Program-made: the position numbers and the translations under genes
Notes under the pieces: model-generated
Database searches by the model: none
Seen by the model: the letters and a program-made list of their open reading frames with translations, nothing else
Told to the model about the DNA's origin: nothing
NCBI GenBank assembly: GCA_036172455.1
Contig: JAXKVY010000001.1
Coordinates: 124,001 to 188,000, forward strand
DNA: 64,000 nt
From: Candidatus Izemoplasma sp.
Lineage (GTDB): Bacteria > Bacillota_I > Bacilli_A > Izemoplasmatales > Izemoplasmataceae
Reading direction: 5' to 3'
Shown: positions 1 through 64,000 of the stretch, in pieces
How positions within the stretch are numbered: the stretch's first letter is position 1
How the letters are laid out: the number at the start of each line of letters is the position of its first letter

Positions 1-1835
1 CCTTTAGAGATATACCCTTTAATCCGGTCACCTGGAATTGGGGTACAACAATTAGACAGTTTGACACTTGGATTGTCAATCCCTTCAACGATGATGTTTG
101 AGTCACTTTCCTTATCGACATACACACTATCATTAATCCGTTGGATGAGTTCTTCTTCGGTATATTCGGACTCGCCAACTAATAAGTTTACTGCTGACTT
201 AGGACTGATTGTGTTTTTGCCAATTTCATAATATAAACCTTCAACAGTTTTAGCACCTTTATTAGTGAAAAAATCAGCTATCATATCGTCTGTTAATTTA
301 ATTTCAACATTTCTGCGTGAAAGTTCTTTTTGGAATTCTTCGCGTCCAACATCAATCAAGTAGTTCTTTTGACGTTTATTTAAAAAGTTCTTTATTTTCG
401 ATTTTGCATTTGATGTTTTAACAATCTTTAACCAGTTATCGTTTGGTCCAAAAGAATTTGTGCTGGTTTTGATATTACAGACATCGCCTGTTTCTAATTG
501 ATAATCAAGTGGAACAATTTTACCATTGACGATTGATCCAACTGTCCTTATACCTACTTCTGTATGAATTCGAAACGCAAAATCGATGGGTGTTGATCCT
601 TTGGGTAAGTCAATGATATCCCCGTCTGGGGTAAAAACATAGACGTTTGATTGAAAGATATCATCACGTAATAAATTAACAACATCACTTTCATTATCAG
701 CTTCTTTAGTGAACTCAACTAAGTCACCAAACCACCGTAATTTTTTAGAGATTTCATCGGTCATTTTAATGCCAGGGGCCCCTTCTTTATATGCCCAGTG
801 AGCCGCAACCCCGTACTCTGCGATTTCATCCATTTGTGGGGTTCTGATCTGAATCTCATAAATTTTACCATTCGCAATCACACTGGTATGGAGTGACTGA
901 TACAAGTTAGGTTTTGGCATTGCGATATAGTCTTTAAAACGATTAGGGATTGGTGTCCACTTGGAGTGAATAATCCCAATGGTACTATAACAATCTTCGA
1001 CACTATTCACAATAACGCGTAGCGCTAATAAATCAAAGATATCTTCAAATTCTTTATTGCGACTAACCATTTTTTTATGTACAGAATAGATATTTTTAAT
1101 GCGCCCTTTTACACTACATTCAACATTATTCTCACCAAGTAAATATTCTAAGTTGGTTTTCATAATGTTTAAATCACTTTCGCGATTTTGTTTGGTATCA
1201 GAAATCATTCGTGCAATACGACGATACCGATCACGATTAATATATTTAAATGAGGTATCTTCAAGCTCTGCCTTCATTACATACATCCCTAAGCGATGTG
1301 CAAGAGGAGCATAGATTTCCATTGTCTCTTTGGCAATTCTCTTCTGTTTTTGTTCACTTAATGAACTCAAAGTACGAATATTATTTAAGCGATCTGCAAG
1401 TTTAACGATGACAACACGTATATCTTGGGCCATCGCAAGCAACATTTTTTGATAGTTTTGTGCTTGGGCCATTTTCTTTTCGGTTTCTGTGTTCATCCCT
1501 TTAAACTTATATTGACCTAATTTGGTAACCCCTTCAACAAGTAACGCTACTTCGCTACCAAAGCGTTCTTCAACATTAGTATGAGTCGCAGTCGTATCTT
1601 CTATAACATCATGTAACAACCCAGCAACAATTGTTGTCGGATCAGTTTTATATTCACTTAAAATAATCCCTACATCAAGGGGGTGAACGATGTATTCTTG
1701 GCCACTTTTACGCATTTGTCCATCGTGCATTCTTTTGGCATACAAATACGCATCTTTAATGGATTTAAGATGTGTTTTATCGGTTATGTAAGTTTCAACA
1801 TTGTTCATTAAGACATCAATTCTTGATGTAGACAT
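1..1835 (-). CDS. rel: RelA/SpoT-family (p)ppGpp synthetase/hydrolase, 3' end cut by window
   Basis: Makes and degrades the stringent-response alarmone (p)ppGpp in the cytoplasm. Reading in from the ATG at 1835, the N-terminal HD hydrolase domain has H75-D76 and E79-D80 in the HDVIED motif, so hydrolase activity looks intact. The synthetase domain follows, with EDIFDLLALRV and a YQSLHT motif, then a TGS domain beginning near VYVFTPDGDIIDLP. The frame is still open at base 1, in a conserved SNCCTPIPGD segment that precedes the C-terminal ACT region, so the last part of the protein is missing. The start is preceded by AAGGTG with good spacing. It is the last visible gene of a run with apt, 11 bases downstream of the apt stop. 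Long bifunctional Rel is the usual single RSH of Bacillota. Confidence 0.95.
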   Translation of the reverse strand, partial: MSTSRIDVLMNNVETYITDKTHLKSIKDAYLYAKRMHDGQMRKSGQEYIVHPLDVGIILSEYKTDPTTIVAGLLHDVIEDTTATHTNVEERFGSEVALLVEGVTKLGQYKFKGMNTETEKKMAQAQNYQKMLLAMAQDIRVVIVKLADRLNNIRTLSSLSEQKQKRIAKETMEIYAPLAHRLGMYVMKAELEDTSFKYINRDRYRRIARMISDTKQNRESDLNIMKTNLEYLLGENNVECSVKGRIKNIYSVHKKMVSRNKEFEDIFDLLALRVIVNSVEDCYSTIGIIHSKWTPIPNRFKDYIAMPKPNLYQSLHTSVIANGKIYEIQIRTPQMDEIAEYGVAAHWAYKEGAPGIKMTDEISKKLRWFGDLVEFTKEADNESDVVNLLRDDIFQSNVYVFTPDGDIIDLPKGSTPIDFAFRIHTEVGIRTVGSIVNGKIVPLDYQLETGDVCNIKTSTNSFGPNDNWLKIVKTSNAKSKIKNFLNKRQKNYLIDVGREEFQKELSRRNVEIKLTDDMIADFFTNKGAKTVEGLYYEIGKNTISPKSAVNLLVGESEYTEEELIQRINDSVYVDKESDSNIIVEGIDNPSVKLSNCCTPIPGDRIKGYISK

Positions 1836-1846
1836 ATAATCACCTT

Positions 1847-2359
1847 CTAATAACTCATTAATGTTTTAACATTGTAGCCTTTCAGTTTTTCACGTCCGTT
1901 TAAAGCAGTAAGTTCAATTAAAAATGCAATCCCAACGACTTCTGCGCCAGATTCTTGAACTAAGTTAATGGTGGCTTCAATCGTCCCACCTGTCGCCAAT
2001 AAATCATCAATGATTAATACGCGTTCTCCGGGTTTGATATCGCCTTTATGTAGACATAAAGTATTTGACCCATACTCTAAGTTGTAGCTGTATTTGATGG
2101 TCTCACGTGGTAGTTTGTTAGGTTTTCTTACCGGGATAAATCCAAGTCCAAGTTGAGTGGCAACTGGACATCCAAAGATAAATCCACGAGCATCAGGTCC
2201 AACAATAATATCGGCGTTGATTTCTTGTGTAAAATCAACAAATTGTTGCGTGGCATATTGAAATGCTTTCCCATCTCCAATTAAAGGAGTAATGTCTTTG
2301 AATTGAATGCCTTTCTTGGGAAAATCTGGTACATTTGCAATATAGTCTTTTAAATTCAT
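1847..2359 (-). CDS. apt: adenine phosphoribosyltransferase
   Basis: Salvages adenine to AMP using PRPP in the cytoplasm. The 170-residue protein has the family length. It carries the PRPP-binding loop [13 protein letters not shown] near residues 115-127 and the Apt-typical start with [18 protein letters not shown]. The ATG is preceded by GGAGGCGTATC. The gene sits between recJ and rel, the recJ-apt-rel order known from Bacillus and relatives. A gap of about 60 bases separates it from recJ, and the next start codon (rel) follows after 11 bases, so apt and rel are very probably cotranscribed. Nothing unusual is seen. Confidence 0.96.
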
Positions 2360-2420
2360 GATACGCCTCCGTTTATTTTTCGTAGTTTTATTATATCAAA
2401 GTTTACTTAAAAAGTAATTG

Positions 2421-3992
2421 TTAAATCAGTTCAAAATCTTCTATTATGATTTGTTTTTTTGTGCGCCCTCTAAAGGTATTGTAGTCAAGACGCCCTAATA
2501 AAGCAACATAACGATGATCTTTAATAGCGTGATATAAAGCTTTATTATTAAAGAATATCGCTTCGCAATCATTATTGATGATGAGTTTTGTATGCTCGCC
2601 TTTAATTAAATAGGCTTGATGGGCATACAAGTTATCAAACACAAATAAGGCATCTTTTAAGTCATATTGTTCAAGTGAGTAAATAGTATCTAGTGTTACT
2701 TCATCAATCTGTAGTTTTCCTTCAGCTTCAATGATGTGATGTGTTTTTGCTTTTGGAATATAGGAATTAAAATCTTCGATAAAAGTATTTAAATGTTCTT
2801 TCTTAAATTCGAGTCCGGCAGCACTTTGATGTCCGCCATAACGTAGTAATAATCCACTTAATTCGGTAAGGATATAATAGACATCAACGCCTGTATACGA
2901 ACGAATACTCCCTTTATAGGTAAATTCTTCTTCCTTAAGTACGACTGCTACTTTACCGTATTCATTAGCCAATCGACTAGCCACAATACCGACAACACCT
3001 TCGTGCATTTGTGGTGAGTGTACAATAATGGCTGGCTTATTTGTATCAACTGTACGTTTTGCTAAATCATATAAGCGTTTTGTTAGGGCTTTTCGGTTAG
3101 TGTTGATGTCTTCAATACGTTGAATCGTATTCAATGCTTCTTTTTTTGTTTTACTTTGTAACAATTCAACGGCAATTTTAGCTGATTTCATTCGCCCACA
3201 GGCATTGAGTCTTGGAGCGATTAGAAACTGAACATCAGCAACACTTGGTTGCTGAATGTGTAAAAATTCCATTAAGGTTCGTAGGCCAATATTACTTGAA
3301 TGTCCTAAATGTCTAAGGCCGACATTAACAATTGCTCTGTTTTCATCAATTAATGGCATCATGTCCGAAATTGTTCCGAGAGCAGCTAAATCGGTATACT
3401 CAAGTGCATCTTCACCGAGTAGGGCCATACTCAATTTAAAGGCAACACCCACACCCGCAAGTGGTTTAAATGGGTAATCGGATAAATCTGTATGTAATAC
3501 AGCTGTGGCATGGGGTAATGTCGTTTCTACTTCATGGTGATCTGTCACAATCACATCAACATTATTTTGTTCAAAAATGTCAATTTCATCATGTGATTTA
3601 ATGCCATTATCAACGGTGATGATTAAATCAACATCCTCATTAATAATATCATATGTTTTGGTTTGTGTTAACCCATACCCATTGACAAAGCGATTAGGGA
3701 TATCATAACTGACATTTCCGCCTAATGTACGGATAGTCTCATACATCAAATAAGTACTCGTAATACCATCGACATCATAGTCGCCATAAACTAGAATTGT
3801 TTCTTTTTGTTCAATCCCTTGCATGATTCGATCTACCGCCACTTGCATATCATTAATGGCGTAAGGATCATTAAAGTCTTGTTCGTTTAAGGCGAACAAT
3901 TGTCGGTAATCACTGACCCCTCGAGCGCTATAAATTGTTTTGACCAGTTCGCTAACATTTAGATCTGGATTTTTAATTTTCCATTTACTCAT
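2421..3992 (-). CDS. recJ: single-stranded-DNA-specific exonuclease RecJ (short form)
   Basis: A 5'-3' single-strand DNA exonuclease for recombination and mismatch repair. DHH-family metal-binding motifs are present: DYDVDGITST near residues 71-80, VTVDNG near 125, and VTDHHEV near 148-154. The DHHA1 domain has RYGGHQSAAG, followed by an OB-fold-like C-terminus. At 523 residues it is close to the E. coli size and lacks the long C-terminal extension of Bacillus subtilis RecJ (about 780 residues). The start ATG at 3992 is 34 bases after the argS stop. The gene lies in a same-strand run argS-recJ-apt-rel. Confidence 0.95.
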   Translation of the reverse strand: MSKWKIKNPDLNVSELVKTIYSARGVSDYRQLFALNEQDFNDPYAINDMQVAVDRIMQGIEQKETILVYGDYDVDGITSTYLMYETIRTLGGNVSYDIPNRFVNGYGLTQTKTYDIINEDVDLIITVDNGIKSHDEIDIFEQNNVDVIVTDHHEVETTLPHATAVLHTDLSDYPFKPLAGVGVAFKLSMALLGEDALEYTDLAALGTISDMMPLIDENRAIVNVGLRHLGHSSNIGLRTLMEFLHIQQPSVADVQFLIAPRLNACGRMKSAKIAVELLQSKTKKEALNTIQRIEDINTNRKALTKRLYDLAKRTVDTNKPAIIVHSPQMHEGVVGIVASRLANEYGKVAVVLKEEEFTYKGSIRSYTGVDVYYILTELSGLLLRYGGHQSAAGLEFKKEHLNTFIEDFNSYIPKAKTHHIIEAEGKLQIDEVTLDTIYSLEQYDLKDALFVFDNLYAHQAYLIKGEHTKLIINNDCEAIFFNNKALYHAIKDHRYVALLGRLDYNTFRGRTKKQIIIEDFELI

Positions 3993-4026
3993 AGTATTCT
4001 CCTAACTTAGGAAAGATGTTGACTCC

Positions 4027-5679
4027 TTACATTTGTTCGGGGGCTGAAACACCAATTAAGTGTAAGGCATCCTCAAGGACAATTTGTAAGGCTTTAATTA
4101 AGGTTAAATGTTCGATTGTTTTAGTTGTGTCATCTGTGATGAATTTTTCACTATTATATAGACTGTGGAATGCGGTTGCTAATTTGTGAATGTAGGTCGT
4201 AACTTTATGAGGGCTTTTAGTTTTTGCGCTAGATTCAATCACTTCAGGATAAGCAGCTAATAGAGATAATAACTCATTGATTTTATCATTATCAAGTGTT
4301 GTGAATGTTGTGAGCGTGTCATCATAACTGAGATTTTGTTTCTCAGCTTGTCTGAAGATGCTATGAATCCGTGCACTTGCATACTGTACGTAATATACAG
4401 GGTTTTCCGTTGTCTTACGGATGGCTAAATCTAAATCTAGGTCCATTTGTGTGTTTAAACTTCTTGCCGCAAAGAAATACCGAATCGGGTCTTTACCGAC
4501 TTCATCAAGCAAGTCTCTGAGGGTAATTGCCTTACCACTACGTTTGCTCATTTTAACTTCTTCACCATCTTGGATCACTTTAACCATTTGTAAGATTTCA
4601 ACATCTAAGATATCTTTCTTACCACTGACAATTTCTATGGCTGCTTGTAGACGATCGATGTAACCATGGTGATCGCCACCTAAAATATCGATTAATTTGT
4701 CATATCCACGTTTTATTTTATTATGATGATAGGCAATATCTGGTGTTAAATAGGTGAAAGAGCCATCACTTTTAATAATAACGCGATCTTTTTCATCGTT
4801 AAATGCCGTGGTTTTTAGCCAAACAGCACCATCTTTTTCATATGTATAACCGTTATCTTTTAACAGTTTAACAGTTAATTCAACATCATGATTTTTATAT
4901 AGTTCTTTTTCGTGAAACCAGACATCAAAAGAGACATCAAAATGGTTTAAATCAACTTTTAGTCTCTCTAGTAAGGTCTCAACACCAAATGTTTTGATGA
5001 TCTCATACCCGTCTTCTTTGATGTATTTATCACCGTACATGTTTTTAAAGGCTTTTGCGGTTGTGATGATATCTTCTCCATGATAGCCATCTTCAGGTAT
5101 TTTGGCATCGATATCAAACAATTGTTTGTACCGTGCTTCTATACTTTTTGCTAATGTATGAATTTGATTTCCGCCATCATTAACATAATATTCTTTTGTG
5201 ACATCATACCCTGCTTTTTTCATGATACGTGCTAAGCTATCACCTGCTGCGGCACCTCTGGCATGACCGATATGTAATGCCCCTGTTGGGTTAACACTTA
5301 CAAACTCAATATTGACCTTGGTGTTCTTTCCAAGGGTTAAGTTTCCGTAGGTGGTACCTTGTTTAAGAATGGTTGGAATCACGTTATGTAAAGCCGTATC
5401 TTTTAAGTAAAAATTAATGAATCCAGGCCCGGCAATATCGGTTTTATCAATCGGGAGGTTAGTCATATCCATCGTTTCAATGATGTCTTCTGCGATGTTG
5501 CGTGGTGCTTTTCGGGCGACACGCGCATATTGCATTGCGACATTGGTTGATAAATCACCATTGCTTTTATCTTTTGGCGTTTCAATAGTAATCATGATTG
5601 TATCATCATAATACTTTAGGTCTTTTAAGGCTTTAATAATGCTATTTTCTAATGTGTTTTGAAGTTTTAATAAATTCAT
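4027..5679 (-). CDS. argS: arginyl-tRNA synthetase
   Basis: Class I synthetase that charges tRNA-Arg. The 550-residue protein has the N-terminal Add1 domain. The HIGH-type signature reads HIGHARGAAAGDSL (about residues 137-150) and the KMSKS-type loop reads KMSKRSGKAITL (about 377-388). The C-terminal DALR anticodon-binding domain follows (YYVQYASARIHSI onward) and the protein ends in the family-typical IGVSAPEQM. It starts 16 bases downstream of the NadC-like gene, so it is probably expressed with it. No T-box leader is possible at this spacing. Length and motifs look normal. Confidence 0.97.
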   Translation of the reverse strand: MNLLKLQNTLENSIIKALKDLKYYDDTIMITIETPKDKSNGDLSTNVAMQYARVARKAPRNIAEDIIETMDMTNLPIDKTDIAGPGFINFYLKDTALHNVIPTILKQGTTYGNLTLGKNTKVNIEFVSVNPTGALHIGHARGAAAGDSLARIMKKAGYDVTKEYYVNDGGNQIHTLAKSIEARYKQLFDIDAKIPEDGYHGEDIITTAKAFKNMYGDKYIKEDGYEIIKTFGVETLLERLKVDLNHFDVSFDVWFHEKELYKNHDVELTVKLLKDNGYTYEKDGAVWLKTTAFNDEKDRVIIKSDGSFTYLTPDIAYHHNKIKRGYDKLIDILGGDHHGYIDRLQAAIEIVSGKKDILDVEILQMVKVIQDGEEVKMSKRSGKAITLRDLLDEVGKDPIRYFFAARSLNTQMDLDLDLAIRKTTENPVYYVQYASARIHSIFRQAEKQNLSYDDTLTTFTTLDNDKINELLSLLAAYPEVIESSAKTKSPHKVTTYIHKLATAFHSLYNSEKFITDDTTKTIEHLTLIKALQIVLEDALHLIGVSAPEQM

Positions 5680-5695
5680 TTAATGTGCACCTCTT

Positions 5696-6520
5696 TTATT
5701 GAATTTGGACAGTAATGTTAAATAGTGTATAGTCTTCAGTGATTTCTGGGATCATAATAAACTTAATCCCGCTATGACCAATATCGTTTATGAGAGTATC
5801 TGTATTTTCATGCGTTGCGATTAATAGCTTATCGTGGGCATAATCAAGACATTTCTCAACCATCTGAGCCGACATATTATGGATTCTGATAATATCACAT
5901 GCCGTCTTTGAGGCAGCTATATAATCCTCTATTGTTTCAACAACTACTTCAACTTTCACATCTGTGGACAAGTGTTTTAAGACATGTGAGACGGCAGCTT
6001 CGATGGTTGAATATTCTTTTAAGTGATCTTTTGTAATCACACAGTAATCACTTAATGTAAAACGGTGATTAATCCCACCACCATCAATTACAGCAGCTTT
6101 TTCAAATACTCTAAAGTTAGGCGTCGTTAGACGATTATCTAATAAAAGAGTATCCGTATGCTTCAGTAAGTTTACATAATGATGTGTTAAGGTCGCAATA
6201 CCACTTAGACGCTTAAGGAAGTTTTTCGCAATGCCTAATCCTTTTAGTACATCACATGCCGGTCCATGAATAATCATGATAATCGTACCTGAATCAACCC
6301 ATACGCCGTGGTCATTGATCACTTTTAAGACAATCTCAGGGTTAATGATCTCATACAATCGTTTGATAAATTGTGTTCCACTTACAATTCCGTTACTATT
6401 CGCATGAATGGTTATTTCAGCTGTAGAATGAAAGAGTAATAGTTCTGATGTAATATCACCATTAGGGACCTCTTCTTTTAAGGCGTTTTCTAATAGTCGA
6501 TCAACTGTTTTATCCATCAT
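5696..6520 (-). CDS. NadC-like (quinolinate phosphoribosyltransferase family) protein with degenerate active site
   Basis: The fold is recognisable from NGDITSELL near residue 20, LSGIAT (105-110), DNRLTTPNFR (128-137) and GGGINHRFTLSD (147-158), the NadC/ModD family. In active NadC these segments read RKT, LIKxNH, LDN and ExSG. Here they read R130-L131, V161-I-T163, I213-H214-N and I234-A-T-H, so both conserved lysines, an aspartate and a glutamate are replaced, while N151-H152-R153 and R130 remain. No nadA or nadB is in the window. It therefore may not make NaMN; it could be a pseudoenzyme that binds a pyridine or PRPP ligand, or use another substrate. Its start (ATG 6520, or the adjacent ATG at 6517) follows the Fic-like regulator by 6 bases, and argS follows by 16, so the three form one transcription unit. 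Family confidence is high, function is unknown. Confidence 0.7.
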   Translation of the reverse strand: MMDKTVDRLLENALKEEVPNGDITSELLLFHSTAEITIHANSNGIVSGTQFIKRLYEIINPEIVLKVINDHGVWVDSGTIIMIIHGPACDVLKGLGIAKNFLKRLSGIATLTHHYVNLLKHTDTLLLDNRLTTPNFRVFEKAAVIDGGGINHRFTLSDYCVITKDHLKEYSTIEAAVSHVLKHLSTDVKVEVVVETIEDYIAASKTACDIIRIHNMSAQMVEKCLDYAHDKLLIATHENTDTLINDIGHSGIKFIMIPEITEDYTLFNITVQIQ

Positions 6521-6526
6521 CTTACC

Positions 6527-7597
6527 CTATATTTTTAAATCAAGTTGCTCAAACTTAAATTGTTGTTTTTTTGGTTTTGTAAGTCGCATCCATTTCGCAC
6601 TTCGGCCTTTACCAATTGGCCTAATTGCACCTTCATCACGCAATCGTCTTAATGTTCTATTAATAGTTGAGTCTGAGACGAATGGATGTTTTTGTCTGAG
6701 GTCATCTTTACTGAATATCTCTTCGAACTTGAGGATTGTATTTTCAATATTATTGGTTTTATTTAAGTGTTTATCGAATTCGTAATCTCTAACTAAGTAC
6801 CGTAAGGTTTGATAAGATTCAATCGCTTGCTTGAGTAAAAAGCGGTGTAATGGCAATACTTGAGCTAACCCTTCAGAGTAATTAAAAGATGACTGTAAAA
6901 CAACTTGTTTAAGTTGTTCTTGATGTTGATGTATATGTTTCATAAAGCTCACATATTCATACACTTCATAGCCATTTGCAAGTAATAAAATATAAATGAG
7001 AAGCATACCAATTTCTTCATTTTTATCATAAAATGGCTTAATATGAATAAAATCGATATAGAAATTTACAATCAGATAATTGACTTCATAGCTTTCTTCT
7101 TTGAGTGCTTCATTGAACAAATCGACAGCCTGATCGAGTACGTCACGTGTATTTCGATAGGTTTTGTCTAATAAGGTTGGAGCTTTAATGTCATCATTTA
7201 GTTTCCGGAATTGACAATGTTTTTTAGGGATGATATCAGTATATAAAAACTGCATTAAGTCTTGAATTTCATTGGTTAAAAGTTCAAATGTCGAGATATC
7301 ATCATGAATTTTGTGAAATGCTAATTTCAAGTTTTTAATGAGTTGTTCATCTTTGTTTTTGGGTTTAACGTCTTTAAATACCAGTGATTTAAAACGTCGA
7401 TTAGAGACATCAATATCAAACATTTTGGCAAAGAAATAAACATCATTTTTAATTGTTTGGATGACAATTGTTTCATAATCATCACTTAAAATTTGGTGTG
7501 TTTCTTGGTTTGTACCAATTGATTGGTACACCTTAATATACTGCATAATAATATCATTCGGAATTTGTGTACGATCAATGTTTCTAAGGCATTTCAT
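6527..7597 (-). CDS. pseudo-Fic domain protein with C-terminal winged-helix DNA-binding domain
   Basis: 356 residues. Residues about 140-260 resemble a Fic domain. The signature, normally HPFxDGNGRxGRLL, here spans residues 187-200: K187-P-F-Y-D-K192-N-E194-E195-I-G-M198-L-L. The catalytic His is Lys and the phosphate-loop glycines and arginines are lost, so AMP transfer is unlikely. Residues about 296-340 form a winged helix (STINRTLRRLRDEGAIRP, then the basic wing GKGRSAKW). I infer a ligand-responsive transcription regulator built on a dead Fic enzyme. The ATG has a GGAGG site 7 bases upstream, and the gene is first in the run with the NadC-like gene and argS. No antitoxin-like inhibitory helix gene is adjacent. 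The domain reading is moderately sure; the role is inference. Confidence 0.65.
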   Translation of the reverse strand: MKCLRNIDRTQIPNDIIMQYIKVYQSIGTNQETHQILSDDYETIVIQTIKNDVYFFAKMFDIDVSNRRFKSLVFKDVKPKNKDEQLIKNLKLAFHKIHDDISTFELLTNEIQDLMQFLYTDIIPKKHCQFRKLNDDIKAPTLLDKTYRNTRDVLDQAVDLFNEALKEESYEVNYLIVNFYIDFIHIKPFYDKNEEIGMLLIYILLLANGYEVYEYVSFMKHIHQHQEQLKQVVLQSSFNYSEGLAQVLPLHRFLLKQAIESYQTLRYLVRDYEFDKHLNKTNNIENTILKFEEIFSKDDLRQKHPFVSDSTINRTLRRLRDEGAIRPIGKGRSAKWMRLTKPKKQQFKFEQLDLKI

Positions 7598-7712
7598 TAG
7601 ATGTCCTCCAATCTTTTCATTGATATTAATAGTTTACTATATTTAGGCTGTTTTTGGAAGAAATTCAACCTTATTTGTAGTCATTACTATAAATTTGAGT
7701 ATAATCAGTACA

Positions 7713-7736
7713 AAAAGTAGCGGAATCGCTACTTTT
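7713..7736 (-). terminator. intrinsic terminator of parEC
   Basis: The inverted repeat AAAAGTAGCG / CGCTACTTTT has a 4-base GAAT loop and is followed on the minus strand by a short T tract. It overlaps the parC stop codon at 7729-7731. Confidence 0.75.
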
Positions 7737-10254
7737 CGTTTTCTTCATCAAATAATTTTTGTTGAATTGTTTCGTGGTCATCTTCTTTTTCGTAATCACT
7801 TAATGGTGGGATCGTGTCATCTTCTTCTACATCCTCAATTTGCATGTAGAGCGGTTCACCATCTTCAGGGTTTAAGAAGTGGCGACCATTCTCTGTCCGA
7901 TCAACTTTAATGTCAAATGCACTGATATCAATAAAGCCTGTATTTGTATTAATACGGATCATTGCACGGTTTTTGTACTGTGTTGCATTCATTAAGCACG
8001 CATCAACCACAAGATATGGATTTGATTTAACCACTTTGTAAAGTTGAACACCTTTATTGGTGCGTTTTTTCTTCTCAATTGTCGTGAGATCAACCCGTTT
8101 AATGGTGCCTCTGTTAGTAAGGATTAACAAATCATGATGGGCTTTTAGAATAATACCGGTACTGAGTTTATGTTTTGGTGCAATATTCATTGCTTTTACC
8201 CCTTTTGCGGAGGTTGATGTAACGGGTATTTCATCTAAGTTCATGCGCAATCCAAGGCCACGTTCACTTAAGATTAAGACTTCACGATCTTGTGTTTCAG
8301 TGGTATCAATAGACACAACTTCATCACCTTCATTTAGTGATAAGGCACGGATTGTTCTTGAATATCGAGAGACATCGAAATCACTTAGCTCAGTTTGTTT
8401 GATTAAATTGTCACGTGTAACAAATAACAGTTGCATTGAGACTTCAAAGTCCGGGACAGCTAAGACTTTAATGATATGTTCATCATTTAATTGAACAATA
8501 TTATTAATATGCGTTCCTAACTCACGCCATTTATAGGTTGGAACTTTGAAGACAGGAAGATAAATATAATTCCCTTTATTAGTAAACAGTAATAATGTAT
8601 CGATAGTTGATACTTCTTCTTCAAAGAGTAAAGAATCTGTTTCTTTTAGATTTTGATTTTCTGTCGCACGGTATGAACGAATTGATGTTGATTTAATATA
8701 TCCATCTTTACTAACACCAACAACCACTTGTTCATCAGCAACAAGTTCTTCTTCTTGGATGGTAATTTTTTCAATCTCATCCTCAATTTCTGTTAATCGA
8801 TCGGTTTGTAATAGCTTGCGTGTTGCACGTAGTTCTTTGATGATAACATCTTCAAGTTCAGATTCGTTCTTTAATATTTTATTTAATTGATCAATTGTTT
8901 CATTTAAATCTGCTTTTTCGCCTTCTAAAGCTGTAATATCCGTTGTTGATAAACGATATAATTGCAATGTAACAATTGCTTCTGCTTGTTCTTCTGTAAA
9001 CTCAAAACGCTTAATCAATTGTTTCTTAGAATCCTTTTTATTTTTCGAAGCACGGATGATTTTGATAACCTGATCAACGATATCAACCATGCGGATAATA
9101 CCATCAACAATATGAAGTCGTTTTTTCGCTTTATGAAGCTCATAATTACTACGGTTTGTAATAACTTCTTTTTGATGTAAAATATACGCATCGATAATTT
9201 CGAATAATCCCATTAATTTTGGTCGTTTATTACTAATCGCAACCATGTTATAGTTATAGGATTTTGTTAAATTCGTTTTTTTATGTAAAAAGTTTTCGAT
9301 GACTTCCGGATCAAATGTCTTTTTAACAGTGATGACAATCCGTAAACCATGACGATCCGATTCATCGCGAACTTCTTCGATCCCATCGATATGTTTTTTT
9401 ATCCGGATATGATCAATTCTCCGTACAAGATTAGCTTTATTCACTTCATAAGGTAATTCAGTTACGATAATTTTTTGATCTTCAATATGTGTTTTTGATT
9501 TAATAATGATTCGTCCTCGACCCGTTTCAAAAGCTTTTTTGATTTGGTCTTTTCCTTGTACTATTGCACCCGTTGGAAAATCTGGACCTTTCACGATTTT
9601 TAACGCTTGTTCCATCGTAAGTTCGTGGTCTTTAAGTCGTTTAATAACAAGGTTGATAATTTCTTTTAGATTATGGGGGGGGATTTCAGTTGCGTATCCT
9701 GAACTAATCCCTTGTGCTCCATTACACAATAAGTTAGGGTACCGTGATGGGAGAACTGTTGGTTCATATTCTTCATCATCAAAGTTTGGGATAAAGTCAA
9801 CTGTACGTTTGTCGATGTCGCGAATTAACTCTTCACTGGCTTTGCTCATACGGGCTTCAGTATACCGCATTGCAGCAGCACTATCACCATCGATAGAGCC
9901 TTTATTACCATGCATATCAACAAGTAATGTACGCGTCTTCCATGGTTGTGATAGTCTTACCATCGCATCATACACAGAGCTATCACCATGTGGGTGATAC
10001 TTCCCGATAACGTCACCAACGATACGCGCAGATTTCTTATAAGGTTTGTTATGAAACATTCCAAGTTTATACATCGCATATAATATACGGCGTTGTACAG
10101 GTTTCAATCCATCTCTGACATCTGGTAATGCACGGTCTTGAATTATGTACTTTGAATAACGTGCGAAGCGTTCACCAACAATATCTTCTAAGTTTTCTTT
10201 GAGTATGTTTTGATCAATAAAATCGTCTAATGCTTTTAATTTTGATTTTGCCAA
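7729..10254 (-). CDS. parC: DNA topoisomerase IV subunit A
   Basis: Breaks and rejoins DNA to decatenate daughter chromosomes, working with ParE. The 841-residue protein has the type IIA breakage-reunion domain with [20 protein letters not shown] (about residues 42-61), [16 protein letters not shown] (about 89-104) and the catalytic tyrosine in AMRYTEARM near residue 130. A beta-pinwheel C-terminus follows from about residue 500. It lacks a GyrA-box (QRRGGKG), which together with the partner favours ParC over GyrA. It lies 13 bases after parE and ends in its own terminator, so parE-parC form a two-gene operon. The tail is acidic. Confidence 0.95.
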
Positions 10255-10267
10255 TGTTGTTCACCGC

Positions 10268-12193
10268 CTAAATTTGAAAGTCATCTTCAGAAGAGAAAGT
10301 TACATTATTTTCAATCCACTCACGACGTGGTTCAACTTTATCTCCCATTAAGATTTTTATTCGTTGGTCTGCATCAGCTAAGTCATCGATGGTCACTTGA
10401 ATTAAGGTACGCGTGTTAGGATTCATGGTTGTTTCCCATAATTGATCGGCGTTCATTTCCCCTAATCCTTTAAATCGTTGAATGCTGAAGGAATTATGTT
10501 CTTTTAGTAAGGCATCCATTTCTTCATCAGTCCATGCATACTCAATGATATTCTTATTACGATACTTCCGCGTTAATTTATATAACGGTGGCAAGGCAAT
10601 AAAGACCTTATTTGCTTCAACCAATTCACGCATATAGCGGAAGAAAAAGGTTAATAATAAGACTTGAATATGAGCACCATCCGTATCAGCATCGGTCATA
10701 ATAATAACTTTATCATAATTACATTTGTCAAGATCAAAATCCGGTCCTAATCCAGCTCCTATGCTATGAATAATGGTGTTAACTTCTAAGTTCTTCAAGA
10801 CATCTTCTATTTTAGCTTTTTCAGTATTAATTACTTTCCCACGTAGTGGTAATATCGCTTGAAATCGTCTGTCACGACCTTGTTTTGCGCTGCCGCCGGC
10901 ACTATCGCCCTCAACTAAATACAGTTCATTGCGTTCAGGATTTTTACCTTGAGCAGGTGCGAGTTTACCTGATAAATTGGTCTCGCGACGTTTGGTCTTT
11001 TTCTCTAGACGGGCTTCTTCACGCGCTTTACGAGCCGCATCACGTGCTTGTTTAGCTTTTAAGGCTTTTTCAATTAACGTATAGGTTAAATTGTTGTTTT
11101 CCTCAAAAAAGTAAGTCATTTTCTCAGATACGACCTGTTCGACTGCGGAACGTCCTTCAGGGGTACCTAATTTATTTTTGGTTTGTCCTTCGAATTGTAG
11201 CAACTGTTCAGGAATACGGATGGAAAGGATGGTTGTAAGTCCTTCTCTTATATCTGCACCTTCTAACCGCATACCGTTTTTAATGAGGCCAACGCGTTGG
11301 CCGTAATCATTGAATAGTTTTGTTAAAGCGGATTTATACCCTGTCACATGAGTTCCACCATCACGTGTACGGACGTTATTTACAAAGGATATGATTTGGT
11401 CTGAATATGATTTTGTAAATTGAAAGGCTACTTCAACTTCTATATCTAAGGCAGTACCTTCTAAAAAGGCAGGATCATGAATGGCTTTTTTGTTTTCATT
11501 AATGACATCAACATACGAAATAATCCCATCATTATAATGGAATGATTCTGTTGTGTCTGAGCGTTCATCAATAAGTTCTACTTGAAGACCTTTTAAAAGA
11601 AATGCATTCTCACGAAGACGTTCTTTAATAATCTCAAAATTGAACACTGAGGTTGAAAAGAGTTCACTATTTGGCTTGAACCAAACAATGGTTCCTGATT
11701 TACGGGTATTGCCCAGTTCTTCTAGAGGTGTCACTTTGGTGCCACCCTCACTAAAGCGAATATGATGAATTGTTTGGTTACGATAAATCGTAACATCGAC
11801 AAATTCACTCAAGGCATTCACAACACTTGCCCCGACACCATGTAGACCGCCAGAGACTTTATAGCCACCAGATTGTCCAAACTTACCACCAGCATGTAAC
11901 CGTGTGTATATAATTTCTACAGCACTTTTCCCACTGGAATGGGCACCGACTGGCACACCGCGACCATTATCTTCAACGACGACACTATTGTCCTCTTTGA
12001 TGATGACTGAGATCTTATCTCCGTAGCCAGCTAATACTTCATCAATGGCATTATCAACAATTTCCCAAACTAGATGGTGTAAGCCACGGGCATCTGTACT
12101 ACCGATATACATCCCTGGTCGTTTACGCACTGCCTCTAGTTCTTCAAGAATTTGAATTGACTCTGCATTGTACTCATTTGTTGTGTTATTCAT
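10268..12193 (-). CDS. parE: DNA topoisomerase IV subunit B
   Basis: ATPase subunit of topoisomerase IV. The GHKL ATPase domain shows RPGMYIGSTDARGLHHLVWE near the N-terminus, EVLAGYGD, and GRGVPVGAH followed by GGLHGVGASVVNAL. The toprim domain has LVEGDSAGGSAKQGRDR, PLRGKVINTEKA and MTDADTDGAHI. About 641 residues, normal for the family. I place the start at ATG 12193, 10 bases after AGGA; a GTG three codons upstream (12202) is possible but sits almost on the ribosome site. It is transcribed from a good promoter at 12229-12257, divergent from plsY, and cotranscribed with parC. Confidence 0.95.
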   Translation of the reverse strand: MNNTTNEYNAESIQILEELEAVRKRPGMYIGSTDARGLHHLVWEIVDNAIDEVLAGYGDKISVIIKEDNSVVVEDNGRGVPVGAHSSGKSAVEIIYTRLHAGGKFGQSGGYKVSGGLHGVGASVVNALSEFVDVTIYRNQTIHHIRFSEGGTKVTPLEELGNTRKSGTIVWFKPNSELFSTSVFNFEIIKERLRENAFLLKGLQVELIDERSDTTESFHYNDGIISYVDVINENKKAIHDPAFLEGTALDIEVEVAFQFTKSYSDQIISFVNNVRTRDGGTHVTGYKSALTKLFNDYGQRVGLIKNGMRLEGADIREGLTTILSIRIPEQLLQFEGQTKNKLGTPEGRSAVEQVVSEKMTYFFEENNNLTYTLIEKALKAKQARDAARKAREEARLEKKTKRRETNLSGKLAPAQGKNPERNELYLVEGDSAGGSAKQGRDRRFQAILPLRGKVINTEKAKIEDVLKNLEVNTIIHSIGAGLGPDFDLDKCNYDKVIIMTDADTDGAHIQVLLLTFFFRYMRELVEANKVFIALPPLYKLTRKYRNKNIIEYAWTDEEMDALLKEHNSFSIQRFKGLGEMNADQLWETTMNPNTRTLIQVTIDDLADADQRIKILMGDKVEPRREWIENNVTFSSEDDFQI

Positions 12194-12228
12194 CTTCTGC
12201 ACATCCTATTCAATATTAACTCTTACTA

Positions 12229-12257
12229 ATTATATCAAATCTTAGTCATTATATCAA
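12229..12257 (-). promoter_or_regulatory. sigma-A type promoter for parE-parC
   Basis: On the minus strand TTGATA (12252-12257) and TATAAT (12229-12234) are separated by exactly 17 bases, about 27 bases upstream of the parE RBS region. It is close to consensus. Confidence 0.75.
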
Positions 12258-12299
12258 AATGAAATATATTTTAGTACTGTATTTTTTATTTTCATATGA

Positions 12300-12305
12300 T
12301 ATAAT
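12300..12305 (+). promoter_or_regulatory. -10 element for plsY
   Basis: A perfect TATAAT lies 40 bases upstream of the plsY ATG and 24 before the TTG alternatives end. The -35 position (12277-12282, CTGTAT) is poor, so only the -10 is well supported. Confidence 0.5.
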
Positions 12306-12339
12306 GATGTATAAATGACTTCTGGAGTTGATTTTGGTT

Positions 12340-12945
12340 ATGGAAATAGTATTAAAATATGGCTTATTATTTATTGCTTACTTAATTGGAGCAATCCCTT
12401 TTTCAGTAATTTTAGGGACGAAAATTAAAGGGATTGATATTCGCCAACATGGGAGTGGTAATCCTGGCGGAACAAATGCTTTACGCTTTTTAGGAAAACA
12501 TGTAGGTATTTTAATTATTCTTTTAGATGGTTTAAAGGGTGGGCTTCTTGTACTGCTATTAATGCATACAAACTTTTTGGGTGGCTATGATTTATTACAC
12601 CCATTAGCTTATGGGGTTGCGGCTGCGATTGGGCATGCATTCCCTGTTTACTTGAAATTTAAAGGAGGTAAAGCTGTAGCTTGTACAGTTGGTATTGCCA
12701 TTGGATATAATGTATTATTTGCATTCATTATGTTTTTAGGTTTTATGTTGGTCTTAAAACTATGGAAGTATGTTAGTTTAGCATCTACAGCTGCGGCAGT
12801 TACAGCGGTTCTTATCGCACTCGTTGTACAGGATTATCAGATGTTACTGTACTTTGGTCTCTTGATGCTACTGATTATGTTCCGTCATAAAAAGAACTAC
12901 CATAATATATCTCAAGGGATTGAACCAAAAGTTAGTTGGATATAA
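12340..12945 (+). CDS. plsY: glycerol-3-phosphate acyltransferase PlsY
   Basis: Integral membrane acyltransferase that uses acyl-phosphate to make lysophosphatidic acid, the first step of phospholipid synthesis. About 201 residues with five or so hydrophobic segments. The three PlsY motifs are visible: SGNPGGTNALR after the first membrane segment, the GHAFPVYLKFKGGKAVA loop, and a late conserved segment near HKKNYHNISQGIEPK. Starts considered are ATG 12340 (12 bases after GGAG, a little far), TTG 12334 (6 bases after it) and TTG 12328 (too close). I report the ATG. It is a single gene with its own promoter, ending at a terminator shared with yneF. The PlsX partner is not in the window. Confidence 0.93.
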   Translation: MEIVLKYGLLFIAYLIGAIPFSVILGTKIKGIDIRQHGSGNPGGTNALRFLGKHVGILIILLDGLKGGLLVLLLMHTNFLGGYDLLHPLAYGVAAAIGHAFPVYLKFKGGKAVACTVGIAIGYNVLFAFIMFLGFMLVLKLWKYVSLASTAAAVTAVLIALVVQDYQMLLYFGLLMLLIMFRHKKNYHNISQGIEPKVSWI

Positions 12946-12956
12946 GGTAAAAACAA

Positions 12957-12993
12957 AAACGATACAATGCATAAGGTGCAATGTATCGTTTAT
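12957..12993. terminator. bidirectional terminator between plsY and yneF
   Basis: The inverted repeat AAACGATACA...TGTATCGTTT has an inner TGC/GCA pairing and lies between convergent genes, with A/T tracts on both sides. Confidence 0.75.
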
Positions 12994-12997
12994 TTTA

Positions 12998-13228
12998 TTA
13001 TTTTGCTTGGTTCATTGATTGCATTACTTGACGAACTTGTTTTTCAGATGGTTTACGTCCCATTTGTGTCATCATAGCGCGAATCATTTTTTCATTGACA
13101 GGTGGGTTATCTTTTAAATATTTTTTAAAGTAACGTTGTGATAAAAAGAATCCTAAAGCAGCACCTAAAAGCAATGCGCCAACTAAAGATAATACAAATC
13201 CTAATACACTAATAGTCATATCTTTCAC
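12998..13228 (-). CDS. yneF: YneF family (UPF0154) small membrane protein
   Basis: 76 residues. An N-terminal hydrophobic segment (about residues 6-28, glycine-rich, ending GFFLSQRYFKKYLKDNPP) forms one membrane helix. A conserved cytoplasmic tail with NEKMIRAMMTQMGRKPSEKQ follows. This matches the UPF0154/YneF family, widespread in Bacillota and Mollicutes and of unknown biochemical function. The ATG has GGAGTG upstream. It is monocistronic, with the shared terminator downstream. Confidence 0.88.
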   Translation of the reverse strand: MKDMTISVLGFVLSLVGALLLGAALGFFLSQRYFKKYLKDNPPVNEKMIRAMMTQMGRKPSEKQVRQVMQSMNQAK

Positions 13229-13344
13229 TCCTTTGATTTTCTCTATTTTATTTTACAGTATATACTAGATAAAAACAAGTCTAATCATATAATCTTTCAA
13301 CAAATATAAACATTGTAAATAAGGTAAAAAAATACAAATATAGG

Positions 13345-13373
13345 TTTACAAACAGCGGATAATTTCGTAAAAT
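13345..13373 (+). promoter_or_regulatory. promoter for the ferredoxin gene
   Basis: TTTACA (13345-13350), 17 bases, then TAAAAT (13368-13373), about 33 bases before the ferredoxin ATG. Confidence 0.6.
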
Positions 13374-13405
13374 AATAAATGAGATAGGAAAAGGAGGAAT
13401 ATATT

Positions 13406-13573
13406 ATGGCTAGAAGAATTACAGAAGATTGTATCGCTTGTGCTGCATGTGTCGCTGAATGTCCAGTAGATTGTATCAGCGAAGGAGACATTTTCGTTAT
13501 TGATGAAGATGCGTGTATCGATTGTGGTGCTTGTGAGGTAGTTTGTCCAGTGGAGGCTATCATCGAAGTTTAA
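13406..13573 (+). CDS. 2[4Fe-4S] ferredoxin, 55 residues
   Basis: Small soluble electron carrier. The translation has two classical CxxCxxCxxxCP clusters: [12 protein letters not shown] near residues 9-20 and [12 protein letters not shown] near residues 37-48. These bind two [4Fe-4S] centres as in clostridial ferredoxins. The 55-residue length and acidic character are typical. AAGGAGG lies 7 bases before the ATG. It is a single gene between its own promoter and a strong terminator, convergent with nif3. Its redox partners could include pyruvate-ferredoxin oxidoreductase, hydrogenase or the iron-sulfur enzymes MtaB and IspG encoded here; that is inference. Confidence 0.95.
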
Positions 13574-13580
13574 TCATATA

Positions 13581-13606
13581 AAAAAGAGGCGTTTGCCTCT
13601 TTTTTT
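13581..13606. terminator. terminator between ferredoxin and nif3 genes
   Basis: AAAAAGAGGC / GCCTCTTTTT with a GTTT loop. A and T tracts flank both sides, so it can serve both converging genes. Confidence 0.85.
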
Positions 13607-14378
13607 ATAGGTTTTTATACGGATTGGTATCTATTTGACTAAGTATTATGGTGTGTTCAGGTAATGCATCAATCAACATTCTTTCCATTTGGACGACACC
13701 ATATTGTTCAATATTATGATTTACATTAAGTAACGCGAGTCCAAGCGCTTTAGCTTCTAATGCATGGTGATATGTCACATCACCTGTAATGAACAAATCA
13801 GCGCTTTTTTGATGGGCTAAATCAATAAAACTTGACCCACTCCCTCCAACAATCGCTACTGTTTTGATTGCTTTATCGGTGTCACCGACATACATTACAC
13901 TTGGTAAATTAAAGGCATCTTTTACCTCTTCAATTACATCTAAGACGGGTAATGCTTTGTCAATAGTACCAATAACGCCAATCCCATGTGTCTCTTCAAT
14001 AGGATCTAAGACAGTTTGATTGTTTAGATGCAACAAATTAGCTAATGTCGTATTCATACCATTTGGTAATAGATCAAAATTAGTATGGGCAATGTATAAC
14101 GCAATATCATTTTTAATAAGCGCATGAACAATTGCTCCTAAAGGGGTATTGTTTAATACCTTTTTTTGTGGTTTAAATAGTAAGGGATGATGCGCCACAA
14201 TAAGATTACAGTTATTTGTAATAGCCTCATTGACAACATCTAAAGTGACATCGAGTGTCACTAATATATTTGTGATATTATTGAGTCCTCCAACTTGCAA
14301 ACCAACATTGTCCCATTCATAGGCAATCTCGGGTTTAAAGAGTTGATCGAGGATTGTTTTTAATGTGGTTCTTTCCAT
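13605..14378 (-). CDS. Nif3-like dinuclear metal center protein (YqfO family)
   Basis: 257 residues. The start WDNVGLQVG near residues 22-30 and HHPLLF near residue 63 are the Nif3/YqfO signatures, with further metal-ligand segments HTNFD and a C-terminal DVTYHHALEAKALG. The family binds two metal ions; it is proposed to act as a GTP cyclohydrolase-like or regulatory protein but the reaction is not settled. The short form lacks the YqfO insertion domain found in Bacillus (about 370 residues). The ATG, 8 bases after GGAGG, lies inside the 3' end of trmK (19-base overlap), a conserved trmK-nif3 pairing. Confidence 0.9.
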   Translation of the reverse strand: MERTTLKTILDQLFKPEIAYEWDNVGLQVGGLNNITNILVTLDVTLDVVNEAITNNCNLIVAHHPLLFKPQKKVLNNTPLGAIVHALIKNDIALYIAHTNFDLLPNGMNTTLANLLHLNNQTVLDPIEETHGIGVIGTIDKALPVLDVIEEVKDAFNLPSVMYVGDTDKAIKTVAIVGGSGSSFIDLAHQKSADLFITGDVTYHHALEAKALGLALLNVNHNIEQYGVVQMERMLIDALPEHTIILSQIDTNPYKNL

Positions 14379-15028
14379 GCGAGAGCCTCCTTTAATGACT
14401 GATGTCGTTGGAGTAAGTCTGGATGTTCGTCAGGATTATCTAAATGATTGATAACAGTTGTCAGATATGACAGTTCTTTGTTGATTTTTTGTTCAAAGAA
14501 ATGTGGTTTTTGGCGTAAATTGATAGGACCAAATTGATATTCTAAATCGGTATATTCTGCTTGGCCTGGTTCAATCACAATCAGGTCGTACAACTTATCC
14601 TTGTCCGCAAACACAAGTTCATCGACAATTGTATAATCGATTGATTGTAATGAACGGCGCAAGGCTTCTGTGTTATCATTAGGCTGTAAAATAAAGCGTT
14701 TAATGTTATATCTTGGACCATTTAAGATGATATCACGAATGGTGATACCGCCCATCCCACTGATAATAACCACATCAGTATCCTGTTCAATATCGGCTAA
14801 GCCATCTGATAATTTGACCGTGATTCGGTCTAATAAGCCTGCCTTTTTAACATTGCTATAAGCAATGACATAAGGGCCGTGTTTATTGTCAATGGCTTGC
14901 GCTTTAACGACATATCCTTTATTTACTGCTGCAATCGGAACTTTGGCATGATCTGTGCCAATATCAGCTAGGTGATAAAATCCATCCGTATATTTAAGAC
15001 AGATATTAAGCCGTTTACTTAAACGCAT
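14360..15028 (-). CDS. trmK: tRNA (adenine22-N1)-methyltransferase TrmK
   Basis: SAM-dependent methyltransferase for m1A22 in tRNA. The Rossmann motif ADIGTDHAKVPI near residues 21-32 and the motif IV region IISGMGGITIRDII are characteristic of TrmK/YqfN. The frame is open further upstream into rpoD, but the family begins with RLSKRL, so I use the ATG at 15028, two bases after the rpoD stop. About 222 residues, normal. It is the fourth gene of glyS-dnaG-rpoD-trmK-nif3. Confidence 0.92.
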   Translation of the reverse strand: MRLSKRLNICLKYTDGFYHLADIGTDHAKVPIAAVNKGYVVKAQAIDNKHGPYVIAYSNVKKAGLLDRITVKLSDGLADIEQDTDVVIISGMGGITIRDIILNGPRYNIKRFILQPNDNTEALRRSLQSIDYTIVDELVFADKDKLYDLIVIEPGQAEYTDLEYQFGPINLRQKPHFFEQKINKELSYLTTVINHLDNPDEHPDLLQRHQSLKEALAWKEPH

Positions 15029-15029
15029 A

Positions 15030-16268
15030 TTATCCCATGAAGTCTTTAAGTTTTTTACTACGAGATGGATGACGTAATTTACGTAATGCTTTGGCTTCAA
15101 TTTGACGGATACGTTCGCGTGTAACACCAAATTCACGGCCAACTTCTTCTAATGTTCGACTATGTCCATCTAGTAGACCAAAACGCATTCTTAAGACTTT
15201 TTCTTCACGGTCTGTCAATGTTTCTAACACTTCTGCAAGTTCACGTTTTAACATTTCTTTTGACGTGAATTCCATTGGTGTTGGGGTATCTGGATCAGCA
15301 ATAAAATCACCTAATGAGGAGTCTTCTTCTTCACCAACAGGTGCTTCTAAAGAAATCGGCTCTTGGGCTACTTTTTGAATGATTTGAACTTTTTCTACAC
15401 TAATACCCATTCGTTCTGCGACTTCTTCTGGATGTGGTTCACGTTTTAATTCTTGAATTAATTGTCGTTGTGTACGAACAAGCTTATTGATTGTTTCAAC
15501 CATGTGAACAGGGATACGAATCGTTCTTGCTTGATCGGCAATTGCCCGTGTAATAGCTTGTCTAATCCACCATGTTGCGTAGGTTGAGAATTTGAATCCT
15601 TTGGTATGATCAAACTTCCCGACAGCTTTCATGAGTCCCATATTTCCCTCTTGGATTAAGTCAAGAAACTGCATACCACGACCAACATATCGTTTTGCTA
15701 TTGAGACAACTAACCGTAAGTTGGCTTCGACTAATTTATTTCTCGCGAGTTCACCTTGAAAGATTGTTTGTTCAACTTCAAGTTTGTATTCAGGGCTTAT
15801 ATCTTCCCCTTCTTCAACCATTTTGTCATATTTTTCTTTAGCTTCCTCAGCGTTGACAATGGCTGTGGCAAGTTCAACTTCTTGTGAACTATCAAGTAAG
15901 TCAACCCGTCCTATTTCTTTTAAATACATTCTTACTGGATCATCAACTTTGACAGAAACTTGCGATTCAAATGATTTATCATTCATTAACTCTTCTTCAA
16001 TATCTTTAGTGAAATCTAAATCAAGTACGATGCTTGGATCTAATCCATCATCTTCATCATCGTCATCATCACCATCGATCGTTGGTAATGTATAGGTCAC
16101 CATTTCTTCTTCACTTACAACATCGATATCTTTTGCTTCTAATGCATCAATAATTTCATCAAACTCATCGGTATCGTCACTGACAAATTTTTCAACCTCT
16201 TTGACTGTCACATACCCTTTGAGTTTACTAACACCTACTAATTCTTGAATAATCTTGTTTTTATCCAT
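15030..16268 (-). CDS. rpoD: primary RNA polymerase sigma factor (SigA/RpoD)
   Basis: Housekeeping sigma factor directing RNA polymerase to -35/-10 promoters. 412 residues: N-terminal region 1.1, an acidic stretch ([11 protein letters not shown] near residues 64-74), region 1.2 with [16 protein letters not shown], and region 2 with [19 protein letters not shown] and [19 protein letters not shown]. Region 3 follows, then region 4.2 ending [20 protein letters not shown]. All promoter-recognition helices look intact, consistent with the consensus promoters in this window. The start overlaps the dnaG end by 8 bases. Confidence 0.97.
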
Positions 16269-18024
16269 TTAAATCCTCCTTTAATTTCTGTCTTTCTTTG
16301 GCTAACTTAATTTTTTCTTCAATTGTTAGCGCTTCTTTAATTCGAGTATTATAATCTTCAATTCGCATTTTGATTTCATATTCCTTCAGGGTTGCGATGA
16401 AATCAAAAAATTCATCTTCTGATTGGATTTCTTTATCGTATGCGATTTTGTTTTCATAATATGCGATTTGGTGTGGCTCTAGTGCGTGATATAATTCTTC
16501 TAGTGTAATCGATGTATAGTTAGGATCCTCACTAAAATAGTATAAATCTTCAATCGCATGACGTATATCACGTGTAATTTGATTGATATAAAGCATATCA
16601 TCTAAATCATGTTGGAATCGGTTTAAATACTTTTCATCAGTAATGAAATAATTAATAAGTTTTCGTTCTGCAATTTCATATTTGCTATCAATTGGTATAT
16701 CATTGCGACGTTGTCTTTGAATGTTACTGACTTGTCGTTTAGTATACTGAGTAAAGTCTTGTTTGATGGATTCTAGTTTTAAGTCCGCATCTTGACTCAG
16801 TTTTTCTAAATACGTATCAATTGTTGTATGTGGCAAGGTTTTAATTAAGTTAAAGACATCTTTTTTAAAGCGTTCAATTTCTAACATTTTTGTAAAATCA
16901 GTTTGTGCTTGGAAACGATTATAGCGAAATTCAATCGGATCTATCCAATCATCATTAATCGCTTTAATAAGAGCTTCTTTAGAATGTACTTTAATGTAAT
17001 CATCAGGATCTAAGCTATCAGCTAACACAACCACCTTGACAGACACATCTGCCTCATGTAACAGTCTAATAGCCCGTTCTGTGGCATCTAAACCAGCACT
17101 GTCACCATCATAACAAATCGTAACGTTGTTTGTATAGCGTTTTAATAAGTTAACTTGTTCTTTAGTAAGACTTGTCCCCATACTAGCAACACTTTCTTTT
17201 ATGCCAATACGATAAAGAGCAATCACATCCATGTATCCTTCTAGTAGGATAACTCGATTATGTCGTTTTATCGCAGAAAGTGCGTTATTTAAGTTATATA
17301 AGACTTGACTTTTTGTAAAGATTTTTGTTTGTGGTGAGTTGATATATTTTGGTTGGTTTTCTTCTCCATGATAAAGTCTTCCGGAAAACGCTAAAACCTG
17401 TTGTTTATCATCAATAATAGGAAAGATGATCCGTTTTCTAAAGAGATCGTAAAACTGATCGTTTTTGCTTTCTTTAGTTAAGCCTAAATCCATAAGGTCT
17501 GCTTCTAAGAAGTTTTTACCCACCAATGTTTTGGTTAATAAGTCATATTCATTTGGGGCAAGACCTAATTGGAATGTTGTCATAATGTCTTCAGTGATAC
17601 CACGGTTAGCCAAATACTGTTTAGCTTCATTACCTGATTTTGTGCTAGATAAATAAAATTGATAAAATTGCTTTGCTTCTTGATTGATGTTGTATAACGT
17701 TTGATGTGGGTTAACAAAAGCTTTGGTATCAATATCTAATGTAATATTTGCCCGATCTGCCAAATCTTTTACCGCATCTACATAATGCATATTTTTGGTT
17801 TTTTGTAAAAACGTAATGGCATTCCCTTTTTCACCGCATGAAAAACAATTATAGATTTTACGTGTCGGTTCTACGGAGAAAGATGGGGTATTTTCTTCGT
17901 GAAATGGACACAAGCCAAAATAACTCTTTCCCTTTTTAGAAAGAGCTACGTGTTCACCAATCACATCCAAGATGTCTGTCTTATCTAAAATCTCTTGGAT
18001 TTTCGTTTGGTCAATTCTGGCCAT
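16261..18024 (-). CDS. dnaG: DNA primase
   Basis: Synthesises RNA primers at the replication fork. 587 residues. The N-terminal CHC2 zinc finger reads [13 protein letters not shown]...[12 protein letters not shown] near residues 38-67. The toprim catalytic core has [11 protein letters not shown] and [16 protein letters not shown] near residues 305-320. A helicase-binding C-terminal domain of about 140 residues follows. It lies 10 bases after glyS and overlaps rpoD by 8 bases, so translation of the three is probably coupled. This is the Bacillota version of the macromolecular synthesis operon. Confidence 0.96.
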
Positions 18025-18033
18025 ATTGCCTCC

Positions 18034-19413
18034 TTAGTAGTGTAACTTTGTGTGTAGATATGTAATCAATTGATCTTTACTTAATGAAATTTGTTCCATC
18101 GTGTCGCGGTCTCTAATGGTAAAAACATCATTCTTAACACCATCATCATCAACAGTTAGTACAAATGGTGTTCCAATGGCGTCTTGACGGCGATACCGTT
18201 TTCCGATTTTGCCACGTTCATCATAGGTAACTGAGAAATAACCACTTAAAAAGTCAAACATTTCTTTGGCTTTCTCACCATGATATTTTTTAATTAATGG
18301 TAATACCGCAACGCTATATGGCGCTAAAAATGGTGCTATACGTAAATTGATGCGCGTTTCATTGTTGTCTAAGGTTTCTTCTGTATAGGCGTCATTTAAT
18401 AGAGCTAAGAATAGGCGTTCTACCCCTAATGATGGTTCAATGACATACGGCAGATATTTTGTATTATCGTCTGGGTCATGATAGGTTAAATTCTGCGATG
18501 AATACTCTTGGTGTTGTCGTAAATCATAGTCGGTTCGTGATGCGACACCCCATAATTCATCAAATCCCCAGTCAAATCGATATTCGATATCCGTTGTAGC
18601 ATTTGAATAATGAGATAACTGTTCTTTATCATGGTCACGCATCCGAATGTGATCCGAATGGATGCCTAATGTTTTCAAAAAATTGAACGAATAGTTTTTC
18701 CAATAATCAAACCAATCTAATTCGGTACCTGGTTTACAGAAAAATTCAAGCTCTAATTGTTCAAATTCGCGTGTTCTAAAAATAAAGTTTCCAGGTGTAA
18801 TTTCATTCCGGAATGATTTTCCAACTTGTCCGATACCAAACGGTACTTTCTTACGTGAACTACGTTGAATGTTTTTAAAGTTTAAAAAGATTCCTTGCGC
18901 TGTTTCAGGACGTAAGTATATGTCACTATTAGAATCTTCAATAACGCCTTGTGAGGTTTTAAACATTAAGTTAAACTCTCTGATATCAGTAAAATTATCA
19001 CTGCCACAATTTGGACATGTGATTTCATGTTCTTCCATATATGACATCATTTGTTCATTACTCCATCCATCGGCAACAATATCGCCATCTGAGGCATCTT
19101 CAATTAATTTGTCAGCGCGATGACGGGTATTACATTCTTTGCAATCTATTAATGGATCTGAGAAACCACCAACATGGCCACTTGCTTCCCATGTTTTTGG
19201 ATTCAATAAAATCGAACTATCTACCCCAACATTTAGGCGATGTTCCTGAATAAATTTTTTCCACCATGCATTTTTAATATTCTGTTTTAACAATACACCA
19301 AGTGGACCATAGTCCCATGTATTCGCAAGGCCGCCATAAATCTCACTACCTTGATAAACGAATCCATAATTCTTGGCATAATTGACTAGTTCTTCCATAG
19401 TAATACGACTCAT
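18034..19413 (-). CDS. glyS: glycyl-tRNA synthetase (alpha2 type)
   Basis: Class II synthetase charging tRNA-Gly. 459 residues. Motif regions include YGPLGVLLKQNIKNAWW near residues 36-52, RPETAQGIFLNFKN near 168-181, FRNEITPGNFIFRTREFEQ near 203-221, and the C-terminal anticodon domain from about 360. Zinc-ligand pairs CKEC and CPNC are seen in the insertion. This is the eukaryote/archaea-like single-chain form also found in Bacillota, not the alpha-beta GlyQ/GlyS type. GGAGG precedes the ATG. It opens the glyS-dnaG-rpoD-trmK-nif3 run. Only 80 bases separate it from the recO stop, too short for a T-box leader. Confidence 0.96.
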   Translation of the reverse strand: MSRITMEELVNYAKNYGFVYQGSEIYGGLANTWDYGPLGVLLKQNIKNAWWKKFIQEHRLNVGVDSSILLNPKTWEASGHVGGFSDPLIDCKECNTRHRADKLIEDASDGDIVADGWSNEQMMSYMEEHEITCPNCGSDNFTDIREFNLMFKTSQGVIEDSNSDIYLRPETAQGIFLNFKNIQRSSRKKVPFGIGQVGKSFRNEITPGNFIFRTREFEQLELEFFCKPGTELDWFDYWKNYSFNFLKTLGIHSDHIRMRDHDKEQLSHYSNATTDIEYRFDWGFDELWGVASRTDYDLRQHQEYSSQNLTYHDPDDNTKYLPYVIEPSLGVERLFLALLNDAYTEETLDNNETRINLRIAPFLAPYSVAVLPLIKKYHGEKAKEMFDFLSGYFSVTYDERGKIGKRYRRQDAIGTPFVLTVDDDGVKNDVFTIRDRDTMEQISLSKDQLITYLHTKLHY

Positions 19414-19456
19414 ATTAACCTCCTGATTGTTAAGTAGACATAATACTGCAGTTTAT

Positions 19457-19462
19457 ATTATA
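19457..19462 (-). promoter_or_regulatory. -10 element upstream of glyS
   Basis: TATAAT on the minus strand, 44 bases before the glyS ATG. The -35 at 17-base spacing would be TCTCTT, inside the recO terminator, and is weak. Confidence 0.45.
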
Positions 19463-19476
19463 GCACACCTTTTAAA

Positions 19477-19496
19477 AAAAAGAGACAAGCTCTTTA
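19477..19496 (-). terminator. terminator of recO
   Basis: AAAGAG-ACAAG-CTCTTT hairpin followed by a run of Ts on the minus strand, overlapping the recO stop. The stem is short (6 pairs). Confidence 0.6.
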
Positions 19497-20216
19497 GATT
19501 TTTTGCATTTGTTCTAAGATTTTACTCGATTTTGTGTGAAAACCAACAAATTCATCATAGAGTAACGTAATAATCTCTTTTATTTGGATGCGTTGTTTGT
19601 GTGTTAAGTTTCGTGGACTAGCGTGATCAACATCAATATAATAAAGATGCGCTAATAACTCATAAATATCATACGGGTAACTCACTGAAAAATCTTTCAC
19701 ATGTTGTTTGCAAATAACGCCGCCACTACTTGGATGAAAAACTAAGTTTGTTTTTTTACCACATATACTACAGGCTTTAAAATTCAATCCATAGCCGATA
19801 AAATGGAGTAGTTTCAACTCAAATATATATTGGTAAAGCTCACTATCTAGTTGTCGGTTCATATGATTAAAGATTTTTTTAATGAAATGAAACATCTTTT
19901 CGTGATTGGAATGATCATCAATGACGTGACGGACCAATTCTAAAATATGTAACATCCGTGTATAGGCAATGGGGTCTTCTTTAATGGTATCGTAGGCATT
20001 TATTAACTCACCGTCTTTCAAGGGTGCCATTGGCTTCTCAGGTATTTTATACTGAATTAAAGATCCACGCTGACTTAAAAAGCGTTGGATATTATTCATT
20101 TTTTTGACATTATACGCCAACAAAGTATGATGCCCTAAAGCACTATACAAATAGAGTATTTTATGGTTATCTTTGTAATCAATTGATTGTAAGACAAACC
20201 CTTCAATCTCTTTCAT
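19494..20216 (-). CDS. recO: DNA repair protein RecO
   Basis: RecFOR-pathway protein that loads RecA and anneals single strands. The N-terminal OB fold starts MKEIEGFVLQSIDYKDNHKI. A zinc finger, CSICGKK...GGVICKQH, lies near residues 146-173 and a helical C-terminus follows. The frame continues 21 codons upstream into era, but the family start and a GGTGATT ribosome site support ATG 20216. About 240 residues, normal. It follows era by 8 bases and ends the phoH-ybeY-cdd-era-recO cluster at a terminator. Confidence 0.92.
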   Translation of the reverse strand: MKEIEGFVLQSIDYKDNHKILYLYSALGHHTLLAYNVKKMNNIQRFLSQRGSLIQYKIPEKPMAPLKDGELINAYDTIKEDPIAYTRMLHILELVRHVIDDHSNHEKMFHFIKKIFNHMNRQLDSELYQYIFELKLLHFIGYGLNFKACSICGKKTNLVFHPSSGGVICKQHVKDFSVSYPYDIYELLAHLYYIDVDHASPRNLTHKQRIQIKEIITLLYDEFVGFHTKSSKILEQMQKI

Positions 20217-20224
20217 GTAATCAC

Positions 20225-21124
20225 CTATGTTTCGTTTGTATATCCGTAGTTCTTTAAGTGAAATTGTTTGTTGCGCCAATCTTTAACGACTTTAACATGC
20301 AAATCTAAAAAGACTTTATTCCCGAGTAGATGTAAAATATCCTTACGTGCTAGTGATCCAATGCGTTTGATCATCCGACCATTCTTACCGATAATGATCC
20401 CTTTCTGACTTTCACGCTCGACGATGATAGAGGCATGAATATTCAAAAGTTTTGGATTTTTCTCATCATACTCTAAATAATCCACCTGACACATGACACT
20501 ATGCGGAACTTCTTCATGGGTAAGCTGTAAGACTTTTTCACGAATTAACTCACCGACAATAAAACGCTCGGGATGATCCGTTATTTGGTCATCGGGGTAA
20601 TATTTAGGTCCCTCTTCTAGTTCATTCTCAATATCTTTAATTAACTTATCAACATTGTCTCCTTTTAACGCACTGATTGAAAAGATGCCTTTGAAAGGAT
20701 AGGCTTTTTTATACTTTTGTACATCATCATGGAGTCTAGGGATATCTTTAATTAAATCAACCTTATTTAATAACAAGAAAACCGGAACATCCACTTGTTT
20801 TAATTCATTGATAATATATTCATTTGCCGATTGATAGCCTCTTGAAGCATCAACCATAAACAAAATTAAATCAACGCTTCTCAATGTGTTTAATGCTTCT
20901 TTAGTCATGTACTCACCGAGTTTATGATGGGGTTTATGAATGCCGGGTGTATCTATAAATATAATTTGTGATGAGTCAGACGTGTAAATACCCGAAATGT
21001 TATTTCGGGTTGTTTGAGGTTTATCACTTGTAATGACAATCTTTTTACCAAGAACCGTATTAACAAATGTTGATTTTCCGACATTTGGTCGTCCAATGAT
21101 GGTGGCAAAGCCAGATTTGAACAC
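20225..21124 (-). CDS. era: GTPase Era
   Basis: Essential GTPase that binds 16S rRNA near the anti-Shine-Dalgarno end during 30S maturation. 299 residues. G1 is [12 protein letters not shown] (12-23), G3 is [17 protein letters not shown]4 is NKVD. A C-terminal KH domain has [20 protein letters not shown]. The start is a GTG that shares its first base with the cdd stop (TAGTG), implying translational coupling. The recO start follows the era stop by 8 bases. Confidence 0.96.
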
Positions 21125-21516
21125 TATAAATCTTCCTTTTGGAAGGCAAATGGTAGCAAATCTTTGTTTTCCAAAGATTGTTTTTTACCATCGGCACTAA
21201 TGAGATGAACTTTAGCATGAGGTTCCATAAGTTCGCCCATCACTTGACGACAGGCACCACACGGTGAAATAATATCATCTTTATTTGTCGTAATAACTAT
21301 CTCTTCAATATCTTCCTTGCGAAAACCTTTTGTATAAGCGGTGAATAGCGCTGTTCTTTCAGCACAATTTGTTAGACCGAAAGACGCATTTTCAACATTT
21401 ACGCCAGTAATAATATCGCCATTCTTTAGTTTTAATGCAGCGGCAACATGTAATTTTGAATATCCTGCATACGCATTCGGTAATACTTTTTTTGCTGCTT
21501 CATAGAGTTTATCCAT
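21124..21516 (-). CDS. cdd: cytidine deaminase
   Basis: Deaminates cytidine and deoxycytidine to uridine forms (pyrimidine salvage). 130 residues, the small homotetrameric type. Zinc and catalytic motif CAERTAL near residues 51-57 and PCGACRQV near residues 82-89 are intact. The tail ends [11 protein letters not shown], like other Bacillota enzymes. It overlaps the era start by one base and follows ybeY by 7 bases. Confidence 0.95.
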
Positions 21517-21523
21517 AAGATAC

Positions 21524-21940
21524 CTACCTTCTTATATTTGATTGATTTAAAATGGATTGTGCTAATGTATCCATTTCAGATTCTTCTTCGTTTGTTTGGT
21601 GATCATAACCCAAACAGTGTAATAAGCCATGAACGGCTAGGAAACAAAGTTCTCTTTCAAAACTGTGTTCATATTCTAACGCTTGCGCATGGCACTTGTC
21701 AATCGATATGATGACATCACCAAGATGATGATTCTCACCATCGGGAAAGCTTAAAACATCGGTCGCATAATCTTTATGACGATAGGTTTTATTCATATCA
21801 TGAATCGTTTTGTTATCGACTAAAACAATAGATAAAATATCACTCTCTAAATGTAACATGTTAGATGCTTTTTGAAAGACAGGATCTAGAACAGTTAAAT
21901 AATTTTTCTCATCATAAGAATTTATAATATTTATTCTCAT
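21524..21940 (-). CDS. ybeY: endoribonuclease YbeY (rRNA maturation factor)
   Basis: Zinc-dependent endoribonuclease for 16S rRNA 3'-end processing and ribosome quality control. The family motif HGLLHCLGYDH is present near residue 110, preceded by ATDVLSFP and LGDVIIS. Two ATGs are three codons apart (21949 and 21940). AAAGGA is only 2 bases from the first and 11 from the second, so I prefer the second; about 138 residues. The gene begins inside the phoH 3' end. The phoH-ybeY-era arrangement is conserved. Confidence 0.93.
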   Translation of the reverse strand: MRINIINSYDEKNYLTVLDPVFQKASNMLHLESDILSIVLVDNKTIHDMNKTYRHKDYATDVLSFPDGENHHLGDVIISIDKCHAQALEYEHSFERELCFLAVHGLLHCLGYDHQTNEEESEMDTLAQSILNQSNIRR

Positions 21941-22907
21941 ATTTCTCATATTCCTTTAAGACCTTTTGAACGAGTGGATGTCTGATGACATCAATGCGAT
22001 CGAATTTTACGATTGATATACCAGGAATGTTCTTTAAAAGATTTGTCGCTTGAATCAGTCCCGATTGATCTTTTCTTGGCAAGTCAATTTGAGTAATATC
22101 TCCCGTAACAATCATTTTAGACCGAAACCCTAGTCGCGTTAGAAAGAGTTTCATTTGATTAGTTGTTGTGTTTTGTGCTTCATCTAAAATGACATACGCA
22201 TTTTCTAATGTACGGCCGCGCATATACGCAAGAGGGGCTATTTCAATGACGCCTTTTTCGATTAATTCCTCAGTTTGGGTGGTGCCTAAAACTTCATAAA
22301 GTGCATCATATAACGGTCGTAAATATGGGTCGATTTTTTCTTTTAAGTCACCAGGTAAAAACCCTAACTTTTCACCAGCTTCTACCGCTGGTCGTGTTAA
22401 AATGATTTTTTTGGTGTCTCCACTGCGTAACTTACTTATAGCTTGAATCACAGCGACATAGGTTTTCCCCGTTCCTGCAGGTCCGATCCCAAAAATTAAA
22501 TCATCTGTTTCAATTGCTTTTAGGTAAAGTTTTTGATTTATGGTTTTTGCATATATTGGTCGTCCATTCATTGTTTTTGTGATGAGGTGACGATTAATAT
22601 AGATGTCAATAATCTCTTCTTCATGATGCTCGCCAACCAATTTAGCGATGTAAATTATATCCCGTTCAGCTATTTGGATGTGTTTTTCTGCAATCTTTAT
22701 TAAGATTTTAAATAATCGTTCAAGTTCATTGATTACAGTTTGGTCTTCTGTATCAACAAAAATAGATTCTCCCTTACTGTAGATATCCGTATCATATAAG
22801 GTGTTTAATAATTTCAAATGCACATCATTATGTCCTACTATCATTCGGAATACATCGAGAGAATGAAACTGAACAGCTAATTTATGTAAATTCTTCAAAC
22901 TATCCAT
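21912..22907 (-). CDS. phoH: PhoH family ATPase
   Basis: 331 residues. The P-loop ATPase core has Walker A GPAGTGKTYVAV near residues 141-152, TRPAVEAGEKLGFLPGDLKEK, and Walker B VILDEAQN followed by TRLGFRSKMIVTGD. The family is linked to RNA metabolism and to YbeY. ATG 22907 is directly abutted by GGAG with no spacer, while a TTG three codons on (22898) is 9 bases from it; the real start may be the TTG. An extended -10 (TGTTATAAT, at 22924-22929) lies just upstream. It overlaps ybeY by about 29 bases. Confidence 0.92.
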   Translation of the reverse strand: MDSLKNLHKLAVQFHSLDVFRMIVGHNDVHLKLLNTLYDTDIYSKGESIFVDTEDQTVINELERLFKILIKIAEKHIQIAERDIIYIAKLVGEHHEEEIIDIYINRHLITKTMNGRPIYAKTINQKLYLKAIETDDLIFGIGPAGTGKTYVAVIQAISKLRSGDTKKIILTRPAVEAGEKLGFLPGDLKEKIDPYLRPLYDALYEVLGTTQTEELIEKGVIEIAPLAYMRGRTLENAYVILDEAQNTTTNQMKLFLTRLGFRSKMIVTGDITQIDLPRKDQSGLIQATNLLKNIPGISIVKFDRIDVIRHPLVQKVLKEYEKYENKYYKFL

Positions 22908-22923
22908 CTCCTATCATGACAAT

Positions 22924-22929
22924 ATTATA
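22924..22929 (-). promoter_or_regulatory. extended -10 promoter for the phoH cluster
   Basis: TGTTATAAT on the minus strand, only 16 bases before the annotated phoH ATG, giving a very short leader. It lies between the rpsU terminator and phoH. Confidence 0.55.
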
Positions 22930-22954
22930 ACACATTTTAGGCGTTAAGCGAAAA

Positions 22955-22982
22955 AAATAACGGTAAAAAATTACCGTTATTT
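22955..22982 (-). terminator. terminator of rpsU
   Basis: AAATAACGGTAA / TTACCGTTATTT stem with a 4-base loop, followed on the minus strand by seven Ts. It starts at the rpsU stop codon. Confidence 0.88.
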
Positions 22983-23151
22983 AACCACGTTTTTGGAGTT
23001 TTGAACGTTTTTCTTTACGAATATCGCTTTTTGATTTATAGTACTTTCTTTTACGAACTTCAGCGAGAGTGCCTGAGCGTGACAAATCACGCTTGAAACG
23101 CCGCAATGCAGATTCAATTGATTCATTTTCTTTAACTTTTGTCTTAGGCAT
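22981..23151 (-). CDS. rpsU: 30S ribosomal protein S21
   Basis: 56 residues, highly basic. The start [20 protein letters not shown] and the later [16 protein letters not shown] and KRSKLQKRG tail are typical of bS21. It binds near the 16S 3' end and influences initiation. GGAGGG lies before the ATG. It has its own promoter and terminator, so it is monocistronic, placed upstream of phoH. Confidence 0.95.
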
Positions 23152-23185
23152 CTTAGACCCTCCTCTCGTTCGACAATACTATTTT

Positions 23186-23214
23186 ATAATATCAAACTCT
23201 GATTTAAAAGTAAA
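23186..23214 (-). promoter_or_regulatory. promoter for rpsU
   Basis: On the minus strand TTTACT (23209-23214), 17 bases, TATTAT (23186-23191), then 34 bases to the rpsU ATG. It is divergent from the YwaF-like gene promoter. Confidence 0.55.
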
Positions 23215-23252
23215 GATTATTTGATTCTAAGGGATGTTCACGATAGTTCCTA

Positions 23253-23281
23253 TTGTATTTCACGACAATATTTAATATAAT
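23253..23281 (+). promoter_or_regulatory. promoter for the YwaF-like gene
   Basis: TTGTAT (23253-23258), 17 bases, TATAAT (23276-23281). This excludes an upstream ATG start for the following gene because that ATG would overlap the -35 region. Confidence 0.7.
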
Positions 23282-23306
23282 AGTCATGATACTGGAGGTT
23301 GTACTT

Positions 23307-24077
23307 ATGACATTTATGATGTGGAGTCCTTTACATATATTTATGATAATTAGTCCCGTTTTATTGATTATTATCCTTTATCAATTAACGAAAGATAATG
23401 GCAAAGAAGAGAATAGACGCGTAGGGATCATTTTATCAACTATTTTAGTTGGTCTACTGGTGTTAAGAAATATAGAGATTTGGATGAATAAGGGATTTAG
23501 TTTTCATTATGAACTTGTACCTTTACAAGTGTGTCACTTTGCGAATATTGTACTCCTTTATGCATTTTACAAACGTAATAATACTGCCTTTGCGCTTGCC
23601 TTCACTCTTAATTTAATTCCAGCTTATCTATCAGTTGTTTTTGCCAATGGATTAGAAAACTACACAACGATTATAAATTTTAGAGGGTTAGCTTACATTC
23701 TAGGTCATATCGGAATCTCTGTGGTTACCATTTGGGCTTACATGGTAGGCTTTATTCAGATGACTTTCAAAACGTATTTAAAAACATTGAGAACAATGTT
23801 AGTTCTATTTTTCAGTGGCCTTATAATAAATAATCTATTTAACAGTTTACTCAATCAACCAAGTAATTATTTTTATACACAACATCCCGAGAAAGGAACA
23901 CCATTAGAGTGGTTTTATGAATTTGGGAGGATGATCTCAATCGGTGCATTTGACATTCATCCAATATATCTTATTTTACTGAGTATTTTTGGTTCATTCT
24001 TAACGTTTGTTTTATATTTTACTGCGTTCGCATTACCAACAATACTTGAGCGTAGCGAACAGATTAAAAGGAGTTGA
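23307..24077 (+). CDS. YwaF/TMEM164-family integral membrane protein
   Basis: About 256 residues with seven or so hydrophobic segments, starting TFMMWSPLHIFMIISPV. The pattern FHYELVPLQVCHFANIVLLY, FRGLAYILGHIGIS and NPLNNLFNSLLNQPSN-like loops resemble the bacterial TIGR02206/YwaF family, related to TMEM164. The molecular function in bacteria is unknown to me. GGAGG lies 9 bases before ATG 23307, well placed behind the promoter. The next gene starts 5 bases after its stop, so the two are cotranscribed. Confidence 0.75.
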   Translation: MTFMMWSPLHIFMIISPVLLIIILYQLTKDNGKEENRRVGIILSTILVGLLVLRNIEIWMNKGFSFHYELVPLQVCHFANIVLLYAFYKRNNTAFALAFTLNLIPAYLSVVFANGLENYTTIINFRGLAYILGHIGISVVTIWAYMVGFIQMTFKTYLKTLRTMLVLFFSGLIINNLFNSLLNQPSNYFYTQHPEKGTPLEWFYEFGRMISIGAFDIHPIYLILLSIFGSFLTFVLYFTAFALPTILERSEQIKRS

Positions 24078-24082
24078 CATAC

Positions 24083-24634
24083 ATGCTTGACATCTTATTA
24101 TCCCCAGATTATATCATTTTCACCATTATTGGTGTGATTATTTCATATTTTATTGTTAAGAAACTCTTTAAAAATATGTTATATTATGCGATTGTTAAGC
24201 GGTTTGTCAATAAATCAAAGCGATTACGCAAGAAAAAGTATAATGGGTTGATGCTTGTTGAATACACAAAACAGAAACGCAAAAAAAACACTAATAGCTA
24301 TAAGAAGTTAAAACGCCGAGCAAAACGTAAAGTTAAGAAATATTTTATTTATAAAATTGATGAGTTACCACGGATTGTTAAGTACACGCAAAGTAAATTG
24401 TTAAAAAAATCCCGTAAACGACTTACGATTATTATCAAAAATGAGCGTAAAACAGTTAAAAAATTTTATTTAACCATAGGGGTTAAACCAATCTTACAAT
24501 TAACGGATACTTATCAGTGTCTAGATGAAATGATTCAGTTCTTCCATCATTTACCTGACGCCATTTTAGCAGATAAGGATTACGATATTTTCTTAGATCA
24601 TGAAGGCATTTTAATTACTTATAAAATAAGTTAG
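24083..24634 (+). CDS. unknown very basic single-pass membrane protein
   Basis: Not recognised. About 183 residues. One hydrophobic segment near residues 6-28 (IIFTIIGVIISYFIVKKLF). Residues about 38-140 are exceptionally rich in Lys and Arg with blocks such as KRLRKKK, KQKRKK and LKRRAKRKVKKYF, and a neutral to acidic C-terminal part of about 45 residues ends the protein. Positive residues right after the membrane helix predict a cytoplasmic basic region that could touch anionic lipids, RNA or DNA. The start ATG 24083 is 9 bases after GGAG; a TTG at 24074 is too close to the site. Cotranscribed with the YwaF-like gene. Confidence 0.6.
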   Translation: MLDILLSPDYIIFTIIGVIISYFIVKKLFKNMLYYAIVKRFVNKSKRLRKKKYNGLMLVEYTKQKRKKNTNSYKKLKRRAKRKVKKYFIYKIDELPRIVKYTQSKLLKKSRKRLTIIIKNERKTVKKFYLTIGVKPILQLTDTYQCLDEMIQFFHHLPDAILADKDYDIFLDHEGILITYKIS

Positions 24635-24658
24635 TCTCCACGAGGAGACTAACTTATT
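24625..24658. terminator. bidirectional terminator between the basic membrane protein and mtaB
   Basis: A 15-base perfect stem AATAAGTTAGTCTCC / GGAGACTAACTTATT with an ACGA loop, overlapping both stop codons of the converging genes. Confidence 0.88.
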
Positions 24659-25941
24659 ATTTTGCCATAAATACCATTGAGCGTATTTTTTATAATAACA
24701 ACTTCTTTTAATTGATTATGTAAGTTTAGATTTTTGTTGACTTTAATGTATAAATAGTTACTTGCATGACCATAGGTAAAATGTTCATCAGATGATTCAA
24801 ATAAGACGCTATGTACGTCATCATTTACGTCTTTAATATACGCGTGATGCATCTCATCACTGAGCCGCATTAGTTCATTGACACGAGCAGATTTAATGAT
24901 GCCATTAATCTGTTCTTTTATTTTAGCAGCTGGTGTTCCATTGCGTTTAGAATAGGAAAAGACATGCATTTCTGAGAAGCCAACTTCCTTAACAAACCTC
25001 ATCATTTCTTCAAAATCAGCATCAGTTTCTCCTGGATATCCGGCGATAATATCTGTGGTAATCGCGATATCAGGCAACATCGTTCTGATTTCATTTATCC
25101 GTTTTAAGTATGCTTCTTTAGTATACTTGCGACGCATAGATTTTAAGATATTATGTGCGCCACTTTGTAAAGGGATATGTAGGTGTCTAGCAAAGGTATC
25201 ATTGTCAGCCATCAGTTTAATAATATCATCAGTCAATTCATTAATTTCAATCGATGAAATACGGATCCGTTTTAACCCATATATCCTGCTTAACCGGACA
25301 AGTAAATCGTAAAAAGATGAGGTATCTAAATCTTGTCCATAGCCACCAGTATGAATCCCAGTTAACACAATTTCTTTATATCCATTATCGACTAAACGTT
25401 TGGCTTCATCTATGACATCTTCAGGTGAACGGCTTCGTACGCGACCTCTAGCGTATGGAATAATACAATAACTACAAAAGTTATTACAACCATCTTGTAT
25501 TTTAATAAAGGCACGTGTTTGATCTAAAAAGTGCGTAACATTTAAATCATCAAAAACGCGATATTTAGAGACATCAGTAATAGTTTTAAACTGTTCTCGT
25601 TGTTTTAAGAATCGTTCTACATGACTGAGTAATTGATCACGATGAGTCGTTCCAATAATGATATCAACCCCATCAATCGTTTCAATCGTTTCAGGGTCAA
25701 TTTGTGCGTAACACCCCATTACTGCGACGACAGCTTCAGGGTTTTTACGGATCATTCTTCGGATCATTTTACGGCTTTTCGCATCCGCATTATTTGTGAC
25801 TGTACAGGTGTTAATTACATAAACATCTGCTTTCTCTGAGTGTTCGACAATGGTGTAACCTTGTTGCTCAAATTGTTCTTTGACACTCATTGTTTCATAA
25901 CTGTTCACTTTACACCCCAATGTATAAAACGCAACAGTCAT
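24649..25941 (-). CDS. mtaB: tRNA (N6-L-threonylcarbamoyladenosine37-C2)-methylthiotransferase MtaB
   Basis: Radical SAM methylthiotransferase adding ms2 to t6A37 in tRNA. 430 residues. The N-terminal UPF0004 domain starts FYTLGCKVN and has NTCTVTNNAD and MGCYAQ, the three cysteines for the auxiliary [4Fe-4S] cluster. The radical SAM motif is CNNFCSYCIIPYARG near residues 151-165, and a short TRAM-like tail follows. The GCKVN start and the IHTGGYG segment favour MtaB over MiaB. It overlaps rsmE by 4 bases (ATGA). Confidence 0.95.
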   Translation of the reverse strand: MTVAFYTLGCKVNSYETMSVKEQFEQQGYTIVEHSEKADVYVINTCTVTNNADAKSRKMIRRMIRKNPEAVVAVMGCYAQIDPETIETIDGVDIIIGTTHRDQLLSHVERFLKQREQFKTITDVSKYRVFDDLNVTHFLDQTRAFIKIQDGCNNFCSYCIIPYARGRVRSRSPEDVIDEAKRLVDNGYKEIVLTGIHTGGYGQDLDTSSFYDLLVRLSRIYGLKRIRISSIEINELTDDIIKLMADNDTFARHLHIPLQSGAHNILKSMRRKYTKEAYLKRINEIRTMLPDIAITTDIIAGYPGETDADFEEMMRFVKEVGFSEMHVFSYSKRNGTPAAKIKEQINGIIKSARVNELMRLSDEMHHAYIKDVNDDVHSVLFESSDEHFTYGHASNYLYIKVNKNLNLHNQLKEVVIIKNTLNGIYGKIIS

Positions 25942-26669
25942 GATTGATCACCTAACGCATCAAAATATCCAATCACGCTTAAGACGAATAAAGGCGCTGT
26001 TTCACTGCGCAATATCCGCTTTCCAAGGGAGATGACTTCAGTATTATCAAATTGATTTAAATAAGTGATCTCTTCTTGAGTAAAACCACCCTCAGGCCCG
26101 ACCATAACTAAAATATTACCCGTTACTTTTAACGGATCATAGGTAAACATGGTATTATCTTCTTTCGCATATAACACAAAGACGTAATTATAGTTATGTA
26201 AGTCTATATCTTCTATTGTTGTTGGTGGTGTGACTTCTGTGATATGACTACGCTTTGATTGTTCACATGCTTCTTTTGTAATTTTATTCCATCTTGATAA
26301 CTTATTTGGAAGCTTTTTATCAGATAATTTGACTATAGAATGTGCAGTGTTCAAGGGAATAATGGAGTTTGCTCCTAGTTCAGAAGTTTTTTGTAACATT
26401 AATTCAAAGTTATCTTTTTTAATCAAAGCTTGTGCAATATCAACAGTTACGCCAAGTTCAGTATTGAGACGTTTTTTGCCTATTGAAACATGAACAGTAT
26501 CATCGTTCATATCTGTAATGGTGCTGTCATAACAAACCCCTTCATGACAAACGATAATTTTGTCTTTCACATCCAGGCGCATAACATGTTTTATATGATG
26601 GACATCACTTCCTGTGATTGTTCCTGTATTCATTTTACGATTCATTGAGTCTATAAAATATTGTTGCAT
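25938..26669 (-). CDS. rsmE: 16S rRNA (uracil1498-N3)-methyltransferase
   Basis: SPOUT-family methyltransferase modifying U1498 of 16S rRNA. About 243 residues. The N-terminal PUA-like part (HHIKHVMRLDVKDKI) is followed by the SPOUT knot with VGPEGGFTQEEI near residues 189-200 and LGKRILRSETAP near 212-223. A GTG four codons upstream falls inside the ribosome site GTGGTGATAATT, so ATG 26669 is chosen. It commonly follows the dnaK-dnaJ region in Bacillota; here a terminator lies between dnaJ and it. Confidence 0.94.
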   Translation of the reverse strand: MQQYFIDSMNRKMNTGTITGSDVHHIKHVMRLDVKDKIIVCHEGVCYDSTITDMNDDTVHVSIGKKRLNTELGVTVDIAQALIKKDNFELMLQKTSELGANSIIPLNTAHSIVKLSDKKLPNKLSRWNKITKEACEQSKRSHITEVTPPTTIEDIDLHNYNYVFVLYAKEDNTMFTYDPLKVTGNILVMVGPEGGFTQEEITYLNQFDNTEVISLGKRILRSETAPLFVLSVIGYFDALGDQS

Positions 26670-26696
26670 AATTATCACCACACGTATTATAACATA

Positions 26697-26726
26697 AAAA
26701 AAAAGAGTTTCAGTTGCCTGAAACTA
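26697..26726 (-). terminator. terminator after dnaJ
   Basis: AGTTTCAG / CTGAAACT stem with a TTGC loop, followed by nine Ts on the minus strand, overlapping the dnaJ stop. Confidence 0.88.
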
Positions 26727-27842
26727 CTTTTTTATGAAATTTTTAATTTTATCGAAGAAACTTTCATTTTCTGTTAAGTCTGTTTTATCTAATTCTTCAA
26801 ACAATTTGGTTTGTTGGCGGCTTAGTTTGGTCGGAATCACAACTTCAATAATGACATGTTCATCACCTTTTTGTTTTGTTCTAACGTTCGGCACACCTTT
26901 ACCTCTTAACCGGAACCGGGTATTATTTTGTGTTCCTGCAGGGACTTTGAGTTTAACATTACCATGAGGTGTTGGCACTTTGATACTATCACCTAAAGTT
27001 GCTTGTGTAATAGTTATTGGCATGTGCACAACAACATCATCGCCATGACGTTCAAAGATTTCGTGATTTTTTACCTCAAACAAGATATATAAGTCGCCTG
27101 CTGGGCCACCGTTATGACCTTTATGACCATATCCTTCTAAGCGAATTTGTTGGCCACTATCAATTCCGGCAGGTATTGATACTTCAATCTCTTTATTTTT
27201 CGATACAACACCTTCACCATTACAGGTATTACATTTCTTTGTAATTTCTTTTCCAGTCCCACCACATACTGGGCAGGCTGTTTGGGTTCGAGTGCGTCCA
27301 AATAACGATTGTTGTTCAACGACAACCGTTCCTTGTCCATGACATTTTGAACAGGTTTTAATATCTTTTTTCGAATGTGCACCTGATCCATGACAGGTTG
27401 GACATTCTTTATGCGCTGTCACACGAATTTTCTTTTTAGCTCCAAATACGGCTTCTTCAAATGATACACGCATACGTCGTTGAATATCTTGTCCTTTTCG
27501 ACGACGTGGTCCACTACCTTGACGACCACCACCAGCGCCTCCACCAAAGAAACTTGAAAAGATATCATTGATATCAAAGTCGAATCCGCCAAACCCAGAG
27601 GTGTTAAACCCTTGGCCGTTATTAGCCTGATGACCAAATTGGTCATATTGAGCGCGTTTTTGTGAATCACTTAATACTTCATAAGCTTCTTGGACTTCTT
27701 TAAACTTTTGTTCTGCGTCTTGCTCGGTGGATACATCAGGATGGTATTTTTTAGCTAGTTGGCGATACGCCTTTTTAATTGCTGCATCATCTGCATCTTT
27801 ACTAATCCCGAGCACATCATAGTAATCTCGTTTTTCGCTCAT
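26724..27842 (-). CDS. dnaJ: chaperone DnaJ
   Basis: Hsp40 cochaperone that delivers substrates to DnaK and stimulates its ATPase. 372 residues: J domain with the HPD motif in KKYHPDVS near residues 31-38, a Gly/Phe-rich linker (about 75-125), four zinc-binding CxxCxGxG repeats (CPTCHGSG, CSKCHGQG, CPVCGGTG, CNTCNGEG, about 147-215), and the substrate-binding C-terminal domains. Full type I DnaJ. It is the last gene of the hrcA operon, 58 bases after dnaK, and that gap holds a strong hairpin. Confidence 0.97.
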   Translation of the reverse strand: MSEKRDYYDVLGISKDADDAAIKKAYRQLAKKYHPDVSTEQDAEQKFKEVQEAYEVLSDSQKRAQYDQFGHQANNGQGFNTSGFGGFDFDINDIFSSFFGGGAGGGRQGSGPRRRKGQDIQRRMRVSFEEAVFGAKKKIRVTAHKECPTCHGSGAHSKKDIKTCSKCHGQGTVVVEQQSLFGRTRTQTACPVCGGTGKEITKKCNTCNGEGVVSKNKEIEVSIPAGIDSGQQIRLEGYGHKGHNGGPAGDLYILFEVKNHEIFERHGDDVVVHMPITITQATLGDSIKVPTPHGNVKLKVPAGTQNNTRFRLRGKGVPNVRTKQKGDEHVIIEVVIPTKLSRQQTKLFEELDKTDLTENESFFDKIKNFIKK

Positions 27843-27863
27843 CTTCTCACCTCTTTATCAGAA

Positions 27864-27892
27864 GATATGAAGCAGAAAATCTGCTTCATATC
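27864..27892 (-). promoter_or_regulatory. strong hairpin between dnaK and dnaJ
   Basis: Perfect 13-base stem GATATGAAGCAGA / TCTGCTTCATATC with a 3-base loop. On the minus strand it is not followed by a T run but by the dnaJ ribosome site, so it is more likely an mRNA-stabilising or processing element or a weak attenuator than a terminator. Confidence 0.65.
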
Positions 27893-27900
27893 GTGATTGT

Positions 27901-29742
<1,842 letters not shown>

Positions 29743-29748
29743 TCACTC

Positions 29749-30357
29749 CTATTCACTAATTTTTACCATTGCTGGTCTAATGACTCGATCTTTGTACATA
29801 TATCCTTTTTGTAAAACCTCGATGACTATATCAGAATCTGTATCATCTGATGGTTCCTTCATTACCGCTTGGTGATATTTCGGATCAAATTCTTCACCGA
29901 GCGCATCAATTTCTTTTACGCCTTCAGATTCTAAGGCTTGATGAAGCTGTTTGTTAATCATTTTAAAGCCCTGAATAAATGACTTTGTTTTATCGTCATC
30001 TTTCATATGACTCAGTGCCATATCAAAGTTATCAAGGGGTTCAATTAATGCTTTTGCAATACCAAAGGCTGCGTATTTTCTGTCTGTTACATGTTGCTTT
30101 TCCAAACGTTTCTTGGTATTTTCAACATCAGCATGTTGCTTTAAAACTTCTTTTTGTAATTCTGAAATTTCACTCTTCAACTCATCAATTTCTTGTTGTA
30201 ATTGTTCTTCTTGAGTGAGTGTTTCTTCTTCTGTCGATTCCGTTTCAATGTCTGTTTTTTCTTCATCTAAATCAGAAGACTCAACATCCTTTTTTACGGC
30301 ATCAACATCCTTGATGGTTTCCTTATCATTAAGGACATCTTTTTTCTTTTTACTCAT
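29749..30357 (-). CDS. grpE: nucleotide exchange factor GrpE
   Basis: Nucleotide exchange factor for DnaK. 202 residues: an acidic, disordered first part of about 50 residues rich in D, E and K; a long coiled coil (about 50-115, EEQLQQEIDELKSEISELQK); then the C-terminal beta wing with GVKEIDALGEEFDPKYHQAV and GYMYKDRVIRPAMVKIS. The extended acidic leader is common in Bacillota GrpE. It starts 8 bases before the hrcA stop on the genome and lies 13 bases upstream of dnaK. Confidence 0.96.
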   Translation of the reverse strand: MSKKKKDVLNDKETIKDVDAVKKDVESSDLDEEKTDIETESTEEETLTQEEQLQQEIDELKSEISELQKEVLKQHADVENTKKRLEKQHVTDRKYAAFGIAKALIEPLDNFDMALSHMKDDDKTKSFIQGFKMINKQLHQALESEGVKEIDALGEEFDPKYHQAVMKEPSDDTDSDIVIEVLQKGYMYKDRVIRPAMVKISE

Positions 30358-30364
30358 TGTGTCT

Positions 30365-31378
30365 TTACTCCTTATATAATTTTGACATGTGTGCGGCCAA
30401 ATATTTTACTAATGGAATAACTTTTTGGTATTCCATTCGCGTTGGGCCGACAATTGCAATTGTTCCGCCGTCTTTATCATCTAATTGATAAGGAACGCTA
30501 ATAACGGTACAATCACGCATTGCACTAACTTTGTTTTCTTTACCAATACGAACACTTAATCCATGCTCACTGGTATTCTCAACAAGTTTAAAAATATCAT
30601 TTTGTTCAAAGAAGGTTAAAAGTTCACGCATGCGATTAATGTCACTAAACTCCGGTTGATATAACATATTATTTTTACCAGATAAGTAGTGTTTGCTTTT
30701 GGTGAACTTGGTAAATGCTTCTAAGAACACATCAATAATTGATTGATTATAAATCATCAGGTCTTTAATTCGCTCTTTATTAATCTCATAATGTAGTTTT
30801 TCACTAACTTGTCCAATAGGACAATCATAAAGAATCTCATTAAAGATTTCAATAACACGTTTTATGTTATCTTGTGTTGTGTTCGATGGAACTTGAATGT
30901 TTTTACTTTCTACATGTCCATTATTGGTGATGACTAATAACAATGCCGTTGAATCACTTAAGGGAACAAACTCTATTTTTTTCACTTTTGAACCATACGC
31001 TGTTGGTCCTAAAGCAATCGTTGTATAGTTTGTTAACTGTGACAACAAGTTAATGGCTTGTGTTATGGCTTCATCACGTTTGATGTCTTTGTTTTGAAAC
31101 AATTCATCAAGCACTTCAAAACTTTTTGCATACGCTTCATCATCGCTGACAATTTCTTCTATATAATAATGATATCCCGATTCTGATGGGATACGTCCAC
31201 TTGATGTATGGGTCTTTTCAATTAGACCAGCATCCTCTAAGTCAGCCATTTCATTTCGAATGGTTGCTGGGGACACATCGAGCATTTTTGAGAGCGTACG
31301 AGAACCAATTGGTTCTGCTGTTTTTATGTACTCTTCAATAATCAATTTTAAGACATCTTTCTGTCGTTCGGTAATCAT
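30365..31378 (-). CDS. hrcA: heat-inducible transcription repressor HrcA
   Basis: Repressor that binds CIRCE operators and controls its own operon; GroE assists its folding in known cases. 337 residues. The N-terminal winged helix covers about residues 1-75 (ITERQKDVLKLIIEEYI, IGSRTLSK, SPATIRNEMADLEDAGLIEK, HTSSGRIPSESGY). A GAF-like dimerisation domain follows. First gene of hrcA-grpE-dnaK-dnaJ, read from a promoter flanked by two CIRCE elements. Good ribosome site GGAGGTGG. Confidence 0.97.
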   Translation of the reverse strand: MITERQKDVLKLIIEEYIKTAEPIGSRTLSKMLDVSPATIRNEMADLEDAGLIEKTHTSSGRIPSESGYHYYIEEIVSDDEAYAKSFEVLDELFQNKDIKRDEAITQAINLLSQLTNYTTIALGPTAYGSKVKKIEFVPLSDSTALLLVITNNGHVESKNIQVPSNTTQDNIKRVIEIFNEILYDCPIGQVSEKLHYEINKERIKDLMIYNQSIIDVFLEAFTKFTKSKHYLSGKNNMLYQPEFSDINRMRELLTFFEQNDIFKLVENTSEHGLSVRIGKENKVSAMRDCTVISVPYQLDDKDGGTIAIVGPTRMEYQKVIPLVKYLAAHMSKLYKE

Positions 31379-31391
31379 TGTTCCACCTCCA

Positions 31392-31418
31392 TTAGCACTC
31401 TACTTTGATGATTGCTAA
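31392..31418 (-). promoter_or_regulatory. CIRCE operator 2 (downstream), upstream of hrcA
   Basis: TTAGCACTC, 9 bases, GATTGCTAA; one mismatch to the TTAGCACTC-N9-GAGTGCTAA consensus. It covers the predicted leader between the transcription start and the hrcA ribosome site. Confidence 0.9.
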
Positions 31419-31422
31419 CAGT

Positions 31423-31451
31423 ATTATATAATATATAATTAGCACTGTCAA
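31423..31451 (-). promoter_or_regulatory. sigma-A promoter of the hrcA operon
   Basis: Consensus TTGACA (31446-31451), 17 bases, consensus TATAAT (31423-31428) on the minus strand. The -35 lies inside the upstream CIRCE. Confidence 0.9.
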
Positions 31452-31465
31452 GTCATGAGTGCTAA
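31439..31465 (-). promoter_or_regulatory. CIRCE operator 1 (upstream), overlapping the -35
   Basis: TTAGCACTG, 9 bases, GAGTGCTAA as read on the plus strand; one mismatch to consensus. HrcA bound here would block the -35 directly. Confidence 0.9.
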
Positions 31466-31471
31466 AAAACT

Positions 31472-31495
31472 AAAAAAAAGCCAAAAATGGCTTTT
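31472..31495 (-). terminator. terminator of the MBL hydrolase gene
   Basis: AAAAGCCA / TGGCTTTT stem with an A-rich loop, followed by eight Ts on the minus strand, just before the CIRCE region of the next operon. Confidence 0.85.
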
Positions 31496-32116
31496 CTATA
31501 ACATTTTTAGGAATTGATTATCAGTTTTTTCTTCAATTAACGTTGTAAATGGCCCATGACCTGGATAAAGTAAGGTATTATCTTCAAAGGTAGATTTAAT
31601 GTGTTTTAATGATGACATTAATGCTTTTTTATCAGATGTCGGCAAATCACTGCGTCCGATCGTTCCTTTGAATAATGTATCTCCCGTAAAAAGCATATCT
31701 TTATAATGATAAATCACGCCCCCGCGTGTATGACCAGGCGTGTGATAGGCAGTAATTGATACATCCTTTAATTTAAGTGTAAATGGTGTGCTGAATGTAT
31801 GAATTAACTGTTTATGTTTAAAGACAATATTTTTACTGATTGTTGAAGATAGGTTCAGGGATGGATCAAATAAAAAGTTTCGTTCGTCTTCATGTATGAA
31901 TACAGGACATTGATATGTATTTACCACGTCATTGATATATAAAATATGATCAAAATGGCCATGTGTTAATAATATCCCTTCAACATCAAAGTCTTTGGTA
32001 TTAATATATGAAACAATTTCTTCTAAGTCAGCACCTGGATCAATAATGTAACAGCGATTATCTTCATTAATAATATAGGTGTTTTCAGTGAAGAAATTCA
32101 TAATTGCATGAACCAT
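31496..32116 (-). CDS. MBL-fold metallohydrolase (glyoxalase II-like, YqgX type)
   Basis: 206 residues with the metal-binding motif THGHFDH near residues 51-57, then HTPGHTRGGVIYH, FTGDTLFKGTIGRSDLP and a final LYPGHGPFTT. These are the ligands of a binuclear zinc site. The family includes hydroxyacylglutathione hydrolases and the YqgX/YcbL proteins with methylglyoxal-linked or unknown thioesterase activity; the substrate cannot be fixed. Its ATG shares one base with the stop of the ROK kinase gene (TAATG), so the two are translationally coupled, as in the yqgQ-glcK-yqgX region of Bacillus. Confidence 0.9.
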   Translation of the reverse strand: MVHAIMNFFTENTYIINEDNRCYIIDPGADLEEIVSYINTKDFDVEGILLTHGHFDHILYINDVVNTYQCPVFIHEDERNFLFDPSLNLSSTISKNIVFKHKQLIHTFSTPFTLKLKDVSITAYHTPGHTRGGVIYHYKDMLFTGDTLFKGTIGRSDLPTSDKKALMSSLKHIKSTFEDNTLLYPGHGPFTTLIEEKTDNQFLKML

Positions 32117-33042
32117 TATGGTCTCACCATCTCAGCTGCTCCATAAATCCCTGCATCATTCCCCAAGGTTGCTAAGACGATTTCAGTATCTTTTACTGGA
32201 TCAAATACATACTCTGTGAATGCCTTTTGTACACGTGTTAATAAGAAATCACCTGCTTTAGCTAAACCGCCACCAAGCACAATGCGTTTTGGATTGACTA
32301 ACATCGCATATACATGACATCCATATCCAATTGCATCTGCCACTTCATCAGTAACTTGTGTTGCTAATCTATCACCTTGTTTGGCCGCATCAAAGATTTG
32401 TTTGGCACTAGGATTGGCCATATCATCTAATATTGAATTTTCATTATACCGTTCATTGATTGCATGATAGAGATTTCGTACGCCCGAGGCACTGGCAAAT
32501 GTCTCTAAGCAGTTAACTTTACCGCAGTTACATGGAAAGTGATAGTCAGAATGAATCGCCATATGACCAATTTCACCAGCATTACCATTTACCCCATCAA
32601 TAATCATATTATTAATGACAAGACCACTACCTACACCAGTTCCTAATGTAATTAATGCAACATTAGATAGTCCTTTCGCAGCCCCAAAAGCTGCTTCACC
32701 AAGTGTTGCAACATTGGCATCATTTGCAACAACGATATTATCATTATTCACCAGTTTGCCAAATGTTTTCGGTAAATCAACATCTTTCCATCCTAAATTA
32801 ACCGCAACTTCAATAAAGTTATCATGCACTGGACCAGGGACACCAAAGCCATAGCCATGAATGTCATCTAAGTTAGGAATTTCTCGTTTAATTGCATCAT
32901 AAATGTCTTTTAATATGTGGCTTCCATGATTACTTGTATTGGTTGGAATCTCCCACTTTTTAATTAAGTCACCAATGCGCGAGAATTTTCCAATTTTAAC
33001 AGTTGTTCCACCAACATCGATTCCAATAATCCATTGTTTCAT
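32116..33042 (-). CDS. glcK: ROK-family glucokinase
   Basis: Phosphorylates glucose with ATP at the start of glycolysis. 308 residues. The phosphate-binding motif IGIDVGGTTVKIG is at the N-terminus; the sugar site has VANDANVATLGEA and LGTGVGSGLV; then GEIGHMAIH, followed by the ROK zinc signature CNCGKVNCLETFAS. Start chosen at ATG 33042, 6 bases after GAGGTG; an upstream GTG (33051) is part of that site. The rpmG terminator ends only 18 bases before the start, so expression may rely on readthrough. Substrate specificity (glucose versus another hexose) is inferred from the closest family. Confidence 0.88.
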   Translation of the reverse strand: MKQWIIGIDVGGTTVKIGKFSRIGDLIKKWEIPTNTSNHGSHILKDIYDAIKREIPNLDDIHGYGFGVPGPVHDNFIEVAVNLGWKDVDLPKTFGKLVNNDNIVVANDANVATLGEAAFGAAKGLSNVALITLGTGVGSGLVINNMIIDGVNGNAGEIGHMAIHSDYHFPCNCGKVNCLETFASASGVRNLYHAINERYNENSILDDMANPSAKQIFDAAKQGDRLATQVTDEVADAIGYGCHVYAMLVNPKRIVLGGGLAKAGDFLLTRVQKAFTEYVFDPVKDTEIVLATLGNDAGIYGAAEMVRP

Positions 33043-33060
33043 CTCTTTCACCTCTTATGA

Positions 33061-33087
33061 AAAAAACTTCTTTGGAAGAAGTTTTTT
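33061..33087 (-). terminator. terminator of rpmG
   Basis: AAAAAACTTCTT / AAGAAGTTTTTT, 12 base pairs with a 3-base loop. It ends with a T run on the minus strand, just upstream of the glucokinase gene. Confidence 0.8.
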
Positions 33088-33088
33088 A

Positions 33089-33238
33089 TTATTTTTTCTC
33101 TCTATGAAGTGTTTTTTTATTGCACTTAGGACAATACTTCTGCATTTCCATACGGCTCGAATGTGTCCGTTTATTTTTATCATAACGATAATTTTCACTA
33201 CCGCATTCTGTACATTTTAATGTGTATTGCGTTCTCAT
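33089..33238 (-). CDS. rpmG: 50S ribosomal protein L33
   Basis: 49 residues, basic. Two CxxC pairs (CTEC near residues 9-12 and CPKC near 35-38) show the zinc-binding form of bL33, with [20 protein letters not shown] between them. AAGGAGG precedes the ATG. It has its own promoter (-35 at 33291, -10 at 33268) and terminator. The zinc form suggests a zinc-free paralogue may exist elsewhere in the genome, as in Bacillus; that is inference. Confidence 0.95.
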
Positions 33239-33267
33239 AGTATTCCTCCTTACCAAAAGTCTTTATT

Positions 33268-33296
33268 AATATATCATTTATTTTCAAAAAAAGCAA
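33268..33296 (-). promoter_or_regulatory. promoter for rpmG
   Basis: On the minus strand TTGCTT (33291-33296), 17 bases, TATATT (33268-33273). It is back to back with the ispG promoter. Confidence 0.55.
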
Positions 33297-33302
33297 TAGG
33301 TT

Positions 33303-33331
33303 ATGACTTTTTTGTCAAACTATTGTATAAT
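33303..33331 (+). promoter_or_regulatory. promoter for ispG
   Basis: ATGACT (33303-33308), 17 bases, perfect TATAAT (33326-33331). The predicted start point leaves a leader of about 10 bases before the ispG ATG. Confidence 0.5.
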
Positions 33332-33346
33332 GGAACTGGTGATAAA

Positions 33347-34408
33347 ATGAGACGTAATGAAACACAAGCAATCCATGTTAAAGATATACAAATTGGTGGT
33401 AATGACCATGTCGTTATTCAAACAATGACGACAACAAAAACAAAAGATATTGATGCCACAATAAGACAGATAAATACATTAGCGACCGCCGGCGCCGAAA
33501 TTGTTAGGCTAGCCGTTTTAGATCACGATGATGCTTTAGCATTAAAAACGATTATCAACGCCACTTCTGTTCCCCTTGTCGCAGACATCCATTTTGATTA
33601 TAGATTAGCGCTAAAAGCTATTGACAGTGGGATTCATAAAGTACGGATTAATCCTGGCAATATTGGTGATAAAGACCGTATTAAACAAGTCGTGGACGCA
33701 TGTAAAACTAAACAGATTCCAATTCGGATTGGAGTAAATGCTGGCTCATTAGAAAAATCGATCATGAAGAAATATGGTAAAACAGCTAAGGCGATGGTCG
33801 AAAGTGCCAAGTATCATGTCGCCATCCTTGAAGAACTGGGATTTAATGATATAGCAATATCATTAAAAGCCTCTGAGGTTAAGATGACCGTTGAAGCATA
33901 TCGTATAGCCTCTGACATTTTCTCGTATCCGCTACACTTAGGGATTACTGAAGCAGGTACGAAGTTTGGGGGAACGATTAAAAGTGCTGTTGGCCTCGGA
34001 ATTTTACTACATGAAGGCATTGGAAACACCATTCGAGTCAGTCTGTCAACTGACCCTGTAGAAGAAATTCGTGTCGCAAAAGAGTTACTTGCTAGTTTGG
34101 ATTTGTATCAAAAACCCCATATTGTTAGTTGTCCAACATGTGGCCGATTACAATATGATATGTTTCCTTTAGTTGAACAAGTGGAAAGTTATTTAGAGTC
34201 ATTGGATACTGATATCACTGTAGCGGTTATGGGGTGTGCAGTCAATGGTCCTGGCGAGTCTAAAAGTGCTGATATTGGCATTGCAGGGGGGAAAGAAGAA
34301 GGGTTATTATTTGTTAAAGGAAAAATTAAGCGTAAAGTTAAACAAAGCGAGATGTTTGATGCGTTAAAAGAAGAAATTGATAGCTATATAAAAAATAAGG
34401 AAAGCTAG
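33347..34408 (+). CDS. ispG: 4-hydroxy-3-methylbut-2-en-1-yl diphosphate synthase (IspG)
   Basis: Iron-sulfur enzyme of the MEP isoprenoid pathway converting MEcPP to HMBPP. 353 residues. TIM-barrel part has LVADIHFDYRLAL and KVRINPGNIG; the C-terminal cluster domain has CPTCGR near residue 264 and VMGCAVNGPGES near residues 295-306, supplying [4Fe-4S] ligands. The frame is open 40 codons upstream, but the promoter -10 and the family start RRNETQAIHV fix ATG 33347, with GGTGAT upstream. A single gene. Presence implies a MEP pathway; other MEP genes are not in this window. Confidence 0.95.
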   Translation: MRRNETQAIHVKDIQIGGNDHVVIQTMTTTKTKDIDATIRQINTLATAGAEIVRLAVLDHDDALALKTIINATSVPLVADIHFDYRLALKAIDSGIHKVRINPGNIGDKDRIKQVVDACKTKQIPIRIGVNAGSLEKSIMKKYGKTAKAMVESAKYHVAILEELGFNDIAISLKASEVKMTVEAYRIASDIFSYPLHLGITEAGTKFGGTIKSAVGLGILLHEGIGNTIRVSLSTDPVEEIRVAKELLASLDLYQKPHIVSCPTCGRLQYDMFPLVEQVESYLESLDTDITVAVMGCAVNGPGESKSADIGIAGGKEEGLLFVKGKIKRKVKQSEMFDALKEEIDSYIKNKES

Positions 34409-34423
34409 AAATTAGCTTTCCTT
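34397..34423. terminator. terminator between ispG and the pilus operon
   Basis: AAGGAAAGCTA / TAGCTTTCCTT stem with a GAAAT loop, A/T-rich on both sides, between convergent genes. Confidence 0.85.
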
Positions 34424-34995
34424 TATTCGTCTAAAGCATAAATAGCAAGAAAATCAACCGTCACAGCCACATAATTACTTCCTTGTGGTGTTTCATATTC
34501 TAAGTTACGAATAATAAAGAGTTGATCAGAATTATATAATGCGTCAATGAACCCATTAACAATACTTTCATCTTGTGTTGTGAAAAAGACTTCGACTTGG
34601 ACAACATGGTAATTTTCGTTAATCTCTGCTAAGGATGTTTCACTCGGAAATGAGACATCTTGATTAACATAGACTGTTCGTTGCATATCGTTACTTTCAT
34701 CAACACCGAGTTCTTCTAACATGGCAACAGTTTTATAGGTAAGGCCTTCAGATGTGAAGACATTCGGTACAATGTTATATAGATTATATAAGTCAGCTGT
34801 TTGAACATCTCTATATTCAGAGATTAGTAGTTCTAATTCTTCTATTTCATTTTGTAAGCGAATATTTTCGTTATGTATATTTGAGTTTATTTCATTAATG
34901 TTACCTAAAACAATACTTCTTACGAGAAAGACTAAACCAACAATTAAGACAAGTATCCCATAAAAGATATAGTTCGTTGCTTTTCTATTCAACAT
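34423..34995 (-). CDS. type IV pilus inner-membrane alignment protein, PilO-like
   Basis: 190 residues. A short cytoplasmic start, one membrane helix (about residues 9-31), a coiled coil (about 32-60, NEINSNIHNENIRLQNEIEELE), then a ferredoxin-like fold domain. Sequence identity to PilO is not obvious to me; the call rests on architecture and position. It overlaps the PilN-like gene by 11 bases and is last in the pilus operon, the usual place for pilO after pilM and pilN. It should form a periplasm-facing (here extracytoplasmic) PilN-PilO complex linking PilM to the pilus base. Confidence 0.7.
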   Translation of the reverse strand: MLNRKATNYIFYGILVLIVGLVFLVRSIVLGNINEINSNIHNENIRLQNEIEELELLISEYRDVQTADLYNLYNIVPNVFTSEGLTYKTVAMLEELGVDESNDMQRTVYVNQDVSFPSETSLAEINENYHVVQVEVFFTTQDESIVNGFIDALYNSDQLFIIRNLEYETPQGSNYVAVTVDFLAIYALDE

Positions 34996-35569
34996 CAGTA
35001 GTCACCTCAATGGTAAAGGTTGATTTATATTCAACATCGCCATCAAAACGTTGTGGTGTTGAATAGGTTGATGATGTGACCCAATTTAAATTGAGTATTT
35101 GATTATTTAAAATGTTATAAGAAAACGGTGTAACAATTGCTACATCAATTTCTATTTGGCTAATATCCTGGTTATAGGATACATTGGTAATACGACCACT
35201 ATTCACTTGTGTAATTAATTCTAAGTCATCAACATAGTTGTTAAAATTTATACGTTGTTCTTCAATTTGGGCAATATCTTCTTGAAAGTCAATCACTGAT
35301 AAATCTATTTCATACCCTGTGATTTCTTCTTGAGTCAGTGTTTTTTCATGTTTTAAATCATTGTTTAAGCCATTTAATTCTTCCATCTCAATCGTCGCAT
35401 CACGGTAAGGCATATAGATAAAGATAAATGACAGCACAACGCCTAAGAGTAAGGCGATAACAACATTAACATTAAACTGTCTAGCGCGCTTAACTTCTGG
35501 CAGTAAATCCACATATACAAAATCACTGATACCTGATTCATTCTTTTGATAGACATACCGTTTTGCCAT
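34985..35569 (-). CDS. type IV pilus assembly protein, PilN-like
   Basis: 194 residues. A cytoplasmic N-terminal tail of about 33 residues that in the family binds PilM, including SGISDFVYVDLLPEVKRA; one membrane helix (about 34-54); a coiled coil (about 58-110); and a beta-rich C-terminal domain. The short DLLPE-type motif before the helix fits the PilN motif INLLP. The start ATG is 1 base after the PilM-like stop, and its end overlaps PilO. Remote homology, so moderate confidence. Confidence 0.75.
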   Translation of the reverse strand: MAKRYVYQKNESGISDFVYVDLLPEVKRARQFNVNVVIALLLGVVLSFIFIYMPYRDATIEMEELNGLNNDLKHEKTLTQEEITGYEIDLSVIDFQEDIAQIEEQRINFNNYVDDLELITQVNSGRITNVSYNQDISQIEIDVAIVTPFSYNILNNQILNLNWVTSSTYSTPQRFDGDVEYKSTFTIEVTTDVE

Positions 35570-35570
35570 A

Positions 35571-36512
35571 TTACCACATTCCTTTCGGATTCATTAAACT
35601 TGCAGCAAGTGGAATATAACATTCACGATCGATTAATGTATCAACAATTTTACTGACAGTCTTCATATCAAAGACTTGCATTTCAGTAGGATTACCTTCT
35701 TCATAAAAATACGTATGAATTTGTTCATTTGAGAACTTGGTCGACATATTAAATAAGACAATTTTCTCGACCATCCGATCGCCATCATTTAAATTAAAGC
35801 GATAGTAATTACTGATTTTGGCTATTTCTTGATCAAGTTTTTCAAGGTAAGATTCTCCTTGTAATTCAGATATTCCCATATTTTGTACTAATGAGAAGAT
35901 GGGAATTTCTTGGTCAAATATATATAACGAATACGTATCATCAAAAATTGCTAAAAACATGATATCACGTTCAAATTGAATTTCACTGTCTTCATATTTC
36001 CTGTAGTAATATAAACGATGAAGACTTAGTGGTGGGATATCGCTTCTCACAACTTGCATATTCATTTCATAAAATAGGTTTATATAACTCTTTAACTCAT
36101 CGCTGGGGGCATAAAACATGATAACCTCATACGAATCTGAGTTCTTTTCATGAATGATATAATCCATCTGCATATTTTCAAACGGAATCATAATTGTTTT
36201 ACCGATTTGTGAGCGTAAGTATTCACCAATTTCTTGAGGTTTATAAATAATCGGTACTTCTATTTTCCGAAATGTAAATAGTTCTTCATGAATGATTAAA
36301 TTCACACGACGGGCTTTAATTTTAAATAGTTTAAACGTCTCTTTTAATGTTTTTGAGAGTTTTTCTTCTTTGTAAATTATCCCATTTTCAATTGTACCAG
36401 GTGGCAATTTCACACTAGAATATTTTAACTTCTTCATGTTGTAACCATCTGGTTTTTCAATAAAGTTAAACTCTTTATCTGTAAAAAAACAATTCAAGGT
36501 AAGTCTAGCCAT
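35571..36512 (-). CDS. type IV pilus assembly ATPase-like protein, PilM-like
   Basis: 313 residues, predicted cytoplasmic with no membrane segment. Actin-like fold features are faint: an N-terminal strand series, VNLIIHEELFTFRKIEVP, then EIGEYLRSQIGKTIMIPFEN, matching the PilM segment that precedes the second subdomain. PilM binds the PilN tail and couples to the PilB/PilC motor. It lies 15 bases after the prepilin peptidase gene and 1 base before PilN. Family assignment rests on order plus weak similarity. Confidence 0.72.
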   Translation of the reverse strand: MARLTLNCFFTDKEFNFIEKPDGYNMKKLKYSSVKLPPGTIENGIIYKEEKLSKTLKETFKLFKIKARRVNLIIHEELFTFRKIEVPIIYKPQEIGEYLRSQIGKTIMIPFENMQMDYIIHEKNSDSYEVIMFYAPSDELKSYINLFYEMNMQVVRSDIPPLSLHRLYYYRKYEDSEIQFERDIMFLAIFDDTYSLYIFDQEIPIFSLVQNMGISELQGESYLEKLDQEIAKISNYYRFNLNDGDRMVEKIVLFNMSTKFSNEQIHTYFYEEGNPTEMQVFDMKTVSKIVDTLIDRECYIPLAASLMNPKGMW

Positions 36513-36527
36513 ATGTACACCTTCTTC

Positions 36528-37292
36528 CTAAATTAATAGTCCCATATACCAATCTAAAACTTGATTGCCATAAAAGTAAGCAATGAGTGAACCGAAAAAG
36601 ATAAACGGTACAAACGGAATATATCCTTCTTTTTTACCGACAATTAGATTAACAATTAAACCTGATAATGCAGCAAAAAAGAGTGATAAGAAGACCGTCT
36701 CATATCCTAAAACCAATCCAATAATGGCATATAATTTGATATCGCCACCACCCAAAGCTTCTTTTTTAAAGCGCTTTTTACCATACCAAGCAACTAAATA
36801 CAAAAAGCCAAATCCTAATAATCCACCAATAATGCCATCATACCAGTGTTCAAGTGGTGAGACAATACGCAAGATAAAAATGACCGGTAAGAAAATCAGT
36901 AAGATTTTATCAGGGACTGTTCGGTAATATAAATCACTTACTGTGACAATAACCATTAGTGATATAAATAGTACTATTACTATATATTCTACCACATTAT
37001 CATATAAAAGTACAAATGAAAACGCAAATAGTACTCCCGTTATAAATTCCATAATAGGATATTTGACCGAAATAGGTGTATGGCAACTTTTACATTTTCC
37101 CCCAACAAAAATATATCCTAATATAGGAATTAGCTCTAAAACACCTAGTATTTTATTACAATTAGGGCAATGACTACGCCCTAGAATAGATTCTCCTCGA
37201 GGCACTCTAATCCCAACAACATTAAAAAATGATCCAAATAAGGTTCCTAAAATAAACATATAACCTGTCAAAGCTATTATTAAATAATTCAT
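36528..37292 (-). CDS. pilD: prepilin peptidase (type IV leader peptidase)
   Basis: Membrane aspartic protease that cuts prepilin leaders and usually N-methylates the new N-terminus. 254 residues with about eight membrane segments. The N-terminal methylase-like domain has GSFFNVVGIRVPRGESILGRSHCPNC and a second CKSC pair forming the zinc site (keep this as four cysteines). Catalytic aspartates lie in VSDLYYRTVPD (near residue 117) and GGGDIKLYA (near 180). Substrates in the window are the major pilin and the pseudopilins. Lies 85 bases after the pilin gene. Confidence 0.93.
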   Translation of the reverse strand: MNYLIIALTGYMFILGTLFGSFFNVVGIRVPRGESILGRSHCPNCNKILGVLELIPILGYIFVGGKCKSCHTPISVKYPIMEFITGVLFAFSFVLLYDNVVEYIVIVLFISLMVIVTVSDLYYRTVPDKILLIFLPVIFILRIVSPLEHWYDGIIGGLLGFGFLYLVAWYGKKRFKKEALGGGDIKLYAIIGLVLGYETVFLSLFFAALSGLIVNLIVGKKEGYIPFVPFIFFGSLIAYFYGNQVLDWYMGLLI

Positions 37293-37344
37293 GTAATCAC
37301 CATCTAATATTTTACACTATTTTTATAAAAAATACTATAAGCAA

Positions 37345-37369
37345 AGAAAAAAGAGCCATAAAGGCTCTT
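37345..37369 (-). terminator. hairpin terminator after the major pilin
   Basis: AAGAGCC / GGCTCTT with a 5-base loop and a following T run on the minus strand, between pilin and peptidase genes. A partial terminator here would give high pilin and lower downstream expression. Confidence 0.75.
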
Positions 37370-37377
37370 AGAAATGA

Positions 37378-37875
37378 TTATTCTTGATCTTCAGTTACGG
37401 AATCTTTAGATAAATCACTTGGTGATAAATCATCTGGTCCTTGGCCATCATTTGCCGTAGTTCCACCATCAGTCCACTCTAATGCACCTGTAGCACCAGC
37501 TGCTTCTAACTGAATTACCCATCCATTTGCACTATTAGTGTCATATGTTATAGTAATAGAACTATAATCAGAACTATCAAAACTATCTACATAAGAGTTA
37601 AGCGGCTCATTTTGATCAATTGTTCCCGCTCCATCAATCTCTGATTGTGTCCAGTAAATTTGGCGTCCATCTGTCCCGTCACATTCAGTGTTAGTAGCAT
37701 TTGTTTGACAATACAACTTAGCCGCATTTTCAATTTGTAATGCATCGTTATATACAGCACCTTTTTCAGTATTTTCAATAATGTTTCCTACTGCTGGGAT
37801 TGCAAATGCACTGATAATTCCTAATACAACAATTACGATTAAAAGTTCAATTAAAGTTACACCTTTATTATTCAT
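37378..37875 (-). CDS. pilA: major type IV pilin
   Basis: 165 residues. Short prepilin leader MNNKG, cleavage before V6, then TLIELLIVIVVLGIISAFAIPAVGN, with the conserved Glu at +5. The N-terminal helix leads to a globular domain with Cys56 and Cys65 (a possible small disulfide loop) and a D/S-rich acidic tail. Start ATG 37875 has a near-perfect AAGGAGG and lies behind its own promoter. Position between pilC and pilD and the strong separate promoter mark it as the main subunit. Confidence 0.9.
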   Translation of the reverse strand: MNNKGVTLIELLIVIVVLGIISAFAIPAVGNIIENTEKGAVYNDALQIENAAKLYCQTNATNTECDGTDGRQIYWTQSEIDGAGTIDQNEPLNSYVDSFDSSDYSSITITYDTNSANGWVIQLEAAGATGALEWTDGGTTANDGQGPDDLSPSDLSKDSVTEDQE

Positions 37876-37918
37876 TTTATTTTCCTCCTTAGTTTTGCTT
37901 GAAATACAAGTTATTTTA

Positions 37919-37947
37919 AATATACCATTAAATATTGTAAAAGTCAA
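37919..37947 (-). promoter_or_regulatory. dedicated promoter for the major pilin
   Basis: On the minus strand TTGACT (37942-37947), 17 bases, TATATT (37919-37924), 43 bases before the pilin ATG. Confidence 0.7.
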
Positions 37948-37992
37948 TTTCTTATATGACTTTTTTTTGTTAAGTAGTCAATTAGAATATTT

Positions 37993-39216
37993 CTAAATTT
38001 GAGATGTAAATGAAAGACTAGGTAACATAATGGCTAAAAGCATTATGACAACTATTGTAAAGATTAAAATAAGCAACACAGGTTCGAGTGCTTTTCTAAC
38101 TCGGTCGATTTTTACTTCGCTATCACTTTCATAAAAATCACTCAAGTTTGATAACATTTTACCAAGTTCTCCCGTTTGTTCACCAACACTAATCATCCTT
38201 GTGAAGATAACCTCTGTGGCGTAATGGCCTTCAAAGGCTTTAGACATATACTCTCCACCATTGACATTCTTTTGCGCCTCAACAACAAGATCTTTGTAGA
38301 TTTGATTGTTCAAGGTGTCGTATGTTACGACTAAACATTCTTGTAAGGGAACGTGGGCATTTAACATTTGCGAAAGTGTTGCTGAAATGCGCGATAAATT
38401 ATTCAATTTAACAATCGATCCAATAATGGGTGCTTTGATACCAACATACGATAAAAACCGTTGAAAGTTTTTCGAGTATCTCTTGGCTAATATAAAGATT
38501 GTGACGAAGGCAATCAATCCGACTATTAAGAATAAGGCATAGTCAGTTAAGAAGTTACCAACATCAATAAATAACCGGGTAACAGGTGGCATTTCGACAC
38601 CTTCGGTACTGCTAAACATATCTTCAAAGTTTGGCATAACATAAACAAAGATGAAGATTGCAACCATAAAGGCTACAGTTAAATAGATAATAGGCATCAT
38701 TAATGTTTGTTTGATGGAGGCCTTAATTTTGTGTTGTGACTCAAAATAATCAACGATTTCATCTAATGCGTCTTTTAAGTTACCGGTTGTTTCACCAATG
38801 CGAATCATCGATACTAAAATTTCTGGAAAATCATTGGGGTATTCTTGATAAGCATCAGCTAAGCTGGTTCCACTATTAACTTCATAAAATATTCCATACA
38901 AAATACGTCTGACTTGTTTATTACTTTGTTGTGTCGCAAGCATCTCACTGGCTTCGTTGAGTTTGACTCCAGAACGCAGGAGTGAGTTTAACTGCCGTAA
39001 GTAAAAGATTAAGTCTTGTTCTTTAATAACGCGACCGAAGCTGATTCGATTTAGTTCTTGAATAATCGATTTTTGTTGGTAAATTTCAATTGGCTTTAAT
39101 CCACGTTCTTGTAAGAACTTATCAACCATTACTTTAGACGGCGCTTCTGTGATACCTTTAATGACCTTACCATCTTTTAAACGTTTTGCGCGATATCTGT
39201 AATCATATATTTTCAT
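37993..39216 (-). CDS. pilC: type IV pilus inner-membrane platform protein PilC
   Basis: 407 residues. Two T2SSF domains: first with LIFYLRQLNSLLRSGVKLNEA and IRIGETTGNLKDALDEIVDYFE, second with LNNLSRISATLSQMLNAHVPL and MISVGEQTGELGKMLSNLSDFYE. Three long hydrophobic segments (about 172-198, 222-245, and the C-terminal one). It is the rotating platform acted on by PilB. It lies 9 bases after pilB. GspF-like length and both GExTG signatures are intact. Confidence 0.94.
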   Translation of the reverse strand: MKIYDYRYRAKRLKDGKVIKGITEAPSKVMVDKFLQERGLKPIEIYQQKSIIQELNRISFGRVIKEQDLIFYLRQLNSLLRSGVKLNEASEMLATQQSNKQVRRILYGIFYEVNSGTSLADAYQEYPNDFPEILVSMIRIGETTGNLKDALDEIVDYFESQHKIKASIKQTLMMPIIYLTVAFMVAIFIFVYVMPNFEDMFSSTEGVEMPPVTRLFIDVGNFLTDYALFLIVGLIAFVTIFILAKRYSKNFQRFLSYVGIKAPIIGSIVKLNNLSRISATLSQMLNAHVPLQECLVVTYDTLNNQIYKDLVVEAQKNVNGGEYMSKAFEGHYATEVIFTRMISVGEQTGELGKMLSNLSDFYESDSEVKIDRVRKALEPVLLILIFTIVVIMLLAIMLPSLSFTSQI

Positions 39217-39225
39217 TGTATCCCT

Positions 39226-40914
39226 CTAATCCAGACTAATCCGCATGATTTCCTCAATTGTTGTTATGCCTTGTTTCACTTTTTCAAGACCAGCTTCAAT
39301 CAACAAATTCATACCGTCTTCACGCGCTTGTTTTAGTATCTCATATTCAGGTGCTTCATTTGATACTAAACGAATAATTTCATCATTGACATCAAGCATT
39401 TCAAAGATTGCTGTACGGCCTTTATAGCCTTTATTATTACAATGTTCACATCCGTGAGCATGCTTGATTGTTTTGATTTCTATATTGTGTTTATCTAAAA
39501 TTTCTTGTTCTGACTTACTTGGTTGATCATCAGTGGCACATTCAGTACAGACTAATCGTACTAAGCGCTGAGCGATAACCCCACTTAAACTAGAGGCAAC
39601 TAAAAATGCATCAATTCCCATGTCGACAAGACGTGTAATGGTTTTTACAGCACTATTGGTATGGATTGTACTAAGGACTAAGTGCCCTGTTAAAGAGGCT
39701 TTAACAGCGATTTCAGCTGTTTCAGTATCACGGATCTCCCCAACCATAATGATGTTGGGATCTTGACGTAAAATACTTCTTAAGGCATTGGCAAAGGTAA
39801 AATCAATATCACGGTTAACATTGACCTGATTAACCCCTTCTAATTCAATCTCTACAGGGTCCTCTACAGTGATAATATTGACATCATCCGCATTTAATTG
39901 ATCTAATGCTGCGTATAAACTGGTGGTTTTACCACTACCGGTAGGTCCACTGACTAAGACTATTCCATTTGGCCTTGAAATGAGGCGTTCAAAGATTTTA
40001 CGCTCATTTGCGGTTAATCCAAGACGGTCAAGTCCTTTTGTATCTCGACTTAAGTCCAGAACACGCATTACGGCTTTTTCACCCCGTACAGTCGGCAAAG
40101 TTGATATCCGTAAATCAATTGGTCTACCTTCAATAATCGTTTTAATCCGACCATCCTGAGGTTTTCTAGTATCAGTAATATCCATATGTGACATAACTTT
40201 TATCCGCGAAATTAATTTAGGTAAGATCACTTTCGGTAGTGTTCTTTCAGTACCTAACACACCATCAATACGGTATCGTATTTTAAACTCGATATCTGTA
40301 GGATCAATATGGATATCTGATGCTTCTGATTTAACGGCCGTGAGTAAAATTTGATTCACAAGTTGTATAATTGGACTCGTATTTGAATCATCTTCTGGAT
40401 CACGAATTAATTCTTCATAAAATTTTTCTTCTTCTTTTTTTTCTTCCTTAACTTCAATTCCTAAGGATTTTAAGGTTTTTGAAAAACCATAATATCTCGC
40501 AATGGCGGTATCAATATCATCTTGTGTTGCCAGAACAGTTTCAACATTCATCCCTGTTCTTAAGCGGACATTTTCAATTGTTGGGAAATCTAAAGGATCG
40601 TTAGTCGCAATAACAATACGGCGACCACGAATATTTATCGGCATAATCCTTGCTTTTGTAACAAACTCTTCATCTAAAAGTTTTAAAACACTCTCATCGA
40701 TATACAACAATTGCAAATTGACACGTTTAATTCCTAAAGAGGCACTTAACGCATCTACAATTTGTGAGTCAGTACAATAGCCAAAGCGAATTAAGGCTTC
40801 TCCTATTTTTTCCCCTTTATCACGTTTACGTAAAGCTTCGTTGATTTGCTTTTCGGTTATGACACCTTGTTCATAAAGCACATCACCTAAGCGTTTTTGT
40901 ACATTCCTTGCCAT
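39226..40914 (-). CDS. pilB: type IV pilus extension ATPase PilB with MshEN c-di-GMP-binding domain
   Basis: 562 residues from ATG 40914 (a TTG precedes it). The N-terminus has the two-part MshEN signature: RLGDVLYEQGVITEKQINEAL (residues 8-28) and IGEALIRFGYCTDSQIVDAL (37-56), known in the MshE/PilB family to bind c-di-GMP. The motor domain has Walker A GPTGSGKTTSLYA, the Asp box, Walker B IIMVGEIRDTETAE and the His box LVLSTIHTN. A four-cysteine zinc site CTEC...CEHC lies near the end. No PilT-like retraction ATPase is seen in the window. Cotranscribed with the VanW-like gene 22 bases upstream. Confidence 0.95.
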   Translation of the reverse strand: MARNVQKRLGDVLYEQGVITEKQINEALRKRDKGEKIGEALIRFGYCTDSQIVDALSASLGIKRVNLQLLYIDESVLKLLDEEFVTKARIMPINIRGRRIVIATNDPLDFPTIENVRLRTGMNVETVLATQDDIDTAIARYYGFSKTLKSLGIEVKEEKKEEEKFYEELIRDPEDDSNTSPIIQLVNQILLTAVKSEASDIHIDPTDIEFKIRYRIDGVLGTERTLPKVILPKLISRIKVMSHMDITDTRKPQDGRIKTIIEGRPIDLRISTLPTVRGEKAVMRVLDLSRDTKGLDRLGLTANERKIFERLISRPNGIVLVSGPTGSGKTTSLYAALDQLNADDVNIITVEDPVEIELEGVNQVNVNRDIDFTFANALRSILRQDPNIIMVGEIRDTETAEIAVKASLTGHLVLSTIHTNSAVKTITRLVDMGIDAFLVASSLSGVIAQRLVRLVCTECATDDQPSKSEQEILDKHNIEIKTIKHAHGCEHCNNKGYKGRTAIFEMLDVNDEIIRLVSNEAPEYEILKQAREDGMNLLIEAGLEKVKQGITTIEEIMRISLD

Positions 40915-40936
40915 CAAATCACTTCCTTATAAGCAC

Positions 40937-42100
40937 TTATTCTAAAATGATTTCCTTAATTGGTGGATAAAATTCAAATACAATCATTTGTTCACTTTCT
41001 ACATTATCATATATATCCGTAATTGTTCTGTGCACTTCTACAATGACACCGTTGTATCCGTTTTGTAATAGATCACTATTAGTGGTTGTTTGTGTGATGA
41101 AAGGCACTTCTGTTTCCTCAACAGTAACCTCAATTGTTGACACAAACGGTAAGCCATGAAGTGAAATTGTTCCTTCATTTTCATTTACCTTTTCTAATGT
41201 AAAGTAATAATCAGATTCATTCGGGTTATAAAATGTAAAGTTTTCATCAACAATTTGATTGATTTTGGCGTTTCTTCCAAAATATGGATAGGTATCTATT
41301 GTATAATTGTTGTTAGTGAAAATTGGATTGTAATGGACTTCATTAATATAAAAGTTCGATTGTTGTATTAACGCAAGCATCCCAGATGATAATAAAGACA
41401 TTTCTGCATCGTCTAAGGTGCCACCAAAAATCTCTATCATATCAAACAAAACTTGTTCCTGACTAATGATTCTACCATCAGTATAAACACTATTAATATG
41501 ATCTAAAAACATATCAATATCGACTGTGTCAGGAACATAAAATGTAGCTGTTGAAATAACTTCTTCAGAGGCACTTGGGTCAATGATATAATCTTCAACA
41601 TGCTTCGTTGAATATGATTTCATCAACGCCGCATCATCTAAAATATCTCCAATCAATGCTTCTAAATCAACATTATCAATGACCCCTTGCAAGAACGGTA
41701 AACTTTGAATTTCAGATAGCACAAGCTCACGATCATTTTGTTGATAATTGACATAAACTGGATTCGTTAGACCATCATTAATATTATACGTCGAGAGTTC
41801 TAAGTCAAAATAAAACAAGTCACGATCAAATTCATAATCGTATCCTTGATATTCTAACTGGAAGATAATTGAGTCATCATTATACCAAATAGCTGTTTTA
41901 TCATTCATTTTGGGTATAACATCTTCTTCTCGCAATCCTCCAATATATACACTACCAAGACGTGTTTCTTCTGGATATGTCCCTAGACGATATCCTGTTG
42001 TCATATACCAAAAAACAAACACTGAGGCAACGACAATTATCACGATGATAAATGCATATAAGTAAAATCCCAAACTACTATTTTTAAACTGTGTATTCAT
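40937..42100 (-). CDS. membrane-anchored protein with a VanW-like C-terminal region, first gene of the pilus operon
   Basis: 387 residues. One N-terminal membrane helix (about 11-33) and a large extracytoplasmic part. The last 120 residues read like a VanW/YoaR end: a GRNAKINQIVDENFTFYN stretch, an NEGTISLHG-type strand, then NGYNGVIVEVHRTI and FEFYPPIKEII. The VanW GGGxCQ motif is absent, so the similarity is partial. Possibly a cell-surface anchor or pilus-base protein that meets the envelope. The start is ATG 42100 behind GGGTGATTTA. I do not recognise a firm family. Confidence 0.5.
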   Translation of the reverse strand: MNTQFKNSSLGFYLYAFIIVIIVVASVFVFWYMTTGYRLGTYPEETRLGSVYIGGLREEDVIPKMNDKTAIWYNDDSIIFQLEYQGYDYEFDRDLFYFDLELSTYNINDGLTNPVYVNYQQNDRELVLSEIQSLPFLQGVIDNVDLEALIGDILDDAALMKSYSTKHVEDYIIDPSASEEVISTATFYVPDTVDIDMFLDHINSVYTDGRIISQEQVLFDMIEIFGGTLDDAEMSLLSSGMLALIQQSNFYINEVHYNPIFTNNNYTIDTYPYFGRNAKINQIVDENFTFYNPNESDYYFTLEKVNENEGTISLHGLPFVSTIEVTVEETEVPFITQTTTNSDLLQNGYNGVIVEVHRTITDIYDNVESEQMIVFEFYPPIKEIILE

Positions 42101-42135
42101 TAAATCACCCAACCTAAAATCTATATACTAAAATT

Positions 42136-42164
42136 ATTATACTATAAATATGAATATTTTACAA
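42136..42164 (-). promoter_or_regulatory. promoter of the minus-strand pilus operon
   Basis: On the minus strand TTGTAA (42159-42164), 17 bases, TATAAT (42136-42141). The insertion sequence starts 38 bases further upstream, so the promoter core is intact. Confidence 0.7.
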
Positions 42165-42195
42165 AATAATATCAATAAAAAATCACTTTCGGTCA

Positions 42196-42201
42196 GTAAC
42201 A
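42196..42201 (+). repeat. left copy of 6-base repeat flanking the IS
   Basis: GTAACA directly before the left inverted repeat; the same 6 bases follow the right one at 43539-43544. A possible target duplication, shorter than the 8-9 usual for IS256. Confidence 0.45.
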
Positions 42202-43538
42202 GATAGTGTAAAATATTTTGTGTAAATAAATTAAAAGAGGAACTCTCAATCGTGTATAATAGAGTTTGGACAAAACTACCACAAGAAAGAGGGTTCCTCA
42301 TGGATAATTTTACCAAAGAAATGACAAAAACGCTAATAAATGGTGGAAATATTAAAGAAATTTTTAGATTTCACCTTGAAAAAGTGATTAATGAGCTATT
42401 AAAAATAGAATTAAGTGCCTTTTTACACTATGATAAGTATGATCGTGCTGGATTCAACACCGGAAACAGTCGTAATGGATCATACAACCGAACAATCAAG
42501 AGTGAATTTGGTGAATTAAGTCTCAACATACCAAGAGACCGTAATGGAGAATTTATTAACCAAACATTAGAACCCTATCGAAGACATGATGATACGCTTG
42601 AATCGACGGGTATTCATCTTTACCGTAAAGGGATGACCACAAGTGATATCGCTTGTGGTCATCATTATTCGAAACAAACCGTATCAAATCTAACACAAGT
42701 CATGGAATCACATGTTAAAGCGTTTCATGAACGGCCTTTACATAAACGGTATACCGTCATCTATCTTGATGCGACACACTTACCATTGAAACGAGATACT
42801 GTGGAACGAGAGGCAATTTATCTCGCTGTAGGAATCACCCCTGAAGGATACAAAGAATTACTCACCTATGAGATTCATCCAACAGAATCAGCGTATAACT
42901 GGAAAGGTCTATTGGAGAATCTTAAAACACGTGGTGTTCATCAAACGCTGCTTTTTGTCACCGATGGACTCAAAGAAATCAAATCTACAATCGAATCTTT
43001 TTACCCTAAAGCACGTCATCAAACGTGTTGGGTCCATATCGCTCGTAATGTCAGTCATAAAGTACGGACAAAGGATCGTTCAACGGTGTTAGATACCTTG
43101 AAGAATGTTTACCGTGCATCCTCAAAAGATAAAGCGAAACTAGCTCTTGAAGACTTCGTAACGATGTGGAAGAAACAGTATCCTACTATGGTGAGACATC
43201 TATTAGCCAATGAAAGTCTCTTTTCGTTTTATGATTTCCCCAAAGTTATCCGACCAAGTTTGTATACTACGAATCTGATTGAAGGCTTTAATAAACAATT
43301 AAAACGATTCACAAAACGCAAAGAACAGTTTCCTAACATTACTTCACTAGAACGCTCCTTGGTCTCATACGCCATGGACTACAATTCTAAATTTAAACAT
43401 CGTATACACAAAGGATTTGGAAAAGCACAATATGAAATAAACCTACTATTCAATAAAACATACTCGAACTAAAAAGATGAACTATTCTCTAGACACTTAT
43501 TGAAGTTACTCTATTTACACAAAATTCTTGACACTACC
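42202..43538 (+). mobile_element. IS256-family insertion sequence, complete
   Basis: About 1.34 kb with imperfect terminal inverted repeats of 27 bases: 42202-42228 (GATAGTGTAAAAT...) and 43512-43538, matching at 23 of 27 positions, with a perfect 13-base TTTTGTGTAAATA core. It contains one intact transposase gene. It is flanked by GTAACA on both sides. It lies between the two divergent pilus operons and leaves both promoters untouched. Confidence 0.88.
42300..43472 (+). CDS. IS256-family transposase
   Basis: 390 residues, mutator-type DDE transposase. Catalytic residues are readable as D157 in VIYLDATHLPL, D222 in LFVTDGLKEI and E329 in TTNLIEGFNKQLK, with the family CWVHIARN motif near 243-250. 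N-terminal helix-turn-helix region is also complete (KGMTTSDIACGHHYSKQTVS). The start ATG 42300 follows AAAGAGGG; an upstream ATG at 42252 is less likely. No frameshift or premature stop, so the element may be active. Confidence 0.93.
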   Translation: MDNFTKEMTKTLINGGNIKEIFRFHLEKVINELLKIELSAFLHYDKYDRAGFNTGNSRNGSYNRTIKSEFGELSLNIPRDRNGEFINQTLEPYRRHDDTLESTGIHLYRKGMTTSDIACGHHYSKQTVSNLTQVMESHVKAFHERPLHKRYTVIYLDATHLPLKRDTVEREAIYLAVGITPEGYKELLTYEIHPTESAYNWKGLLENLKTRGVHQTLLFVTDGLKEIKSTIESFYPKARHQTCWVHIARNVSHKVRTKDRSTVLDTLKNVYRASSKDKAKLALEDFVTMWKKQYPTMVRHLLANESLFSFYDFPKVIRPSLYTTNLIEGFNKQLKRFTKRKEQFPNITSLERSLVSYAMDYNSKFKHRIHKGFGKAQYEINLLFNKTYSN

Positions 43539-43544
43539 GTAACA
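43539..43544 (+). repeat. right copy of 6-base repeat flanking the IS
   Basis: GTAACA immediately after the right inverted repeat, matching 42196-42201. Confidence 0.45.
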
Positions 43545-43550
43545 TTCTAA

Positions 43551-43579
43551 TTTACATATCTATTAAATAGTGGTATAAT
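43551..43579 (+). promoter_or_regulatory. promoter of the plus-strand pseudopilin operon
   Basis: TTTACA (43551-43556), 17 bases, TATAAT (43574-43579), starting 13 bases after the right IS end. Confidence 0.7.
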
Positions 43580-43611
43580 ATTTATGTATTATAATGAAAG
43601 GAGATGATGAC

Positions 43612-44184
43612 ATGGTCAAAAATGATAAAGGATTCTCATTAGTTGAGTTATTAGCAATCATTGTGATTACCACAACAATCATCGTTCCATTGTTATCATC
43701 TTTAGTCGATAATATTGAAATAAATTACCGGATGCACAATCGCCGTAGCGCCACAAGTGTTGCCCAAGGAACACTTTATGGAATAGGGAAATTAACTTTT
43801 AGTGATCTTGAATCATTAGTAAATGATGCGAACACTAATGCAGATTACTTTATTGAACTTAATGAGACAAATTGTACACTACTACCGACTCAAACAGATG
43901 AAGATTTTTGTAATCAAATCTTTGCTCAAATATGGAATAATTTATCGTTTGATGATACGACATATCGAGCATTTATCTATGATTATAACTTGCCCCAGGC
44001 ATATATAGACGACTTAACATCCCCTTCAAATACAGACATCCCTCCAGAAGTCAAAACTGAAATTGAGGAAATAACAGCGTCGACTGACCCTAACCCATCT
44101 TTACTTCGGGTTACTGTTTGGATTCAATATGAAGACGATCCTCGTGGTGTTATTATTTTAAGCGGGTTGATTACAAATGATTAA
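43612..44184 (+). CDS. type IV pseudopilin (PilV/GspI-like)
   Basis: 190 residues. Prepilin signal MVKNDKG, cleavage before F8, then SLVELLAIIVITTTIIVPLL with Glu at +5. The rest is a globular domain with two cysteines (in NETNCTLLP and EDFCNQ) and no family I know beyond minor pilin. Start chosen at ATG 43612 after GGAG; the ATG at 43594 overlaps the site. First of three genes, overlapping the next by 8 bases. Probably part of a tip or initiation complex. Confidence 0.85.
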   Translation: MVKNDKGFSLVELLAIIVITTTIIVPLLSSLVDNIEINYRMHNRRSATSVAQGTLYGIGKLTFSDLESLVNDANTNADYFIELNETNCTLLPTQTDEDFCNQIFAQIWNNLSFDDTTYRAFIYDYNLPQAYIDDLTSPSNTDIPPEVKTEIEEITASTDPNPSLLRVTVWIQYEDDPRGVIILSGLITND

Positions 44185-44752
44185 AAACCTCAAGAATAAT
44201 AATGGATTAACATTATTAGAACTGCTCATTTCAATTGTAGTTGGAAGTATTGTTATTACAACCTTACTAAGTATATTAACTTTAAGTGTACAAGCTCGTT
44301 CAGATTTAGAAGTTCGTGATAGAATGAAGACAGAGAGTTATATTTTCGTTGAACAAATACGACTTAACCTTTTTGAACTTCAAGTTCAATCTGTCGAATT
44401 AATAGAAAACTCTAAAACACAAACAGTAATTGATTTCACACATGAATATGATATTACACTTGATGAAAATGGTGTCATTCAACGTGATTATAGTAATCCA
44501 GTAACAGAACGGTTGGTATATGATAAGATTAACCAAATCATTACCTATGAAGGAGTTAGAATTCACTCGAACAATGTATTTTTTACAACGGGAACAACAT
44601 TAGAACTCATTAGTATAGATCCAGGAACATGTGACTTAAGTGTTGAAAAATGTGATGAAGGTGTCTTACAACTCACACTTGCCATTACCTTTGAGTTTAA
44701 CGATGGATCACGTGTTGATTCACAAACTTACGTTACAACGTTACTTATTTAA
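44177..44752 (+). CDS. type IV pseudopilin (PilW/GspJ-like)
   Basis: 191 residues. Leader MIKNLKNNNG, cleavage before L11, then TLLELLISIVVGSIVITTLLS with Glu at +5. A soluble domain of mixed strands follows, with two late cysteines (PGTCDLSVEKCDEG). The order pseudopilin I-like then J-like then PilX/K-like resembles minor pilin operons that prime pilus assembly. Its start overlaps the previous gene. Confidence 0.85.
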   Translation: MIKNLKNNNGLTLLELLISIVVGSIVITTLLSILTLSVQARSDLEVRDRMKTESYIFVEQIRLNLFELQVQSVELIENSKTQTVIDFTHEYDITLDENGVIQRDYSNPVTERLVYDKINQIITYEGVRIHSNNVFFTTGTTLELISIDPGTCDLSVEKCDEGVLQLTLAITFEFNDGSRVDSQTYVTTLLI

Positions 44753-44774
44753 TCATTTTTAAAGGAGGTATCAT

Positions 44775-46685
44775 ATGTTAAAACAATTAAAGAATTCATT
44801 AATTAAAACGCCACTTCTTAATAATCGCGGAAGTGTTCTTAGTGTTGCGTTAATTATTATCACTGTATTGACTTTTAGCGTATCTACTATTACGCAATTA
44901 TCAATTAATCTAGCGGGTCAGACAAATATACAACTTGATAATGTCAATTCTGAAAATACCGCTAAAGCCTTAATTGATCAATCAATTGCTGAATGGGAAG
45001 CTTACTTATCCGATGACGCAACAGAAGGCGATTATGATGGGTTTAATTCAACAGAAATACCGCGTATTTTAAATGCTTACAATGTTGTAGTAACCGATGA
45101 AACAAATAACTTGGATGGTTATGGCGTAAGTGGTGAAGCGGAGAGTCGTGCATATAAATTTAGTTATACATTAAGTAATGGTAACGTCATTTACAAATAT
45201 GGTTATGTCTCTAATTATGGTACTACTACTGAAAACTTAAATCCGTTTAATTATCAAATAGGAACTAACGGATCCTTGGTAATGAATGGAGGATATTATG
45301 TTGATCCCCAAGCTACTGAATTACGATTATTTGGTAATAACGTATGGGTATCACAAATGGCACCTTATGAAATTAATGGAGGTCCTAATCAGGCTGTAAC
45401 AGGGGATAATATTGAGGAAAACTACCCCTATTTAAATAATCAAACAATTGTTTATGAAAATAATGGATATGACTACTGTTCGGCTAATTGCTATGCGACT
45501 AGTAACAATAATCCATTTGTGTTCAATACAAACTTGTTTAATGATCCATTTGTGATCAATACAAACTTGTTTAATCCTGTTGATGAAAATGCACCATTTA
45601 ATAGTGGACAAAATGATTCGACAAACATTGTAAATTTCTTTGGGGACTTTAGTTATCAAGATTACTTTGTTACTTTCATTAATGAAGAGGCACCAACGGG
45701 TGTTGATACGATTAGTGCTACATGGAATAACTTAGAACAAACTATTTTAGATAATAGTTGCTTGTTAGGTAGCTCTGCGCAAGGTGGATGTAGTGAATCC
45801 AATAATAATGGTAACTATGGTGGTAGCTGGCTAGAAGGCTTTTTAGGTGCCGGTAACGGCAGAGGTAACGGCAGAGGTAACGGCAGAGGTAATGGTGGAG
45901 GAAATAGCAATCAATATAATTGGGATGCTGACTTCCCGTTTATTAATATTACTGATGTTGCCAATAATATTGATTATAATTTTAAAGGTAAAAAAACTGT
46001 ATCCAGGGTATATGATGGTAATTTAACGTTATCCTCTTTGAATATGAGTATTAGCGATACAGAATCTCTCGTTGTACTAGGTGATTTGACACTTGATTCA
46101 ATTGGACGTTATACGGGTACTACTGTTGTATTTGGTGATTTATATTTAACTGGAAGTTCCATCGACTTTGAAGGGTCGCTACTTGTTTTAGGTGAAACAT
46201 TTATCGATTTTGATGATTTTGAAGGTATTGAAATCAATGGTAAAAATGCGGGATTTACTTTAATGGCCTATGATAACATCCATTTCATAAGCCACTATGA
46301 ATCACATAATTCTTCTAGTATTGCACCTGAAACTGCCATGTTTATTTATACTGAAGAATCCATCTTCATTGATGCAGTTAATTCTAGATTAAATATGAAA
46401 GGCTCTTTGTTTGCACGAGCAGCTGGAAATTCAGGTAATCCCATTTTTATGGAAGATGAAAGTGGCAATCCAATAGAAGGTATAGTGATTAATAGCTTTT
46501 ATGGGTATGTGAATAATTCTGGAAATACGATTCCAGGTAGTAGTTTGGATGCTCACCGATTCCGTATTGGCGTCATCGCAAACGGTAATTATCAAGATCG
46601 TTTTATTAATATCCCAACATTTGATAGTGTTATTCAAACGTTTGGTGTGTATACATTTGAAGAAAGCGAGTTTGCTTATGAATAA
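44775..46685 (+). CDS. large PilX-like pilus-associated surface protein with low-complexity repeats
   Basis: 636 residues. PilX-type start: NNRGSVLSVALIIITVLTF with the cleavage-like Gly19, one membrane helix of about 20 residues and an extracellular body. Two sequence oddities: an 11-residue repeat (PFVFNTNLFND, PFVINTNLFNP, about residues 247-268) and a GNGR repeat (GNGRGNGRGNGRGNGGGN, about 360-377). The C-terminal half is strand-rich with a repeating LVVLGDLTLDS / VVFGDLYLTGS / LLVLGETFIDF pattern, suggesting a beta-helix-like fold. Candidate tip adhesin. Its ATG follows AAAGGAGG. No catalytic motif recognised. Confidence 0.65.
   Translation: MLKQLKNSLIKTPLLNNRGSVLSVALIIITVLTFSVSTITQLSINLAGQTNIQLDNVNSENTAKALIDQSIAEWEAYLSDDATEGDYDGFNSTEIPRILNAYNVVVTDETNNLDGYGVSGEAESRAYKFSYTLSNGNVIYKYGYVSNYGTTTENLNPFNYQIGTNGSLVMNGGYYVDPQATELRLFGNNVWVSQMAPYEINGGPNQAVTGDNIEENYPYLNNQTIVYENNGYDYCSANCYATSNNNPFVFNTNLFNDPFVINTNLFNPVDENAPFNSGQNDSTNIVNFFGDFSYQDYFVTFINEEAPTGVDTISATWNNLEQTILDNSCLLGSSAQGGCSESNNNGNYGGSWLEGFLGAGNGRGNGRGNGRGNGGGNSNQYNWDADFPFINITDVANNIDYNFKGKKTVSRVYDGNLTLSSLNMSISDTESLVVLGDLTLDSIGRYTGTTVVFGDLYLTGSSIDFEGSLLVLGETFIDFDDFEGIEINGKNAGFTLMAYDNIHFISHYESHNSSSIAPETAMFIYTEESIFIDAVNSRLNMKGSLFARAAGNSGNPIFMEDESGNPIEGIVINSFYGYVNNSGNTIPGSSLDAHRFRIGVIANGNYQDRFINIPTFDSVIQTFGVYTFEESEFAYE
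45511..45576 (+). repeat. two tandem 33-base repeats inside the PilX-like gene
   Basis: Units 45511-45543 and 45544-45576 differ at only a few positions and encode adjacent copies of an 11-residue repeat. Confidence 0.85.
45852..45899 (+). repeat. 12-base tandem repeat encoding GNGR
   Basis: Three exact copies of GGTAACGGCAGA followed by one diverged copy, in frame. Copy number could vary by slippage without breaking the frame. Confidence 0.88.
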
Positions 46686-46690
46686 TAAAT

Positions 46691-46717
46691 GAGTCCTGAT
46701 TAATCAGGACTTTTTTT
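46691..46717 (+). terminator. terminator of the pseudopilin operon
   Basis: The palindrome AGTCCTGATTAATCAGGACT followed by seven Ts. Confidence 0.88.
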
Positions 46718-46721
46718 ATGC

Positions 46722-46749
46722 CAAAAAAAAGACATCCAAATGGATGTCT
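46722..46749 (-). terminator. terminator of the glycine cleavage operon
   Basis: AGACATCC / GGATGTCT with an AAAT loop and eight following Ts on the minus strand, overlapping the lpd stop. Confidence 0.88.
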
Positions 46750-48091
46750 AAACAAGTTCTTTAACACTATCTGCAAGTACTTCACTAATGGTTGGATGGG
46801 CATGGATGATATTAGCGTAGGCATCAATTGTAATCTTTTGATTCATTAAGGCTGTACATTCATGAATTAAATCAGATGCATGTGGGCCAATAATATGTGT
46901 CCCAATGACATAGCGGTCATGATCAATGATAAGTTTTGCATAGCCTTCTGTTTCACCTAGACACTGCGCTTTAGCGTTTGCTTTAAATAAGGCCTTGTGA
47001 ACTTCATAAGTTCCTTTTTCTAGATCGTCTTCTTTGACTCCCACTGACGCTATTTCAGGAAAACTAAAAACCACCCCTGGAACTAAGTCAAAACGAATAT
47101 CTGATGTTTTATTGAGGATATGGTTGATTGCTTGATAGCCATCATATGTCGCCTTATGAGCAAGCATATTTTCACCATTCACATCACCAATCGCATAGAT
47201 ATTGGCAATATTGGTTTGCTTAAACGCATTAACAATTATGCCCGCTTTAGAGTGATTAATGCCGACTTCTTCAAGTCTTAAGTTGCCGAAGTTTGGGGCT
47301 CTTCCTGTTGCGACTAAGATCGTGTCAGTTATGAGCGATTTCGTTTTGTTCTTTTCTGTATAATGCGCTAGAAAGTGACTATCTTCTTGTGTGACTTTAT
47401 CAAAGGTTGCTTTTGTGTGAAATTTTATCCCACTCCGTTTAAGTAAACTTTTTGCCCGACGACTAATGTCGCTATCAAGACTAGGCAAAATACTTGGCAT
47501 GTATTCAATTACATCCACTTCTGAGCCTAAACCATGGAATATCGCAGCCATCTCTATTCCGATAACGCCTCCACCAATGACAGTTAGATGAGTGGGTATA
47601 GTGTCTAGGTCTAAGAGTTCTTTTGATGTCTTAACAATATCTAAATGATCGCCTTCAAAGGTGATTTTACTTACGGTACTTCCGGTGGCAATGATGATGT
47701 ATTTCGTCTCATATACGGTATTGTTGACATGGACATGATGGGAGTCTTTTATTTGCGCAGTGCCTTCAATATAATTAATATCCAATTTTTGTAATGTTGT
47801 TTGAATATTTTTAATTTGGTCACTGACAATTTGTTCTTTACGCTCTTTGATGGTATCTAAATTAATTGAAAAATCAGTCACATCAATTCCAAAAGTATGG
47901 CTATTTTGAATTGTTTTTAATGTTTTTGCGTTTTGATAAATCGCCTTTGTTGGAATACATCCCCAGTTTAAGCAGGTACCCCCAAGTGATGCTTTTTCAA
48001 TAAGTAAGACGTTAAGTCCTTGCTTCTTGGCATATATTGCGGTATCAAATCCTCCTGGCCCTGCGCCAATGATAACAACATCAAATGTCAT
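46748..48091 (-). CDS. lpd: dihydrolipoyl dehydrogenase
   Basis: FAD enzyme reoxidising the lipoyl group of GcvH (L-protein). 447 residues. FAD site IIGAGPGGFDTAIYA, redox disulfide GGTCLNWGCIP near residues 37-47, NAD site VIGGGVIGIEMAA near 171-183, and the second FAD motif IYAIGDVNG. The C-terminal HAHPT motif supplies the active-site His. Its start overlaps the gcvPB stop by 4 bases (ATGA), so it is dedicated to, or at least coexpressed with, the glycine cleavage system. Other lipoyl complexes could share it. Confidence 0.96.
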   Translation of the reverse strand: MTFDVVIIGAGPGGFDTAIYAKKQGLNVLLIEKASLGGTCLNWGCIPTKAIYQNAKTLKTIQNSHTFGIDVTDFSINLDTIKERKEQIVSDQIKNIQTTLQKLDINYIEGTAQIKDSHHVHVNNTVYETKYIIIATGSTVSKITFEGDHLDIVKTSKELLDLDTIPTHLTVIGGGVIGIEMAAIFHGLGSEVDVIEYMPSILPSLDSDISRRAKSLLKRSGIKFHTKATFDKVTQEDSHFLAHYTEKNKTKSLITDTILVATGRAPNFGNLRLEEVGINHSKAGIIVNAFKQTNIANIYAIGDVNGENMLAHKATYDGYQAINHILNKTSDIRFDLVPGVVFSFPEIASVGVKEDDLEKGTYEVHKALFKANAKAQCLGETEGYAKLIIDHDRYVIGTHIIGPHASDLIHECTALMNQKITIDAYANIIHAHPTISEVLADSVKELV

Positions 48092-49530
48092 ATCAAATCA
48101 CGGTATTTCACACGTGGATTTCTAGCTGCTTCAGCTTCATCTAAGCGTCTTACCACAGTTGTATGTGGTGCTGTTTTAACAGTTTCTGGGTCGGTAATTG
48201 CTTCTTTTGCGACAGTTTTCATGACGTCAATGAAGTGATCAACCGTATCTTTACTTTCTGTTTCGGGTGGTTCTATCATAATCGCTTCCTTAACGACTAG
48301 TGGGAAATAAATCGTTGGTGGATGAATATCAAAGTCAAGTAACCGTTTCGCAATATCAAGCGTATGAACATCTGTAGATTTATCTTTTATGCCACTAAAG
48401 ACAAACTCATGTTTACAAGTTCTTTCAAATGGTAATTGATATAGGTCTTTTAATGATTCTTTAATATAGTTGGCATTTAACACACTGTTTTGGCCAATTT
48501 TTTTGAAATTTTCTTTACCAATCGAGAGTAAGTAGGTATAGGCTTTGATAATAACACCCATATTCCCATAAAATTGTGAAATTTGGCCAATTGTTGTATC
48601 GTTGTGATGTTCAATTGTATATCTTTCATCAGTTTTCTTTACAACTGGTTGTGGTAATAAATGCTTAAGTGATGCTTTAACACCAACTGGTCCAGCACCT
48701 GGACCACCACCACCATGTGGTGTAGAGAAGGTTTTATGTAAGTTGATATGCATGATATCAAATCCCATATCACCAGGCCGTGCTATCCCTAATATGGGAT
48801 TCAGATTGGCACCATCATAATAGAGTAACCCGCCTGCGCCATGGACACGCTCTGCGATTTCTAAAATATCTTTTTCAAAAATACCTAAAGTATTTGGATT
48901 TGTCAACATAATACCAGCGATATCATCACCTAAAACACTGTTTAAGTCTTCTAAATTAACTGTACCATCTTCATTGCTTTTGACTTCAACCACATCAAAA
49001 CCAGCCACACTTGCGCTCGCAGGATTTGTTCCATGCGCACTGTCTGGCACAATAATTTTAGTTCGTTTTAAATCGTCATTATCTTGATGATACTTCTTAA
49101 TAATCATTAATCCGAGTAACTCACCTTGCGCTCCGGCATAGGAGTTCAATGTGAAGGCATCAAGGCCACTTAATTCACCTAATATGCGCGCTGTTTCAGT
49201 ATAAATTTCAAGGAGCCCTTGTACTGTATGATCAGGTTGATATGGATGTAAACTAAAACGCGGATCGTTACTGATATCTTGATTGATTTTCGGGTTGTAT
49301 TTCATGGTACAACTACCAAGTGGATACATCCCTTTTTCAATTCCAAAGTTTTTAAAACTGACATTGGTATAATGTCTAACAGCTTCTAACTCACTTACTT
49401 CAGGCAATAATAGTTCATCTTTTCGTTTGAAACTCTTCGGTATATGATACGTCGGAATATCATAATCTGGTAAACTATAGCCAATATGGTTTTCTTTTGA
49501 GATTTCAAAAATTAAATTATCATAATACAT
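48088..49530 (-). CDS. gcvPB: glycine dehydrogenase (decarboxylating) subunit 2
   Basis: P-protein subunit carrying PLP; decarboxylates glycine and passes aminomethyl to GcvH lipoate. 480 residues. The PLP lysine is in NLHKTFSTPHGGGGPGAGP near residue 270, preceded by DGANLNPILG. Typical start region IPKSFKRK and PLGSCTMKYNPKIN. Two-gene P-protein form, typical of Bacillota. ATG follows GGAGGTGG and abuts the gcvPA stop. Confidence 0.97.
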   Translation of the reverse strand: MYYDNLIFEISKENHIGYSLPDYDIPTYHIPKSFKRKDELLLPEVSELEAVRHYTNVSFKNFGIEKGMYPLGSCTMKYNPKINQDISNDPRFSLHPYQPDHTVQGLLEIYTETARILGELSGLDAFTLNSYAGAQGELLGLMIIKKYHQDNDDLKRTKIIVPDSAHGTNPASASVAGFDVVEVKSNEDGTVNLEDLNSVLGDDIAGIMLTNPNTLGIFEKDILEIAERVHGAGGLLYYDGANLNPILGIARPGDMGFDIMHINLHKTFSTPHGGGGPGAGPVGVKASLKHLLPQPVVKKTDERYTIEHHNDTTIGQISQFYGNMGVIIKAYTYLLSIGKENFKKIGQNSVLNANYIKESLKDLYQLPFERTCKHEFVFSGIKDKSTDVHTLDIAKRLLDFDIHPPTIYFPLVVKEAIMIEPPETESKDTVDHFIDVMKTVAKEAITDPETVKTAPHTTVVRRLDEAEAARNPRVKYRDLI

Positions 49531-50853
49531 TTATGCCACCTCCAAAGTTGCGACTAAGGTGTCGATATCATGTTTGGTGCGTTTTTCAGTTGCGCTTAAC
49601 AAAAGGCGATGTTTACCATTATGTTCACCGATCACTAATGGCGCAAAGAATCCTTTATCTTCACATGCTTTTTGTAACACCTGTGGATCATGTGGAGTTT
49701 CTAAACATACATCTTTAAAGAATGGTTGATTAAATGCATAATCAAAGCCATCTAACTGGGTCAGTTCTTCAGCTAAGTAATGGGTTGCATTAAAGGATTT
49801 TTGTTGCGCTTCTTTAATACCTTTTTTACCCATAATTGCAGAATATATCGTAACAAATAAAGCCAATAAACTTTGATTTGAACAAATGTTAGAGTTGGCT
49901 TTTTCACGGCGAATATGTTGTTCTCTAGCCTGTAAAGTCAAGACATAAGCACGTTTCCCATCAACATCTTCAGTGACACCACAAATCCGTCCTGGCATTT
50001 TTCGCATGAGTTTTTTTGTAGTTGCCATATAGCCAATATAAGGACCTCCAAACCATAGTGGAATACCTAGTGATTGTGCCTCACCTACGGCAATATCTGC
50101 CTTGTAGTAGCCAGCTGGTTTTAATGTGCTTAATGTGGCTAAATCACTGTTTACAATGAAAAGACCTTTCGTTTCATCTAGCAGTGTCCGATAGCCATCT
50201 AATTGTTCAATATTTCCATAATAATTTGGGCTTTGTACTATAATCCCGGCATGGTCTTTATCATTTAATTCTTTGAATATTTCGATGTCTGTGACACCAT
50301 CTTGTTCAGGAATTAACGTCACTGTAATATTACGATATTTAGCGTAGGTTTGTACAACTTTAATCGTTGCTGGATGAACCGTTTCTGACATAAATATCTT
50401 ATTACGACGTTTTGTTTTACACGCCATCATCATGGCTTCTGCGGTTGCAGTAGCACCGTCATACATTGAAGCATTGGCGACATCCATTTGTGTTAATTCC
50501 GTAACAATACTTTGGTACTCAAAGATATATTGTAAGGTTCCTTGTGAGATTTCTGGTTGATATGGTGTATAAGCAGTTAAAAATTCTTGACGCTCAATTA
50601 AATGACGAATCACTGTAGGGGTATAATGATCATATGCGCCCGCACCAACAAAGGGTGTTAAAGGGATATTTTTGTTCGCTAAGTGGTTAAACCGTTCAAA
50701 TATTTCTAATTCACTATGTGCTTTTGGCACATCTAAATCAAGATCTTTTAATGTTTTAGGAACATCGTGAAATAAGTCATCAATGTTATCGACACCGATG
50801 ACTTGAAGCATTTCTTTAATTTCACGTTCAGTATGAGGTAAGTACTTAAACAC
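49531..50853 (-). CDS. gcvPA: glycine dehydrogenase (decarboxylating) subunit 1
   Basis: Partner of GcvPB. About 440 residues with FKYLPHTEREIKEML at the start, GAGAYDHYTP and MYDGATATAEAMMM. Two GTG starts are possible: 50862, immediately after the gcvH stop, and 50853, 5 bases after AGGTGA and matching the usual family start. I use 50853. The fold is the PLP type without the lysine, as expected for this half. Cotranscribed gcvT-H-PA-PB-lpd. Confidence 0.95.
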   Translation of the reverse strand: MFKYLPHTEREIKEMLQVIGVDNIDDLFHDVPKTLKDLDLDVPKAHSELEIFERFNHLANKNIPLTPFVGAGAYDHYTPTVIRHLIERQEFLTAYTPYQPEISQGTLQYIFEYQSIVTELTQMDVANASMYDGATATAEAMMMACKTKRRNKIFMSETVHPATIKVVQTYAKYRNITVTLIPEQDGVTDIEIFKELNDKDHAGIIVQSPNYYGNIEQLDGYRTLLDETKGLFIVNSDLATLSTLKPAGYYKADIAVGEAQSLGIPLWFGGPYIGYMATTKKLMRKMPGRICGVTEDVDGKRAYVLTLQAREQHIRREKANSNICSNQSLLALFVTIYSAIMGKKGIKEAQQKSFNATHYLAEELTQLDGFDYAFNQPFFKDVCLETPHDPQVLQKACEDKGFFAPLVIGEHNGKHRLLLSATEKRTKHDIDTLVATLEVA

Positions 50854-50862
50854 CGTACTCAC

Positions 50863-51243
50863 CTACTCGTCGCAGATATCTTCGTATTCGTCTGGACTTA
50901 GTAATTCAGATAATTCTGAGTTGTCTTCCATATCTACTTTAACAATCCAGTTTTCATAAGGATCTTCATTTAGCAATTCAGGATTATCTTCTAATTCGTC
51001 GTTCACCATGACGATGGTACCTGTAATGGGAGATAAGATATCGCTCGCCGCTTTAACACTTTCAATTGCGCCAAGTTCGCTTCCAGCTTCAATCACCATT
51101 TCTTCATCTGGTAATTCGACAAAGACAATTTCACCAAGGTTTTCTTGCGCATAATCACTTATACCAATATACGCAAACCCATCTTCAACTTTTACCCATT
51201 CATGGGTATTTGTGTAATAATAACCTTTTTTAATTTTACTCAT
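50863..51243 (-). CDS. gcvH: glycine cleavage system H protein
   Basis: Lipoyl carrier shuttling aminomethyl among P, T and L proteins. 126 residues. Lipoylation lysine in GAIESVKAASDI near residue 63, THEWV near residues 13-17 and ISDYAQENLGEIVFVELPD. Very acidic. AGGAGG precedes the ATG. It follows gcvT by 15 bases. In lineages with little lipoate metabolism GcvH also relays lipoyl groups to other enzymes; that is possible here. Confidence 0.97.
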   Translation of the reverse strand: MSKIKKGYYYTNTHEWVKVEDGFAYIGISDYAQENLGEIVFVELPDEEMVIEAGSELGAIESVKAASDILSPITGTIVMVNDELEDNPELLNEDPYENWIVKVDMEDNSELSELLSPDEYEDICDE

Positions 51244-51258
51244 TGTGCATCCTCCTAT

Positions 51259-52347
51259 TTACTTCTTATAGTTTTTATTATAAAACTTCTTCTTAATGAC
51301 TACAACTTTTTTTCGTTTATTTCTAACGTTTACTTCAAGTTTGGTTCCTAATTTATCATATGGACGATCTACCATGGCCAAAGCAACTGTTTTACCTGTG
51401 CTTGGTGATTTGTACCCTGTTGTAACAAAGCCAACTAAGGTATCCTCATGATAGACATCATATCCGTGTCGAATAATACCTTTGTCTAGTAATTCAAGTC
51501 CAACGATTCGGCGTTTAGTTTTGGTTTCTTTTTGTTTCTTTAACACGTCACGTCCAATGAACGGTTCAGCATCAAGTTTGACGGCAAAATGATACCCTGC
51601 TTCTAGAGGTGTAATCGATTGACTTAATTCATTTCCATATAGCGGTAAATTAACTTCAAATCGTAGCGTGTCTCTAGCGCCTAGGCCAACCGGTAAGATA
51701 TCATCGTTTCCTATATCTAATAATTTATCCCACAACGCAACAATTTCTTGATGTGTTCCATAAATTTCAAACCCATCTTCTCCAGTATAACCCGTACGTG
51801 AAACCATATAGATACGGTTATCGAGTAAGACGTTTTCAAAATGAAAGAATTCTATTAAGTTTAAATCAAACTGGGTGAGTTTTTGTAAAATCCCTTCTGC
51901 TTTGGGCCCTTGTAATGCCAGTTGACTATAATAATTTGATTCGTTTGTTACTGTACAGTGAAAGGTATTCTGTTTAGTGATCCATTCAAAGTCCTTGTCA
52001 ACATTCGATGCATTCACGACCAGTAAATAGTGTTTATTATGAAACTTGTAAACAAGAAGATCATCAACAACCCCACCGTCTTCATAACACATCATACCGT
52101 ATAATACTTCTTTGCCACTCATTGATAACACATCGTTTGTAAAAAGATAATCAACACACTGTGTTGCTTCGTCACCTTTGATTGTTATTTCTCCCATGTG
52201 TGACACATCAAACAACCCACACGATTCTCGAACTTTTTGGTGTTCTTCTGTAATGGATGAGTAAACAATCGGCATATCATATCCAGCAAACTCAGCCATT
52301 TTAGCATCTAAAGCAATGTGCTTTTTATGCAGTACTGTTTCTTTCAT
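51259..52347 (-). CDS. gcvT: aminomethyltransferase (glycine cleavage T protein)
   Basis: Transfers the methylene from GcvH to tetrahydrofolate, releasing ammonia. About 362 residues. Features: AGYDMPIVYSSITEEHQKVRESCGLFDVSHMGEI at the start (quoted in parts: the folate-binding Asp-Met segment and DVSHMGEI), GYTGEDGFEIYG and LGARDTLRFEVNLPLYGNEL. Start at ATG 52347 behind AAAGGAG; an upstream ATG frame extension is discounted. First gene of the gcv operon. Confidence 0.96.
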   Translation of the reverse strand: MKETVLHKKHIALDAKMAEFAGYDMPIVYSSITEEHQKVRESCGLFDVSHMGEITIKGDEATQCVDYLFTNDVLSMSGKEVLYGMMCYEDGGVVDDLLVYKFHNKHYLLVVNASNVDKDFEWITKQNTFHCTVTNESNYYSQLALQGPKAEGILQKLTQFDLNLIEFFHFENVLLDNRIYMVSRTGYTGEDGFEIYGTHQEIVALWDKLLDIGNDDILPVGLGARDTLRFEVNLPLYGNELSQSITPLEAGYHFAVKLDAEPFIGRDVLKKQKETKTKRRIVGLELLDKGIIRHGYDVYHEDTLVGFVTTGYKSPSTGKTVALAMVDRPYDKLGTKLEVNVRNKRKKVVVIKKKFYNKNYKK

Positions 52348-52403
52348 ATCAAGTCTCCTTTCGCGTAATAATAAAAGCGTTTTCACTTAGTATTAAAAAT
52401 GAT

Positions 52404-52422
52404 AAAGACATTTACTGTCTTT
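52404..52422 (-). promoter_or_regulatory. small hairpin in the gcvT leader
   Basis: AAAGACA / TGTCTTT, 7 pairs with a 5-base loop, between the gcvT promoter and start. Too small to be a glycine riboswitch; it may stabilise the 5' end. Confidence 0.4.
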
Positions 52423-52431
52423 CCTATGTTT

Positions 52432-52459
52432 ATGATAACATAAATTTTTTTTAATACAA
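52432..52459 (-). promoter_or_regulatory. promoter of the glycine cleavage operon
   Basis: On the minus strand TTGTAT (52454-52459), 16 bases, TATCAT (52432-52437), about 85 bases before gcvT. Confidence 0.5.
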
Positions 52460-52472
52460 CTACAATAATGAA

Positions 52473-52499
52473 AAAAGGAGCAAATATTTCTGCTCCTTA
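52473..52499 (-). terminator. terminator of the double-HU membrane protein gene
   Basis: AAGGAGCA / TGCTCCTT with an 8-base loop and a following T run on the minus strand, overlapping the gene's stop codon. Confidence 0.82.
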
Positions 52500-53903
52500 T
52501 TCTTCGTTTACTTTATCACCAAAATCGTCATTAAATCGGAATCTTACTTGGTGATGAGCTGGTACAACAATCGGTTCCTGCGTTTGTGGATTAACCGCTT
52601 CTTTTTCAGGCATTTCTATGGTTGTGAAATGACCCATTTCACCAAAGTCTACATCATCTCTATTAACAAGTGTTTCTTGGACAACTTGTGCAAGGGCTTT
52701 GAGAAACTTGTTTGATTTATTTTTACTAATATCAGTGTTATCTGATATATAATTAATAATATCTGTTTTCGTTCTGGTTTTTTTCTTCTTCGTTTTCTTT
52801 TTCGGTGCTGGTTTTTTCTTTTCAGATTTTTTATCTGTTTTTTTAGGAGTAGACTTTATTGTTTTAGGTGAAGACGTTTTATCTGGTTTCTCATTTTCTG
52901 GTGTTTTAGCGTCATCTTTATTCCCTTTTTTCTCCGTGACATCTTTTTTAGTATCATCCTTATCCGTTACTTCTTCTTTAGGCTCTTTTCGTAAACTCTC
53001 TTTTGCTTGTTCTCCTGGAGTTTCATCTTTCGGTAACTTGGGATCAGTAATTTTATCTTCAGTAGGAACTGGTATTGTTTCTTCAGTTTCTTTGGTGTCT
53101 TCAGAGTCAAACTCTTGTAAATAGGAAGGATAAGGAATAAATTCAACATCCATTTCATCATCAAACTGAACAGGCATGATTTTACCAAATTGATAGAGTT
53201 CTAAGGTGTCACCTGCTATTAATTGTTCAGTGAATATTTCTAATATGGTGTTCACAAGTATCCGTGAATCATCCATAGATATATCATGATGTTCAGATAT
53301 ATGTGAGATTAAACCTGTTTTATTCATTGGACCTTTGTTGTTTAAGATGGCTTCTTTTTCTGCTTTTTCTTTTGCGGCTTCAACTTCTTTACGCTCCTGT
53401 TCACGTTGTTCTAATAAAGCTTCTTTTTGTGCTTTTTTTGCTTCTTGTTTGCGTTTTCTTTCTTGTTTTTTGCGCTCAATAAATGATAAAGTCGCTTCTT
53501 TTTTATCGACAAACCATGTCTTAATTGAAGAATTTTTATTGGTTTCTTTCCGCTTAAACTTCTCGTAGATATTTTCACGATCAACAGTATCTTCTTTTGC
53601 TTCTTCTGCAGCTATTTGCGCCTTATATTCTTCAACAGTTAATAACTTCGACTCTTTATAAGCTAAAGAATAAAAAATACGTCCTGCAATAAGAAAACCA
53701 ACGGTCCCAATTAATAATGGATACAATGAGTATTGATACAGTATGAATCCATCTTCTACTTGACACATATAAGAATCAGAACAATTGATTGCACCATTGA
53801 TCATCGCAAAAAATAAGTCAATAATAAATAGAAAGAAAAAGATTCCAGCAAATATAAACATAACTTTCATTAGTTTCTCATAAAGTAATTGTAGTTTCGA
53901 CAT
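52497..53903 (-). CDS. membrane-anchored protein with two HU-like DNA-binding domains
   Basis: 468 residues. Two membrane helices (about 14-36 and 54-80) flank a short loop with Cys41 and Cys47; positive residues at both ends put N- and C-termini in the cytoplasm. A charged helix/coiled coil follows (about 84-190, Lys/Glu/Gln-rich). Residues 193-257 resemble an HU core (NKTGLISHISEHHDIS, ELYQFGKI) without the DNA-binding arm. A Lys/Glu/Pro linker (about 265-375) ends in a strongly basic run. Residues 377-468 form a full HU/IHF-like domain: TKTDIINYISDNTDIS, then FGEMGHFTTIEM, the arm segment with NPQTQEPIVVPAHHQVRFRF. HU proteins bend DNA as dimers. I infer a tether between nucleoid and membrane. 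Own promoter and terminator. Confidence 0.75.
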   Translation of the reverse strand: MSKLQLLYEKLMKVMFIFAGIFFFLFIIDLFFAMINGAINCSDSYMCQVEDGFILYQYSLYPLLIGTVGFLIAGRIFYSLAYKESKLLTVEEYKAQIAAEEAKEDTVDRENIYEKFKRKETNKNSSIKTWFVDKKEATLSFIERKKQERKRKQEAKKAQKEALLEQREQERKEVEAAKEKAEKEAILNNKGPMNKTGLISHISEHHDISMDDSRILVNTILEIFTEQLIAGDTLELYQFGKIMPVQFDDEMDVEFIPYPSYLQEFDSEDTKETEETIPVPTEDKITDPKLPKDETPGEQAKESLRKEPKEEVTDKDDTKKDVTEKKGNKDDAKTPENEKPDKTSSPKTIKSTPKKTDKKSEKKKPAPKKKTKKKKTRTKTDIINYISDNTDISKNKSNKFLKALAQVVQETLVNRDDVDFGEMGHFTTIEMPEKEAVNPQTQEPIVVPAHHQVRFRFNDDFGDKVNEE

Positions 53904-53922
53904 ATCGTCACCCCTTAGATAT

Positions 53923-53951
53923 ATTTTACCTTAATCTTCGGCTAAATACAA
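53923..53951 (-). promoter_or_regulatory. promoter of the double-HU membrane protein gene
   Basis: On the minus strand TTGTAT (53946-53951), 17 bases, TAAAAT (53923-53928), 20 bases before the start codon, followed by GGGGTG. Confidence 0.55.
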
Positions 53952-53975
53952 CCTTAAACCTATCAAAACGGTAAA

Positions 53976-54629
53976 TTATATGATTTTACTTGTAAAATTC
54001 TCGTGAATTATGTAACTATCAAAGTATTGTGTTGTTAGCGCAACATCTTTTATCAAGCAACTTTCTCCTGTAAATGAAATAATAAACATGAGTAACTTTC
54101 GTGTTGACGGTGTGATTTTTGTTCGGTCAGTATCACTTGTTGTGCTACCAAATGGTCCATTGTCATCTTCATAAACGGGAATATTACTAATATTTAATTT
54201 GCCTCGACCAATTCCATGAAAATCATCATCTTCTTTTCCAATCCGTATGAGCACATCCCCTTCGATTGCTTCTTTATTTAACATCGCGACACTTTTACGT
54301 GTTTCTAGTGAGATAACATTACCAATATCAACAATATTATTGATTCGATATAATGGATTGCCTTTAACAATACGTCTATATAACGATTCTACGGCGAGAC
54401 GGTAGCGGCTCGGATCCTTACCAAGTGTTTTATAGGCATCCCGTCCTTCTTTAATAATATCCAAATTGATAACCTCTTGTATATCATATTGTTCAAAAAT
54501 ATCTCGCTCTAGATAATGTATTGCGGCATCAAGTTTGTGAGATTTTTCTACTACAACATCTGCCTCGATTACAGCCATATGAAAATCTGGTAATTTCTTT
54601 TTAAGTGCACTATCGATTGTAATATTCAT
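53976..54629 (-). CDS. stand-alone B3/B4 tRNA-binding-domain protein
   Basis: 217 residues matching the B3/B4 domain found in the beta subunit of phenylalanyl-tRNA synthetase. Conserved region: AYKTLGKDPSRYRLAVESLYRRI near residues 64-86, NIVDIGNVISL, then the late GPFGSTTSDTDRT segment. In PheRS this domain contributes to editing; free versions may edit or bind amino-acid analogues, but their role is not established. No catalytic residue can be named from this sequence. Only 17 bases separate its start from the ackA terminator hairpin. Confidence 0.85.
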   Translation of the reverse strand: MNITIDSALKKKLPDFHMAVIEADVVVEKSHKLDAAIHYLERDIFEQYDIQEVINLDIIKEGRDAYKTLGKDPSRYRLAVESLYRRIVKGNPLYRINNIVDIGNVISLETRKSVAMLNKEAIEGDVLIRIGKEDDDFHGIGRGKLNISNIPVYEDDNGPFGSTTSDTDRTKITPSTRKLLMFIISFTGESCLIKDVALTTQYFDSYIIHENFTSKII

Positions 54630-54645
54630 AGATATCCCTCCATTT

Positions 54646-54672
54646 AAAAATAGGAGAAATCTCCTATTTTTT
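54646..54672 (-). terminator. terminator hairpin after ackA
   Basis: AAAAATAGGAGA / TCTCCTATTTTT with a short loop and flanking A/T tracts, between ackA and the B3/B4 gene. The next gene's ribosome site follows almost at once. Confidence 0.78.
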
Positions 54673-55851
54673 ACTTAAGCGTAATGTATCTCTTGCAATC
54701 ATAACTTCTTCATTTGTTGGTAATAAATATGCTTTAATTTTTGAATCATCCGTTGAAATTAAACGTTCTTCACCACGAACAAAGTTTCTTTCTTCATCGA
54801 GTTTCAAACCGAGTGGTGCTAGCCGCTTAGCAATTAATTGTCGTGTGAAAATTGCATTTTCACCAACACCAGCAGTAAAGCATAATGTATCAATACCACC
54901 CATCGTTACATAATAAGCAGCGACATAGTCAGCAATCATTTTTACTTGCTTTTTAACTGCCATTAGACTTTGTTTGTCTCCTTTGTGTGCAGCTGTCCAT
55001 AAATCTCTAGAATCGCTTGAATTTTCCGAAAGTCCAATGTATCCCGATTTTTTATTTAAATCATTCATTACTTCACTGACATGTTTATCTTCTTTTTCAG
55101 CAATAAACTCAACAATAGCAGGATCGATGTCGCCGCTGCGGGTTCCCATTAAAATTCCCGCTAGTGGGGTGAACCCCATTGATGTATCGACACTTTTACC
55201 GCCATCAACGGCACAAATACTCGCACCATTACCCAAATGTAATACGACTGTTTTTAGAGATTCCACTGGTTTTTTCATAAGTTCAGCAACACGGTGAGCG
55301 ACGTATTTATGGCTTGTCCCATGAAAACCATATTTTCTAACGCCATATTGTTCATACCACTTATATGGGACACCATATAAAAATGATTCTTTTGGCATGG
55401 TTTGATGAAAAGCAGTATCAAATACAGCTACTGCTGTTACATCTGGTAGTGCTTTTTGAAAGGCATGAATCCCTGTTAAGTTAGCTGGATTATGGAGTGG
55501 TGCTAAATCGGAAACAGATTCTATTGCTTCAATAACTTCATCAGTGATAACGACACTATCACTAAAGGCTTCGCCACCATGAACAACACGGTGACCAACA
55601 CCTTCAATATCCTTAAGTGAATCAACAACACCTAGTTCTAAGAGTTGTTTTAGTAATAAATCTACCGCTACGGCGTGATCAATAACAGGATGTTCTATTT
55701 CGATTTTTTCACCATTGAGTTTTACTTTCAATATAGAGTTCTCCATACCAATTCGTTCAACAATACCACTAACTAATTCGGTTTCACCTGGCATCTTCAA
55801 TAATTGGAATTTTAAGGATGAACTCCCTGCGTTTACTGCGATTATTTTCAT
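54664..55851 (-). CDS. ackA: acetate kinase
   Basis: Makes ATP from acetyl phosphate (acetate fermentation) or the reverse. 395 residues. N-terminal ASKHA motif AVNAGSSSLKFQLL, the acetate kinase signatures GHRVVHGG near residues 86-93 and RKYGFHGTSHKYVA near 172-185, then VVLHLGNGAS and GTRSGDIDPA. All expected catalytic residues look present. It has a promoter at 55887-55915. No phosphotransacetylase gene is in the window. Confidence 0.97.
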   Translation of the reverse strand: MKIIAVNAGSSSLKFQLLKMPGETELVSGIVERIGMENSILKVKLNGEKIEIEHPVIDHAVAVDLLLKQLLELGVVDSLKDIEGVGHRVVHGGEAFSDSVVITDEVIEAIESVSDLAPLHNPANLTGIHAFQKALPDVTAVAVFDTAFHQTMPKESFLYGVPYKWYEQYGVRKYGFHGTSHKYVAHRVAELMKKPVESLKTVVLHLGNGASICAVDGGKSVDTSMGFTPLAGILMGTRSGDIDPAIVEFIAEKEDKHVSEVMNDLNKKSGYIGLSENSSDSRDLWTAAHKGDKQSLMAVKKQVKMIADYVAAYYVTMGGIDTLCFTAGVGENAIFTRQLIAKRLAPLGLKLDEERNFVRGEERLISTDDSKIKAYLLPTNEEVMIARDTLRLSKK

Positions 55852-55886
55852 TGTTATACGCTCCTCTTCATTTAATTAACAAATCT

Positions 55887-55915
55887 ATGATATCATATTT
55901 TAAAGGCTTTGTCAT
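55887..55915 (-). promoter_or_regulatory. promoter of ackA
   Basis: On the minus strand ATGACA (55910-55915), 17 bases, TATCAT (55887-55892), 36 bases before the ackA ATG. Confidence 0.55.
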
Positions 55916-55919
55916 TGCC

Positions 55920-57083
55920 TCATTTTAGAGATAGATTAAAAATGGTTTCAGCGGTTTTTTGGTCAACTGTTATTACGTGACCAACTGGTCCTAAAGCAAC
56001 AGTGTGTGCTGCCATATGTTTCACATCGTCTTGTGTGATTGTTTCATCAAACAATTTTAGACGTGTTTTTGCGCCCCAAGATTCAAATAAACTATCTAAC
56101 TGATCAAGGACATTTATTGGATCTGTTACACCAAAAACATCTTTCCCTAATTGCTTGAGTTTTGGTATCATAGCTTCTGGTTCTCTTTCTAAAGCGACTT
56201 TTGCCCAAGAGGTAAACAATGCAGCAAGGGCATAAGCATGGGTTGTGCCAAACGATTGCGTTACCGCATAGCTTAATCGGTGCGTCGCCCAATCTCCTTG
56301 TTTGTCAACACCAAGAATCCAGTTTAACGCGATTGTTGATGCCCAACTTATATTTGCTCTTGCATCATATGAATCATTACCTGATAGAATCGCATTTGTA
56401 TGTTTTATAACAGCATTAATGAGGCCTGTCATCATGTAATCAGTTGTCTCAGTATGCTTTGTTTTTGCGAAGTACTGTTCAAGTGTATGCATAATTGTAT
56501 CAATACTTCCTGCAACAGTATGATGACGATTCACTGTTAATGTATAAGAAGGATCAATAATAGCAAACGTTGGCTTACAAAATTGATATTTAGCAGCCCG
56601 TTTTTCATTTTCTTCACGATTACTAATAACGCTATTGCCATTGGTTTCACTACCTGTAGCGGCTAAGGTAATAATGACACCGAGTGGTAAGGCATGTGTT
56701 GGAGTTGCCTTATTTAGATAAATATCCCAAGGATCTTCTTCGATTAACGCACCCATAGCGATTGCTTTACTACAATCAGCTACGCTACCGCCACCAGCTG
56801 CTAGAATGAAGTCAATATCATTCATTTTAACTGTTTGAATACCACTTCTTACACTAGTGATATCAGGATTAGGCGTAACCCCACTTTCTTCATATAATTC
56901 AATGTTAAGGGCATTAACTGTATTCAATATAGCATCATAAATACCGTTTTCCTTAATTGATTTACGACCATATACTAATAACATCTTTGAGACGTTATTA
57001 TTAGTTAATAGATGACCTAATTCATTTATTTGATCTTTTCCAAATAAAATTTTAGTTGGTGAATGGTAAACAAAGTTCTTCAT
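55920..57083 (-). CDS. iron-containing alcohol dehydrogenase (butanol dehydrogenase-like)
   Basis: NAD(P)H-dependent reduction of aldehydes to alcohols, or the reverse. 387 residues. N-terminal NFVYHSPTKILFGKDQI, nucleotide loop GGGSVADCSKAIA near residues 95-107, metal ligands in DTIMHTLEQYF and HRLSYAVTQSFGTTHAYALA. Closest to BdhA/YqhD group III dehydrogenases by the PTKILFGKD start. Start ATG 57083 behind AAGGAG; a longer upstream frame is unlikely. A fermentative role beside ackA fits. Confidence 0.92.
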   Translation of the reverse strand: MKNFVYHSPTKILFGKDQINELGHLLTNNNVSKMLLVYGRKSIKENGIYDAILNTVNALNIELYEESGVTPNPDITSVRSGIQTVKMNDIDFILAAGGGSVADCSKAIAMGALIEEDPWDIYLNKATPTHALPLGVIITLAATGSETNGNSVISNREENEKRAAKYQFCKPTFAIIDPSYTLTVNRHHTVAGSIDTIMHTLEQYFAKTKHTETTDYMMTGLINAVIKHTNAILSGNDSYDARANISWASTIALNWILGVDKQGDWATHRLSYAVTQSFGTTHAYALAALFTSWAKVALEREPEAMIPKLKQLGKDVFGVTDPINVLDQLDSLFESWGAKTRLKLFDETITQDDVKHMAAHTVALGPVGHVITVDQKTAETIFNLSLK

Positions 57084-57117
57084 ATATGTGTCTCTCCTTA
57101 CTCTTATCATTAGTGTC

Positions 57118-57123
57118 ATTATA
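57118..57123 (-). promoter_or_regulatory. extended -10 promoter of the alcohol dehydrogenase gene
   Basis: TGCTATAAT on the minus strand, 35 bases before the start, with no recognisable -35; the TG extension compensates. Confidence 0.5.
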
Positions 57124-57171
57124 GCACAAATCAGATGTTTTTTTAATCAATTAAGTTAAAAAAGAAAGCCT

Positions 57172-57199
57172 TTGTAAAATACAGCAAATGTATTATAAT
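57172..57199 (+). promoter_or_regulatory. promoter of the GGDEF/HD-GYP gene
   Basis: TTGTAA (57172-57177), 16 bases, TATAAT (57194-57199). A short leader of about 15 bases leads to the AAGGTG site. Confidence 0.6.
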
Positions 57200-57220
57200 A
57201 GATTTAACAAGGTGATGTAT

Positions 57221-59608
57221 ATGTTTTTTGAAATAATTTTACCATTCATAAGAAATATTGCTTTACTCATGAGTTTATCTATTTTATATTCAATATATTC
57301 AATTGACTCACGCGTACCTACATATGTAAGGAAACTGATAATGGGGCTCGCTGTATCTATTATCGGATTTATCATTATGAGTTATCCTTACGAAACAGCT
57401 CCGGGCATCTTATTTGATGGTCGGAGTATCATCATGATTACAAGTGGTATGTATTTAGGTCCGTTACCGACCATAATTGGTGGGTTATCAATGAGTATTT
57501 ATCGCTTAGTCATTGGCGGATCAGGGACAATACCAGGATTAATCGAAATTATCTTACCAGGTATTGTTGGTCTTATTTGGCGAACAAAGCGCTTAAAAAC
57601 ACAACAAAATACGTATGAGCACATCACCATACTTGAACAATATCTATTGATATTTTTTACACAAGCCGCGGTATTACTAGTTGGATACCTTTTTCCTAAT
57701 CAAATTCCCTATGAAATTATTAACCAGATATTCTTGCCAATCATGATTATCCATCCACTTGGAGGGCTAGGGATATCATTATTCATGTTGGTAAATAGGA
57801 GAAACTTTTTTACAAATAAAAGAATTAATGAAACAAAAATTAAATATGATACCATTTTCAATAATACAAGTGCTGCTTCTTTTTTATATGACCCGGAAAC
57901 TAAGAAATACACTGATGTTAATCAAACAGCAATCGACTTATATGGGTACAATTATGAAGAGTTTTTGACTTTGGGTATTAACGACTTGAATCCCCTACCT
58001 AACTCTGAGATTGATCGGCAAATTGAAAAAGCTTTAAATAATGAAAAAAATTACTTTATCGCAAAACATATTACCAAACATGGACATGTCATTACAATTG
58101 AAACAAATACTAGTGTTGTTGAGTTAGATAATAAAAAACAATTATTTTTATCGACAAGAGATATCTCTCATCGCGTTGAAAAACAACACCAATTCGAAAC
58201 CATGGAATTACAACTTAATAAAACAGCATTATCAAAAATTCATGATGGGGTTATTTTAACCGATCAATATGGCGAGATTAAACTTGTTAATAAGCCCGCT
58301 AAAAATATGATCAATCCACGACAATCATTGCTTAATCGTTCCCTAAATGAAGCGATCCGTTTTTACTTTAAAAACACCATTAATATCTCAAGTATTCTAG
58401 AAAAAATTTCTAATGACTTAGAATCGATACAGTTAGATCAGGTTACTATCATTCAAGGCGAGACAAATAAAAATTTATGTGTTACATTGACCATTTCACC
58501 GTTAGTTAATCAGAGTCATGATTTAACCGGCTTTATTTTGATTATGCGGGATATTACATTAGAAAAAGAACAATATGACAAAATCGAATTCATTAGTCAA
58601 CACGATGCGGTCACATCACTATATAATCGTTTCTTCTTAGACGAAGAATTGAAGCGGCTCAATACAAAACGACAACTACCGCTCACTTTAATTATAGGAG
58701 ATGTCAACGGACTAAAACTTGTGAATGATGCGTTTGGACATAATGAAGGAGATGAACTTCTTATTGAAATCTCTAAGATACTTCAAAAAGCATTGCGCGC
58801 TGAAGATATTTTAGGTCGTTGGGGTGGTGATGAGTTCTTAATTATTCTTCCTCAAACCACATATCAAGATGCACAAACTATCGTTCACAGAATTCATGAT
58901 TTATGTCAAAAATCATTCTATAGTACAATTACCCCTAGTATTTCACTTGGGGTAGGAAGTAAAACCAATATGTATGAATCAATTGATGATGTAATCGTTT
59001 TGGCAGAACAAGAAATGTATGCTGAAAAAACGAAATCTGGACCGATTATGCGTAACCAAACATATCACCGACTATGGGATAAATTAGAGGAATTAAATCT
59101 CGATTTCGCAGACCATCATAAGCGATGTGCAAAACTAGCAGAAAGATTCGGCACATATTTAAATCTTTCTGTGAAAGAAATCGAAGCTTTAAAAAAACTT
59201 GCTAATAACCACGATATCGGTAAGCTAACCATGGATCAAGCAATCTTAAATCAAGGTTACTCAACATCAGAAAATACAACCGATTTAAAACTGCATGTGG
59301 AAAATGGCTACCGGATATTAAACGCCTTACCAGATTATGCCGATATCTCCAAATCTGTATTACATCATCATGAAAACTTTGATGGGTCAGGTTATCCAGA
59401 AGGATTAAAACGTGAAGCCATTCCATACTTATCACGGATTCTAAGAATAATAGAAGCCTATGATAGCATGGTTCATGATAATAACTATGGTAAGGCTAAA
59501 GATCAAAGTACAGCAATAAACGAACTAAAGGACAACTCTGGGAAATATTATGACCCAACATTAACCGACGCCTTTATTCAGATGATTACTCAATCAAAAA
59601 AGACATAA
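57221..59608 (+). CDS. membrane 5TM-PAS-GGDEF-HD-GYP c-di-GMP enzyme
   Basis: 795 residues from ATG 57221, 6 bases after AAGGTG. An N-terminal LytS-type 5TM receptor region (about residues 10-200; GRSIIMITSGMYLGPLPTI and RLVIGGSG) is followed by two PAS-like domains. The GGDEF domain has an intact GGDEF near residue 535, preceded by RAED, an inhibitory I-site five residues before it. The HD-GYP domain has H664-D665 (HDIGK) and HHENFDGSGYPEGL (716-729). Both synthase and phosphodiesterase signatures are present, so net activity cannot be told. It is the only c-di-GMP turnover gene in the window and sits downstream of the pilus locus, whose PilB has an MshEN domain. Confidence 0.93.
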   Translation: MFFEIILPFIRNIALLMSLSILYSIYSIDSRVPTYVRKLIMGLAVSIIGFIIMSYPYETAPGILFDGRSIIMITSGMYLGPLPTIIGGLSMSIYRLVIGGSGTIPGLIEIILPGIVGLIWRTKRLKTQQNTYEHITILEQYLLIFFTQAAVLLVGYLFPNQIPYEIINQIFLPIMIIHPLGGLGISLFMLVNRRNFFTNKRINETKIKYDTIFNNTSAASFLYDPETKKYTDVNQTAIDLYGYNYEEFLTLGINDLNPLPNSEIDRQIEKALNNEKNYFIAKHITKHGHVITIETNTSVVELDNKKQLFLSTRDISHRVEKQHQFETMELQLNKTALSKIHDGVILTDQYGEIKLVNKPAKNMINPRQSLLNRSLNEAIRFYFKNTINISSILEKISNDLESIQLDQVTIIQGETNKNLCVTLTISPLVNQSHDLTGFILIMRDITLEKEQYDKIEFISQHDAVTSLYNRFFLDEELKRLNTKRQLPLTLIIGDVNGLKLVNDAFGHNEGDELLIEISKILQKALRAEDILGRWGGDEFLIILPQTTYQDAQTIVHRIHDLCQKSFYSTITPSISLGVGSKTNMYESIDDVIVLAEQEMYAEKTKSGPIMRNQTYHRLWDKLEELNLDFADHHKRCAKLAERFGTYLNLSVKEIEALKKLANNHDIGKLTMDQAILNQGYSTSENTTDLKLHVENGYRILNALPDYADISKSVLHHHENFDGSGYPEGLKREAIPYLSRILRIIEAYDSMVHDNNYGKAKDQSTAINELKDNSGKYYDPTLTDAFIQMITQSKKT

Positions 59609-59632
59609 GCAAACTTGCTTATGTCTTTTGTT
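59598..59632 (+). terminator. terminator of the c-di-GMP enzyme gene
   Basis: AAAAGACATAAGCAA / TTGCTTATGTCTTTT with a 2-base loop and following Ts; the stop codon lies in the stem. Confidence 0.85.
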
Positions 59633-59641
59633 TATACAATG

Positions 59642-59728
59642 TGGTAGCGACGGTGGGACTCGAACCCACACGACCTCGCAGCCATTGGATTTTGAATCCA
59701 ACGCGTCTACCAATTCCGCCACGTCGCC
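59642..59728 (-). tRNA. tRNA-Leu (anticodon CAA)
   Basis: 87 bases with encoded CCA. Acceptor GGCGACG pairs with CGTCGCT (first pair G-U). The anticodon stem-loop TTGGA-TTCAAAA-TCCAA gives anticodon CAA, reading UUG. A long variable arm of Leu type (TGGCTGCGAGGTCGT) and the T-loop GGTTCGAGTCC are present. It lies between converging genes with its own promoter. Confidence 0.95.
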
Positions 59729-59783
59729 ATTACTTGCCTTATGCTAAATGTCGTGTGGCAAATAGCATCAAAGCAACATAACT

Positions 59784-59812
59784 ATTATACAAAATCGCCA
59801 CTGTTTTTGCAA
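59784..59812 (-). promoter_or_regulatory. promoter of tRNA-Leu
   Basis: On the minus strand TTGCAA (59807-59812), 17 bases, TATAAT (59784-59789), about 55 bases before the mature tRNA. Confidence 0.65.
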
Positions 59813-59860
59813 GATTTAAATCAATAGTTTTATCATATTATCACTGAGATAACAAAATAA

Positions 59861-60676
59861 TTAAATGGTAATAACACTGCCCGTTTTCAAACGATGAAGT
59901 TTAGTCTTTAAATGGCGTTTCAATTCAAAATAAGCATCGTCCCCGGTACAGTGACAAGAATAGTAAAGTCGATTTTCTTGCTTAAACGAACTGGCAAGCT
60001 GTTGCAAGTATTCCGTTTGATTCACATCAAACGGATTATAATGTGAAAAATGAAATCCACCGATAACATCAGTAATATGTTTACCCAGTTTATCTTCAAT
60101 ACTTGAGATTATATTCTCGATACCTTTATGAGAACAAGCACTAAACAATACTATATGATCATTTTCTTCAATGACAAGATAGATTTCATGAGAAAAATGA
60201 TCTGGTTGATATTGTTTCTGTTCATAAACATACAATGACTCATCATTAATTGGGTGTTTTTGAAAATCAATATGACAAAAAACATGAACGTTTTGAGTTA
60301 ACTCAATATCATCATCAATTAAAGTTAATCTCTGATCTTTTCTAGGTTTTTTGACACCGATATTAATAAAGTTATTGCCTTGTTTTTTTACGATTGATTG
60401 GAAGATATGTTTCGATGCGATGATATCTGCATGTTTGTTTACACGCATAAACTTTTTAAGACCCGATGCATGATCATTATGACCATGACTTACAATTAAA
60501 TAATTTGCATCATTAATGTCTATATCTAGTTTTTTAGCATTTTTTAAATAGAGGTTATTGGGTCCTAAATCCATTACGATATTAAGATTTTTTGTTTCTA
60601 TAAACAAAGAAAGCCCATGTGCGGCTTTCAAATCATTGTTAATCGAATCATTTTCTACCAATGTCGTAATTTTCAT
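59861..60676 (-). CDS. MBL-fold metallohydrolase (class related to methanopterin-pathway synthase-like proteins)
   Basis: 271 residues. Start KITTLVENDSINNDLKAAHGLSLFIET, metal motif SHGHNDHASGL near residues 63-73, a late FSACSHKGIENI, and GGFHFSHYNPFD with CHCTGDDAYFELK near the end. This pattern fits the MBL subgroup annotated as 7,8-dihydropterin-6-yl-methyl-4-(beta-D-ribofuranosyl)aminobenzene-phosphate synthase-like, though that name is inherited and its bacterial substrate is unknown. It follows the YerC-like repressor by 8 bases. Confidence 0.8.
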   Translation of the reverse strand: MKITTLVENDSINNDLKAAHGLSLFIETKNLNIVMDLGPNNLYLKNAKKLDIDINDANYLIVSHGHNDHASGLKKFMRVNKHADIIASKHIFQSIVKKQGNNFINIGVKKPRKDQRLTLIDDDIELTQNVHVFCHIDFQKHPINDESLYVYEQKQYQPDHFSHEIYLVIEENDHIVLFSACSHKGIENIISSIEDKLGKHITDVIGGFHFSHYNPFDVNQTEYLQQLASSFKQENRLYYSCHCTGDDAYFELKRHLKTKLHRLKTGSVITI

Positions 60677-60684
60677 AATAACAC

Positions 60685-60984
60685 CTAGTTTTCTTCTTTT
60701 AGTCGACTAATCACTAATTCATATCCACCAGGGCCAAAGGTGAATGATTTCGATATTTTACTTATTGTGGCGGCACTTATCCCAGTTTCATTTTCGATTT
60801 TTTGGTAAGTCTTTTTTTCTAATAACATCTTCGCAACTTTCAAACGTTGTCCAAATGCTTCTAATTCATTTATTGTACATAAATCATCAAAGAACCGATA
60901 ACATTCCTCGACAGTTTCTAACTTTAAAATGCCTTCAAATAACTCATCAATTTCTTTATTCTTAATCTTATATCGATAATCCAT
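60685..60984 (-). CDS. YerC/YecD TrpR-family DNA-binding protein
   Basis: 99 residues, all helical, matching the TrpR-like YerC/YecD family: FEGILKLETVEECYRFFDDLCTINELEAFGQR (in parts), a turn KKTYQKIENETGISAATISK and a final GPGGYELVI. The helix-turn-helix is the recognition region near residues 55-75. The family's targets are poorly known; the short spacing to the MBL gene makes that gene a candidate. GAGGTG precedes the ATG. Confidence 0.88.
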   Translation of the reverse strand: MDYRYKIKNKEIDELFEGILKLETVEECYRFFDDLCTINELEAFGQRLKVAKMLLEKKTYQKIENETGISAATISKISKSFTFGPGGYELVISRLKEEN

Positions 60985-61035
60985 ACCATCACCTCTTCAT
61001 TATTATAACATATTTATGTCAACATCAAAGAAAAT

Positions 61036-62367
61036 TTATTCAGCTTGTAATGCAGCAATTGCAATAACATCCCATACACCGGAAAATGGTGGTGCATAGC
61101 CAAAGTCAAGCATACCAAATTCTTTGGTTGTCATACCCTTTGAAATAGCGACAACAAATGGATTGATACGGATTGCCGTATCTGCTTTTCCAACTAATTG
61201 AGCGCCAAGCATTTTAAATGTATCTGGTTCATAAATGATTTTTGCTTTCACAGTTTGAGCATTTGGATAATACCCAGCATGATTGCGACCTCTAATGGTT
61301 ACTGTTTTGTGGGGTATATTATGTGCTTTTGCATAGGACTCAGATAGCCCTGTTCGTCCAGCTTCCATATTAATGACTTTAATCACGGTTGTACCAAGCA
61401 CACCATCTAAACTAGTATTTAGTCCATGAATATTTTCCGCAATTAAACGTCCTTGCTTATTAGCATTATTGCCTAGCGGTAAATAGACATTTTTATTGAG
61501 TAATCGATGATATATTGTTGCGCAATCTCCACCAGCATAAATATCTCTTACGTTTGTTTCCATATGCCGGTTGACCATTACTGCGCCATTTTCTGCCAAA
61601 TCAAACTGCTCTTTATTTAAGAACGATGTATTAGGTGCAACACCTGCGGCAATCAGTACTAAATCTGCTGCATACGTATCTTTGTTTGTCTCAACTTCTT
61701 GTACTACCTGATCACCATTGAAACCAGTCACCTTTTCTGCTAAACAAAGAGTAATACCTTCCTCTTCAAGATGTGACTCTAACGCTTTTACCATATCTGG
61801 ATCAAAGACTTCTAATATATGGTCTTTTAACTCAATTAGCGTTATAGAAACATCATAATTATTGAAGGCTTCAACCATCTCTACACCAATAAATCCGCCA
61901 CCAATAACAACAACATTTTTAACATCATCCGACTGCATCTGTGCTTTAACAGCTTCACTATCTGGAATTGTTGTAAAGGTGAAAATATTCTTTAAATCTT
62001 TATTTTTAAAAGGCGGTATTATAGGGTGTGCGCCGCTCCCAATAATCAGCTTATCATAGGCAACTTCTAATGTTTGATTGTCTTTAAGGTTTTTAACAGT
62101 TATTGTCTTGTCTAAATCATTTACTTGCGTGACTTCATGTCCAAGATGAACATGAATATCACGTGCTTCAAAGCCTTTTTTTGTTCGTGCTATGAGTGCT
62201 TTTGAGTCTGTAATTTCATCACTGACAAAATACGGCATCCCACATGCGCCGTAACTAACAATATGGCCTTTTTCATATACATGAATATCAACTGTATCAT
62301 CAAGTCTTCTTAATTTGCTCACAGCGCTCATAGAAAGCGCGTCACCACCAATGGCTACTATCTTCAT
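61036..62367 (-). CDS. FAD/NAD(P)-linked CoA-disulfide reductase-like protein
   Basis: 443 residues. FAD site KIVAIGGDALSMSAVSKLRR (a variant of GGxAGG), active-cysteine region SYGACGMPYFVSDEI near residues 39-53, NAD site VVIGGGFIGVEMVEA near 155, second FAD motif IYAGGDCATI. The single cysteine fits CoA-disulfide reductases and the NADH oxidase/persulfide reductase relatives. ATG 62367 follows GGAGTTGATTTG. A redox-defence role is likely; exact substrate is not fixed. No gene appears to be cotranscribed with it. Confidence 0.85.
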   Translation of the reverse strand: MKIVAIGGDALSMSAVSKLRRLDDTVDIHVYEKGHIVSYGACGMPYFVSDEITDSKALIARTKKGFEARDIHVHLGHEVTQVNDLDKTITVKNLKDNQTLEVAYDKLIIGSGAHPIIPPFKNKDLKNIFTFTTIPDSEAVKAQMQSDDVKNVVVIGGGFIGVEMVEAFNNYDVSITLIELKDHILEVFDPDMVKALESHLEEEGITLCLAEKVTGFNGDQVVQEVETNKDTYAADLVLIAAGVAPNTSFLNKEQFDLAENGAVMVNRHMETNVRDIYAGGDCATIYHRLLNKNVYLPLGNNANKQGRLIAENIHGLNTSLDGVLGTTVIKVINMEAGRTGLSESYAKAHNIPHKTVTIRGRNHAGYYPNAQTVKAKIIYEPDTFKMLGAQLVGKADTAIRINPFVVAISKGMTTKEFGMLDFGYAPPFSGVWDVIAIAALQAE

Positions 62368-62424
62368 CAAATCAACTCCTTATTTTATTTTATCATATAT
62401 ATTGTTTTTTGTAACTAATCTGCT

Positions 62425-62462
62425 AAAAAAAGGACATCACATTTTGATGTGTGATGTCCTTT
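62425..62462 (-). terminator. terminator of the GltD-like gene
   Basis: AGGACATCACA / TGTGATGTCCT with an 8-base loop and a run of Ts on the minus strand. Confidence 0.85.
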
Positions 62463-62466
62463 ATGT

Positions 62467-64000
62467 TTATTTTATTCCCCGTTGTTTTGGGGTGAGCTCT
62501 GGTGTGTTAGCTTTTACCCGTTCACGTAAATCATTTACGGTATCTGATAATGACTTTTTATGTGCTTTTTGATATAAAAAGTCATCAATACCTTGCGCAG
62601 CTCGATGTCCATCGGCAACCGCACTAATTAAATCAGGACCACGTAAAATATCTCCACCAACAAAGTATTGGTTGGCACCCTCTAACTGTCCAAAGTGATT
62701 GGCTTTAATTTTACCACGTTCAATCGTTATTTTATCTTGTAAACGTTCTGGAATGTAATCATAGTCAGGCGCTTGTCCAATTGCAATATAGACTTGTTGT
62801 CCTTCAATAATCTTTTCACATTCGCTATCAAACTCTGGGTTGAATTTACCCTCTGTATCAAAGATACATAAACATTCCCAAAGTCTAAGTCCTGTAACGT
62901 TACCATTTTCTTGCATGATTTCTTGTGGACCATTACCACAATGGAATTCAATACCTTCTTCGCCACCTTCGATGTATTCATCAGTACTCGCTGGAATCGC
63001 ATCTTCATTCTCTAAAGAGGTTAATTTGACATTTGATTTGCCATACTTCAACTGTTGAATACGTGTGGCACTTCTTGCAACATCAAATGCAACATCGCCG
63101 CCACCAATGACGACTATGCTTTCTTTCACATCAAGATCATCGAGTGTCAGATTGCCACGTTCAAATTCACGTACTTGTGGTAAGAAGTCCATTGCTCCAA
63201 TGACGTCTTTATGATCGCTTCCTGTAATGTTAAGACCTCGTGGTTTAAAGAATCCTGTACCCAAGAAGATCGCATCATGTGATGACTCTAGTTCATCTAA
63301 CGTAATATCGTCACCGACTTTAGTATTGGTATGAATGTTAACACCCATTTTCTTGATAAAGTTAATATCTTTATCGATTGCCTCATCTGGTAAACGGTAA
63401 GCAGGTATTCCATAACGCATTACCCCACCAGCCAGTGGCATTTCTTCATAAATATCAACTTTATACCCTAGGGCACTTAAGTAATAGGCTGCGCCTAATC
63501 CTGCAGGGCCACTCCCAATAACGGCTATCTTCGCATCAATGACTTCACTGATGTTGTCATTGATTACAGTGTCATAAATATCTTGTGGGGCACTATCAAT
63601 AATGTAGCGTTTCAACCAACGTATCGCAATCGCTTCACCACGTTCTGCAATCGCACATGCTGTTTCACAGTTGTGTGTACACACACGTCCACAGACACCA
63701 GGTAATGGATTGGTTTCATATATTTTACGTAATCCACCCTCAATATCATCTTCCCAAATCGCACGAATATATTCAGGGATATGCATTTGGACAGGACAAC
63801 TGCTTGTACAGACACCACATTCAACACAGCGCGCTGCTTCAGCCATAGCGGCTTCTTTGCTATAACCTCTAACAATCTCGACAAAGCTATTACTTCGTTC
63901 TTCTACCTTTTCATGTATCATTGATTCACGTTCTAAGGCCAATAAGTCACTTGTGTCATCTTTTACCCATCCTTTATCAACGTGTTGTCCTTGCCATAAT
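62467..64000 (-). CDS. glutamate synthase small-subunit-like (GltD/NfnB-like) flavoprotein, 5' end cut by window
   Basis: The frame is open at base 64000, so the N-terminus is missing; a TTG at 63942 is a poor start because the reading frame continues upstream with no ribosome site. Visible parts: an N-terminal four-cysteine-pair ferredoxin-like region CVECGVCTSSCP, CGRVCTHNCETAC (binds [4Fe-4S]), FAD site VIGSGPAGLGAAYYL, NADP site VVIGGGDVAFDVARSA, and VGGDILRGPDL. This flavoprotein pattern is shared by GltD, NfnB-like and related electron-bifurcating subunits; a GltB partner is not in view. I cannot decide between glutamate synthase and ferredoxin-NADP oxidoreductase roles. Confidence 0.85.
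   Translation of the reverse strand, partial: LWQGQHVDKGWVKDDTSDLLALERESMIHEKVEERSNSFVEIVRGYSKEAAMAEAARCVECGVCTSSCPVQMHIPEYIRAIWEDDIEGGLRKIYETNPLPGVCGRVCTHNCETACAIAERGEAIAIRWLKRYIIDSAPQDIYDTVINDNISEVIDAKIAVIGSGPAGLGAAYYLSALGYKVDIYEEMPLAGGVMRYGIPAYRLPDEAIDKDINFIKKMGVNIHTNTKVGDDITLDELESSHDAIFLGTGFFKPRGLNITGSDHKDVIGAMDFLPQVREFERGNLTLDDLDVKESIVVIGGGDVAFDVARSATRIQQLKYGKSNVKLTSLENEDAIPASTDEYIEGGEEGIEFHCGNGPQEIMQENGNVTGLRLWECLCIFDTEGKFNPEFDSECEKIIEGQQVYIAIGQAPDYDYIPERLQDKITIERGKIKANHFGQLEGANQYFVGGDILRGPDLISAVADGHRAAQGIDDFLYQKAHKKSLSDTVNDLRERVKANTPELTPKQRGIK

Follow-up and report, generated by a model that had tools for sequence, protein, structure and literature searches.

The window, by which we mean the whole 64,000-nucleotide stretch from a Candidatus Izemoplasma sp. 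that was analysed, carries on its minus strand a NadC homologue with a degenerate active site. Its open frame at positions 5696 to 6520 starts with ATG and codes for 274 amino acids with the fold of a quinolinate phosphoribosyltransferase (QPRT). The frame ends 16 nt upstream of argS (4027 to 5679, minus strand), the next gene of a conserved run. On its other side, across a gap of 6 nt, lies the frame of a Fic-derived protein of 356 amino acids with a C-terminal winged HTH (Fic-HTH; 6527 to 7597, minus strand), preceded by parC (7729 to 10254, minus strand), an upstream neighbour that is conserved in the order. The order, Izemoplasmatales, consists of wall-less bacteria.

Both Pfam models of the NadC family matched above their gathering scores, PF01729 with 95 bits and PF02749 with 37.5 bits, while the nadC equivalog TIGR00078 gave 178 bits and thus stayed under its cut-off of 198.4. 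AlphaFold yielded a confident quinolinate phosphoribosyltransferase fold (pLDDT 93.8) with the alpha/beta-barrel and N-terminal sandwich of NadC/QPRT, and the best structural match of the model was S. pyogenes NadC (5hup) with a TM of 0.92. The original prediction, made from the letters of the DNA, had claimed that the overall fold survives, and both values bear this out. It had also proposed a check for a second, intact nadC. No further NadC-family protein was found in the window genome, which is 99% complete; two extra PF01729 matches were rejected as candidates because they were weak and lay within longer frames, one of them that of PncB.

The active site was compared with solved NadC structures, 49 homologues of the same order and 50 relatives from a wider set. 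Among the 50 relatives 67 columns reach at least 90% conservation, and the window NadC has lost 24 of them. The losses cluster in the active-site motifs, which lost 15 of their 22 columns as against 9 of 45 outside them (Fisher p = 0.0003, for a motif set that we defined). R130-L131 stands for RK, VIT163 for LIK, IH214N for LDN and I234ATH for EASG. These segments had been named in the prediction with all residues correct, and E95-R96, E193, G258 and H262 are to be added to the losses. Altogether E95, R96, K131, K163, D164, N165, E193, D214, E234, S236, G237, S256, G258 and H262 are replaced, whereas R130, H152, R153, N215 and H166 are kept. The arginine lost at position 96 is the one that reaches the site of the neighbouring subunit in known QPRTs. 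The catalytic set ER..LN, DTRKT, NHR, KDNH, EVE, LDN, EASG and SVG..TH is therefore incomplete in the window NadC, where only R130, H152, R153 and a few other residues of it persist. H152 and R153 align with H160 and R161 of human QPRT, which contact quinolinate (PMC4726147); the residue matching human K171 is not kept. Judged by these replacements, the protein has lost its PRPP- and metal-binding residues together with part of the quinolinate pocket, and we infer that it has no QPRT activity.

The preceding Fic-HTH does not have the HPFxxGNGR motif either; the window sequence reads IKPFYDKNEE at this site. With PF02661 it scored 17 bits against a gathering score of 24, below the level of an active Fic/Doc protein. 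The catalytic motif HPFx[DE]GNGRxxR is absent from all Fic-HTH members examined, so that the earlier claim of a dead Fic neighbour extends well beyond the window. The HTH motif (SDSTINRTLRRL; SDSTINRTLKRL), on the other hand, is highly conserved throughout the order, and Fic-HTH is probably the regulator of some regulon. Of the 90 genomes of the order 82 carry Fic-HTH, as do 144 of the 296 genomes sampled from the class. Among 20 Fic loci taken from the class's other families the gene is mostly found close after parE-parC, and no NadC neighbour was seen at any of these 20.

A strong hairpin (AAAAGTAGCGATTCCGCTACTTTT, about 7713-7736) is located between parC and Fic and its form is conserved in relatives. 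It is likely the parC terminator, and thus Fic-NadC-argS may begin a new transcript. The minus strand carries an element, AATGACTACAAATAAG (about 7675 to 7690), some 80-90 nt ahead of the Fic start; it matches ATGACTATAAATAA of relatives and is possibly an operator or promoter element. In two families many members have similar elements of the ATGACTATA type before Fic. An exact match to the ATGACTATA-type element was found neither upstream of nadA in 14 genomes nor upstream of pncB in six, and matches with one mismatch were scattered there without a conserved position. Because the Fic-upstream element was not found before nadA or pncB, we dropped Fic-HTH as a candidate regulator of NAD genes.

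NadC matches occur in 52 of the 90 genomes of the order. The 50 in which NadC is full or nearly so were inspected; the two others hold fragments. In 42 of the 50 genomes NadC directly follows Fic-HTH on the same strand, with gaps ranging from an overlap to 9 nt. Six genomes carry NadC elsewhere, beside nadA and nadB, and in one (G061) it is situated at a contig edge. The conserved run is parE-parC-Fic-(nadC)-argS-recJ-apt-relA; many relatives without nadC simply have parC-Fic-argS or parC-Fic-recJ. Fic-HTH followed by NadC is thus an operon arrangement ancestral to the order. The original prediction had proposed a check for conserved co-occurrence, and the gene order is indeed conserved. Canonical NadC active-site motifs were present in 45 of the 50 genomes and degenerate in the other five. 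In all four degenerate cases whose contig extends far enough upstream, NadC follows Fic-HTH. A dead Fic is the ancestral condition, to which the decay of NadC was added secondarily, so the two states are not one innovation. This does not fit the dedicated two-gene pseudoenzyme cassette that had been proposed, as 45 relatives have canonical NadC motifs, mostly beside the same dead-Fic gene. Nor do both degenerate genes obligatorily occur together, since Fic-HTH without NadC is common and the NadC motifs are intact in most pairs.

The five degenerate copies belong to two genera. One comprises the window genome (G000), G061 and G060, with a fourth member, G059, having an intact NadC; the other comprises G079 and G080, with G081 and G082 of the same genus being intact. 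G079 is Candidatus Xianfuyuplasma coldseepsis zrk13, which has been cultured and sequenced (PMC8397711). Another genome of the order, G006, matches Hujiaoplasma nucleasis zrk29 (PMC10470597). G060 and G061 are incomplete metagenome assemblies, G060 being only 53% complete. Neither nadA nor nadB was found in any of the five genomes, three of which are about 99% complete, and no second NadC substitutes for the degenerate one. The earlier statement that nadA and nadB are not near the locus therefore held and could be widened, both genes being absent from the whole window genome and not merely distant. PncB for nicotinate salvage is present in four of the five (window genome, G061, G079, G080). 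nadA is absent from 5/5 genomes with degenerate motifs versus 6/45 inspected genomes with intact motifs (Fisher p of about 2e-4, with phylogeny ignored). Because six genomes with intact motifs already are without nadA, the upstream pathway was probably lost first, i.e. loss of nadA and nadB probably precedes the decay of NadC. Three genomes (G026, G029, G063) have a motif-intact NadC and neither nadA nor a full nadB; they possibly use imported quinolinate or lost the pathway recently. Furthermore, a NadC away from Fic (locus L079 of G077), in a genome without nadA and without a full nadB, has slightly altered motifs, LDD and EVGG. It possibly represents an early stage of decay.

A species-like tree was built without NadC from Fic, ArgS, ParC, ParE, RecJ and Apt. 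Here the degenerate copies fall in three places, with 100% support for G079 plus G082 and for the clade of the window genome, G061 and G060. The intact G059 is sister to this clade and the intact G082 to G079, and G080 is placed next to the intact G081. In the NadC tree, on the other hand, the degenerate copies group together on long branches. Yet the NadC data did not reject a species-like grouping of the degenerate lineages (AU p = 0.10); the full species topology was rejected with p = 0.002, in which other nodes are involved too. The simpler reading of these trees is that catalysis was apparently lost independently at least three times. Horizontal spread of one degenerate nadC was considered and not adopted, because the AU p of 0.10 tolerates the species-like grouping, although such a transfer may have happened.

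The reading frames of the degenerate copies are open, while in a simulation of neutral evolution 0.3 substitutions per site already yielded about seven stops on average. The window genome and G061 share the replaced residues, so a signal of selection between the two post-dates the losses. In this pair NadC has 60% amino acid identity and ArgS 86.5%, and the window NadC evolves about four times faster than argS; where both members of a pair are intact, the conservation of NadC equals or exceeds that of argS. NadC differences between the window genome and G061 at codon positions 1/2/3 were 34/20/57%, and a pairwise codon likelihood rejected omega = 1 with a 2dlnL of 145 at saturated dS. A branch model gave an omega of 0.04 for the post-loss clade versus 0.02 for the background and rejected omega = 1 with a 2dlnL of 294; because dS is saturated, the omega values are rough and serve to reject neutrality, not as estimates. 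For G079 and G080 omega = 1 was rejected with a 2dlnL of about 28 each, in which constraint before and after the loss is mixed, these being single-lineage cases. On deep branches part of the purifying signal may predate the losses, with the exception of the pair of the window genome and G061. In addition, GGGINH is kept in all degenerate copies. Thus NadC of the window's clade is under purifying selection after the loss, and the degenerate NadC is relaxed or remodelled yet still selected.

Because catalysis appears lost while selection goes on, the protein probably has a job other than its old reaction, and NadC would then no longer catalyse the QPRT reaction and would be maintained by selection for some other role, which we consider probable. 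By sequence, the starting point was an apparently intact ancestral nadC between the gene of the Fic-derived regulator and argS. In lineages that lost nadA and nadB, with PncB present wherever the genome is complete enough to tell, NadC was stripped of the residues that bind PRPP and metal and of some of its quinolinate pocket, apparently in three separate lineages, and in the window's clade it then kept evolving under purifying selection. Presumably it no longer makes nicotinate mononucleotide, and the gene would be kept for a second role, a non-catalytic one already held by the ancestral dimer, selection acting on this role alone once de novo synthesis had gone. The role itself is a guess: most likely binding of a small carboxylate such as nicotinate or quinolinate via the retained R130/H152/R153, or of a protein partner, so that NadC would serve the supply of NAD or pyridine as a binding protein or scaffold. 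We regard a role as partner or sensor together with Fic-HTH as doubtful, and a repeated independent conversion to a selected pyridine-sensing or -buffering pseudoenzyme after loss of de novo NAD synthesis, possibly acting via Fic-HTH, as rather unlikely. Against this reading speaks that many sister lineages deleted nadC outright, so that the retained role would be dispensable.

A different explanation is that NadC is a functionless relic which decays slowly under weak constraint and faces clean deletion next, as in sister genera. The frame would have stayed open because its disruption would disturb translation of argS-recJ-apt-relA or give a harmful misfolded product. The strong acceleration of NadC relative to its neighbours, the correlation with the loss of nadA and nadB, and the clean parC-Fic-argS deletions in many relatives all speak for it. 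Yet a constraint from the operon or from folding hardly explains 60% amino acid identity with omega = 1 rejected after the loss, nor GGGINH in all degenerate copies and the retained QPRT fold, and we consider the relic rather unlikely. The model of the original prediction, in which the degenerate NadC is a pyridine- or nucleotide-binding protein that controls Fic-HTH in a complex, draws on the partly retained quinolinate pocket and on the adjacency in 42 of 50 genomes and in all four testable degenerate copies. Adjacency may be plain operon inheritance, however; more than 30 genomes of the order have Fic-HTH but no NadC at all, which is also widespread in the class, Fic-HTH is equally conserved beside a NadC with intact motifs, and no element is shared with nadA or pncB. 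The complex thus seems quite unlikely to us.

Residues common to the window NadC and that of G061 (DNRL, IRxHNM, LLIATHE, FIMIPxIT) suggest a newly constrained site and hence, by analogy with the NadC paralogue ModD, an enzyme remodelled for another substrate or chemistry. But the degenerate copies of the other lineages differ at the same positions, E193 and D214, the acidic residues, have been replaced, and the ModD model reached 73.9 bits against a cut-off of 178.9, so that we hold a new enzyme to be improbable. An active QPRT with an unusual site that uses imported quinolinate could point to the overall fold, to R130/H152/R153 and to relatives that keep an intact-motif NadC without nadA. 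As the lysines of RKT and KDNH are lost together with the EASG loop and both acidic residues, it is hardly credible. Thus we favor the view of a protein without QPRT activity that is kept for another role.

Among known systems NadC/QPRT itself (EC 2.4.2.19; TIGR00078, PF01729/PF02749; 5hup and human QPRT) is similar in length, two-domain fold (TM 0.92), the motifs LSGIAT, GGGINHR and EKxAV and the orthologous operon position. The window NadC differs in that its PRPP/Mg residues and some of its quinolinate ligands are replaced, in its score under the equivalog cut-off and in a genome that has no nadA/nadB to supply quinolinate. ModD (TIGR01334), the NadC paralogue of molybdate loci, is likewise a NadC-derived protein outside the NAD pathway, but no molybdate-type locus lies beside the window NadC, and with 73.9 bits, far below the cut-off of 178.85, an identity as ModD was rejected. 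PncB (TIGR01513) has a distantly related fold; its 478-amino-acid frame lies elsewhere in the window genome, as a gene of its own whose family score is normal. Pseudoenzymes in general share the pattern of a kept fold, lost catalysis and continuing selection. A pseudoenzyme of NadC/QPRT was not described in the literature that we searched, and a description may exist elsewhere.

Domain-based annotation would label the degenerate copies 'nicotinate-nucleotide diphosphorylase' and would credit a working step to bacteria unable to make quinolinate. If the losses are read as above, they form a natural replicate experiment, in which one enzyme loses catalysis after loss of its pathway in at least three related lineages. 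In the lineage where this can be tested NadC was not deleted but kept under selection, which points to some hidden role that ordinary NadC has besides catalysis. Because the cultured strain zrk13 carries a degenerate NadC (PMC8397711), such a role would be accessible to experiment.

Follow-up and report, generated by a model that had tools for sequence, protein, structure and literature searches.

We report that a protein with a degenerate Fic domain and a C-terminal winged helix (hereafter pseudo-Fic), encoded in the window, i.e. the whole stretch of 64,000 nucleotides from Candidatus Izemoplasma sp. that was analysed, probably binds DNA, represses its own gene and serves as an accessory or terminus factor at dif, where the copies of the chromosome are separated, as judged by sequence comparison. 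Its orthologues have lost the Fic active site, a common motif is found upstream of its gene and beside dif, the spacing of this motif to dif is fixed, and the gene lies near dif and near the topoisomerase IV genes. With one predicted site in the promoter of its gene and another at a set distance from dif, it is probably a protein of the chromosome terminus, and of a new kind, rather than a metabolic sensor. We infer that pseudo-Fic binds these sites, dimerises, represses its own promoter and acts on Xer or Topo IV.

A Fic protein without its active site

The gene and the two regions of its product in which motifs have been lost are as follows.

6527..7597, (-) strand: pseudo-Fic winged-helix protein, 356 aa (open reading frame, homology to 8uqu, orthologues in the family)
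6998..7039, (-) strand: degenerate Fic motif KPFYDKNEEIGMLL, residues 187-200 (alignment of 74 orthologues)
7400..7465, (-) strand: region of the lost autoinhibitory motif S/TxxxE(G/N), residues 45-66 (comparison of orthologues and paralogues)

The Pfam Fic model scores the protein at 17 bits (E=0.011), under the curated cut-off of 24. Its best match among solved structures is 8uqu, a 'Fido domain-containing protein', with E=5e-17 for the single sequence and E=7e-27 for the family profile. Since the alignment spans residues 62-338, the homology runs through the C-terminal winged helix, and by this homology pseudo-Fic is a remote Fic-domain protein of the Fic/Fido superfamily. Both proteins have a Fic domain followed by a winged helix over nearly their full length; 8uqu keeps the intact motif HPFPDGNGRMSRLL, whereas the pseudo-Fic orthologue group is without it.

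The window genome is related to 'Candidatus Izimaplasma', and the nearest record of the protein shares 82% identity with it. Orthologues were found in 45 of the 49 genomes of the family and, at E 1e-15, in 82 of the 90 genomes of the order, and they are present in further families of the class. They form a single clade in a FastTree tree (support 0.975). A second tier of matches, at about 90-130 bits, consists of paralogues with an intact motif in all eight cases read, and the window genome itself encodes two other Fic proteins, both intact.

The loss of the motif was counted in an alignment of 74 orthologues and compared with eight paralogues that other genomes in the class encode. The catalytic motif of Fic AMP transferases, HxFx(D/E)GNGRxxR, was found in none of the 74: Gly, Arg and Arg are absent from the positions aligned to G194, R195 and R198 in every orthologue, His187 is retained in two and lost in 72, and Gly192 is retained in four. 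Asn193 and Phe189 persist in 71 and 65 of them, respectively. The class II autoinhibitory motif S/TxxxE(G/N) is likewise gone from the aligned orthologues. All eight paralogues have an intact catalytic motif, and the autoinhibitory motif reads SNxIEG in seven and SNAING in one. A loss common to all 74 orthologues, next to intact paralogues, is more than chance; by this alignment none of the orthologues examined has a live Fic domain, and the loss is ancient.

These results bear out an earlier note on this DNA, in which the motif was read as KPFYDKNEEIGMLL with the catalytic His and both arginines missing, a C-terminal winged helix was described, and an alignment of homologues was called for in case the copy was an isolated mutant. 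Since 74 of 74 sequences lack the second Gly and the two Arg, it is no isolated mutant, and the winged helix both aligns with 8uqu to residue 338 and is the best conserved region of the protein.

The winged helix and a predicted operator

6581..6742, (-) strand: C-terminal winged helix, residues 286-339, best conserved part of the protein (conservation and pLDDT)
7677..7702, (-) strand: predicted binding site ATACTCA-N12-TGACTAC in the pseudo-Fic promoter region (conserved in relatives; best match of operator model R1)
7713..7736, (-) strand: terminator-like hairpin at the end of parC (scan of the + strand; inverted repeat with flanking A/T runs)

Conservation among the 74 orthologues reaches 0.74 in the winged helix and 0.40-0.62 elsewhere, with 0.40-0.58 in the Fic region. 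The eight paralogues show the reverse, the catalytic motif being most conserved (0.96) and the winged helix less so (0.69). Loss of the motif in all orthologues together with the high conservation of the winged helix indicates that the activity was lost long ago and that selection holds the DNA-binding part. AlphaFold2 gave the helices and wing strands of the winged helix (residues 281-340) a pLDDT of about 70-82; outside it the model is poor, with a mean pLDDT of 46, because few sequences (three) were in the input.

The hairpin appears to end parC, and the pseudo-Fic gene therefore probably has a promoter of its own. An inverted repeat with the consensus ATASTCA-N11-14-TGASTAT lies upstream of the gene and of its orthologues in other families; in related genera it has a spacing of N12-14 and a position of about -105 relative to the start codon. 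Orthologues in the families labelled f2, f5 and f7 are also preceded by matching repeats, and in an f18 genome one such repeat precedes parE. A total of 12 sites score at least 13/14, against 0.02 expected from shuffles, though many of these genomes are related. The dead Fic domain, the best-conserved winged helix and the operator-like site together make a DNA-binding autoregulator likely from the sequences.

No clear copy of the repeat was found in the parE promoters of the family. In these promoters, which lie between the divergently oriented plsY and parE genes (about 12203-12327 in the window, and the corresponding region of relatives), the sequence ACACTAYAAA is strongly conserved close to the -35 position.

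Gene neighbourhood

7729..10254, (-) strand: parC, topoisomerase IV subunit A (TIGR01061, 951 bits over the cut-off)
10268..12202, (-) strand: parE, topoisomerase IV subunit B (TIGR01058, 976 bits over the cut-off)
5696..6520, (-) strand: NadC-like gene directly downstream of pseudo-Fic (TIGR00078, 178 bits, cut-off 198.4)

The NadC-like gene follows after a gap of 6 bases and is probably on the same transcript as pseudo-Fic. Within the family the order parE-parC-pseudoFic-(nadC)-argS-(recJ)-apt is largely kept. The parE-parC pair is near the pseudo-Fic gene in most families, XerD is a neighbour in loci of f5 and f22, and the genes downstream differ between families.

Distances to dif were taken from 73 genomes with both the gene and dif on one contig. 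The gene lies within 2 kb of dif in 38 of them and within 200 kb in 69, with its 3' end toward dif in all 73 and on the same strand as dif in 69. This orientation and position partly reflect the genome-wide orientation of genes along the replichore. In f5, f7, f16, f18 and f22 the gene adjoins dif.

Pseudo-Fic could be an ordinary local regulator that detects a small molecule through its dead Fic domain and, through the winged helix, governs the operon to which it belongs (pseudo-Fic, nadC, argS, recJ and apt), the sites at dif being secondary or coincidental. Such a regulator would fit the operator-like site in the promoter, the compact order in which the gene stands with nadC, argS, recJ and apt in a number of genera, and the example of CccR, a Fic-HTH autorepressor (PMC9755527). 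We regard this explanation as unlikely, because the downstream genes vary by family, NadA has no match in the window genome, and the adjacency of the gene to dif in five families is left unexplained.

The earlier note had gone further and likened the protein to NrtR, as a regulator whose Fic domain became a ligand sensor. Its regulator part is strengthened by the palindromic operator-like site at 7677-7702 in the proposed promoter region; its sensor part is not. The idea of an NAD sensor is weakened because nadC adjoins pseudo-Fic in some genera only and NadA is absent. The NadC of the window differs from 5hup in two conserved motifs, with RLT for RKT and a changed segment in the place of LKDNH. 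Sites at NAD genes across genomes, as expected of an NrtR-like regulator, are not borne out by this pattern, and the second-strongest predicted site of the window genome is found beside dif and not before a metabolic gene. The Fic fold may still bind a ligand. The NadC-like protein itself, scoring under the TIGR00078 threshold and encoded in a genome with no NadA match, possibly has an altered function.

Predicted sites at a fixed distance from dif

The training set of operator model R1 comprised 19 sites, of which 18 lie before pseudo-Fic genes and one before a parE gene; it included site 7677-7702 and no site at dif. The pseudo-Fic promoter, a training-set site, ranks first in the whole window genome (E 2e-4). 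The second-ranked place is outside the training set and lies in the flank of dif, 128 bp from it (E 0.011), and the next distinct place has an E of 0.22. Over the 49 genomes of the family, the best matches are pseudo-Fic promoters and a group between the genes for a PHP-type phosphatase and an asparaginase. The sequence ACTTCCTATAATATATATTATGTTAACT between these two genes is dif, identified by its match to B. subtilis dif, ACTTCCTAGAATATATATTATGTAAACT (PMC3025954), and many top matches other than pseudo-Fic promoters are dif flanks. The region before the asparaginase gene had also been considered as a metabolic target; it holds no Rfam riboswitch, and it contains dif. In the window genome dif is at G000:C1:40619-40643, beyond the window and about 90 kb from the pseudo-Fic gene.

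When the genome was searched with a plain pattern that tolerated up to two mismatches, 57 places matched, little more than the 45 of the control. Allowing up to one mismatch gave five places; besides the gene's own promoter, three that were read closely lie in coding regions, and L131 lies just past the end of an open reading frame.

The position relative to dif was tested by counting full repeats, defined as matches of 11/14 or better, that start at -132..-126 of dif. Such a repeat is present at 57 of the 105 dif loci from families with pseudo-Fic, while 37 control windows in the same loci gave a mean of 0.65 and a maximum of 3. A merely local regulator leaves this unexplained. The counts by family are 17/17 in f1, 8/12 in f2, 2/3 in f3, 14/21 in f12, 10/14 in f22, 1/3 in f5, 3/9 in f7, 1/7 in f16 and 1/1 in L034. 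Families f18 (0/14) and f10 (0/4) have the protein and no repeat at -129, and are real exceptions. Kinship among the genomes inflates all these counts. Most f7 and f16 loci score under the threshold; by eye, their dif flanks (L278-L285) hold variant palindromes near -130, e.g. TAAGTCA..TGAGTTA.

With dif read in the orientation written above, the left half starts at -129 in 28 of 85 loci, at -130 in 10, at -128 in 10 and at -127 in 7, and the right half starts at -111/-110. A second left half-site is present at -65/-64 in 22 of the 85. The spacing within the repeat is mostly N11 at dif and mostly N12-14 in promoters. The repeats lie on what we take to be the XerC-arm side of dif, by alignment with E. 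coli dif. The E. coli sequence was taken from PMC3025954.

In genomes of the class without pseudo-Fic the repeat was found at 1 of 20 dif loci, and weakly. The comparison of 54/85 with 1/20 gives a Fisher p of 1.4e-6, uncorrected for phylogeny, a significance which is inflated since related genomes are not independent. The repeat might instead be bound, at dif and in promoters alike, by another protein, pseudo-Fic just happening to have one site in its promoter. Against this speak the near absence of the repeat at dif where pseudo-Fic is lacking, its presence in front of pseudo-Fic genes from several families, and the resemblance of the half-site to that of CccR, another Fic-HTH protein (PMC9755527). 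In favour of a different binder, f18 and f10 keep the protein without the -129 repeat, and the assignment of the repeat to pseudo-Fic comes from sequence; we nonetheless hold a different binder to be very improbable.

Closed genomes bear on a further explanation, namely that pseudo-Fic is a MatP-like or RTP-like organiser or fork trap with many sites in the terminus domain, and not an Xer/Topo IV accessory factor of dif only. A winged-helix DNA binder positioned at dif would suit this, and weak extra matches are in excess within 150 kb of dif in two of the five closed genomes (p=0.009 in G048 and p=0.013 in G056). The other three show no such excess, most extra matches are weak, and the fixed distance between site and dif points to the recombination site itself, so that we find a terminus organiser quite unlikely. 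Two further strong matches to the operator model were seen near dif, at G045:C1:1727095-1727131 (31 kb away) and G012:C24:92307-92342 (about 1.5 kb away).

Proposed role at the chromosome terminus

We propose that the dead Fic fold with its winged helix most likely binds, as a dimer, the half-sites ATASTCA and TGASTAT. At the site in its own promoter the protein would regulate its own gene, probably by repression. Beside dif, the predicted site has its left half at -129 (-126..-132), and a further half or full site is frequent at -64/-65; pseudo-Fic bound there would probably assist XerC/XerD and/or topoisomerase IV at dif in the final step of chromosome separation, as an accessory or organising factor. 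Against this role count the exceptions f18 and f10, the sub-threshold loci of f7 and f16, and the unequal spacing of the half-sites in promoters, at dif and in CccR. The Fic part may be a scaffold for dimerisation or docking. A more specific form of this proposal, in which a dead AMP-transferase has become, in a whole group of bacteria, a dedicated accessory system of the chromosomal dif that docks at -129/-65 and, helically phased, licenses Topo IV and XerCD to complete chromosome separation, is put forward tentatively, as conceivable but somewhat doubtful.

If the proposal is true, a new protein joins the short list of those acting at the bacterial replication terminus, an enzyme fold can turn into a factor of chromosome structure, and the uncultured Izemoplasmatales and their relatives gain a testable terminus system.

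Comparison with known systems

CccR of Yersinia pseudotuberculosis is a Fic-HTH protein that represses its own promoter via AGATAATCAT-N26-ATGATAATCT and binds this inverted repeat as a dimer (PMC9755527). Pseudo-Fic has in common with it the Fic domain, the C-terminal winged helix or HTH and, as far as the DNA sequence tells, a promoter of its own gene with an inverted repeat; the half-site AGATAATCAT is close to ATASTCAT of the pseudo-Fic repeat (PMC9755527). The Fic domain of CccR is active and toxic, whereas that of pseudo-Fic is dead; CccR is a secreted effector, its half-sites are spaced by N26 instead of N11-14, and the parts consulted report no link to dif (PMC9755527). The publications found that name both a Fic domain and XerC are, by title and abstract, genome surveys on other subjects.

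FtsK gamma is found in nearly all these genomes, and thus pseudo-Fic does not simply replace FtsK. Its matches tend to be weaker in families with pseudo-Fic (about 1e-11 to 1e-23, with the exception of f10), and reach about 1e-25 to 1e-32 in several families without it (f9 and f20 excepted). Genus g144 of f12 has reduced genomes (0.6-0.9 Mb) with no dif match and no strong pseudo-Fic match; those of its genomes named in the FtsK gamma table lack FtsK gamma as well, which fits a common loss.

RTP of Bacillus subtilis is a winged-helix DNA binder of the replication terminus, but it is small, lacks a Fic domain, and binds Ter sites and stops forks. MatP, to our knowledge, has no Fic domain, and we know of no accessory site described at a fixed distance from a chromosomal dif.

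In E. coli, XerC directs Topo IV to dif, where MatP aids its activity (PMC4865107). Pseudo-Fic would resemble MatP as a DNA-binding protein of the terminus that promotes Topo IV activity at dif (PMC4865107); MatP differs in acting through matS sites within the Ter region, as stated in the abstracts of PMC4738335 and PMC7394560. At the plasmid sites cer and psi, ArgR/PepA and ArcA/PepA, respectively, are accessory proteins that bind beside the Xer core site (PMC5357621). These are unrelated proteins, and the accessory sequences at cer extend over about 180 bp (PMC5357621). A predicted site at a fixed place beside the core site is what we find at 57 of the 105 dif loci, with none in f18 and f10; the role of pseudo-Fic may be compared to that of MatP with Topo IV at E. 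coli dif, or of ArgR/PepA at cer.

Follow-up and report, generated by a model that had tools for sequence, protein, structure and literature searches.

The window, the 64,000-nucleotide stretch of DNA from Candidatus Izemoplasma sp., a wall-less marine bacterium, that was analysed, carries on its reverse strand a gene (52497-53903) that starts with ATG and codes for a 468-residue protein with a predicted N-terminal membrane anchor and two HU-like domains, hereafter TM-HU. Upstream on the same strand lies the conserved gene of a stand-alone B3/4-domain protein (53976-54629; PF03483), a domain that is otherwise a part of PheRS beta. Downstream, also on the reverse strand, is the conserved gcvT (51259-52386), the first gene of a glycine-cleavage block. 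An intrinsic terminator (52475-52498, reverse strand) is positioned at the TM-HU stop codon.

The first 95 residues of TM-HU (53619-53903) form a family-specific membrane module composed of two transmembrane helices and a short outside loop. In the AlphaFold2 model helix 1 spans residues 3-35 (53799-53897), being hydrophobic near 14-32, and helix 2 spans residues 54-85 (53649-53744), being hydrophobic near 63-81. The loop between them (residues 36-53; 53745-53798) carries Cys41 and Cys47 in a predicted short beta hairpin. A long charged helix, likely a coiled coil, is modelled at residues 134-188 (53340-53504), where the earlier note had read a charged coiled region. It is followed by HU1 (residues 193-266; 53106-53327), an HU fold without the DNA-embracing arm, and by the Lys/Glu/Pro linker that the note had also described (residues 267-376; 52776-53105), disordered in the model at 267-365 and ending in a strongly basic patch of net charge +12 (residues 357-376; 52776-52835). 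This patch directly precedes HU2 (residues 377-466; 52506-52775), a complete HU domain including the arm, with the signature SKNK...AVNPQT...VPAHxxVRxRF.

Profile searches and predicted structures support the presence of two genuine HU folds in TM-HU. The whole protein matches the Pfam model PF00216 with 103.7 bits (E 6e-30; cut-off 22.4), HU2 being hit at 378-466, and HU1 also exceeds this cut-off, scoring 32.7 bits when the whole genome is scanned and 34.1 bits as an isolated domain. The PF00216 scan of the window's genome identified TM-HU and one ordinary 90-residue HU encoded elsewhere, with no further match. HU-HIG (PF18291) gives 28.6 bits for TM-HU, slightly above its cut-off of 26.2, but PF00216 is far better. 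The HU-CCDC81 model PF18175 remains below its 35-bit cut-off, with 32.8 bits for the whole protein and 24.3 bits for HU1 alone. Pfam revealed no wHTH, Ig or Gly-rich partner domain of the HU-HIG type and no SPOR domain in the window protein or 15 aligned members. The AlphaFold2 model of the full protein, built on an 11-sequence alignment, has a pTM of 0.25, so that the domain folds can be read from it but not their mutual placement. HU1 shows the element order of HU, helix-helix-three strands-helix, at about 195-266 (pLDDT about 80-87; mean 85 when folded alone). HU2 is a complete fold at 379-465 (pLDDT about 83-87) with arm strands 434-437 and 444-447, and linker residues 267-365 fall below pLDDT 50. 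Foldseek matches of the full model and of HU1 alone are all solved HU/IHF structures (best E 6.6e-7 and 5e-5, respectively). The structure prediction that the earlier note had proposed for its two HU-like segments thus returns the HU fold in both, and the full, armed C-terminal domain is recovered as described. The arm-less domain is equally real, but its boundary at residue 257 was drawn too short, since a C-terminal helix extends HU1 to about 266.

The membrane module displays a consistent charge pattern. In the window protein the N-terminal tail is +2, the inter-helix loop is -3, and three Lys/Arg residues occur within 15 residues past helix 2. All 14 orthologues examined have two transmembrane helices and a tail of +2 to +4, the loop being neutral to acidic in nearly all of them, with early Lys/Arg after helix 2. 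From this distribution the positive-inside rule leads to a predicted topology with both termini in the cytoplasm, where the HU domains would be located; the prediction draws on hydropathy and charge. Together with the AlphaFold2 helices it supports the previous reading of two hydrophobic N-terminal helices with the remainder of the protein cytoplasmic. Thirteen of 15 membrane modules have the Cys pair in this loop.

Of 49 genomes from the window's own family, in the order Izemoplasmatales, 20 were found to carry the module. It was found in none of the 41 genomes from the order's other two families and, in a sample of 394 genomes across the class, in no member of another family; a weak match at E 1.4e-4 in genome G033, within a frame of 689 aa, is regarded as chance. 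A twenty-first genome, G002, holds the C-terminal half of TM-HU at a contig end. A profile scan of genome contigs identified 12 relatives of TM-HU, and a single-protein scan of genome contigs none. Named genomes among the matches are those of Candidatus Izimaplasma HR2 and Candidatus Izemoplasma acidinucleici, and a further orthologue (L043:8954-10489) belongs to a genome taken as that of the cultured Xianfuyuplasma coldseepsis zrk13. Many family members lack the gene, so that the group as a whole can do without its function. Nearly all genomes with TM-HU also code for a separate ordinary HU, indicating that TM-HU is an added function; an ordinary HU was not found in G036 and G002, both incomplete genomes.

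Comparison with G002, which is of the same genus, gives dN values of 0.073 for HU2, 0.125 for HU1 as far as it is available there, and 0.50 for the linker, with dS of 1.5-1.9; gcvT, alignable over only 22 codons, was left out as a comparator. The corresponding dN/dS ratios of about 0.04, 0.07 and 0.33 are rough, dS being near saturation, but their order (HU2 < HU1 < linker) is clear. Both HU domains are under purifying selection, and the arm-less HU1 is therefore maintained.

Domain composition varies among the relatives. In the group of the window protein HU2, recognised by its SKNK-type signature, is always the last domain, and the HU2 domains of this group form one clade (98/92). The arm of HU1 is lacking in the window and in L062/G009, whereas most other orthologues have one of full length; L058 and L060 have no HU1 at all. 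HU2, not HU1, is thus the constant part of the protein. The variation or absence of HU1 among orthologues indicates that it is not required for dimerisation in general, which weakens the former proposal that the arm-less copy serves that purpose. Genome G023 has three tandem HU2-type domains in a single ORF that is truncated where its contig stops (L042:10886-12181) and a membrane module at a second contig end (L053:1-581), which may be pieces of one larger protein. In genome G015 the corresponding locus ahead of gcvT (L124:7451-7873) encodes a 140-residue protein that consists of the membrane module with its Cys pair and has no HU domain. In the divergent g3/g8 group the HU domains cluster beside ordinary HU, in a tree whose short domains support the shallower groupings. 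The orthology of this group to that of the window is supported by gene order on the gcv side and by membrane-module similarity. HR2 (L064:7298-8440) and a relative (L065:10-579) encode a further membrane protein, distinct from TM-HU, that has an HU2-type domain at its end.

SKNK-type orthologues keep in HU2 the arm-tip proline P439 (NPQT) and the basic residues K434, R454 and R456, except in G013, which has K and L at the positions of R454 and R456. Few regions of TM-HU are as strongly conserved as the NP-tipped arm and the basic residues 434, 454 and 456. At the canonical HU positions R53, R55, R58, R61 and K80 the window HU2 has I, M, K, V and R, with an extra R at 78. Its net charge is -6, values among orthologues reaching +10, and that of the window HU1 is -10. 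The negative charge of HU2 and the replacement of R53, R55 and R61 by I, M and V could weaken HU-like DNA bending; by analogy with canonical HU-DNA geometry, the arginines at 78 and 80 may replace the lost contacts. In every SKNK-type orthologue the 20-residue stretch ahead of HU2 is basic, with a charge of +3 to +12. On balance, we judge non-specific DNA binding by HU2 to be likely.

We favour, with some confidence, the hypothesis that TM-HU is a membrane-anchored nucleoid protein that ties the chromosome to the membrane; its DNA binding, dimer partners, tethering action and biological role are what we infer. The two transmembrane helices, with both termini inside, would fix the protein in the cytoplasmic membrane, and the coiled helix and disordered linker would supply reach. 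HU2 and the preceding Lys-rich patch would bind chromosomal DNA with little sequence preference, as an HU dimer formed between neighbouring TM-HU molecules or by HU2 with HU1. The outcome would be that parts of the nucleoid are held at the membrane of a wall-less cell. Chromosome tethering is a plausible function and the best-supported one, drawing on the computed HU folds, the transmembrane helices, charge topology, conservation, selection, gene position and coexistence with ordinary HU. The G015 family member, whose membrane module has no HU domain, counts against it. The possibility that TM-HU stands in for a missing ParB was rejected, as ParB is present in the genome.

The main rival explanation, which we hold to be unlikely, is that the HU domains are protein-protein modules and TM-HU a membrane scaffold or adaptor instead of a DNA tether. 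Such a protein-protein role has been proposed within the HU superfamily for its CCDC81 branch, whose models HU1 and HU2 match weakly. The loss of the HU1 arm in the window and L062/G009, the acidity of the window HU1 and the loss of three canonical DNA-contact arginines from HU2 point in the same direction. Against this reading, the domains that were scanned score far higher with PF00216 than with the CCDC81 models, the NP-tipped arm and the basic residues 434, 454 and 456 are strongly conserved, and a basic patch adjoins HU2 in all SKNK-type orthologues. A different elaboration keeps chromosome tethering and couples it to a signal: the disulfide-capable outside hairpin would sense the surroundings and alter the grip of the HU domains on the chromosome. 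We consider this improbable; if true, it would be a direct membrane-to-nucleoid link built from HU in wall-less cells.

The gene neighbourhood has to be weighed in this context. Most genomes have the order ackA, B3/4-domain gene, TM-HU, lplA-lipA fusion, gcvT, gcvH, gcvPA, gcvPB and DLD, of which the divergent g3/g8 group keeps the gcv side alone. The fusion is a single ORF between TM-HU and gcvT that resembles a lipoate-protein ligase joined to a lipoyl synthase (L055:8970-10799 and relatives); in the window it is not found at this place. TM-HU adjoins gcvT, or lplA-lipA and then gcvT, in every sufficiently flanked TM-HU genome except G008, in which one contig has the membrane module next after the B3/4 gene and an HU2 piece ends another contig with no gcv gene after it. 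A hairpin with a T run lies 3' of the stop codon in nearly all orthologues, so that TM-HU probably closes its own transcription unit. Co-transcription with the gcv genes was rejected because of these conserved intervening terminators. Rfam gave no match in the vicinity of the locus, to a glycine riboswitch or otherwise. Elsewhere in the window, a large ORF at 44775-46685 has a prepilin-like hydrophobic N-terminus and is conserved beyond the glycine-cleavage block in relatives. An 806-residue membrane protein (57188-59608) has, as read by eye, apparent PAS, GGDEF and HD-GYP parts, which would mean c-di-GMP signalling in a wall-less organism of small genome.

The recurrent proximity to gcvT and the outside Cys pair would suit a regulator that is fixed in the membrane and controls transcription of the neighbouring glycine-cleavage genes, its loop sensing the outside according to a ToxR/CadC-like logic. 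We rate this quite improbable, since HU domains as a rule bind DNA with little regard to its sequence, a terminator directly follows TM-HU in nearly all orthologues, and family members without TM-HU keep gcvT. The wider gene order is also largely conserved, so that the adjacency may be simply inherited. We give very little credit to a capture of extracellular DNA by TM-HU at the cell surface, which would fit bacteria whose Izemoplasma members degrade such DNA and grow on it (PMC8397711) but conflicts with the predicted topology, as the charge pattern in orthologues places the HU domains in the cytoplasm, the C-terminus would be inside with two transmembrane helices or with a cleaved first helix alike, and no nuclease or uptake gene was seen among the conserved neighbours.

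Membrane attachment of the bacterial chromosome is a long-standing problem, and few dedicated tether proteins are known. The wall-less bacteria of the TM-HU group are described as intermediate between Firmicutes and Mollicutes. In them a general DNA-packaging fold was apparently joined to a membrane anchor and kept under selection. As the group includes a cultured member, chromosome tethering by TM-HU is directly testable.

HU/IHF family proteins are normally soluble, basic and about 90 residues long. TM-HU shares with them (PF00216) the HU fold of both domains and, in HU2, the full NPQT-tipped arm, but has two HU domains on a membrane anchor, an arm-less HU1 and I/M/V in place of R53/R55/R61 in HU2. 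The search of the literature found no description of this architecture, in agreement with the earlier note, which knew no characterised protein of the kind; that statement has to be qualified by relatives in kind. The Bacteroidetes HU-CCDC81 proteins of Burroughs et al. 2017 (PF18174/PF18175) reportedly have two HU-superfamily domains per chain and a transmembrane helix, as TM-HU combines them, with a predicted role in chromosome partition. Their HU domains are said to come first, followed by one transmembrane helix and a periplasmic SPOR domain, whereas TM-HU has an N-terminal transmembrane pair, no SPOR domain found and its best match in PF00216. Protein p16.7 of phage phi29 also has an N-terminal transmembrane segment, a coil and a C-terminal DNA-binding domain, the latter being a prediction in TM-HU, but of unrelated fold and with a role in phage replication. 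RacA-DivIVA achieves the kind of task proposed for TM-HU, attachment of the chromosome to the membrane, but by sequence-specific DNA binding and through a partner protein at the membrane (PMC8233713). Rv3852 of Mycobacterium tuberculosis is a membrane-anchored DNA-binding nucleoid-associated protein, as proposed for TM-HU with its predicted DNA binding, but it has a single C-terminal transmembrane helix, no reported HU fold and a distribution limited to M. tuberculosis and close relatives (PMC8233713). Mycobacterial Rv3852 and the HU-CCDC81 proteins are the closest precedents for TM-HU.
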